Source of the DNA: a virus
IMG/VR virus record: IMGVR_UViG_3300021957_000217
Location: 1-28,791 of that record
Reading direction: 5' to 3' (one strand)
Length of the DNA stretch: 28,791 nt
Shown: positions 1 to 28,791 of the stretch, in pieces
How positions within the stretch are numbered: the first letter of the stretch is position 1
Layout of the letters: each line of letters opens with the position of its first letter
Notes under the pieces: model-generated
Databases searched by the model: none
Told to the model about the DNA's origin: nothing
The model's input: only the letters and a program-made list of their open reading frames with translations
Translations under genes and position numbers: made by a program

Positions 1-15
1 AAACAATACAAAACA

Positions 16-891
16 ATGAAAGAGATAACAGAAGAACAGACCACACATAATATGTTGATGGAGTTGATAGCAGAAGAATGTACTATCGATACATCAGAGG
101 TTATGGAATACCCCCCAACGGCTTTAAGTCTAGGTGAGAAAACCATACAGGCAAAAGGTGGGGATATTACAATGCCAATTCCTATTGGAACGTATGGGAA
201 TTTTAGCTTCGTACAAGCACCCCCAAAGAGCAAGAAAACCTTTTTCGTTAGTTTATTAGCATCTGTTTATTTAAGCGGTGGCAATAACTTTGGCGGTAAG
301 ATTAAAGGTCATCGTGAAGGAAGGTGTTTAATGCACTTCGATACAGAGCAAGGACACTGGCACGCTCAACGTGTTTTTAAGCGTGTTCAAGATATGAGTG
401 CAACTAAAGAGGTGGGATGTTATCACACATACGCACTTAGAACAATAGGATATAAAGAACGTTTGCAATTTATAGAACATTGCTTAGAACTAAACAAAGG
501 AAAAAACGGTTTAGTTATTATAGACGGAATTGCGGATTTAGTTAGTGACGTTAATAATTTAGAAGAATCAAATTTATGTGTTCAAAAAATAATGCAACTA
601 TCTGCAAAATACGACTGTCACATAGTTACTGTAATTCATAGTAATTACGGAAGCGACAAACCGACAGGACACTTAGGCTCGTTCCTTGAAAAAAAGACAG
701 AAAACCAAATACAACTTGAAGTAAACACAGTAAATAAAGAATGGATAACAGTAAGCTGCAAAAGAAGTAGAGGTTATGCTTTTGAAACGTTTAGCTTTAG
801 CATTAATGAGTTTGGTTTGCCTTTTGTAGTAGGTGAAATATACGACCCATTAGAATACTTTGTACCTAGAACACTAACACCAAATAAATAA
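16..891 (+). CDS. RecA/RepA-like AAA ATPase, putative replication helicase or loader
   Basis: This 291-residue protein looks like the AAA_25/RepA-like group of RecA-fold ATPases, which act as hexameric helicases or DNA-loading motors in phages and plasmids. A strand and P-loop region lies at residues 60-78, followed by an FDTEQ motif at 108-112, a Walker B strand GLVIID at 165-170 and a sensor-like VIHSN at 206-210. The P-loop reads APPKSKKT (68-75): it keeps the Lys-Thr pair but lacks both glycines of the classical GxxxxGK[ST]. The first ATG of the frame follows a purine-rich leader, as is usual in Bacteroidota, which lack Shine-Dalgarno sites. The stop abuts the ATG of the next gene. The fold is fairly clear; helicase versus loader is inference. 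Confidence 0.7.
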   Translation: MKEITEEQTTHNMLMELIAEECTIDTSEVMEYPPTALSLGEKTIQAKGGDITMPIPIGTYGNFSFVQAPPKSKKTFFVSLLASVYLSGGNNFGGKIKGHREGRCLMHFDTEQGHWHAQRVFKRVQDMSATKEVGCYHTYALRTIGYKERLQFIEHCLELNKGKNGLVIIDGIADLVSDVNNLEESNLCVQKIMQLSAKYDCHIVTVIHSNYGSDKPTGHLGSFLEKKTENQIQLEVNTVNKEWITVSCKRSRGYAFETFSFSINEFGLPFVVGEIYDPLEYFVPRTLTPNK

Positions 892-1383
892 ATGAAATCA
901 ATTTTAGAACTAGCATATAAAAAGCATAGTGATTGGAATAACATAGTAAAAAGTTTCGGCTGTAATCCGTCAATGAGTGAAGACGTTGTTATGGAAATGT
1001 ATATACAGCTAGATTCTGATGTAAAAAAAGGCTTAGACCTTTACTATAAAGACCAGATAAACCACTACTATTGCTATAAAGTTTTAAGAGGTATTTACAC
1101 AAATTTATATAAGGCTAGTTTAAGGCAAAAGAAAATATATTTAGAAGATATAAACGAACTTAAAGAAATACAAGAAAGCGGTATTAATGAAGTCGAATGG
1201 GCTGAGCAGCGGAATAAAATTGACAATATTTTAAATGACCTTCATTGGTACGATAAAAAAGTGTTTGAGATAGTGGCTAAGGGCGTGAGCGTTGCAGAGT
1301 TAAGCAGGAACACAAAGATTAGTTATTATTCGCTTTACAATACATATACAATTACAAAAAAACATATAAAAAACAAGTTATGA
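892..1383 (+). CDS. Sigma-70-like small regulator (putative)
   Basis: This 163-residue protein has the layout of a minimal sigma factor. An N-terminal helical part contains SEDVVMEMYIQL (residues about 29-40), resembling the region 2 pattern AEDLVQ-xx-FLKL, and is followed by a basic helix YKASLRQKK. A C-terminal helix-turn-helix-like segment (about residues 118-163) contains VAELSRNTKISYYSLYNTY and ends in a basic helix, as in sigma region 4. If real, it would redirect host RNA polymerase or bind DNA. The start abuts the preceding stop, and the end overlaps the next ATG as ATGA. Similarity is by pattern only, so another HTH protein is possible. Confidence 0.5.
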   Translation: MKSILELAYKKHSDWNNIVKSFGCNPSMSEDVVMEMYIQLDSDVKKGLDLYYKDQINHYYCYKVLRGIYTNLYKASLRQKKIYLEDINELKEIQESGINEVEWAEQRNKIDNILNDLHWYDKKVFEIVAKGVSVAELSRNTKISYYSLYNTYTITKKHIKNKL

Positions 1384-1805
1384 TACAAACTTTTAAAAGA
1401 GATTTAAAAAGAGGTAAACACCACGAGAACGTTGTTTTAAATTATATTAAAGCTAAATATAAAAACGCTTATATTAAAGATGGTTATTGTAAAGAATACG
1501 ATATTTTTATTCCAGAGGTTAATTTTGGGGTTGAAGTCAAGTCAGATGAAAAAAGTAAATACACTAACAATATAGTTATAGAAATAGAATTTAATAATAA
1601 ACCATCAGCATTAATGACAACTAAGGCTAAGTTTTGGGTTATTTATGATGGATATAGTTATAATTGGTTTTTAACAGATAAAATAAAAGACTGCATAAAA
1701 GACAATAATTTAAGGTATGCGGAATTTATAGGTAAAGGAGATACTAAAAGTAAAAAAGCATATTTAATTAAAAAAGAACTTTTATATAAATACAAAGAAT
1801 TATGA
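1380..1805 (+). CDS. PD-(D/E)XK-type nuclease candidate, first copy
   Basis: This 141-residue protein carries the core layout of a PD-(D/E)XK nuclease: an N-terminal helix with His15-Glu16, then Asp41 in YDIFIPE, then the E-x-K pair Glu52-Val-Lys54 in GVEVKSD, followed by a strand rich in Ile and Glu (IVIEIEF). Family members cut DNA with a metal held by the Asp and Glu; roles in phages include resolvase, exonuclease and host-DNA degradation. It sits in a translationally coupled chain, with ATGA overlaps at both ends. The active-site reading is good; the substrate is unknown. It is not similar in sequence to the second candidate at 2130-2597. Confidence 0.55.
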   Translation: MIQTFKRDLKRGKHHENVVLNYIKAKYKNAYIKDGYCKEYDIFIPEVNFGVEVKSDEKSKYTNNIVIEIEFNNKPSALMTTKAKFWVIYDGYSYNWFLTDKIKDCIKDNNLRYAEFIGKGDTKSKKAYLIKKELLYKYKEL

Positions 1806-1936
1806 GATTAGGGGATTTAGTTTATTATATTACTTACTACACTGGCATACATTGGCTAGTAAAAAAAATATGGGGTGACGATTGCGGTTGCGACCAAAGG
1901 CGTGATTCTTGGAACGATATAAATATAGAATTATGA
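1802..1936 (+). CDS. Small cysteine-bearing phage protein, 44 aa
   Basis: A short ORF begins with ATG inside the stop of the nuclease gene (ATGA) and ends in the same way in the ATG of the next gene, which strongly suggests a real coupled gene. The protein has a hydrophobic, aromatic first half (VYYITYYTGIHWLVKKIW) and a charged second half with DDCGCDQRRDSWNDI. A DCGC motif followed by basic residues resembles short proteins I recall from other Bacteroidota phages. The two cysteines could bind metal or form a disulfide. Function unknown. Confidence 0.6.
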   Translation: MRLGDLVYYITYYTGIHWLVKKIWGDDCGCDQRRDSWNDINIEL

Positions 1937-2133
1937 GAATAGAAGATAAAGATGCTTGGGTAGACTTTAAAGCAAACGTTAATACTAAGCTAACAAAAGA
2001 ACAGTATAGACTTTTATGTACGCTGCACGCTCGTTACTTAAACCACGCCTATCACGAACCTTGTAGTTGCAAGCCTAAAATTTTAGTAATGTGGATAAAA
2101 GATTTAGATAATATATATAATAAAATAAAATGA
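1933..2133 (+). CDS. Small conserved-looking phage protein, 66 aa
   Basis: The start is placed at the ATG at 1933, not at an in-frame TTG at 1909, because 1933 gives the ATGA overlap used throughout this operon. The protein is basic and helical. Its C-terminal half has CSCKPKILVMWIKDLDNIY, a Cys-x-Cys-Lys-Pro-Lys motif ahead of an amphipathic helix with Trp. This resembles small proteins I recall from Bacteroidota phages, but no function is known to me. A single CxC pair is too little to call a zinc finger. Confidence 0.6.
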   Translation: MRIEDKDAWVDFKANVNTKLTKEQYRLLCTLHARYLNHAYHEPCSCKPKILVMWIKDLDNIYNKIK

Positions 2134-2597
2134 TTGAAAAAATACATAATTGGGAAAAAGCCGTTGTAACGCTTTTAAATTTAGATGGGTGGAACTTAAC
2201 ACATACAGGTAAAGGCAGTGAATCGTGGGATGCCATAGGCACAACTCCAAAGGGTCAAGAATGTGTTATAGAAATGAAATTTAGAAATAAATACTATGAC
2301 ACGAAAATACTTGAGAAGTTTAAACACGACAAACTGATTGAAACAGGCAAGGTTGCTTTATACCTGGTGAACGACCCAAAAGGGAATTATATGTTCTGGC
2401 TTAACAACTTAGAGGGTTTAAAGACTAAAGATATTTATTGTCCTGACACAACGCTGTGGACTAAGAAGAAAGTTTTAAAGCCTTGTTATCTATTAAAAGA
2501 ACAAGATGCTGCAATAATTAACTTAAATGAAGAATCAGAAATTGGAATATGGGATAGCTATTTTGATATAAAAGAAAAAATAAATAAAAAAAAATAG
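2130..2597 (+). CDS. PD-(D/E)XK-type nuclease candidate, second copy
   Basis: This 155-residue protein shows the nuclease pattern Asp34 in SWDAIG, then Glu48-Met-Lys50 in CVIEMKFRN, separated by a glycine-containing turn (TTPKGQ). The opening helix NWEKAVVTLLNL and the following TGKGSESWD resemble phage restriction-endonuclease-like proteins. It would be metal dependent if active. It starts with an ATGA overlap and is the last gene before a promoter-bearing gap. It is distinct from the candidate at 1380-1805, so the operon would encode two unrelated nucleases of this fold. Function beyond DNA cleavage is not predictable. Confidence 0.5.
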   Translation: MIEKIHNWEKAVVTLLNLDGWNLTHTGKGSESWDAIGTTPKGQECVIEMKFRNKYYDTKILEKFKHDKLIETGKVALYLVNDPKGNYMFWLNNLEGLKTKDIYCPDTTLWTKKKVLKPCYLLKEQDAAIINLNEESEIGIWDSYFDIKEKINKKK

Positions 2598-2605
2598 TTA
2601 ATTAA

Positions 2606-2638
2606 TTTGTTTATAATTAAAATAAAGTTGTATATTGC
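2606..2638 (+). promoter_or_regulatory. Bacteroidetes-type promoter candidate
   Basis: TTTG at 2606-2609 and TATATTGC at 2631-2638 are separated by 21 bases. This approximates the Bacteroidetes housekeeping pattern TTTG, 17-23 bases, TAnnTTTG. The site lies in the 65-base gap before the small membrane protein gene. A TATATTAATA follows at 2641-2650, sharing 10 bases with the repeated leader element found later in the genome. Confidence 0.45.
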
Positions 2639-2662
2639 GGTATATTAATAAAACAAAACATT

Positions 2663-2851
2663 ATGAAAAAGACAAAAACAGGTTTACACATTGAAACTAG
2701 AAAGAACCGTATAGAGGTTTACACTAAAAAAGATTTAAAGCAAATGGAAAAAGAACTTAGCGACAAAAGAGAGTTAATTATTACGGCTTCACTTATAGCT
2801 TTAGCGACAATTTTAGTTACTTTAGGTTTTATAGTTGGTTTATCAGTATAA
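2663..2851 (+). CDS. Small single-pass membrane protein, 62 aa
   Basis: The first 37 residues are charged and include TKKDLKQMEKELSDKRE, a likely helix. Residues about 38-60 form one hydrophobic membrane helix (IITASLIALATILVTLGFIV). By the positive-inside rule the basic N-terminal part is cytoplasmic. It is first after a promoter-like gap and overlaps the next gene as TAATG. No family recognised; a host-membrane role such as superinfection exclusion is only a guess. Confidence 0.6.
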   Translation: MKKTKTGLHIETRKNRIEVYTKKDLKQMEKELSDKRELIITASLIALATILVTLGFIVGLSV

Positions 2852-3126
2852 TGACTTTACTACAAAAACAATCGTACAACCTTTGGTTTAACCACATAGC
2901 TGATAAGGTTATGGAATGGAGTAAACAAAAACCTGCAAACAAAGAACTAAGAAACTTTATACAGGGAATGACTGAAATAGGTCAATATGTAAACGCCTTA
3001 AACGTAGAAAACAGCGTACTAACAAAACGCATAGGAATAATACGAGAAGAAAAAAACAAGCAGCTTATAGGCTTGAATAATCAAATAGAAGATTTAGAAA
3101 ACAAATTAAAACAATACGATATATGA
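2851..3126 (+). CDS. Coiled-coil hypothetical protein, 91 aa
   Basis: The second half (about residues 48-88) has regular hydrophobic spacing with LTKRIGIIREEKNKQL and GLNNQIEDLENKLKQ, typical of a parallel coiled coil. The first half is helical and rich in Trp, Phe and Lys. The start overlaps the previous stop as TAATG and the end overlaps the next ATG as ATGA. Function unknown; a small oligomerising early protein is the most that can be said. Confidence 0.6.
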   Translation: MTLLQKQSYNLWFNHIADKVMEWSKQKPANKELRNFIQGMTEIGQYVNALNVENSVLTKRIGIIREEKNKQLIGLNNQIEDLENKLKQYDI

Positions 3127-3245
3127 ATTGGTTAGATAGTTATATAGATGAACCAGATACAAAGACAGAATGTGCTTGTTGTGGTGATGAAACAAATGGC
3201 GATTATTATTGTTCAGTTGAATGCTTTAATTTAGATTTAGAATGA
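3123..3245 (+). CDS. Tiny zinc-finger-like protein, 40 aa
   Basis: This short ORF is bounded on both sides by ATGA overlaps. The protein has CACCGDE and, ten residues on, YYCSVEC, which gives two cysteine pairs (Cys17/Cys20 and Cys30/Cys34) spaced like a small treble-clef or FCS-type zinc finger. The rest is acidic. It precedes the 5'-3' exonuclease gene. It may bind nucleic acid or protein through zinc; the target is unknown. Confidence 0.6.
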   Translation: MNWLDSYIDEPDTKTECACCGDETNGDYYCSVECFNLDLE

Positions 3246-3955
3246 TTTTACTAGTGGATGCAGATAGTTTAATCTTTGCTTCTTGTTATAAGAAACGAGA
3301 GAACCCAGAAGATGAAAAATACTATCGAGATATAGAAGATGCACAAGCAAAGTTTGATGAGCAATTTATGAGCATAGTGAACAAGCTAGAAGATATGTAC
3401 CCTATCGAAAAAGTAATAACGTTTAGCGGTAGTAAGGGAAACTTTAGAAAGCTAATTACAAGCGATTACAAAGCCAATAGGAAAAAGCAAGAGTTACCAC
3501 CTTTATTAAATGAGATGCACCAATACGTGAAAGACCAATACGACAGCGTTTGGGGTTATGGAATTGAAACGGATGATATGGTTGCTAGATACTGGCACGA
3601 GTTGTCAAACGAACTAGGGCGTGATAATGTTATGATAGTAAGTATCGACAAGGACTATAAGCAATTTCCTTGTCTTATGTACAACTATCACTACAAACAT
3701 AAAGAGGTTTTAGATATAAGCGATGACGAGGCTTTATATAACTTCTACGAGCAAATGATAATTGGTGATACAGCCGACAACGTAAACTACTTTAAAGGTA
3801 AAGGAAAAAAGTTTGCAGAAAAATATCTAGCTGATTGCGACACTAAATATCAATACACAAAAAAAATGTACGAATTATTTAAACAAGAATACAAAGGTAA
3901 GGCACGACAAAAGTATGCAGAATGTTATCACTTGTTAAAACTTAGAACAGAATGA
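3242..3955 (+). CDS. 5'-3' exonuclease / flap endonuclease (FEN family)
   Basis: This 237-residue protein has the acidic metal-binding set of the PIN-like 5' nucleases: Asp6 and Asp8 in LLVDADSL, the helical-arch lysines in YKANRKK (76-82), ETDDMVA with Glu109, Asp111 and Asp112, SIDKDYKQ with Asp136 and Asp138, and IGDTADNV with Asp176 and Asp179. The last is followed by the Gly-Lys-rich DNA-binding helix-hairpin-helix region. The length fits a T4 RNase H/T5 D15-like phage enzyme without a polymerase domain. It would remove RNA primers or resect 5' ends during phage DNA replication. It is coupled by ATGA to genes on both sides. Confidence 0.9.
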   Translation: MILLVDADSLIFASCYKKRENPEDEKYYRDIEDAQAKFDEQFMSIVNKLEDMYPIEKVITFSGSKGNFRKLITSDYKANRKKQELPPLLNEMHQYVKDQYDSVWGYGIETDDMVARYWHELSNELGRDNVMIVSIDKDYKQFPCLMYNYHYKHKEVLDISDDEALYNFYEQMIIGDTADNVNYFKGKGKKFAEKYLADCDTKYQYTKKMYELFKQEYKGKARQKYAECYHLLKLRTE

Positions 3956-4074
3956 TTAGATTTGTATATGACTTAGACATAGTTATAGAAGCTATGGAGA
4001 ACCAAGACTATAAAGATGCTTTAAAAATGATTAAAGACATACAAGAAGATTTAAGAATATTAGCATTACTATAA
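3952..4074 (+). CDS. Small acidic helical protein, 40 aa
   Basis: The ATG lies inside the stop of the exonuclease gene (ATGA). The product is almost entirely helical by composition, with EAMENQDYKDALKMIKDIQ resembling a short two-helix hairpin. It ends 12 bases before the homing endonuclease gene. No family recognised; it is accepted mainly because of its tight coupling. Confidence 0.5.
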   Translation: MIRFVYDLDIVIEAMENQDYKDALKMIKDIQEDLRILALL

Positions 4075-4086
4075 AACAAAAACAAA

Positions 4087-4599
4087 ATGATAGCAAAAAC
4101 ATTAAGTAGATTAGGAATAGAAGTATGGAAAAAAATACCTACATTTAAAAGTTATGAAGTTAGTAATTTAGGGAATGTTAGAAGTTTAAAGTTTAACAAG
4201 TTTAAAGTTTTAAAAAAAAGCATAAATAAAAGAGGTAGGTATAGAGTTAATCTTTGTGAAAATGGAAGAAAATTTACAAATTGTAAAATAAGTCAATTAT
4301 CTGCAATGGCTTTTTTAAATCATAAACCTTGTGGACATAAAATAGTTGTTGACCACATAAACAACGACAAAGAAAATGATAAGTTATATAATTTACAATT
4401 AATTTCAAACAGAGAAAACACTGTAAAAGACACAAAGCGAGGTTCGTCAAAATACGTGGGAGTTTCTTGGCATAAAAATCAAAGTAAGTGGAGAACCAAT
4501 ATATACATAAATGGTAAAACAAAACATCTCGGATATTTCACAGACGAAAAAGAAGCATCACAAGTATATCAAAACGAATTAAATAAAATAAAATTATGA
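4087..4599 (+). CDS. HNH homing endonuclease with NUMOD4 and AP2 domains
   Basis: This 170-residue protein has three recognisable parts. Residues about 12-45 are a NUMOD4 motif (EVWKKIPTFKSYEVSN, then GNVRSL). Residues about 83-112 are an HNH core, with VVDHINNDKENDKLYNLQ and the terminal SNREN. Residues about 120-165 are an AP2-type DNA-binding domain with KYVGVSWHK, KWRTNIYI and HLGYFTDEKEA. Such free-standing enzymes cut phage DNA at one long site and are selfish elements that copy themselves into phages lacking them. It sits in the only visible break in the ATGA chain on its 5' side, consistent with insertion, yet its end is coupled by ATGA to the next gene. Confidence 0.9.
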   Translation: MIAKTLSRLGIEVWKKIPTFKSYEVSNLGNVRSLKFNKFKVLKKSINKRGRYRVNLCENGRKFTNCKISQLSAMAFLNHKPCGHKIVVDHINNDKENDKLYNLQLISNRENTVKDTKRGSSKYVGVSWHKNQSKWRTNIYINGKTKHLGYFTDEKEASQVYQNELNKIKL

Positions 4600-4826
4600 A
4601 ACGAGCAACTTATTTACATTACGAGAACGGAAAAGGCTATGACGTTATAGACTTTATAAAAGATTATGAACTAAACTTCAATAGGGGGAATATAATTAAG
4701 TATATTTGCAGAAGTGGAAAAAAAGACGATGAGTTAAAAGACTTAGAAAAAGCAGCAGATTATTTAAGGCGAGAAATAGAATACCTAAGAGAGCAGCAAG
4801 AACAATGGATAGAAAAAAACAAATAG
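4596..4826 (+). CDS. DUF3310 family protein
   Basis: The 76-residue sequence matches the phage DUF3310 pattern: a tyrosine-rich start, DVIDFIKDYELNFNRGNIIK, then YICRSGKKD, then ELKDLEKAADYLRREIEYL. This family is widespread in phages; some members are fused to or named nucleotide kinases, but the role of the short form is not established. The ATG overlaps the homing endonuclease stop (ATGA), and the C terminus overlaps the next gene by 22 bases. Confidence 0.8.
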   Translation: MKRATYLHYENGKGYDVIDFIKDYELNFNRGNIIKYICRSGKKDDELKDLEKAADYLRREIEYLREQQEQWIEKNK

Positions 4827-5248
4827 AATACTATAAACAAATGGAACAAAAAGAACTAGAACACCAAGAACAAGTAAGAGGGGTACAAGATGACCCAATA
4901 ACACATAGATACCTAAGCTATTTAAAATGTGTATTGATAAGTCAATTACTACTAGAAGCAAACGATGACTTAAAAGGAAGCGTAGGGTTTAAGCAGAACG
5001 TAAAGCTGCAAGTCAATAAGACATCAAAACTATTAGAAGGGATATATCAAGAAGGATTTAATAATGTGTACAATAACAATCCCGAAATGTGTACCAATGT
5101 ACTAAACAAAATAGACAACCTAATGCACAAAATAAAAGTAGCTACTATTGATGAACTAGTAATGATAGATGCCTTAGTAGATAACTACTTCCAAAACAAA
5201 GAAGAACATAATAAAAACCAAACAGCAGAATTTACAAAACTAGATTAA
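4805..5248 (+). CDS. Helical phage protein of unknown function, 147 aa
   Basis: The ATG at 4805 lies inside the 3' end of the DUF3310 gene. The protein is strongly charged at its N terminus (a Glu/Gln/Lys helix) and otherwise helical, with NNNPEMCTNVLNKIDNLMHK and IDELVMIDALVDNYFQNKE as its most distinctive parts. I recall similar conserved segments in other Bacteroidota phage proteins, without known function. Its place in the replication block suggests an early role. A second possible start is the ATG 12 codons downstream. Confidence 0.65.
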   Translation: MDRKKQIEYYKQMEQKELEHQEQVRGVQDDPITHRYLSYLKCVLISQLLLEANDDLKGSVGFKQNVKLQVNKTSKLLEGIYQEGFNNVYNNNPEMCTNVLNKIDNLMHKIKVATIDELVMIDALVDNYFQNKEEHNKNQTAEFTKLD

Positions 5249-5249
5249 T

Positions 5250-5384
5250 ATGTATATAAATATAGAAATAAAAGACACTGATAGAAAAGACTATTATAAA
5301 TTCCTTATAAACGGATTAGACTTAGGAACTTGGGAACGCTCAGACCTTAGGCACTTAATAGAAACAATAGACAATAAAATATAA
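5250..5384 (+). CDS. Small hypothetical protein, 44 aa
   Basis: The ORF begins one base after the preceding stop and ends four bases before the next ATG, so it fills the space exactly. The protein is mixed alpha/beta in character (MYINIEIKDTDRKDYYKF, then LIETIDNKI). No family recognised. Supported by position and packing only. Confidence 0.5.
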   Translation: MYINIEIKDTDRKDYYKFLINGLDLGTWERSDLRHLIETIDNKI

Positions 5385-5387
5385 ACA

Positions 5388-5909
5388 ATGAGATTAGATA
5401 TATTAAAAAAAGCAGTAGATGAAAAATTTGGTTTAGATATAGCCACAAGGTCAAGAAAAAGAAAATATGTATATCCAAGAAAAGTATTTTGTAAACTCGC
5501 AAGAGATACAAGAGTAACGTTTAGAGAGATAGGAAAGGAAATAAATACAAAACACGACCTTGTTTTATTCCACTGCAATACAGTAGATGTTATAGACTAC
5601 GAGCATAAAGACAAGCACGATGAATTAATTGATGAATTAGATTTAGTATTTTCAAAGCCTTTCACTGATAAACAGAAAGTAAAAATAAAAAAAGAAATAG
5701 AACAAATAAACACAAAAGAAACATTAAAGCGTATTAAGTGCATTACAGACGTTATAAGCCAATGGGACATAGAAACAGTACAAGAGTTTAAACAAACACG
5801 ACTAGACCCATTTAACGCATCATTAAAGACTAGAATAAAGCCAAAGACTATAAAGGAAGTAAAAGGAGCGTTATTAAACAACCGAGTTAAAAACCCTGTA
5901 TTGTGCTAG
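5388..5909 (+). CDS. DnaA domain IV-like DNA-binding protein
   Basis: Residues about 22-70 resemble the C-terminal DNA-binding domain of the initiator DnaA. RKRKYVYPRKVFCKLARD corresponds to the R-x(n)-PRQ-x-A-x-YLAR helix. FREIGKEINTKHDLVLFHC corresponds to the EIG-x(n)-HTTV-HA signature, with Lys-His-Asp replacing the usual (R)DHT. There is no ATPase part. The remaining 100 residues are helical and charged. Such proteins may bind DnaA-box-like DNA at a phage origin or compete with host DnaA. It is the last gene before the terminator at 5947-5972. Confidence 0.6.
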   Translation: MRLDILKKAVDEKFGLDIATRSRKRKYVYPRKVFCKLARDTRVTFREIGKEINTKHDLVLFHCNTVDVIDYEHKDKHDELIDELDLVFSKPFTDKQKVKIKKEIEQINTKETLKRIKCITDVISQWDIETVQEFKQTRLDPFNASLKTRIKPKTIKEVKGALLNNRVKNPVLC

Positions 5910-5930
5910 TAACAAAATAAAGTAAATCTG

Positions 5931-5944
5931 TTTATATATTAATA
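5931..5944 (+). promoter_or_regulatory. Repeated leader element TTTATATATTAATA, copy 1
   Basis: This 14-base sequence recurs exactly at 7547-7560 and 18665-18678, where it runs into the start codon, and with one or two changes before the starts at 14924 and 16403. Here it lies 40 bases before the small-terminase start and directly before a terminator hairpin. It could be a phage promoter core or a translation-start context; the sequence does not decide. Confidence 0.4.
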
Positions 5945-5946
5945 AG

Positions 5947-5972
5947 GGATAGTTATTCAATTATCCTTTTTT
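5947..5972 (+). terminator. Rho-independent terminator after the early block
   Basis: GGATAGTT (5947-5954) pairs with AATTATCC (5959-5966) over eight pairs, one of them G-U, around the loop ATTC, followed by six T. It lies between the DnaA-like gene and the terminase genes. Confidence 0.75.
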
Positions 5973-5983
5973 AATTTAATATT

Positions 5984-6331
5984 ATGGCATACGAAACACA
6001 AGATTTAATTAACGAAAGCCTAGCAGCTATAAAAGAACACAATCTTATATTTATAAATGATATATTTGCATATACACCATTTGTAAGAAAGACATTCTAC
6101 GACCACGAATTACACAAAAGTAACACCATAAAAGACGAACTATCAAAGAACCGAATTAATATGAAAATATCAATGAGGAGTAAATGGTACGCAAGTGACA
6201 ACGCTACGCTTCAAGTTTGCCTTATGAAACTAATAGCAGACGAAGATGAAGCCCACAGGCTGAACGGGACTAAGCGTGAGATTAAAGACACGACAGTAGA
6301 TAAAGAAATAAACATAAACATTCGTAGGTAA
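5984..6331 (+). CDS. terS: Terminase small subunit (putative)
   Basis: This 115-residue protein lies immediately upstream of the terminase large subunit with no gap, the usual place of the DNA-recognition subunit. An N-terminal helical part (AYETQDLINESLAAIKEH) precedes a helix-turn-helix-like segment around FINDIFAYTPFVRKTFYDH and a basic region (ELSKNRINMKISMRSKW). The C-terminal end EIKDTTVDKEININIRR is polar, as in subunits that contact the motor. It would bind the packaging site and stimulate the large subunit. The call rests on position and layout rather than a clear family motif. Confidence 0.7.
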   Translation: MAYETQDLINESLAAIKEHNLIFINDIFAYTPFVRKTFYDHELHKSNTIKDELSKNRINMKISMRSKWYASDNATLQVCLMKLIADEDEAHRLNGTKREIKDTTVDKEININIRR

Positions 6332-7486
6332 TTGGATATTGATGTAAACGTAGTGTTTGAACACTTACTAGACAGTAAGACTAAAATAGTTGTTGAGCAG
6401 GGTGGAACAAGGTCTGGCAAGACTTTCAATATATTGATGTATATTATATTCCACTATTGTCAAATTAACAAAGGTAAAACAATAACCATTTGTCGTAAAA
6501 CATTTCCTGCGGTTAGGTCATCTGTAATGCGTGATTTTTTTGATATACTAAAGACACACGACAAATATAACGAAGCGTATCACAATAAGTCAAACAGCGA
6601 ATATACATTAGATGGCAACATAGTGGAGTTTATAAGTGTTGACCAACCCCAAAAGATTAGAGGACGTAAGAGGGATTTTCTTTTTATCAATGAAGGCAAT
6701 GAACTAGATTTTGAGGATTGGCAGCAACTAGTATTTAGAACCACTGAAAAAATAGTAATTGATTACAACCCATCTGACGAATATCATTGGATATATGACA
6801 AAGTATTAAATAGGGACGATGTTGAATTTTATAAAACCACATACCTAGATAACACATTCCTTGACCCTAGTATAATCAAAGAGATTGAAAGACTAAAAGA
6901 AACAGATGAACAATATTGGCAAATATATGGCTTAGGTGAAAAGGGAATAAGTAAGGCAACTATATTTAATTACTTTGAAGTACCACGTATTCCGATTGAT
7001 GCTGAACTGGTTTCATTTGGTGCAGATGCAGGTTACACAAATGACCCAAGCACCCTTGTAAGTGTTTACAAGAAAGACCATAACTTATATATTAAAGAAC
7101 ATCTGTATCGAACTATGATGACTACAAGTGACCTAAGCAATCATTTTAAACAAGAAGGTGTAGGGCGTAATCCAATATATTTCGATGCAGCAGAACCACG
7201 CTTAATAGATGAACTTAGAAGAATGGGTCATAATATACAGCCAAGTTTAAAAGGTAGGGATTCGGTAAACGCAGGGATTGATTTACTGAAACGCTTTAAA
7301 ATACATTTAGTTTCTTCTGATGATAACCTTATAATGGAGTTTAGAAATTACAAGTGGGTCACAGATAAAACAGGGAAGTTAACAAACACGCCTGTCGATA
7401 AAAATAACCACTTGATTGATGCGGTGAGATATGCAACCTATTCAATAATGAGCAGACCAAACTTTGGTAAATATGCAGTATCTTAA
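6332..7486 (+). CDS. terL: Terminase large subunit
   Basis: This 384-residue packaging motor belongs to the Terminase_3 type. The ATPase has Walker A GGTRSGKT (24-31), Walker B FLFINEGNE (116-124, Glu121 catalytic) and a coupling region IDYNPSDEYHW (about 143-153). The C-terminal RNase H-like nuclease has Asp232 in GADAGYTNDPS, Asp285 in YFDAAEPR and Asp363 in HLIDAVRYA. It translocates DNA into the prohead and cuts concatemers. The start is a TTG directly after the TAA of the small subunit gene. No ATG in this frame precedes Walker A, so TTG is the best start. Confidence 0.93.
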   Translation: MDIDVNVVFEHLLDSKTKIVVEQGGTRSGKTFNILMYIIFHYCQINKGKTITICRKTFPAVRSSVMRDFFDILKTHDKYNEAYHNKSNSEYTLDGNIVEFISVDQPQKIRGRKRDFLFINEGNELDFEDWQQLVFRTTEKIVIDYNPSDEYHWIYDKVLNRDDVEFYKTTYLDNTFLDPSIIKEIERLKETDEQYWQIYGLGEKGISKATIFNYFEVPRIPIDAELVSFGADAGYTNDPSTLVSVYKKDHNLYIKEHLYRTMMTTSDLSNHFKQEGVGRNPIYFDAAEPRLIDELRRMGHNIQPSLKGRDSVNAGIDLLKRFKIHLVSSDDNLIMEFRNYKWVTDKTGKLTNTPVDKNNHLIDAVRYATYSIMSRPNFGKYAVS

Positions 7487-7492
7487 AACTGC

Positions 7493-7513
7493 ACCACATA
7501 GGGGTATTTTTTT
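7493..7513 (+). terminator. Weak terminator-like hairpin after terL
   Basis: ACCAC (7493-7497) can pair with GGGGT (7501-7505) with one mismatch around ATA, followed by seven T at 7507-7513. The stem is short and imperfect, so this is tentative. Confidence 0.3.
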
Positions 7514-7537
7514 GTATCTTATAGTCACTAAAATAAA

Positions 7538-7562
7538 TTAAAAAACTTTATATATTAATATG
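7538..7562 (+). promoter_or_regulatory. Leader element at the tail chaperone start, copy 2
   Basis: TTAAAAAACTTTA (7538-7550) runs into TATATTAATATG, so the TTTATATATTAATA element (7547-7560) ends on the first base of the start codon. The same 13-base TTAAAAAACTTTA occurs at 18035-18047, six bases before the start at 18053. The A residues at -3 and -6 fit the start context favoured in Bacteroidota. Confidence 0.4.
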
Positions 7563-8204
7563 GAAGTAAAGTTAAGAATACCAACAACGTTAAATGAAAT
7601 CACTTTAGGGCAGTATCAAGAGTTTTCAAAACTAGATATTACAAAGGAATCAGAAGTACAATCTAAGATGATTGAGATATTCTGTAAAGTACCTGTTGAG
7701 GTTGTACGCTCAATGAAAGCAAAAGATATAACGGATATTTGTACCGTCATAAATACTATGTTTGATGTAGAGCATCAGATGTTGAATAGGTTTCAAATGA
7801 ACGGTAAAGATTACGGTTTTATACCAGACTTAGAAAATATAAGTTTTGGTGAGTATGTGGACTTGGATACGTTTATGGGTGATAACGATAACTTACATAG
7901 GGCTATGAATGTTTTATACAGACCTATTGATTTAAAACAAGGGCAGAGATATACGCTAAAAGAATACGACCCAGATACAAATGAAGAAGCTAAAAACTAT
8001 CCTTTAGATGCGTGTCTTGGTGCTATGGTTTTTTTTTACGATTTAGGGAAGGACTTATCGACAGTTATCCTGAACTCTTCGAGCAAACAGAACGAGGAGA
8101 ATTTAGTGCAATATCTGGCTTCACTACAAAATGGGGATGGTACAATTCAATCTATGCAATCGCTAACGGAGATATTACAAGGTTTGAAGATATCACTAAA
8201 CTAA
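7560..8204 (+). CDS. Tail assembly chaperone, unshifted product (gpG-like)
   Basis: This 214-residue protein has an opening strand and helix of a tail-chaperone type (KLRIPTTLNEITLGQYQEFS), a helical middle, and ends in a polar helix (SMQSLTEILQGLKISLN). By position and by the overlapping second frame it corresponds to the gpG-like half of a G/GT pair, which coats the tape measure during tail assembly. The last 56 codons overlap a second coding frame at -1. The start carries the repeated leader element. The family assignment is inferred from the frameshift architecture. Confidence 0.7.
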   Translation: MEVKLRIPTTLNEITLGQYQEFSKLDITKESEVQSKMIEIFCKVPVEVVRSMKAKDITDICTVINTMFDVEHQMLNRFQMNGKDYGFIPDLENISFGEYVDLDTFMGDNDNLHRAMNVLYRPIDLKQGQRYTLKEYDPDTNEEAKNYPLDACLGAMVFFYDLGKDLSTVILNSSSKQNEENLVQYLASLQNGDGTIQSMQSLTEILQGLKISLN

Positions 8205-8290
8205 ACGTACACGAGTGTTTAACCTACTTAACATATACAAAAGAGAAAAACGAAATTGAAGCAAGGAATATAAAAAACAAATTCAAATGA
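7560..8290 (+). CDS. Tail assembly chaperone, -1 frameshift product (gpGT-like)
   Basis: Slippage by -1 on the run of nine T at 8029-8037 would join the first 159 residues to 84 residues read in the other frame, giving 243 residues. The shifted part contains GEFSAISGFTTKWGWYNSIY and DITRFEDITKLNVHECLTY. This reads as a well-formed protein rather than noise and resembles a segment I recall from Bacteroidota phages. Its stop overlaps the next gene's ATG as ATGA, matching the packing seen elsewhere, whereas the unshifted stop leaves an 82-base gap. The frame has no ATG of its own, only a GTG at 8012. GT-type proteins bridge the tape measure and the tail tube subunit. Confidence 0.7.
8029..8037 (+). 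other. Probable -1 ribosomal frameshift slippery site
   Basis: Nine T follow ATGG. In the zero frame the codons are GTT, TTT, TTT, TAC, so the heptamer T TTT TTT at 8030-8036 is correctly phased for simultaneous -1 slippage of two phenylalanine tRNAs. A seven-pair hairpin with one G-U (8075-8081 with 8093-8099) lies 38 bases downstream, which is too far for a classical stimulator. Confidence 0.65.
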
Positions 8291-8757
8291 GCCAAACAGG
8301 AATAAGAGGTTATTATTTATTGACCCAAACTATTAAAAACGCATTACTAGGTGATATAAACGTTCATACAGTTACAGAGGGTGATTTGTTTGATATTGAT
8401 TTGTCTAAGCAAACGATATTCCCTTTATCGCATTTAATAGTTAATACTGTCACAGCACAAGAAAGTGTTTTAAGGTTTAACATTTCTATCTTAGCAATGG
8501 ATATAGTGGACGAAAGCAAAGAACCAACTTCAGATATATTTATAGGAAACAATAATGAGCAAGATGTTTTGAATACACAACTAGCGGTATTGAATAAGTT
8601 AGTACAGGTTTTAAGGCGTGGCGATTTATATAATGATAAATATCAATTAGAAGGTGATGCAAGTTTAGAACCGTTTGTAGATAGATTTGAAAACAAGGTA
8701 GCAGGATGGACTGCAACGTTTGATATATTTGTTAATAACGACATTGAAATATGTTAG
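8287..8757 (+). CDS. Putative tail terminator or head-tail joining protein
   Basis: This 156-residue protein is alpha/beta in character, with an N-terminal helix (GYYLLTQTIKNAL) and strands such as LIVNTV, LRFNISILAMDIVDE and WTATFDIFVNNDIE. The layout of a starting helix and a final long strand ending near an acidic tail fits small tail-completion proteins that cap the tube and join it to the head. The start overlaps the frameshift product as ATGA; the end overlaps the next gene by seven bases. Assignment is from position and general fold, so it is uncertain. Confidence 0.45.
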   Translation: MSQTGIRGYYLLTQTIKNALLGDINVHTVTEGDLFDIDLSKQTIFPLSHLIVNTVTAQESVLRFNISILAMDIVDESKEPTSDIFIGNNNEQDVLNTQLAVLNKLVQVLRRGDLYNDKYQLEGDASLEPFVDRFENKVAGWTATFDIFVNNDIEIC

Positions 8758-9281
8758 CAGATAAATCTTTACAAGAAGAATTAAACAAGTTCGCTAAGTA
8801 CGTTATACAGCAAAGCAGAAGCAACTTATCTAAAAGCGATAAGAACGACACTAAGGGACTTTATAATAGTTTAGGTTATAATGTAGAACTAACAAGTAAG
8901 GGTGCTGAATTGGGCTTTAGTATGGAACAATACGGAGAGTTTCAAGACAAAGGTGTTAGAGGTAAATCGTCAAGTGCAAAAGCACCAAACAGCCCGTTTA
9001 AATTTGGGAGTGGCACAGGGAAAAAAGGCGGTTTAACGAATAGTATTAATAAGTGGGTTAAACGAAAAGGAATACAGTTTAGAGATAGGAAATCTGGGAG
9101 GTATTTAAGTTATAAAAGTACAGCGTTTTTAATATCAAGAAGTATATACCAAAAAGGTATTAAGCCAAGTTTGTTTTTTACTAAGCCGTTTGTGGCAGCA
9201 TTTAAAAGACTTCCAGATGAACTAATTGAAGCGTATTCTTTAGGTTTAGAAAAAGATTTAATAAAATTAACAAAACGATAA
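8751..9281 (+). CDS. HK97 gp10-like neck/tail completion protein (putative)
   Basis: This 176-residue basic protein has the feature typical of gp10-type neck proteins: a helical start, then a strand ending in EQYGEFQDKGVRGK, where a Tyr-Gly-x-Phe-x-Asp-x-Gly motif precedes a flexible Gly/Ser/Lys-rich loop (GSGTGKKGGL). A C-terminal region with KGIKPSLFFTKPF and a final helix follows. These proteins act at the head-tail junction. The ATG overlaps the previous gene by seven bases. Confidence 0.55.
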   Translation: MLADKSLQEELNKFAKYVIQQSRSNLSKSDKNDTKGLYNSLGYNVELTSKGAELGFSMEQYGEFQDKGVRGKSSSAKAPNSPFKFGSGTGKKGGLTNSINKWVKRKGIQFRDRKSGRYLSYKSTAFLISRSIYQKGIKPSLFFTKPFVAAFKRLPDELIEAYSLGLEKDLIKLTKR

Positions 9282-9282
9282 A

Positions 9283-10395
9283 ATGGCAAAAATTAACACA
9301 AGAAGCCCTTATTATATATATTTAAATGAAAGCGATTTAACAAGTGCTAATTTAAAACTATGGATATATAGCGGAAACCAAGGAACAGCACCTACAACAC
9401 CAACTTACTCTTTAAATTCTACTGCTGTAAATTCAACAATTAATTTTGAGATATCAGAACTTGTTAGAGATTATATGGATTATAATCCTTCTATCGTTTC
9501 AACTCCTGTTATTTGGGTTGATTATCAAATTACAAAAATAGTTGCAGGGGTTGAGGTTGTTATGACAACAGTTCAAAACACTGGTTATTATGGTTACGGA
9601 TATTTCCAAGAGGGAATTAATCCACAAAATGATTCAAGCTTATTACAGTCTAATTTAAAAATAGTAAAGTTAGATGATGCAGCCGTTTATTTACCTATTG
9701 ATAGTACTAAAACTTCAAGTGTTTCTTTTTATCATAACGGACAAGAAATATATAAGCAAAACATTACTGGCTCATTATCAAATTTGTTTCAAATAAAATA
9801 CATAACAAATTCAGTTAGTCCATCTGATGAGTTTGAGGATAGGGTTTTAAATGATGGCGGTACTTTCGAGGACAACCTTTGTTTAGATTCATTCTTAGAT
9901 AGTACAACGTTATTTCCTGTTGACACCATATATGTTAATTCAATAGATGGAAGCGTTGACCTTATAAAGGTTGAAAACATTGAGGAATGCAAATATCAGC
10001 CTTACAAATTAATTTTTATAAATAAGTTCGGTGCATTGCAAGATGTGTGGTTTTTTAAACGTAGTAATAAGCAACTATCTACTAAAAAAGAGGGTTTCAA
10101 AAGAAATACACTTACAGCACTTGGCTATGCAATAGACCAACACCAACAAAAGAACCTATATAAAATGGGTACTGAAAAAATGGACTTAAACACTGGTTAC
10201 TACCCAGAAGATTATAACGATGTATTTAAGGAAATGCAGTTAAGCGAGGACTGTTGGATTGAAATAGATGGCGAAGTTTTACCAGTAAATATAAGCGATT
10301 CAAGTTTTAGCTACAAGACGAGTTTGAATGATAAGCTAATAAACTATAATATAAAGATTGATTTCGCTTTTGACACAATAAATAACATTAGATAG
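9283..10395 (+). CDS. Tail or baseplate structural protein, 370 aa
   Basis: The protein is beta-rich and starts with TRSPYYIYLNESDLTSANLK, then FEISELVRDYMDYNPS. Near its middle, after EECKYQPYKLIFINKFGALQ, comes DVWFFKRSNK, a segment I recall from Bacteroidota phage structural proteins. The absence of a signal peptide and its place between neck proteins and the large 868-residue tail protein suggest a distal-tail or baseplate component. Exact role unknown. Its stop abuts the next start. Confidence 0.55.
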   Translation: MAKINTRSPYYIYLNESDLTSANLKLWIYSGNQGTAPTTPTYSLNSTAVNSTINFEISELVRDYMDYNPSIVSTPVIWVDYQITKIVAGVEVVMTTVQNTGYYGYGYFQEGINPQNDSSLLQSNLKIVKLDDAAVYLPIDSTKTSSVSFYHNGQEIYKQNITGSLSNLFQIKYITNSVSPSDEFEDRVLNDGGTFEDNLCLDSFLDSTTLFPVDTIYVNSIDGSVDLIKVENIEECKYQPYKLIFINKFGALQDVWFFKRSNKQLSTKKEGFKRNTLTALGYAIDQHQQKNLYKMGTEKMDLNTGYYPEDYNDVFKEMQLSEDCWIEIDGEVLPVNISDSSFSYKTSLNDKLINYNIKIDFAFDTINNIR

Positions 10396-13002
10396 ATGCA
10401 GATAATTGACTTATATATAAGGGATGGGAATAAGTATAGTTCTAACGGAAATTTTCCAACTCAAACAAGGCTAGTTGATACATCAACAGACTTCACATTA
10501 AGTGACTTTAAAGTAGGTCAAATAATTAAAAACCTTAATTCAGGAGTAGAAGGTAAAATTACAGCAATAGCACCTAGTGGGAATGTTAATACTTTAGATA
10601 TTGATGGCGGAGGGTTTTCTGGTAACAATCAACCATATCAAATATATAACGAATTTACAAAGTTAGATTTGTTTAAAGATGAAAGCGTTTCTATTACAGA
10701 TAGTATTCAAAACGTAAAAGACCCATCTAAAATATTTGCACCATTTAGCCAACAGTTTAGTGTACCTGCTTCAAAGAATAACAATAAAGTTTTTAAACAT
10801 TATTATAATGGTAAGATTGAAAACAGTTACGATGCTAGATATAAAGGTGATGCGTTAATACAGCTAAACGGATTAAATTACAAAATAGGAAAGTTCAGCT
10901 TAACATCTGTTGAATTAAAAAACAATGTAGCTTATTCATATAAATTAGTTTTTACAGGTGAATCTGTTGAGTTTAAAGATTTACTAGCTGAGAATGAACT
11001 TAGTTCTTTAGATTACCCAGATACTTTAAATTTTGAGTATGATAGTGATTTTGTAAAAAGTAAATTAAGGGGTAGTGCAGCAGGTGATGATTTAGTGTTT
11101 CCACTTATAACGCATAGTAAGAATATGCGATACGGCTACAATGACCAAGAAGGGTATAAGGATGTTATAAGTAATACCCATATAAACTATTCTGATTTAA
11201 AACCTGCATTAAAAACTAAAGTTATTATTGATGCAATAGAAAACACTTATCCACAAATAAAATTTAGTCAACAGTTTTTTAATAGTTCTACATTTAAAAA
11301 GCTTTATATGTGGCTTCACAGAGAAGAAGGTTTTTTGTCTAATGCCGATGAAGGTGGTGCAGTTCAAACGATAAGCACTAGATTTTCGTATGTACACAGT
11401 GTTTGGACTGGTAATTACAATTATTATGACTTTGTTTCTGGAACAGAATTAAGACCTGCTGCACCTTTTGAAGATAATTTTTTTGGTCGTAATTGGGGAT
11501 ATTTATTCGAATTGACAGTTAATTCACCTGACCAAAATAGGACTTATGATGTACAAATATTAAGAAATTCTGATAATTCAGAAGTGGCAAATTTCAGTGG
11601 AACAGGAACTCAAACTTTTTCTCATCAATTTTCATTGGATAACTGGGGTGAGGAAATAATTAACGTGCAGATAAATATAATAACAGCCAACACTTTAGGA
11701 ATGTCACAAGACTTGGTTGTTACTGAAAATTACAGGTTTGGGAACAGTAGTTGGCAGTCTTATGACCAAGGGGTTTATGAAAAGTCAGCACCTACATCTG
11801 CAAACGTAGTGACAATAAGCAGACAAATGCCTAAAATTAAAATATTTGATTTTCTTAAAAACATTTTTACGATGTTTAATTTAACTGCATATAAAGAGGA
11901 CGGGATTATTAATGTTTTACCTTTAGATGATTATTACAATGCAGGAAATTATTATGACATTACCGAGTATGTAGATACACAGAAATCAAAAGTGTCTAAA
12001 TTATTGCAGTTTAAAAATATGTTATTTAAGTTTAAAAGTAAAAAATCATATTTAGTACAGTTTTCAGAAGAACAACAAGGCAATAAATTTTCAGAAGAAA
12101 GTTATGGAAATGACAAATGGGATGGGGGTAATTATAAAGTTGAAGTTGGTTTTGAGAAAATGATGTACGAAAGATTAACTGATGAAGAAACAGGTAATTT
12201 AACTGCGGTGACACAGGGTGCTATGTTAGATAAAAAGTTTGAACCAACAATCGGTGAGCCTTTATTACTTTATTGTTTAAGTACACAAACTTCTGGCGGT
12301 GTTTCTAATAGGCTTTTATTTGAAGAACCCGATGGAAGTACAACGACTATTAACCCTTATATAAGACCCTCAAACTCTTTACCAAATTTATTTTTTGGAA
12401 GGGTTTTTAATACTTTAAATTTTGGTGTTGAAATTGATGAATACACTTTAACCACAGGTACACAAGCTGTCTCTGATGATTTATTTACTAAGTATTACAG
12501 AAATTATGTGGCTAATATTTTCGCAAGGGATTCTAGAAAATTAAATGTTACTGCTTATTTACCTTTAAATGTAATTTTAAATTATAGACTAAATGATGTT
12601 TTTATTATAAATAATACCGAGTACAGAATAAACTCAGTAAAGACAAATCTACTGACAAACAAAACAGATTTAGAATTGTACAATTTACAAGTGAATACAT
12701 CGCAAAGCATAAACGGACAAAGACCAGATTTAAGCAGAGTTCAGAATTTAGAAACAACAAGCAAAACATCTTCTACGATAGCTTTTGATTGGGATGCTAT
12801 AACCGATTCTAACCTTATTAAATATGATATATATATAGATGATGTTTATGATACTTCTGTTTTATCTACCGAGCCTACTGGCAAGGAACGGTTAAATTTA
12901 GATTCTGACACAACTTATAAAATATCTATAAGACCAATTTACGATATAGACGGAACTGAGTTTGCAGCGTTTGACACTGATTTATTTGAAACAACACTAT
13001 AA
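10396..13002 (+). CDS. Large tail/baseplate protein with C-terminal FN3 domain
   Basis: At 868 residues this is the longest protein in the window. The N terminus (IIDLYIRDGNKY, then VDTSTDFTLSDFKVGQIIKN) is beta-rich. The middle has segments such as FAPFSQQFSVPASKNN, KIFDFLKNIFTMFNLTAYKE and DGIINVLPLDDYYNAG, reminiscent of tail hub or host-contact proteins. Residues about 775-868 look like a fibronectin type III domain: SRVQNLETTSKTSSTIAFDW, a YDIYIDD strand, then TTYKISIRPIYD. FN3 domains are common on phage tail proteins and may contact the cell surface. It likely forms the tail tip with its neighbour. Confidence 0.6.
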   Translation: MQIIDLYIRDGNKYSSNGNFPTQTRLVDTSTDFTLSDFKVGQIIKNLNSGVEGKITAIAPSGNVNTLDIDGGGFSGNNQPYQIYNEFTKLDLFKDESVSITDSIQNVKDPSKIFAPFSQQFSVPASKNNNKVFKHYYNGKIENSYDARYKGDALIQLNGLNYKIGKFSLTSVELKNNVAYSYKLVFTGESVEFKDLLAENELSSLDYPDTLNFEYDSDFVKSKLRGSAAGDDLVFPLITHSKNMRYGYNDQEGYKDVISNTHINYSDLKPALKTKVIIDAIENTYPQIKFSQQFFNSSTFKKLYMWLHREEGFLSNADEGGAVQTISTRFSYVHSVWTGNYNYYDFVSGTELRPAAPFEDNFFGRNWGYLFELTVNSPDQNRTYDVQILRNSDNSEVANFSGTGTQTFSHQFSLDNWGEEIINVQINIITANTLGMSQDLVVTENYRFGNSSWQSYDQGVYEKSAPTSANVVTISRQMPKIKIFDFLKNIFTMFNLTAYKEDGIINVLPLDDYYNAGNYYDITEYVDTQKSKVSKLLQFKNMLFKFKSKKSYLVQFSEEQQGNKFSEESYGNDKWDGGNYKVEVGFEKMMYERLTDEETGNLTAVTQGAMLDKKFEPTIGEPLLLYCLSTQTSGGVSNRLLFEEPDGSTTTINPYIRPSNSLPNLFFGRVFNTLNFGVEIDEYTLTTGTQAVSDDLFTKYYRNYVANIFARDSRKLNVTAYLPLNVILNYRLNDVFIINNTEYRINSVKTNLLTNKTDLELYNLQVNTSQSINGQRPDLSRVQNLETTSKTSSTIAFDWDAITDSNLIKYDIYIDDVYDTSVLSTEPTGKERLNLDSDTTYKISIRPIYDIDGTEFAAFDTDLFETTL

Positions 13003-13005
13003 AAT

Positions 13006-13146
13006 ATGATTAAATTAATAATAGAAAGTTTAAAGTACGCTAACGGAGAAACCGAAAATCTAAGGATAGCACAAGGGAAATACAAATTACCAACAACAAT
13101 TAAAGAAAGTTACAAATCTTTAAAACAAGAAATGAAATGGCAATAG
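13006..13146 (+). CDS. Small basic protein, 46 aa
   Basis: A short ORF lies between the large tail protein and the tape measure, overlapping the latter by ten bases. The product is Lys-rich with MIKLIIESLKYANGE followed by IAQGKYKLPTTIKESYKSL. No family recognised. Position and clean packing support it. Confidence 0.45.
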   Translation: MIKLIIESLKYANGETENLRIAQGKYKLPTTIKESYKSLKQEMKWQ

Positions 13147-14888
13147 AAAAAACAATAGAATTAAATGTAGATAGTAAAGGCGCACAAGCTGATTTTGGTA
13201 AGTTAGCTGATGCAATACAAGAACTTAATAAAACTTTTTCTAAGTTTTCAGAAGATACAACTGATGGCTTAGAAGATGTGAAAAAGGGTGCTGAAAAAAC
13301 ATCTAAGGGTGTAGGTTCTATTGGTAAAACATTGAAAAATCTTGGTTCAGGAATTGGAGTTGTTTTCTTATTAAATAAGGCTTTTGAAATATTTAAGAAA
13401 TTAGCAGAGGAAAATCAAGTTGTACTAGATGCTTTCAATACTGTATTTGAAGTTTTAAGCATTGCATTTAACGACTTCTTTAATTTTGTTATAGATAATT
13501 CTAGTGGTATAATTAGCTTCTTTAAAGCTATATTTGAAGACCCTTTAGGCTCTATCAAAGATTTTGGAAGGTTAGTTAAGGAGAATATAATAGAACGAAT
13601 GACATCCACTTTAGAGGTGGCAGGTCATTTAGGTAAGGCACTTAAAAAACTATTCACAGGCGATTTTAAGGGTGCTATTGATTCCGTTAAAGATGCAGGT
13701 AAAGAAATGGTTGATGTTATTACAGGTGTTGATGATTCGGCAGATAAAATTGTTGAGGGTGTAAATTCTATTACAACAGCCGTTACTAATTACGCAACTG
13801 AAACCGTAAAAGCAGCACAAGAAAATGTTAAACTCGCAAAGGCTTCTGAGTTAGCAGCAGTTAAAAATCAAGGTTTAATTGAAAGTTATGATAGACAAGC
13901 TGAACTACTTAGGCAAACAAGGGACGATGAAAGTAAAAGTATTGAGGAAAGAATAAAAGCAAATGAAGATTTAGCTAAGGTTTTAGATGACCAAGAAAAA
14001 GCAATGAAAGAAAACGCTGCTATATTAGTAAGGAGAGCGGAAGTTGAGTTGGCTAAAAACAAGGAGAGTATTGAATTACAAAAAGCGTATCAAGAAGCAC
14101 TGAACGAACAGGCAGGGATTGAAGCACAAATAACAGGGTTTAGAAGTGAACAGCAAACTAATACAAATTCATTACTAAAAGAGCAAAAAGAAATTGCACA
14201 AGAACTTGCTTTAATTGGAAAAGATGAACGAGAGATTGAAAGACAGGAATTGCTTAACAACTATGAAGCTAAAAAAGAATTAATAAACAGAGAAGTAACA
14301 GATAAAATTGAAAAAGATGCGTTACTATTAGAAGCAGAAGGAACATACAGGGAACAGTTAAACGAATTAAATAAAAGTTATTCAGATGCTTCTGTTGATA
14401 TAGCTAAAAAAGAAAGTGAAGCTAAACAAAAAGCATTAAATGGATATGCTAGTGCATTAAGCGATATATCTGGCGTTCTAGGTCAAGAAACAGAAGCAGG
14501 TAAAGGGATTGCGATTGCATCGTCTTTGGTTAATACTTATGCAGCAATATCAGGACAATTAAAAGCGTTTTCTGGAGTTCCAATCCCAGGTTATGCTATT
14601 GCACAAGCTATTGCAACAGGTGTAACAGGGTTCGCACAAGTCAAGAAAATTGCAAGTGTAAAAATACCAAACAGCGGAGGGGGTGGTGGTTCAACAGGAA
14701 GCCCTCCAAGTGGTGGGTCTGCACCAACACCGCCAAGTTTTAATGTTGTAGGTTCAAGTGAAACAAGTGCTTTGGGTGATGCGGTTGCAAGTCAAACAAA
14801 CGAACCAGTTCAAGCGTATGTAGTTTCAAACGATGTAACAACAGCACAAAGTTTACAGAACAATATCGTTGAAGGTGCTACAATATAA
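13137..14888 (+). CDS. Tail tape measure-like protein
   Basis: The 583-residue protein has the layout of a siphovirus tape measure. A polar start (IELNVDSKGAQADFGKLADA) leads to hydrophobic segments at about 70-86 and 95-135, then a long charged coiled-coil region (about 215-430, with KSIEERIKANEDLAKVLDDQ), a small-residue hydrophobic stretch (IAIASSLVNTYAAISGQL) and a Gly/Pro/Ser linker from about 513. The final segment has PVQAYVVSNDVTTAQSL. Tape measures set tail length and form a channel for DNA. It is short for the family and lies far from the chaperone pair, so other coiled-coil structural roles are possible. Confidence 0.65.
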   Translation: MAIEKTIELNVDSKGAQADFGKLADAIQELNKTFSKFSEDTTDGLEDVKKGAEKTSKGVGSIGKTLKNLGSGIGVVFLLNKAFEIFKKLAEENQVVLDAFNTVFEVLSIAFNDFFNFVIDNSSGIISFFKAIFEDPLGSIKDFGRLVKENIIERMTSTLEVAGHLGKALKKLFTGDFKGAIDSVKDAGKEMVDVITGVDDSADKIVEGVNSITTAVTNYATETVKAAQENVKLAKASELAAVKNQGLIESYDRQAELLRQTRDDESKSIEERIKANEDLAKVLDDQEKAMKENAAILVRRAEVELAKNKESIELQKAYQEALNEQAGIEAQITGFRSEQQTNTNSLLKEQKEIAQELALIGKDEREIERQELLNNYEAKKELINREVTDKIEKDALLLEAEGTYREQLNELNKSYSDASVDIAKKESEAKQKALNGYASALSDISGVLGQETEAGKGIAIASSLVNTYAAISGQLKAFSGVPIPGYAIAQAIATGVTGFAQVKKIASVKIPNSGGGGGSTGSPPSGGSAPTPPSFNVVGSSETSALGDAVASQTNEPVQAYVVSNDVTTAQSLQNNIVEGATI

Positions 14889-14911
14889 AAAACAAAAATA
14901 AATAAATTTAA

Positions 14912-14926
14912 TTATATATTATTATG
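14912..14926 (+). promoter_or_regulatory. Leader element at the protease start, variant copy
   Basis: TTATATATTATTATG differs by one base from the TTATATATTAATATG found at 7548 and 18666 and again ends in the start codon. It lies in a 35-base AT-only gap that begins a new gene group. Confidence 0.35.
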
Positions 14927-15847
14927 AGAATAGTCGAATTAATATTAGACGAGGAAAGCGAACTAGGAATTGAAGCTATAAGCGTAGTGGAATCTCCTGC
15001 TATTGAAGAAGATTTTGTTGCTCTAAAAAGCCAAGAATTTAAACTAGCAGAAATAGATGGAGAGCGTAGAATATTAATGGGTGCTTTATTGATACCTAAC
15101 AAGCCTATTTATAGACGTAACGGAGAAGACGAATACTATATATATTTTTCAAAAGATACTGTCTTAAAAGCTAGTCAAATGTATTTAATGAATAGTAAGC
15201 AAAACAACTCAACACTAGAACACCAATACGAATTGGAAGGTTTAAGTTTAGTTGAAAGTTGGATAGTTGAAGATAAGGTGCACGATAAGAGCGTAAAGTT
15301 TGGAATGGATTTACCTTTAGGTTCTTGGGTTGGTAGTGTTAAAGTAAACAACGATAAAATCTGGAATGAGTTTGTGAAAACTGGTAAAGTAAAAGGGTTT
15401 AGTATTGAGGGATATTTCGCTGACAAAATGGAACGTCCAAACGATGCGACAATAAAAGACGAATTAGCAGCTATTGAAGAAGCAGAAGCCGAATATTTGC
15501 TTAGTCAAGTTATAGCGGTTTTAACTAATGAAGATGTAGAATTAGAAAGCTATTCTGACTACCCTAGTTCAGTAAGTAACAACGCTAAAAGAGGTTTAAA
15601 ACTTAACGAAGCAGTGAACAATAAATGTGCTACACAGGTCGGAAAAGTAAGGGCGCAGCAATTAGCACAAGGGAAACCGATAAGCAAAGAAACTATAAAA
15701 AGAATGTTTAGCTATTTGTCAAGGGCAGAAGCGTATTACAAGCCAGAAGATACAGAGGCTTGTGGAACTATCTCTTTTTTGTTATGGGGTGGCAAATCAG
15801 CGAAAACGTGGGCAGAAAGTAAACTAAACGAAATAAATAATAAATAA
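14924..15847 (+). CDS. XkdF-like prohead protease with extra C-terminal domain
   Basis: The N-terminal part (about residues 1-195) resembles the XkdF-like putative serine protease family. IEAISVVESPAIEEDFVAL is the usual opening, RRILMGALLIPNKPIYRR follows, then a histidine in LEHQYELEGLSLVESWIVED, and a serine in KVKGFSIEGYFADKM. The His and Ser are plausible catalytic residues. Residues about 210-305 form a second domain with SNNAKRGLKLNEAVNNKC, VGKVRAQQLAQGKPISKET, SYLSRAEAYYKPED and ISFLLWGGKSAKTWAESKL. I recall this domain from other Bacteroidota phage proteins, without known role. The protease would mature the scaffold and capsid encoded just downstream. Confidence 0.75.
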   Translation: MRIVELILDEESELGIEAISVVESPAIEEDFVALKSQEFKLAEIDGERRILMGALLIPNKPIYRRNGEDEYYIYFSKDTVLKASQMYLMNSKQNNSTLEHQYELEGLSLVESWIVEDKVHDKSVKFGMDLPLGSWVGSVKVNNDKIWNEFVKTGKVKGFSIEGYFADKMERPNDATIKDELAAIEEAEAEYLLSQVIAVLTNEDVELESYSDYPSSVSNNAKRGLKLNEAVNNKCATQVGKVRAQQLAQGKPISKETIKRMFSYLSRAEAYYKPEDTEACGTISFLLWGGKSAKTWAESKLNEINNK

Positions 15848-15848
15848 A

Positions 15849-16214
15849 ATGAGTAAAGAAAAAGCATTAAAATTAATCAACGAGTATTTAGCAAAGCAAG
15901 AGCCTAAAAAATTGGAGTTATCTAAAATTGATGATTTATTAAATTGGTCGAAAGGTGGGGATTCAGACCCATTTGGAGAGCTTTCTGACTTAGTGAAATT
16001 AGCAAATAAACTTGAAAATAAATTATATAATAAAATGCAAGATGTTGAAGCTAAACAAAAAGAAAGCTCCAAATTGAGACAAATGGCAAAAGAATTAGGT
16101 GCAGATAAATTGCTAAATACTTTAGATAGTGCTGATAAGTTATTATCTGTTAAAATAAAAAATATACGTTCTGTAATTAAGTTAATTCAGAGGGCAACAC
16201 AGAGTAGAATATAA
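15849..16214 (+). CDS. Coiled-coil hypothetical protein, 121 aa
   Basis: A helical, Lys/Leu-rich protein with heptad-like spacing in LVKLANKLENKLYNKMQ and VEAKQKESSKLRQMAKEL. It lies one base after the protease gene and abuts a small Cys-rich gene. Position in the capsid-maturation group suggests a head-assembly accessory. No family recognised. Confidence 0.55.
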   Translation: MSKEKALKLINEYLAKQEPKKLELSKIDDLLNWSKGGDSDPFGELSDLVKLANKLENKLYNKMQDVEAKQKESSKLRQMAKELGADKLLNTLDSADKLLSVKIKNIRSVIKLIQRATQSRI

Positions 16215-16379
16215 ATGAATAGATTTAAAAAACTATTTAGCCCAAGTAAAACAAGCCCAAAGGGTGGGCGTAAAGGTTGCCTATGCAGGGATAGGGATGC
16301 TTACTCTATTGAATGTTGTAATGGAGATATAATATCTCAGGGTATCGGTTCAATTTCTAAAAATGAAAATGCAAATTAA
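16215..16379 (+). CDS. Small Cys-rich phage protein, 54 aa
   Basis: This 54-residue ORF starts directly after the preceding stop. It encodes a basic start (MNRFKKLFSPSKTSPKGGRK) followed by GCLCRDRDAYSIECCNGDII and QGIGSI. The CxC and CC pairs with Gly-rich surroundings recur, as I recall, in tiny proteins of the head region of Bacteroidota phages. The four cysteines could bind zinc or form disulfides in the virion. Function unknown. Confidence 0.65.
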   Translation: MNRFKKLFSPSKTSPKGGRKGCLCRDRDAYSIECCNGDIISQGIGSISKNENAN

Positions 16380-16402
16380 ATTAATCTAAATTATATATAA
16401 GT

Positions 16403-17026
16403 ATGAAATCAAACAACGTGATTGAAAAAATCAAAGACGTTCTAAACCTTAACGAAGAAGTTAAGCTAGAACAAGCTAAACTAGACAACGGTACAGTGAT
16501 TGAAGCTGACTCGTTCGAAAGTGGCGTGGAAGTGTTTATCGTTACAGAAGATGAGAAAGTTGCTTTGCCTATTGCCGAGTACATATTGGAAGACGGTAAA
16601 ATATTAGTGGTAGCAGAAGAAGGTGTAATTGCTGAAATCAAAGATGCTGAAGCTGAAGAAGAAGTTGAAGAAACTGAAGCAGAAGAAGTTGAGGTTGAAG
16701 CGGCTGAAGAAGAAGAAATGGGCTATGCTACTAAAGAAGAACTAGCAGAAGTAAAAGATATGATTGAAGAAATCAAAGCAATGCTAGAACCAAAAGAAGA
16801 TTTGAGTTCTGATGACTTAGGAAACCTTTTAACAGAAGAATTAGCTAAACACGAAAGAGTAGAGTTAAACGAAGTACCTGTTGAAGTACAAGCTGAACTA
16901 AACGAGCCAAGTGCCGAGCCTATCGTATCAAATCCAGAAGTAAAAAAAGCTATATCAAAATTCAGTGTTTCTAAAAACAGAAAAAGCACTACCATTGATA
17001 GAGTAATGGCAAGATTAAACAATTAA
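16403..17026 (+). CDS. Acidic head scaffold-like protein
   Basis: This 207-residue protein lies directly before the major capsid protein, the usual place of a scaffold. An N-terminal beta region (KLDNGTVIEADSFESGVEVF, then VVAEEGVIAEIKDAEA) leads into a long Glu-rich helix (about 80-140; the DNA is a run of GAA/GAG codons) and a basic tail (KFSVSKNRKSTTIDRVMARL) suited to bind capsid subunits. Scaffold proteins are usually removed or cut by the protease, here encoded upstream. The start bears a variant of the leader element at 16391-16405 (TTATATATAAGTATG). Confidence 0.65.
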   Translation: MKSNNVIEKIKDVLNLNEEVKLEQAKLDNGTVIEADSFESGVEVFIVTEDEKVALPIAEYILEDGKILVVAEEGVIAEIKDAEAEEEVEETEAEEVEVEAAEEEEMGYATKEELAEVKDMIEEIKAMLEPKEDLSSDDLGNLLTEELAKHERVELNEVPVEVQAELNEPSAEPIVSNPEVKKAISKFSVSKNRKSTTIDRVMARLNN

Positions 17027-17048
17027 TAACAACTAAAAACTAAATAAA

Positions 17049-17984
17049 ATGAGTGTATCATTAACAACAACTTATGCAGGTGAATTTAGTGGCAAATACA
17101 TTGCTGCTGCTTTACTATCTGCTGACACTTTGGATAAAGGGTTAATTACCGTAATGCCAAACGTAAAATTCAAATCTGTAATTCAAAAGGCTGCAACTGA
17201 TGACATCGTAAAAGATGCTTCTTGTGACTTTCAAACAGATGCAGGAACGCTAACTTTAACAGAAGCTATCCTACAACCAGAAGAATTTCAAGTGAACCTT
17301 GATATTTGTAAGAAAACATTACACGATTCTTGGGAAGCTGAAAAAATGGGCTTTAGTGCTTTTGATGAATTAGCACCAAGCTTTGCTGATTTCGTAATCG
17401 GACACGTTGCTTCTAAGGTAGCAGATAGAACAGAGAAAAATATCTGGTCTGGTTCAACTGCAACAAGCGGACAGTTTGACGGGTTTGCAACTTTATTAGA
17501 TGCTGACACAAATCTTCCTAGTGGGCAAGATTTAACAGGTGCTGCAATTACATCAGCAAATGTTTTAGATGAACTAGGTGCTGTTGTAGATGCAATTCCA
17601 ACAGCTGTTTATGGCTCAGATGATTTATATATCTATGCTGCTTCTGATGTAGTACGTGCTTATACTCGTGCTTTAGGAGGATTCCAATCAGGTGGGCAAG
17701 GTGCAAGCGGATACGAAAACAAAGGAAACAACCAATCTTTAGGTTCTTTATTCTTTGATGGTATTCCAGTAGTAGCTATTAGAGGTGCAGCAGCAGGAAC
17801 TATTGTAGCAGCTGAAAAATCAAACTTATTCTTCGGGACAGGTCTTTTAAATGACTTGAACGAAGTACGAGTAATTGATATGGCAGAAAATGATGGTTCT
17901 CAAAATGTACGTATCGTAATGAGATTTACAGCAGGAGTTCAGTATGCACAAGTAACTGATATCGTTTACAGAAAAACTGTATAA
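17049..17984 (+). CDS. Major capsid protein (HK97 fold)
   Basis: The 311-residue protein has features of HK97-fold capsid proteins in Bacteroidota phages: an extended N-terminal arm (LTTTYAGEFSGKYIAAALLS), VMPNVKFKSVIQKAATDD, a helical spine region with SWEAEKMGFSAFDELAPSFA and VASKVADRTEKNIWSG, and an A-domain ending in VRIVMRFTAGVQYAQVTDIV. It follows protease and scaffold genes and is followed by a strong terminator. It would form the icosahedral shell. No separate signal of cleavage can be read with certainty. Confidence 0.85.
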   Translation: MSVSLTTTYAGEFSGKYIAAALLSADTLDKGLITVMPNVKFKSVIQKAATDDIVKDASCDFQTDAGTLTLTEAILQPEEFQVNLDICKKTLHDSWEAEKMGFSAFDELAPSFADFVIGHVASKVADRTEKNIWSGSTATSGQFDGFATLLDADTNLPSGQDLTGAAITSANVLDELGAVVDAIPTAVYGSDDLYIYAASDVVRAYTRALGGFQSGGQGASGYENKGNNQSLGSLFFDGIPVVAIRGAAAGTIVAAEKSNLFFGTGLLNDLNEVRVIDMAENDGSQNVRIVMRFTAGVQYAQVTDIVYRKTV

Positions 17985-18003
17985 TAATTAACTAATCAAA
18001 TTT

Positions 18004-18032
18004 AAAGGGGTGGGTTCTGCCTACCCTTTTTT
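18004..18032 (+). terminator. Rho-independent terminator after the capsid gene
   Basis: AAAGGGGTGGG (18004-18014) pairs with CCTACCCTTTT (18020-18030) over eleven pairs including two G-U, around a five-base loop (TTCTG), within a T-rich tract. This is the strongest terminator seen in the window. Confidence 0.85.
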
Positions 18033-18052
18033 ATTTAAAAAACTTTAAAAAT

Positions 18053-18580
18053 ATGGGATGCTTAATAACTAGCGGACGTAAAGTGCCTTGTAAGTCAGCA
18101 GTAGGTGGAATTAAAACCATTTACTTTGCAGATTACGGTACTTTAGGACTTCCAACAATCGTAGCAGGTGAAATCACAAACCTAGGGGGTAACGCTATAT
18201 TTTATCAGTTTGATGTAAAAGGTAACAGTTCAATGGAAACTGCTATCACTTCAAGCCGAGAAAACGGGACAACTTTTTACGATACTACACTAAATATGAC
18301 TTTAACCTTTCAAGATGTAGCTACACAAGAACAACTTAAATTAATCGCTCACGCACGTCCACACGTAGCTGTCGAAGATTACAACGGGAACTTCTTTATT
18401 GTAGGTCTTGAAAATGGTGCTGATGTAAACGGTGGTACAATCGTTACAGGTGCTGCAATGGGAGATTTAACAGGATATACTTTAACGCTGAATGCACAAG
18501 AAACTGCACCGCCTTACTTTATTGATCCTGAAGAAATCTTAACAGAATCTTCACCAGTACAAATTGACCCAACGGCTTAA
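18053..18580 (+). CDS. Major tail tube-like structural protein
   Basis: The 175-residue protein starts GCLITSGRKVPCKSAVGGIK and then TIYFADYGTLG, followed by strands such as IFYQFDVKGNSSMETAITSS and DTTLNMTLTFQDVATQEQL, then HVAVEDYNGNFFIVGLENG. This alternating beta pattern with a central helix suits a tail tube fold, and I recall related proteins called structural in Bacteroidota phages. It stands alone between two terminators, as expected for a protein needed in an amount different from its neighbours. A head-decoration protein is the main alternative. Confidence 0.55.
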   Translation: MGCLITSGRKVPCKSAVGGIKTIYFADYGTLGLPTIVAGEITNLGGNAIFYQFDVKGNSSMETAITSSRENGTTFYDTTLNMTLTFQDVATQEQLKLIAHARPHVAVEDYNGNFFIVGLENGADVNGGTIVTGAAMGDLTGYTLTLNAQETAPPYFIDPEEILTESSPVQIDPTA

Positions 18581-18603
18581 TTAGTACTTTTACTTATAAA
18601 ACT

Positions 18604-18632
18604 GGGTTATCTTAACGGATAGCCCTTTTTTT
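18604..18632 (+). terminator. Rho-independent terminator after the tail tube-like gene
   Basis: GGGTTATC (18604-18611) pairs with GATAGCCC (18618-18625) over eight pairs, one G-U, around TTAACG, followed by seven T. Confidence 0.85.
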
Positions 18633-18664
18633 ATATCTACACAATACAAAATATTTGTTTTTTA

Positions 18665-18680
18665 TTTATATATTAATATG
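18665..18680 (+). promoter_or_regulatory. Leader element TTTATATATTAATATG, copy 3
   Basis: Exact match over 16 bases with the element at 7547-7562, again ending in the start codon. It follows a terminator, so the downstream genes need new transcription starting in this gap. That is a point in favour of a promoter role. Confidence 0.4.
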
Positions 18681-19028
18681 AAGTTAATAAGCACAAGCGG
18701 AAATAAAAGCTTTAAGATAATTCCAAGAGAATTTACAGTAGGTACATTGAACCTAAAATTGACTAGTGAAAGTACAAACAAAACTATTACGGTTGATGCT
18801 ACATCGGTTATTGATGGTAATTATATTTCGTTTGATGCTGTTTTCGGTGCTTTAACTGAAAGCGATTTTTATATATTAGACGTTATTTATTCAAATAACA
18901 TAATTTATAAGGATAAGATTTTTTGCACAGACCAAGCAATTAATCAAAGTAATGATGAATATTACAGCGTAAATAAAGACCAATATATAAGTGAAGAAAG
19001 TTCGGATAACGAATTTATAATAATATAA
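18678..19028 (+). CDS. Structural protein of unknown role, 116 aa
   Basis: A beta-rich small protein with FKIIPREFTVGTLNLKL, a strand ending FDAVFGALTESDFYILDVIY and the distinctive KIFCTDQ, then NKDQYISEE and a hydrophobic end FIII. The KIFCTDQ and NKDQY segments resemble a family of small proteins near the portal in Bacteroidota phages, from memory. It lies two bases before the portal gene. Confidence 0.55.
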   Translation: MKLISTSGNKSFKIIPREFTVGTLNLKLTSESTNKTITVDATSVIDGNYISFDAVFGALTESDFYILDVIYSNNIIYKDKIFCTDQAINQSNDEYYSVNKDQYISEESSDNEFIII

Positions 19029-19030
19029 AT

Positions 19031-20842
19031 ATGAACGATTTAAGAATAGTAAATTTAAGTACCTACACAACACCAGATATTGTTGAGAAGTCCAATAAAG
19101 AATGGGTTTCTTATGGTTCTGATAACAATTATTTTAAGTACTTAATTGACCGATATAATGGTAGCCCAACAAATAACGCTATTATAAATGGAATTAGTGA
19201 AATGATTTACGGACGTGGACTAGATGCTTTAAACTCAAATAAAAAGCCAGAACAGTACGCTAAAATGATTTCTTTGTTTCATAAAGATATGGTTCGTAAA
19301 TTATGCTACGACCTTAAATTAATGGGTCAATGTGCTATGCAGGTAATTTATTCTAAGGATAAAAAAACAGTTGCACAAGTTGAACATATTCCTGTTGAAA
19401 ATTTAAGAGCAGAGAAATGTAATGACAAAGGCGATATAGAAGCTTATTACTATTCTGATAACTGGAAAAAAGTTAAAAACGTAGGGGATACAACTAGAAT
19501 CCCATCTTTTGGTTGTAGTACTGAAAATATAGAGATTATATATGTAAAGCCTTACAGAGCAGGATATAAATACTATTCAAGTCCAGATTATGCAGGTGGT
19601 TTACAATATGCAGAACTAGAACAAGAGATAAGCAACTATCATTTAAACAATATCTTGAACGGTTTAGCACCTTCGATGTTGATTAATATGAATAATGGTA
19701 CACCAAACGCTGAAGAACGCCAAGCCTTAGAAAATAGAATATATCAAAAGTTTAGCGGTTCAAGTAATGCAGGTAAATTTATACTAGCTTTTAACGACAA
19801 TCCAGAAAGTGCAGCAACTATTGAGCCTATTCAGTTAAGCGAAGCACATCAGCAGTATCAGTTTTTAAGTGATGAAAGTTCTAAAAAAGTAATGGTAGCA
19901 CATAGAGTTGTTTCGCCTATGCTTTTAGGTATTAAAGATAATAGCGGACTTGGTAATAATGCAGAAGAATTAAAAACAGCTAGTACATTAATGGATAACA
20001 CCGTTATAAGACCATTTCAGATGCTTTTAATAGATGCTTTTGATTCTATACTAGCATTCAACCAAATGAGCCTTAAACTGTACTTTAAAACGCTTCAACC
20101 GTTGGAATTTACAGACTTAGAGAATGTTGAGGATGCAGAAACACGAGAAGAAGAAACAGGGGTTAAATTAAGTCAAGATTTACCAGATGAATTAGGAAGT
20201 AATATTGCTGATGAATTAATCGACTTAGGAGAGAGTGAAGAAGAACTACTAGCCGAATATGATTTAGTGGATGAAAGCGAAGTTGATTATGAACTAAACG
20301 ATGAACTTGATGAAGTTATAACAGACTTAAACACCGAGCCAGAACAATCTGCACTATCTAAAATATGGAATTTTGTAAGCACAGGAACGGCTAAACCAAA
20401 CGCAAAAAGTACACAAGATGGCAAATCAAAACAAGATAGTCAAAAAGGTGTACAGTTCTTAGTGCGTTATTCTTATGCACCAGAAAAAGCAGGGTCAAAC
20501 AGTCGACAGTTTTGCTCTAAAATGATAGGTGCTAAAAAGGTTTATCGTAAAGAGGACATTGTGGCAATGGGAAAAAAGTCCGTAAATGCAGGTTTCGGAA
20601 AAGGTGGCTCTGACACTTACAGCATCTGGTTATATAAAGGCGGTGCTAGGTGTAATCATAAGTGGTTTAGGAAAACTTACCAAATTAAAAACGGTGAAAA
20701 AAGCCAAATAACAAGTGGTCAAGCAAAAAGTAAAGGTTTTAAAGCACCTAAGAACGCTCAAAAAGTACCAGTAGCACCAAAGGATATGAAGTATAAAGGT
20801 TATACTGCTGAATATTGGAACAAAATGAAATTCAAAAACTAA
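19031..20842 (+). CDS. Portal protein with C-terminal Cys/His domain
   Basis: The 603-residue protein has portal features: SDNNYFKYLIDRYNGSPTNN and NGISEMIYGRGLD near the start, KLMGQCAMQVIY, LQYAELEQEISNYHLNNILN, and NAEELKTASTLMDNTVIRPF for the crown helices. The twelve-subunit portal ring admits DNA into the head and anchors the tail. After an acidic linker (about 370-450) a second domain occupies about 473-550: SRQFCSKMIGAKKVYRKEDI, then TYSIWLYKGGARCNHKWFRK. This Cys-x-His-x-Trp pattern resembles a domain seen on some phage minor head proteins. Portal confidence is high; the role of the C-terminal domain is open. Confidence 0.82.
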   Translation: MNDLRIVNLSTYTTPDIVEKSNKEWVSYGSDNNYFKYLIDRYNGSPTNNAIINGISEMIYGRGLDALNSNKKPEQYAKMISLFHKDMVRKLCYDLKLMGQCAMQVIYSKDKKTVAQVEHIPVENLRAEKCNDKGDIEAYYYSDNWKKVKNVGDTTRIPSFGCSTENIEIIYVKPYRAGYKYYSSPDYAGGLQYAELEQEISNYHLNNILNGLAPSMLINMNNGTPNAEERQALENRIYQKFSGSSNAGKFILAFNDNPESAATIEPIQLSEAHQQYQFLSDESSKKVMVAHRVVSPMLLGIKDNSGLGNNAEELKTASTLMDNTVIRPFQMLLIDAFDSILAFNQMSLKLYFKTLQPLEFTDLENVEDAETREEETGVKLSQDLPDELGSNIADELIDLGESEEELLAEYDLVDESEVDYELNDELDEVITDLNTEPEQSALSKIWNFVSTGTAKPNAKSTQDGKSKQDSQKGVQFLVRYSYAPEKAGSNSRQFCSKMIGAKKVYRKEDIVAMGKKSVNAGFGKGGSDTYSIWLYKGGARCNHKWFRKTYQIKNGEKSQITSGQAKSKGFKAPKNAQKVPVAPKDMKYKGYTAEYWNKMKFKN

Positions 20843-21343
20843 ATGGCAACAGCATTATTTATATCAAGAACTGACTTAGTACGAAATTCTATCTTAGATG
20901 GGAATGTAGATACTGATAAGTTTATACAGTTTATTAAACTAGGTCAAGAAATTGACATACAAAACTTACTAGGAACTGATTTATATAACCGAATAAGTAC
21001 GGACATTGAAAACAGTACTTTAACAGGCGATTATTTAGCACTTGTAAGCGACTATATACAGCCGACTCTTATATGGTTTGCACAAGTTAATTATATTCCA
21101 TTTGCAGCGTATCAAATTAAGAATGGCGGAGTGTTTAAACATTCAAGCGAAACCGCTGAAAACGTTAATAAAAACGAAGTAGATTATTTAGTGGGCAAAG
21201 CTAGGGAATACGCTAATTATTATTCAACTAGATTAGTTGATTACCTTTGTGATAATAGTTCAAAATTTCCAGAATACACAAGCAACTCAGGTTCGGATAT
21301 AAGCCCAGATACAGATACGGTGTTTAATGGTTGGGTTTTATGA
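20843..21343 (+). CDS. Head-tail connector-like protein (DUF6712-like)
   Basis: The 166-residue protein is helical, opening with a helix-rich DTDKFIQFIKLGQEIDIQNL then LGTDLYNRISTDIEN, a middle YIQPTLIWFAQVNYIPFAAY and EVDYLVGKAREYANYYSTRL. This layout fits connector or adaptor proteins that bind below the portal, and I associate it with the Bacteroidota DUF6712 family. It begins immediately after the portal stop. The exact family name is from memory. Confidence 0.6.
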   Translation: MATALFISRTDLVRNSILDGNVDTDKFIQFIKLGQEIDIQNLLGTDLYNRISTDIENSTLTGDYLALVSDYIQPTLIWFAQVNYIPFAAYQIKNGGVFKHSSETAENVNKNEVDYLVGKAREYANYYSTRLVDYLCDNSSKFPEYTSNSGSDISPDTDTVFNGWVL

Positions 21344-21432
21344 TATATAAAGTAAAGAAAAAAAACTTAAATAAGTTAGTTGCTTATTTAAAAAAACAAA
21401 GCAAACCTTTAATAAGGAAAAAAGATAAATGA
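21340..21432 (+). CDS. Very small basic protein, 30 aa
   Basis: The ORF overlaps the stop of the connector gene (ATGA) and the start of the next gene (ATGA). The peptide is very basic, with 13 Lys or Arg among 30 residues (MIYKVKKKNLNKLVAYLKKQ is its start). It may be a true peptide or mainly serve to carry ribosomes to the next start. Not recognised. Confidence 0.4.
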   Translation: MIYKVKKKNLNKLVAYLKKQSKPLIRKKDK

Positions 21433-21881
21433 TTTCAACAGATAAAATCATAAGAGCGAAGTCAATAGACTATACAGGCAGGGGTTTAACTTCTGAGAAA
21501 ATATCTGTGACTTGGCGTCATCGTATTACTGGGATTAACACTTATACGCTTTACGACACTGGTTCTAGTACAACTTTTCCGTTTGCATATGGTGGGATTC
21601 CTGTTCCTTATAATGCTTATTATAGTCAGTTTATGATTTCGTCAATGCCTTATTCTAGTAATCAGTTTCCTAACGGAAGTTCTTTAACTTTAAGCGTTTA
21701 TGTGGATGGAGTTTTTAAAGGCAGCGAAACCGAAACATATGGAAACAATGTATATGAAAGTGTAATATTGGATTTTGGTAAGTCAATAGAAATAAACAGA
21801 GGTGAAACAGTAACGTTAAGGCTAGAAGTAGACGGTCAGTGGTGGTACTGTGCAACGACATCAATAATAACAGAAAGATAA
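21429..21881 (+). CDS. Beta-rich structural protein, 150 aa
   Basis: No charged helices are visible; the protein alternates short strands with Ser/Thr/Tyr-rich loops (TYTLYDTGSSTTFPFAYGG, then LTLSVYVDGVFKGSETETY, then ETVTLRLEVDGQWWYCATTS). It is a jelly-roll-like candidate for a fibre or tail-surface module. It lies just before the CBM/LamG-like protein and overlaps it as TAATG. Function unknown. Confidence 0.5.
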   Translation: MISTDKIIRAKSIDYTGRGLTSEKISVTWRHRITGINTYTLYDTGSSTTFPFAYGGIPVPYNAYYSQFMISSMPYSSNQFPNGSSLTLSVYVDGVFKGSETETYGNNVYESVILDFGKSIEINRGETVTLRLEVDGQWWYCATTSIITER

Positions 21882-23053
21882 TGGAGAACCCAAAATTAGC
21901 ATTAATACCAAGCGGATATAAAAGCGGTAAAGTTTATTCAATTTTACCTGTTAATGGTGTAGGGGATTTTGATTTTAGCAGGAATACTGAATCTTCAAGA
22001 GTTAATAAAGAAGGTTTAATTGAAACTGTTAGTAATAACGTACCAAAATTAGATTGGTTAAACAGCGATTGCCCTAGTTTATTATTAGAACCGCAAAGAA
22101 CTAATTACGCTTTAAATAGTGAAAACACATACGCAATGACGGTTGTTGGGGGTTCAGAAAATGCAATTAGAACTGCAAATTATTCTATATCCCCAAGAGG
22201 GTCTTTAACAGCTTCAAGGTTACAGGCTTCTGTGACTAGTGGAACTAATAATTATTCAGTTGTTGGAAGTAGTACAACTAGTTATAATGGTTATTATACA
22301 GCATCAATATATCTTAAAAGTAATACAGGAGAAAATCAACAAGTTGCTATTTATGGAAGGAACTCAACTCTTCAAAATTACACTGTGACTAAAGATTGGA
22401 AAAGATTTTCTTTTTATGGATATAACAGTCCAGGTCAAACCGCCTATATAAACGTAGGGATTCTTGAACAATTAAGCGGTTCTAATTTAGAAATAGATAT
22501 ATCACTTTTTGGAGTTCAGATTGAACAAGACAACTACCCGACTAGCTTAATAACAACTCAATCAACTGCTGTAACTAGGATAAATGATGTTTGTGGGAAT
22601 GCTGGGGATGCTAATTTATTTGATGGAAACAAGGGAACTATGTTTGTAGATATTCAGAAAGCTTTTAAAGGCAGTAATTCTGGTAGTATTTCAATATCTG
22701 ATGGAAGCAACAATAACCGAGTTGTAATTGCAAAACAATCCAATAACACACAATTTAGAATGTTTATAGCAAGAATAAACAGTGGTAATATTATCGCTCA
22801 ATTAACTCTTAATATAGATTTTGACGTTCAAAATAAATTAGCTATCACTTTTAAATTTGGAGAATTTAAGTTTTACGTTAACGGGGTTTTATCATCCACT
22901 CAAACGCCAAATGAAGACATTCCAATAGGGCTTTCTAAGTTTGCATTTAACGAAAATAATTTAGGTAGTCAAAACTTTTTTGGGGAAATAAACGGAGTGA
23001 GATATTACGATAGAGTATTAACAGAAGCAGAAGCAATAGAATTAACAAAATAA
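21881..23053 (+). CDS. Host-contact protein with CBM-like and LamG-like domains
   Basis: The start is the ATG at 21881, overlapping the preceding stop as TAATG; an upstream in-frame GTG would overlap the earlier gene by 43 bases. The 390-residue protein has an N-terminal module (KLALIPSGYKSGKVYSILPV and FDFSRNTESSRVNKEGLIE) shared, from memory, by flavophage tail proteins. A carbohydrate-binding-like jelly roll follows (about 75-225, with SYNGYYTASIYLKSNTGE and DWKRFSFYGY). The last part (about 245-390) is a concanavalin/LamG-like fold, with LAITFKFGEFKFYVNGVL and INGVRYYDRVLTEAEAIEL. Likely role: receptor or surface-sugar binding. Confidence 0.65.
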   Translation: MENPKLALIPSGYKSGKVYSILPVNGVGDFDFSRNTESSRVNKEGLIETVSNNVPKLDWLNSDCPSLLLEPQRTNYALNSENTYAMTVVGGSENAIRTANYSISPRGSLTASRLQASVTSGTNNYSVVGSSTTSYNGYYTASIYLKSNTGENQQVAIYGRNSTLQNYTVTKDWKRFSFYGYNSPGQTAYINVGILEQLSGSNLEIDISLFGVQIEQDNYPTSLITTQSTAVTRINDVCGNAGDANLFDGNKGTMFVDIQKAFKGSNSGSISISDGSNNNRVVIAKQSNNTQFRMFIARINSGNIIAQLTLNIDFDVQNKLAITFKFGEFKFYVNGVLSSTQTPNEDIPIGLSKFAFNENNLGSQNFFGEINGVRYYDRVLTEAEAIELTK

Positions 23054-23060
23054 TAAAAAA

Positions 23061-23225
23061 ATGGCAAACGAAATATATTGTAAATCTTGGTGGGGTGATG
23101 AAAGTAATAAATTCAGTGTACCTAATTTTCCTGATTGTGGAGATATTCCAATAGGAGATTTTATAATTTCAGAAAATGGCGAATTTATTTTAGCGGAAAA
23201 TAATGACAATTTAATAATCGAATAA
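23061..23225 (+). CDS. Small tail-region protein, 54 aa
   Basis: A short ORF sits seven bases after the preceding stop and ten before the fibre gene. It starts MANEIYCKSWWGDESNKFSV and ends with a hydrophobic-acidic pattern (GEFILAENNDNLIIE). Similar tiny proteins with a SWWG-type start are familiar to me from flavophage tail regions. The first three codons are the same as in the fibre gene. Function unknown. Confidence 0.55.
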   Translation: MANEIYCKSWWGDESNKFSVPNFPDCGDIPIGDFIISENGEFILAENNDNLIIE

Positions 23226-23235
23226 AAATAACAAA

Positions 23236-24870
23236 ATGGCAAACAAAAAATTTAGTGAATTTAATTTAAAGACCGACCCAGCAGATGTTGATTTTGTTGT
23301 GGGTTATGACGGTTCAGAAAATGTAAGGATAGACCCTGCAAATTTAGGCGGTGGCGGTGGTGCTGTTGCTTTTTTAACACCAGAATCACAAGGAACGGTT
23401 AGTAGCGTTAATATTCCTACACCTGTTGCTATGATGGTAAATGACTGGTCAAATTATGGCACATCTGGGGAACTATATACGGATTCTAACGGTGAATCTT
23501 TAGTAAGCGTTGGAGATACTTTAGCTTTACAAAGTTTAAACGGAAATTACACAACACCTGTTGTTACAGTTTCCAATGTGAGTGGGTTTGGATATATTGA
23601 GTTCAATGGTGACTTAGGCTCTAATGCTTTAATGTCGGCTGAGGGGTGGAATGTATGGAGTAATGATAATCTAAACGCTATAATAAATATAAGTTCAGTG
23701 TTAAGTTTTGTCACAACAAACGGTGTTTTGTACGTTACTGAAAGTGGGGTTAATTTTACAGGTAATGGAACAAATACTGTAAATGCAGATTTAAACGTTA
23801 ATGACAAAATTTATCTAAATAGCATTCCTTTAGTTGATGGCGGTCAAACTTTATACGACCCAATAACTGGTGAATATAACGCATCTGGGCAATTAAAAGA
23901 AATAACTGAAAGCGGAAATACAGGTTATAGAATATACAACGAAAATTTTGCTAATTATTACGGAACTATTGGCGATAAAGCTATTGATTTAACACTGCAA
24001 GATTTTCAACAAAATAGAGGTGCGACTGGAGAGTACTCTGTGGCTATTGGTAAAGGTTGTTTAGCTAGTAATGATAATTCAACAGCAATTGGTTTTAATG
24101 TACAAGCAACAGGAAACACTTCTTTTGCAGCAGGTATGGGTGGAAATGTAAGTGGCTACGCTTCTGTTGGAATAGGAGCATCTAATACTGTAAGCGGTAG
24201 TAATTCCGCTGCAATCGGTCACAATAATACAACTACAAATAATCTTAATTATGCTTTTGGATATCTAAATAGAATATTGGGTACGGCTCAATATACAACA
24301 TCCATAGGTTTCTCAAATAATAATAGTGGTACTGCTGCTGTTTCTATTGGTGTAAGTAATACAATTCCTACACAGAATACAGTTGCAATAGGTAATTCTA
24401 ATAATACAACAGGTTCTTCTTCTTCATCTATTTGTATTGGCAATACTAATATTGCTTCAGGCAATTATGCTATTGCTATTGGAACAGGCGTTAATGCTAC
24501 TGGCGTTGATTCTATTGCTATTGGTACAGTATCCCAAGCTACAAATCTAAATAGTTTAAGTGTAGGTGAAGGATGTATTTCATCTGGCTTTAGATCTTCT
24601 GCTTTAGGATATAAATCTATTACTAGTGGTAATGACCAAACAGTAATCGGAACTGAAAACGATTCTAATGCTAACGCTCAATTTATAATTGGTAATGGTT
24701 TAGCAGGGAATAAATCTAACAGTTTCGAGATTTTATATGATGGAACGGTAGTAATAAAGGACTTACCAGGTTCAACAAGTTATTCAAATGATGTTGATGC
24801 AGCAGCAGGTGGCGTTCCGATTGGTGGGTTATACAGACACAATAATGATTTAAAAGTAAGATTAACATAA
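23236..24870 (+). CDS. Tail fibre with YadA-head-like repeats
   Basis: The 544-residue protein opens with MANKKFSEFNLKTDPADVDF, a virion-attachment-like start. A beta-rich part follows, and residues about 265-480 consist of repeated units of about 14 residues: EYSVAIGKGCLASNDNSTAI, GNTSFAAGMGGNVSGYASVG, NTVSGSNSAAIGHNN, NYAIAIGTGVNATGVDSIAI. The SxAIG pattern is that of the YadA/Hia trimeric autotransporter head, a left-handed trimeric beta-roll. The end (QFIIGNGLAGNKSNSFEILY, then IGGLYRHNNDLKVRLT) is typical of such phage fibres. It would form a trimeric host-binding fibre. Confidence 0.8.
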   Translation: MANKKFSEFNLKTDPADVDFVVGYDGSENVRIDPANLGGGGGAVAFLTPESQGTVSSVNIPTPVAMMVNDWSNYGTSGELYTDSNGESLVSVGDTLALQSLNGNYTTPVVTVSNVSGFGYIEFNGDLGSNALMSAEGWNVWSNDNLNAIINISSVLSFVTTNGVLYVTESGVNFTGNGTNTVNADLNVNDKIYLNSIPLVDGGQTLYDPITGEYNASGQLKEITESGNTGYRIYNENFANYYGTIGDKAIDLTLQDFQQNRGATGEYSVAIGKGCLASNDNSTAIGFNVQATGNTSFAAGMGGNVSGYASVGIGASNTVSGSNSAAIGHNNTTTNNLNYAFGYLNRILGTAQYTTSIGFSNNNSGTAAVSIGVSNTIPTQNTVAIGNSNNTTGSSSSSICIGNTNIASGNYAIAIGTGVNATGVDSIAIGTVSQATNLNSLSVGEGCISSGFRSSALGYKSITSGNDQTVIGTENDSNANAQFIIGNGLAGNKSNSFEILYDGTVVIKDLPGSTSYSNDVDAAAGGVPIGGLYRHNNDLKVRLT

Positions 24871-24885
24871 ATAAAAAAATAAATT

Positions 24886-25230
24886 ATGAGTTGGAAAGTA
24901 TTAAATATGACACATAAAACAAACGATGGCTTTGTTATAGAAACAATATCAGCGTATGAAAAAACTGACGGTGCAGGGTATTCTAGGAGGGTTTTTAAAA
25001 CTGAATTTACAGAATCAACAACAGATTTCATTCCTTATGAGGATTTAACAGAAGAACTAGTTGTTGGTTGGGTTAAAGATTCTTTAGGCTCTGAGTTAGT
25101 ATCTGAAACTGAGGCTTTAGTTGATGCTGAATGCGAAGCAATTAAAGAAGCTATCGAAAAGCCAATAACACAAGAGGGAAAGCCTTGGAAATCTGATGAA
25201 ATTGAAATCCCAGAAGAGGGCAAAGAATAA
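24886..25230 (+). CDS. Conserved phage protein of unknown function, 114 aa
   Basis: The sequence begins MSWKVLNMTHKTNDGFVIET and contains DFIPYEDLTEELVVGWVKDS followed by an acidic helix. The WKV...IPYEDLTEE-VVGWVK pattern matches short proteins found near fibre genes of marine phages (DUF7936-like, from memory). It may assist fibre or tail assembly, but no role is established. The gene starts 15 bases after the fibre stop and shows the AT-rich leader usual here. Confidence 0.55.
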   Translation: MSWKVLNMTHKTNDGFVIETISAYEKTDGAGYSRRVFKTEFTESTTDFIPYEDLTEELVVGWVKDSLGSELVSETEALVDAECEAIKEAIEKPITQEGKPWKSDEIEIPEEGKE

Positions 25231-25231
25231 T

Positions 25232-25561
25232 ATGAAGATAGGAAAATACGAATTTAAAAATGAAGAACAAGCCTTAGATAAAATAAAAGATTTAGGGCTT
25301 GATTCTGATTTTGAAGGTAACGAATACCCAACGCATAAACACGCTATTGTATTGCTTGGTAATATTGTTTTAGAACAAGGAGAATATGATGAACTTGGAG
25401 AGGAAATAAAAGCACCTGTTTTAAGTGATAAATATCATATTGACGTTGCTTGGGATAATTTAGAAAGTCATCCATACGGATGGAAAACTTATAGCGTAGA
25501 TTTAGAGAGCGAAGGAATGCATAAATTTGCAGGTGTTTCGTATTTAAAAAATAAAATGTAA
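25232..25561 (+). CDS. Conserved phage protein of unknown function, 109 aa
   Basis: The start is the ATG at 25232, because an earlier in-frame ATG at 25196 lies well inside the preceding gene. The protein has KIGKYEFKNEEQALDKIKDL, a central HKHAIVLLGNIVLEQGEYDE and KYHIDVAWDNLESHPYGWKT. I recall the HAIV-LG and DVAW-x-HPYGW segments from other phage proteins near the lysis region. No catalytic motif seen. It overlaps the next gene as TAATG. Confidence 0.6.
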   Translation: MKIGKYEFKNEEQALDKIKDLGLDSDFEGNEYPTHKHAIVLLGNIVLEQGEYDELGEEIKAPVLSDKYHIDVAWDNLESHPYGWKTYSVDLESEGMHKFAGVSYLKNKM

Positions 25562-25716
25562 TGACAGTTCAAGATTTGAAAATAGGAATTTTAAATGCTG
25601 TTACTTTAGGTATCAGCTTCACACATATAGAAAACAGTTTAAAAATTATATTACTATTATTATCAATAGGATATACAGCACAAAAGATATACGAAACGCA
25701 TAAAAAGAATGACTAA
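25561..25716 (+). CDS. Small holin-like membrane protein, 51 aa
   Basis: The start overlaps the previous stop (TAATG) and the end overlaps the peptidase gene by eight bases. The protein has a moderately hydrophobic first half (KIGILNAVTLGISFTHIENS), one membrane helix at about 27-43 (LKIILLLLSIGYTAQ) and a short Lys-rich tail. Placed directly before the peptidoglycan peptidase and a second membrane protein, it probably takes part in lysis as a holin, antiholin or pinholin. One helix only, so assignment is uncertain. Confidence 0.55.
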   Translation: MTVQDLKIGILNAVTLGISFTHIENSLKIILLLLSIGYTAQKIYETHKKND

Positions 25717-26086
25717 GAACTTTAAAAAAAGTGAGTTCGATTGTAGATGTGGTTGTGAAATGCCTGATGATGTATTGGTAAATATTACTAAATTAGCTAA
25801 TCAATTACAGTACATTCGGGATAATGTGGCTATGCCTATAACAATAAATAGTGCTTATAGATGTGAAGAACATAATAAGTCGATTGGTGGTTCTGTAAAC
25901 TCTCAACACTTACTAGGTAAAGCTGCTGATATTGTTATTAAAGGGCTTGACCCGATTTTAGATACTTATGATTATTTAGATGACCTTATGTTATCTGGCG
26001 AAATTCTTCAAGGTGGCTTAGGGATGTACCAGACTTTTACACATTACGATATTAGAAAAACCAAAGCTCGTTGGAATAATGCCTAA
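25709..26086 (+). CDS. M15 peptidase endolysin
   Basis: The 125-residue protein is a zinc peptidase of the M15 family, cutting peptide bonds of the peptidoglycan stem. The metal motif SQHLLGKAAD gives His67 and Asp74 in the S-x-H-x-x-G-x-A-x-D pattern. The third ligand is His112 in THYDIRKTKARW. The preceding NSAYRCEEHN is also typical. It has no signal peptide or separate cell-wall-binding domain, so it needs a holin for access. It is embedded between two membrane-protein genes. Confidence 0.88.
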   Translation: MTKNFKKSEFDCRCGCEMPDDVLVNITKLANQLQYIRDNVAMPITINSAYRCEEHNKSIGGSVNSQHLLGKAADIVIKGLDPILDTYDYLDDLMLSGEILQGGLGMYQTFTHYDIRKTKARWNNA

Positions 26087-26558
26087 ATACAAAGATAAGA
26101 ACGGAACTACAAGGGTAGGCGATGCTTTACGTTGGTTGTTAAAGCAAGGAAAAGAAGTAGCACCAGAACTTTTAAAAATAGCCTCAAATGTTACAGGGAT
26201 TGAAGCCTTAGAGGTTTTAGCATCTAAAATTGGTTCTGATAAAGTTTTAAGCGAAACAGATAAACAGCTTTTATTAGAAGAACTAAACTTTGATAAAATA
26301 GAAATGCAAGAAACCACAAAACGGTGGATTTCGGATAACAATACAGATAGTTATTTAACACGCAATATAAGACCTTTAACACTAGCCTTTTTAACCGCTA
26401 CGCTATTTATATACATTATATTAGATAGTTCTTTAGAAGGCTTTAATATATCACCAGATTGGATTGATTTACTTAGTTCTTTATTACTTTTGGTTTATGG
26501 TGGTTATTTTGGTATGCGTTCCGCAGAGAAAATTACTAAGCATTGGAAAAATAAATAA
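26079..26558 (+). CDS. Holin with two C-terminal membrane helices (3TM-holin-like)
   Basis: A cytoplasmic helical part (about 1-95, with TKRWISDNNTDSYLTRNIRP near its end) leads into membrane helices at about 98-115 (PLTLAFLTATLFIYIIL) and 129-146 (IDLLSSLLLLVYGGYFGM), then a basic tail (RSAEKITKHWKNK). The pattern WxSDNxxDSxLxxNxRPL followed by two helices matches a widespread phage/GTA holin family. It permeabilises the membrane to release the peptidase. It overlaps the endolysin gene by eight bases. Confidence 0.75.
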   Translation: MPKYKDKNGTTRVGDALRWLLKQGKEVAPELLKIASNVTGIEALEVLASKIGSDKVLSETDKQLLLEELNFDKIEMQETTKRWISDNNTDSYLTRNIRPLTLAFLTATLFIYIILDSSLEGFNISPDWIDLLSSLLLLVYGGYFGMRSAEKITKHWKNK

Positions 26559-26589
26559 CTTTTTACTTTTTTTTTTAAAATAAAAGATA

Positions 26590-26597
26590 TAACTTTG
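26590..26597 (+). promoter_or_regulatory. TAACTTTG, Bacteroidetes -7 promoter element
   Basis: Exact match to TAnnTTTG in the 168-base gap between the holin and NinG genes. No TTTG is found at the proper distance upstream, only a T-rich tract, so the upstream half is weak. It would start transcription near 26603, just before a palindrome. Confidence 0.45.
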
Positions 26598-26605
26598 AAT
26601 TTTTT

Positions 26606-26629
26606 GTTAAGCTGATTAATTAGCTAAAC
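26606..26629 (+). repeat. 24-base imperfect palindrome in the pre-NinG gap
   Basis: The 24 bases from GTTAAGCTGATT to AATTAGCTAAAC form an inverted repeat in which ten of twelve positions pair (counting a G-T), with mismatches only at the fourth pair. It lies directly after a -7 element, so it may be an operator. Followed by GTTTTTG, it could also be a hairpin that ends the lysis transcript. Confidence 0.4.
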
Positions 26630-26668
26630 GTTTTTGTTGCCCTCAAAGGCATAAAAAAACAAATACCA

Positions 26669-26706
26669 AAACAAATAGATAAATATAAATCTAAACAAAT
26701 AGATAA
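26669..26706 (+). repeat. Direct repeat AAACAAATAGATAA, two copies
   Basis: The 14-base sequence occurs at 26669-26682 and 26693-26706, 24 bases apart, in the leader of the NinG gene. It is low in complexity. It could bind a regulator or be chance in A-rich DNA. Confidence 0.4.
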
Positions 26707-26726
26707 GATATCTGGGAACTATTCAA

Positions 26727-27125
26727 ATGGCAAAAAAAACATTAAAATACTGGAAAAATAAAATTGACAAAGTATTTCACGAATATATAAGACGTAGAGA
26801 TGCTGATGATAATACTGGATATTGTAATTGTATAACCTGTAAAAAACCTATACATTTTACAGAAAGCGATGCAGGTCACTTTATATCAAGAGGAAAATTA
26901 TCTACTCGCTACGATGATAGAAACGTTTACAGTCAGTGCCGTAAATGTAATCGTTTTGAGTATGGACGTCAATATGAATATTCTTTAGCGTTAGGAGAAC
27001 AACTATCACAAGAACTATTAATAAAATCACGTGAGATATACAAACTATCAGATGATGAATGGTTATATATATTTAATGATTACAAAACTAAACTAGACGA
27101 ATTAAAAAATCAACAAAACTTTTAA
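26727..27125 (+). CDS. ninG: NinG-family recombination protein
   Basis: The 132-residue protein has the NinG/Rap zinc pattern: CNCITCKKPIHF with Cys35 and Cys38, then SDAGHFISRGKLSTRYDDRN, then SQCRKCNRF with Cys71 and Cys74. The family is a structure-specific endonuclease (lambda Rap) that resolves branched DNA in phage recombination. The basic start and helical C terminus (QELLIKSREIYKLSDDEW) agree. It opens a new gene group after the lysis genes and is followed by a 201-base gap. Confidence 0.88.
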   Translation: MAKKTLKYWKNKIDKVFHEYIRRRDADDNTGYCNCITCKKPIHFTESDAGHFISRGKLSTRYDDRNVYSQCRKCNRFEYGRQYEYSLALGEQLSQELLIKSREIYKLSDDEWLYIFNDYKTKLDELKNQQNF

Positions 27126-27176
27126 AATGTTAATAGAAAAATATTAAATGTTAATTAAAAAACTAGATACTTAATG

Positions 27177-27184
27177 TATCTTTG
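27177..27184 (+). promoter_or_regulatory. TATCTTTG, Bacteroidetes -7 promoter element
   Basis: Exact match to TAnnTTTG in the gap after NinG. The upstream region is AT-rich without a clear TTTG. Transcription would begin near 27191 and meet a terminator within about 70 bases. Confidence 0.5.
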
Positions 27185-27190
27185 TATAGT

Positions 27191-27258
27191 ATTGTTTTTG
27201 TTTTAATATCGGCTAACCGCCAAACTAAGACCACTCTCTAAAAAGGGTGGTTTTTTTT
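27191..27258 (+). ncRNA. Possible short terminated transcript or attenuated leader
   Basis: The stretch between the -7 element at 27177-27184 and the terminator at 27230-27258 has no ORF of useful size. It contains a small hairpin-forming CGGCTAACCG at about 27210-27219. The product would be an RNA of about 65-70 bases. It could be a regulatory RNA, an attenuated leader or a by-product of back-to-back transcription units. It is inferred only from the two flanking signals. Confidence 0.35.
27230..27258 (+). terminator. Rho-independent terminator in the post-NinG gap
   Basis: ACCACTC (27230-27236) pairs with GGGTGGT (27245-27251) over seven pairs, one G-U, around an eight-base loop, followed by a run of T to 27258. 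Confidence 0.75.
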
Positions 27259-27289
27259 GTTTATATTTTTTTTATTGAATTATTTGTTT

Positions 27290-27297
27290 TATATTTG
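27290..27297 (+). promoter_or_regulatory. TATATTTG promoter element for the last gene group
   Basis: Exact match to TAnnTTTG, 30 bases before the ATG at 27327 and just after a terminator, so it is well placed to start the downstream operon. A TTG at 27275-27277 is closer than usual (12 bases). Confidence 0.55.
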
Positions 27298-27326
27298 CAT
27301 ATATAATAATTAAAACAATACACATT

Positions 27327-27527
27327 ATGAATTTATTTGAAAGATTAAAACCAGAGTACAAAGACAACCTAGAAACAGGTAACACTAAACACCCTTCATT
27401 GACTGGATATGCAGTTGACCAATTAGAACTTTACGAATATGTACGAGATTTGCCTTATGGGTTGGTAACAGACTTGAGGTTCTTATTAGATGTAGATAGT
27501 CCATACGAACTATTTAAAGAGATATAA
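27327..27527 (+). CDS. Small early protein, 66 aa
   Basis: An acidic, helical protein (MNLFERLKPEYKDNLE, then GYAVDQLELYEYVRDLPYGL) that is the first gene after the promoter element at 27290. No family recognised. Strong promoter proximity suggests early expression; it may be a host-takeover factor, which is only a guess. Confidence 0.6.
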   Translation: MNLFERLKPEYKDNLETGNTKHPSLTGYAVDQLELYEYVRDLPYGLVTDLRFLLDVDSPYELFKEI

Positions 27528-27528
27528 T

Positions 27529-27657
27529 ATGACTTATTCAGAAGATGTTAAAAGAAGTTCAAGTCCTGACACAATAGACTACTTAAACGCTCGTGTTGAT
27601 GCTTTACAGAAGCGAGTGGAATTTTTAGAAGCACAAATAGAAATCAAAAACAAATAA
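27529..27657 (+). CDS. Small coiled-coil protein, 42 aa
   Basis: A short ORF one base after the previous stop and two before the next start. The sequence TIDYLNARVDALQKRVEFLE followed by AQIEIK has clear heptad spacing, so it is probably a short coiled coil. Function unknown. Confidence 0.55.
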   Translation: MTYSEDVKRSSSPDTIDYLNARVDALQKRVEFLEAQIEIKNK

Positions 27658-27659
27658 CA

Positions 27660-28043
27660 ATGAACAAAGAAAAATTAACAGAATTATACAAAGAGTATAA
27701 ACTTGAAAAAGAAGATGTATTTAAACATCAACATTATTTAATCATAACCAGAAGCGGAATCGACAAGATTCAAGCCGTAGCCAAAATTCAAATCACTTAT
27801 GAAGTAGTAAGGTGTGAGCCAAATTTTGCAGTGTTTAAAGCCATAGCACATAAAGGTTCTGCAACGATTGAAACCTTTGGAAGTGCCTTAAAAGGTGATA
27901 GCTATAAAGACAGTTCGACAAACAGTTGGTATGTCGCTGAGATGGCAGAGAAACGAGCAATGAGCCGAGCCGTTTTAAAGCTAACAGGTTTTTATGAGTT
28001 AGGCGTATTCGGAGAAGATGAATCAGAATCATTTAAAAAATAA
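27660..28043 (+). CDS. Putative recombination-associated protein, 127 aa
   Basis: The protein is alpha/beta, with HQHYLIITRSGIDKIQAVAK followed by strands, then ETFGSALKGDSYK and a final helix AEMAEKRAMSRAVLKLTGFY with GVFGEDESE. The final helix with Glu-Lys-Arg-Ala and Arg-Ala-Val-Leu resembles the conserved C-terminal core helix of ssDNA-annealing proteins (Erf/Rad52/DUF1071-like). It is encoded directly before the SSB-like protein, which fits such a role. The similarity is suggestive only, and the protein is short for these families. Confidence 0.45.
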   Translation: MNKEKLTELYKEYKLEKEDVFKHQHYLIITRSGIDKIQAVAKIQITYEVVRCEPNFAVFKAIAHKGSATIETFGSALKGDSYKDSSTNSWYVAEMAEKRAMSRAVLKLTGFYELGVFGEDESESFKK

Positions 28044-28067
28044 ATAACAATTAAATTAAATTAAATT

Positions 28068-28367
28068 ATGGGAGCAATTATCAATTATTCACTAAGAGTG
28101 GACAAATTACCAAAGGAGAAATTCATCGCTGGAAAAGATGGAGCGGTTTATGTAAACCTTACAATGTCAGTAAATGACGAAACACGATACGGAAATAACG
28201 CATCAATTATGATTAGCCAAACACAAGAAGAACGTGAAGCTAAGAAACCGAGAACTTACATTGGCAACGGTCAAGTAGTTTGGACTGATGGAAACATCGT
28301 AAAAGCTGAGCGTGAAGAATCTAAGGAAGTGTTACAAGAAGCTGAAACAAGCGACTTACCATTTTAA
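28068..28367 (+). CDS. SSB-like single-stranded DNA-binding protein
   Basis: The 99-residue protein begins with beta strands (GAIINYSLRVDKLPKEKFI, then GAVYVNLTMSVNDETRYGNN) and contains RTYIGNGQVVWTDG, consistent with a compact OB fold. It ends in an acidic tail closing with SDLPF, like the acidic D-x-P-F tip of bacterial SSB through which it recruits replication partners. It would coat single strands during replication or recombination. The gene is followed directly by a terminator. Confidence 0.6.
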   Translation: MGAIINYSLRVDKLPKEKFIAGKDGAVYVNLTMSVNDETRYGNNASIMISQTQEEREAKKPRTYIGNGQVVWTDGNIVKAEREESKEVLQEAETSDLPF

Positions 28368-28374
28368 CTAACTA

Positions 28375-28399
28375 GGGCGGTGTAATAACCGCCTTTTTT
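28375..28399 (+). terminator. Rho-independent terminator after the SSB-like gene
   Basis: GGCGGT (28376-28381) pairs perfectly with ACCGCC (28388-28393) and can extend one G-U pair outward, followed by six T. A TACCTTTA at 28402-28409, one base from TAnnTTTG, could restart transcription for the next gene. Confidence 0.85.
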
Positions 28400-28420
28400 A
28401 TTACCTTTACAAAAAAGACA

Positions 28421-28738
28421 ATGAAAATTTTAGAAAAAGTACAAAATTATTATAATTTTAAATTTACTGACAACTGGGGTATACAAGATTTTTATATATA
28501 TGAAGATACGACAGCAGACGGTTACTCTGTTTATATAGCTACCGACAATACTAATGGTATTTGTGTAAACGAAAACGTACACTATTACGATAGCGACTTA
28601 TGTAACGAATTAGTAGAATATATAAAACACAGTTCTAAGTTAGACGAGACTATTATTTATGTAGATGATTCACACGCTTATTATATAGACGAAGCTATAC
28701 AGGAATTATACGAACTAATGAAAACAGAAAATGATTAA
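28421..28738 (+). CDS. Acidic hypothetical protein, 105 aa
   Basis: A strongly acidic, Tyr-rich protein (GIQDFYIYEDTTADGYSVYI, then CVNENVHYYDSDLCNELVEY) with an acidic C-terminal helix (DEAIQELYELMKTEND). High negative charge is common in DNA-mimic and anti-defence proteins of phages, but no family is recognised and that link is speculative. It follows a terminator, so it has its own promoter or depends on read-through. Confidence 0.55.
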   Translation: MKILEKVQNYYNFKFTDNWGIQDFYIYEDTTADGYSVYIATDNTNGICVNENVHYYDSDLCNELVEYIKHSSKLDETIIYVDDSHAYYIDEAIQELYELMKTEND

Positions 28739-28791
28739 AGCGATAGGATGGCTATTCATAGCATATATGGTTATGCAGTTAGGTAAAATAG
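28731..28791 (+). CDS. Small membrane protein, truncated by the window end
   Basis: The ATG overlaps the end of the previous gene by eight bases. The readable start MIKAIGWLFIAYMVMQLGKI is a hydrophobic membrane helix. The rest lies outside the window, so nothing more can be said. Confidence 0.45.
   Translation, partial: MIKAIGWLFIAYMVMQLGKI

Follow-up and report, generated by a model that had tools for sequence, protein, structure and literature searches.

Two reading frames of a tail-region gene are joined at a conserved run of nine T in a large family of marine viruses of Bacteroidetes

The stretch of DNA analyzed here (28,791 nucleotides, hereafter the window) is a 28.8-kb virus record carrying a set of tail and head genes. 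The gene of interest is located directly downstream of the large terminase gene (6332-7486) and is separated from the tape measure gene (13137-14888) by further genes, one of which encodes a long protein that gave a fibronectin-type match. Beyond the tape measure gene come the gene of an XkdF-type protease (starting at 14924), head genes, and the portal gene (19031). The gene order within region 6332-20842 is unusual, since the large terminase gene (6332) is followed first by the tail genes and the tape measure gene (13137), and only then by the genes of the protease, the capsid region and the portal (14924-20842). A run of nine A (2586-2594), among the few A9 runs in these genes, is present at the 3' end of ORF 2130-2597, where slippage would change only the last residues.

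The 0-frame gene (7560-8204, plus strand) starts with ATG at position 7560, ends with a TAA codon (8202-8204) and encodes a protein of 214 amino acids, composed of an N half (159 amino acids, through the end of the slip site), common to both predicted products, and a 55-residue 0-frame tail. The two parts meet at a run of nine T (8029-8037, plus strand), the putative slippage site, which is read in the 0 frame as the codons GTT TTT TTT TAC and contains the in-phase heptamer T_TTT_TTT (8030-8036, plus strand), a possible ribosomal slip site. The C half is encoded in the -1 frame (8036-8290, plus strand), as indicated by alignments, by predicted structure and by independent scans with the C half: the first codon past a -1 slip is TTA (8036-8038), and the frame is then open for 84 codons to a TGA stop codon (8288-8290). 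This stop overlaps the ATG (8287) of the next gene (8287-8757, plus strand) in the tetranucleotide ATGA, and the same 4-base overlap was found in 217 relatives. The -1 frame of the window contains no internal ATG; the ORF listing starts it at a GTG (8012), 5' of the run. The coordinates given in a preliminary description of the locus, as well as its phasing of the heptamer, proved correct. The dual-coded stretch that it reported exists (8037-8201, plus strand), with a length of 55 rather than 56 codons.

When the synonymous codons of the 0-frame peptide were randomized according to the codon usage of the genes, the -1 frame remained open in 0.45-0.72% of trials. In the converse test, with the -1 peptide held fixed, the 0 frame was open in 0.08-0.77% of trials. 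Since an open frame is rare under synonymous randomization in either direction, the dual-coded stretch is not a product of chance.

Relatives of the gene were collected by several routes. A first scan, with the 0-frame protein as the query, yielded 80 IMG/VR loci of 50-97% identity, and all those reaching the site had T9 or T10 and an open -1 frame; a tblastn search matched the cultured Nonlabens phages P12024L and P12024S at 29%. The sample was widened using (i) alignments in which the Nonlabens protein or a relative of 50% identity was the head sequence, (ii) scans with the C half only (search motif KWGWY), which are independent of the slip site, (iii) scans with N-half motifs located away from the site, and (iv) scans of bacterial genomes, which added loci in Flagellimonas onchidii, Galbibacter pacificus and two more genomes. 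The final set consists of 486 loci (IMG/VR contigs, prophages and P12024L/S), with some contigs entered twice, and represents 158 lineages below 80% identity, 78 below 60% and 33 below 50%, these lineages being not fully independent. Prophages carrying the gene are rare among flavobacteria (3 of 397 genomes of the family and 1 of 395 genomes of the order), and T9 was present in each of the four prophage loci checked.

The junction run proved to be strongly conserved: T9 occurs in 434 of the 486 loci and T10 in 50, with one locus having T12 and another T8, i.e., at least nine T are present in 485/486. The sole locus with a shorter run (L447; T8, phase 2) has 93%-identical relatives (L498 and L499) with T10 at this position, the difference being a G/T rearrangement beside the run. 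In all loci in which both halves are detectable (484/484), the C half lies in the -1 frame. Both this relation and the run of at least nine T hold whether the loci were found via the N half or independently via the C half. The frame other than 0 and -1 meets a stop within seven codons in 407/407 loci. The C half varies narrowly in length (80-92 codons) and the 0-frame tail widely (16-88 codons); the C domain and the common N half thus probably carry the function, the 0-frame tail being mainly a permissive ending.

The same arrangement is found in the two cultured Nonlabens phages (Inhavirus), which encode homologues of both halves (P12024L_40/P12024L_41 and P12024S_38/P12024S_39); the halves meet at T9, and the large terminase gene immediately precedes them. 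Their 0-frame tail extends for 25 codons after the core, compared with 55 in the window. In GenBank, the halves are annotated in both phages as two separate hypothetical proteins. This annotation, together with the GTG at 8012 in the window, would agree with the C half being a separate gene with its own start, a reading that we group with sequencing error and pseudogene formation. However, conservation of the C half begins with the first codon past the run, 5' of the annotated start in P12024L, and an independent start was rejected on these grounds together with the lack of an ATG in the -1 frame of the window. The recurrence of T9 in hundreds of contigs, in cultured phages and in host-isolate genomes speaks against a pseudogene and rules out a sequencing or assembly error, and as a whole this group of explanations is barely credible. 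Long homopolymers are also mutable in principle, and replication slippage could create a phase-variable (contingency) locus, with genomes toggling between separate and fused forms. However, among the 484 loci, which come from independent samples, there were no out-of-register run lengths and no in-frame joins, and T10 and T12 are confined to loci whose flanking codon preserves the -1 relation. The lack of out-of-register lengths led us to discard phase variation, which we regard as very improbable.

Codon-position differences, calculated pairwise for 51 non-redundant relatives of equal length, indicated selection acting on both frames. Before the run, differences at 0-frame positions 1, 2 and 3 amount to 0.144, 0.105 and 0.404, respectively, as compared with 0.074, 0.167 and 0.154 in the overlap and 0.041, 0.298 and 0.053 past the 0-frame stop, a region in which the third position of the -1 codons falls on position 2. 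Differences at four-fold-degenerate sites of the 0 frame fall from 0.46 (95% interval 0.40-0.52) to 0.12 (0.04-0.20) in the overlap, and those of the -1 frame are 0.17 (0.08-0.27) inside the overlap versus 0.39 outside it (0.22-0.59, from eight codons only). The position pattern and the lower four-fold differences within the overlap for each frame are the signs by which purifying selection on both frames is recognized here. The preliminary description had proposed a probable programmed -1 shift on the T run, to be abandoned if the run were not conserved in relatives or the -1 frame showed no selection. The conserved run, the selection in both frames and the presence of the arrangement in cultured phages all uphold the proposal.

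The level at which the frame is changed is a separate matter. An in-phase heptamer of the X_XXY_YYZ type, as used in ribosomal -1 frameshifting, is present in every locus in the form T_TTT_TTT. However, any T9 within a gene contains such a heptamer in phase, and the heptamer alone therefore cannot decide the mechanism. What is conserved is the length of the run and not the heptamer only. The run occupies three codon phases (2+6+1, 3+6+0 and 1+6+2 T), and the codons flanking the core TTT TTT vary together: when the following codon starts with T, the preceding codon is usually GTT, CTT or ATT; when it starts with C or G, the preceding codon is TTT; and when it starts with TT, the preceding codon may be GGT, AGT or GAT. 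On permutation of the flanks among lineages, 4.7-11.5 runs shorter than nine would be expected, as compared with the 0-1 seen, and 0 of 20,000 permutations matched the observation (P < 5e-5). As judged from these sequences, the flanks compensate for each other, so that the total stays at nine T or more. A tree of 160 sequences indicates about five separate gains of the phase-0 T9 and about two of the phase-2 T9. The sequence T_TTT_TTC, on which a Phe tRNA should be able to slip as well, never takes the place of T_TTT_TTT, yet 57 of 394 upstream Phe codons in the clade of the window are TTC.

Amino acid constraint was also considered as the sole reason for the conservation of T9, and could account in part for single positions. 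When the codon following the core starts with T, it encodes Y, W, S, F, C or L. When it starts otherwise, it encodes V, G or L, and the core is then invariably preceded by TTT. Part of the conservation could reflect residues read in two frames; the flank pattern speaks against this constraint as the whole explanation.

Avoidance of T runs was analyzed across 931 kb of the remaining genes on the contigs that carry the loci, in comparison with within-gene synonymous shuffles. T8 was found 4 times versus 38 expected, and runs of at least nine T were absent versus 16 expected. The frequency of T7 falls to 0.55 of that expected in the heptamer phase and to 0.38 and 0.51 in the other two phases; as T7 is no rarer in the heptamer phase than elsewhere, avoidance tracks the length of the run and not its codon phase. 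Moreover, T8 is avoided far more strongly than A8 (0.10, 4/38 expected, versus 0.53, 78/146 expected). The rU:dA hybrid is weak in transcription, and a stronger avoidance of T than of A is expected from this. The asymmetry is strand-specific and suggests slippage or pausing at the transcript level in these phages or their hosts. It is not expected from replication slippage, which acts on the duplex, and so counts further against phase variation.

The preliminary description reported no close hairpin. A weak stem does start about 5 nt past the run in the window (-15 kcal/mol, z -1.3), but it is not conserved in relatives: with pseudoknot-free folding, no conserved downstream RNA structure was found among 21 lineages (mean z -0.08, versus -0.39 in a control region). 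Some known ribosomal frameshift sites have no downstream structure.

The mechanism implied by the preliminary description was a -1 slip of the ribosome on U_UUU_UUU, of the kind known from lambda G/GT, in which two Phe-tRNAs would re-pair one base back and the fusion would be translated from the U9 mRNA. The in-phase heptamer at every locus and the weak stem 3' of the run in the window are consistent with it, and the tail-chaperone recoding described in PMC5009743 and PMC10885494 is all ribosomal. Nevertheless, seven T would be enough for this mechanism, yet at least nine are maintained, with compensation by the flanks; T_TTT_TTC is never used, the downstream structure is not conserved, and a phased T7 is not specially avoided in other genes. 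In addition, U_UUU_UUU is far less shift-prone in Escherichia coli than A_AAA_AAG (PMC5009743). Taken as the source of the fusion, ribosomal frameshifting is in our opinion rather unlikely; the -1 change and the tail-chaperone-like role proposed in that description stand, and a ribosomal slip on T_TTT_TTT is not the best supported cause.

The conserved unit, i.e., at least nine T in any phase, and the lack of a conserved stimulatory structure point instead to slippage of the RNA polymerase. Baranov and colleagues proposed that a run of nine A or T which joins two ORFs, and whose length is kept among homologues, is evidence of purposeful transcriptional slippage (PMC1088944), and transcriptional slippage has been measured in Shigella mxiE and Citrobacter tssM (PMC4256274). 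The locus analyzed here resembles these and other such systems (Shigella spa13, the A9 runs of Thermus dnaX and of IS elements, and the A11 run of Citrobacter tssM), in which a length-conserved A or T run of at least nine also joins two ORFs; in transcriptional-slippage systems the ORFs are joined by an indel in the mRNA and a stimulatory structure is not needed. It differs from them in being a phage tail-module gene of a very broad phage group, in using T instead of A, in having a long dual-coded stretch with selection in both frames, and in being known from sequence alone. Given the run length of at least nine, conserved irrespective of phase and compensated by the flanks, the length-based avoidance of T runs in other genes and the lack of a conserved structure, we infer that transcriptional slippage is quite probably the main mechanism; both mechanisms could act.

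Slippage of the RNA polymerase would proceed as follows. The U9 mRNA, read normally, would give the 214-amino-acid protein with its predicted disordered tail, and slippage on T9, favored by the weak rU:dA hybrid, would produce a fraction of mRNAs with one extra U (U10). The insertion of one U would lead directly to the -1 frame, and one gene would thus yield two proteins with a common folded N half.

No Pfam family was found for the N half or the C half. The N half corresponds to PHROG 32199, of unknown function, and the C half is represented by PHROG 38404, a short family to which no function is assigned. A weak match to the tail family PHROG 166 was found in 8 of 20 members; P12024L gave no match to it. 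The structure of the N half is predicted confidently over most of residues 1-165, and the 0-frame tail of the window is predicted to be disordered. The C half is a conserved, predicted helical domain with the motif KWGWY. In fold searches, the N half matched uncharacterized phage proteins, and two weak, low-ranking BFVD matches are named tail assembly chaperone (E 0.16 and 0.23). Against the PDB, the N half had no match of note and the C half nothing above Z 2.5. Several deposited BFVD proteins of 226-267 amino acids (including A0A516L611, A0A516L5A8, A0A6J5N0W0, A0A6J5SVK3 and A0A6J7WDG4) match the models of both halves, and distant relatives may therefore encode the N and C halves as a fusion in a single ORF. 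Another protein, R9VW65 of Flavobacterium phage 6H (KC959568; L330, 9752-10927, minus strand), shows a weak structural relationship to the N half, and past the stop of its gene there are protein-like stretches in two other frames, which may represent sequence errors or another recoding arrangement. With a structural match this weak and downstream frames that look broken, it was left out as a homologue.

The nearest functional parallel is found in the tail genes of lambda and HK97. As with lambda gpG/gpGT and the -1 product of HK97 gp13, two products with a common N half are predicted, the longer one arising by a -1 change in an overlap near the end of the first ORF (the -1 relation being found in 484/484 loci), and, as with gpG/gpGT, the gene belongs to the tail module and the next gene overlaps the -1 stop. 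The differences are that lambda uses a heptamer such as G_GGA_AAG, whereas T9 is a homopolymer with an overlap of about 55 codons in most members, and that lambda G/GT frameshifting is programmed and ribosomal, whereas the evidence here favors transcriptional slippage. In a lambda-type pair, the gene is flanked directly by those of the major tail protein and the tape measure protein. Here it follows the large terminase gene, and the tape measure gene lies 4.8 kb downstream, in line with the preliminary description, which had placed it far from the run. An hhalign comparison with single lambda G and T sequences, which has low power, found nothing. The gene appears to work like lambda G/GT; membership in that family is not claimed, because the gene is not beside the tape measure gene and similarity to the G and T sequences is undetectable. 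No phage tail-chaperone gene ascribed to transcriptional slippage was found in the literature searched, which left most subscription journals outside it and does not prove novelty.

The tail-module neighbors, the weak match to PHROG 166, the two low-ranking fold matches and the analogy with lambda suggest that the products probably have a chaperone-like role. By analogy with gpG/gpGT, the two forms would probably act as tail-assembly chaperones in a set ratio, the N half probably binding one tail component (the tape measure protein) and the tail tube being the probable partner of the C domain; as chaperones, they would be expected to be missing from virions. We consider it probable that the gene yields two proteins by RNA polymerase slippage on T9 and that these form a tail-chaperone-like pair. 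The broader proposal, that a group of tailed Bacteroidetes phages sets the ratio of its tail-chaperone forms at transcription, via slippage on a near-invariant T9, has in our view an even chance of being correct. If it is, lambda-type ribosomal frameshifting has been replaced, or independently invented, at another level of gene expression. A parallel is provided by dnaX, whose frame change is ribosomal in E. coli and transcriptional in Thermus.

The frameshift itself, in one gene of the tail region, is real across this large family of marine viruses of Bacteroidetes, and the annotation of both halves in databases as separate hypothetical proteins should be corrected. Recoding of tail chaperones is the textbook case of conserved ribosomal frameshifting in phages. 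In this phage group, which is abundant in metagenomic contigs and nearly absent from culture, the two-product logic is kept and the site fits polymerase slippage. If this is confirmed, the T9 site would offer a natural, highly constrained system for studying slippage of Bacteroidetes RNA polymerase, and it would mean that what phage tail assembly conserves is the pair of products, whereas the level of gene expression that generates this pair is exchangeable.
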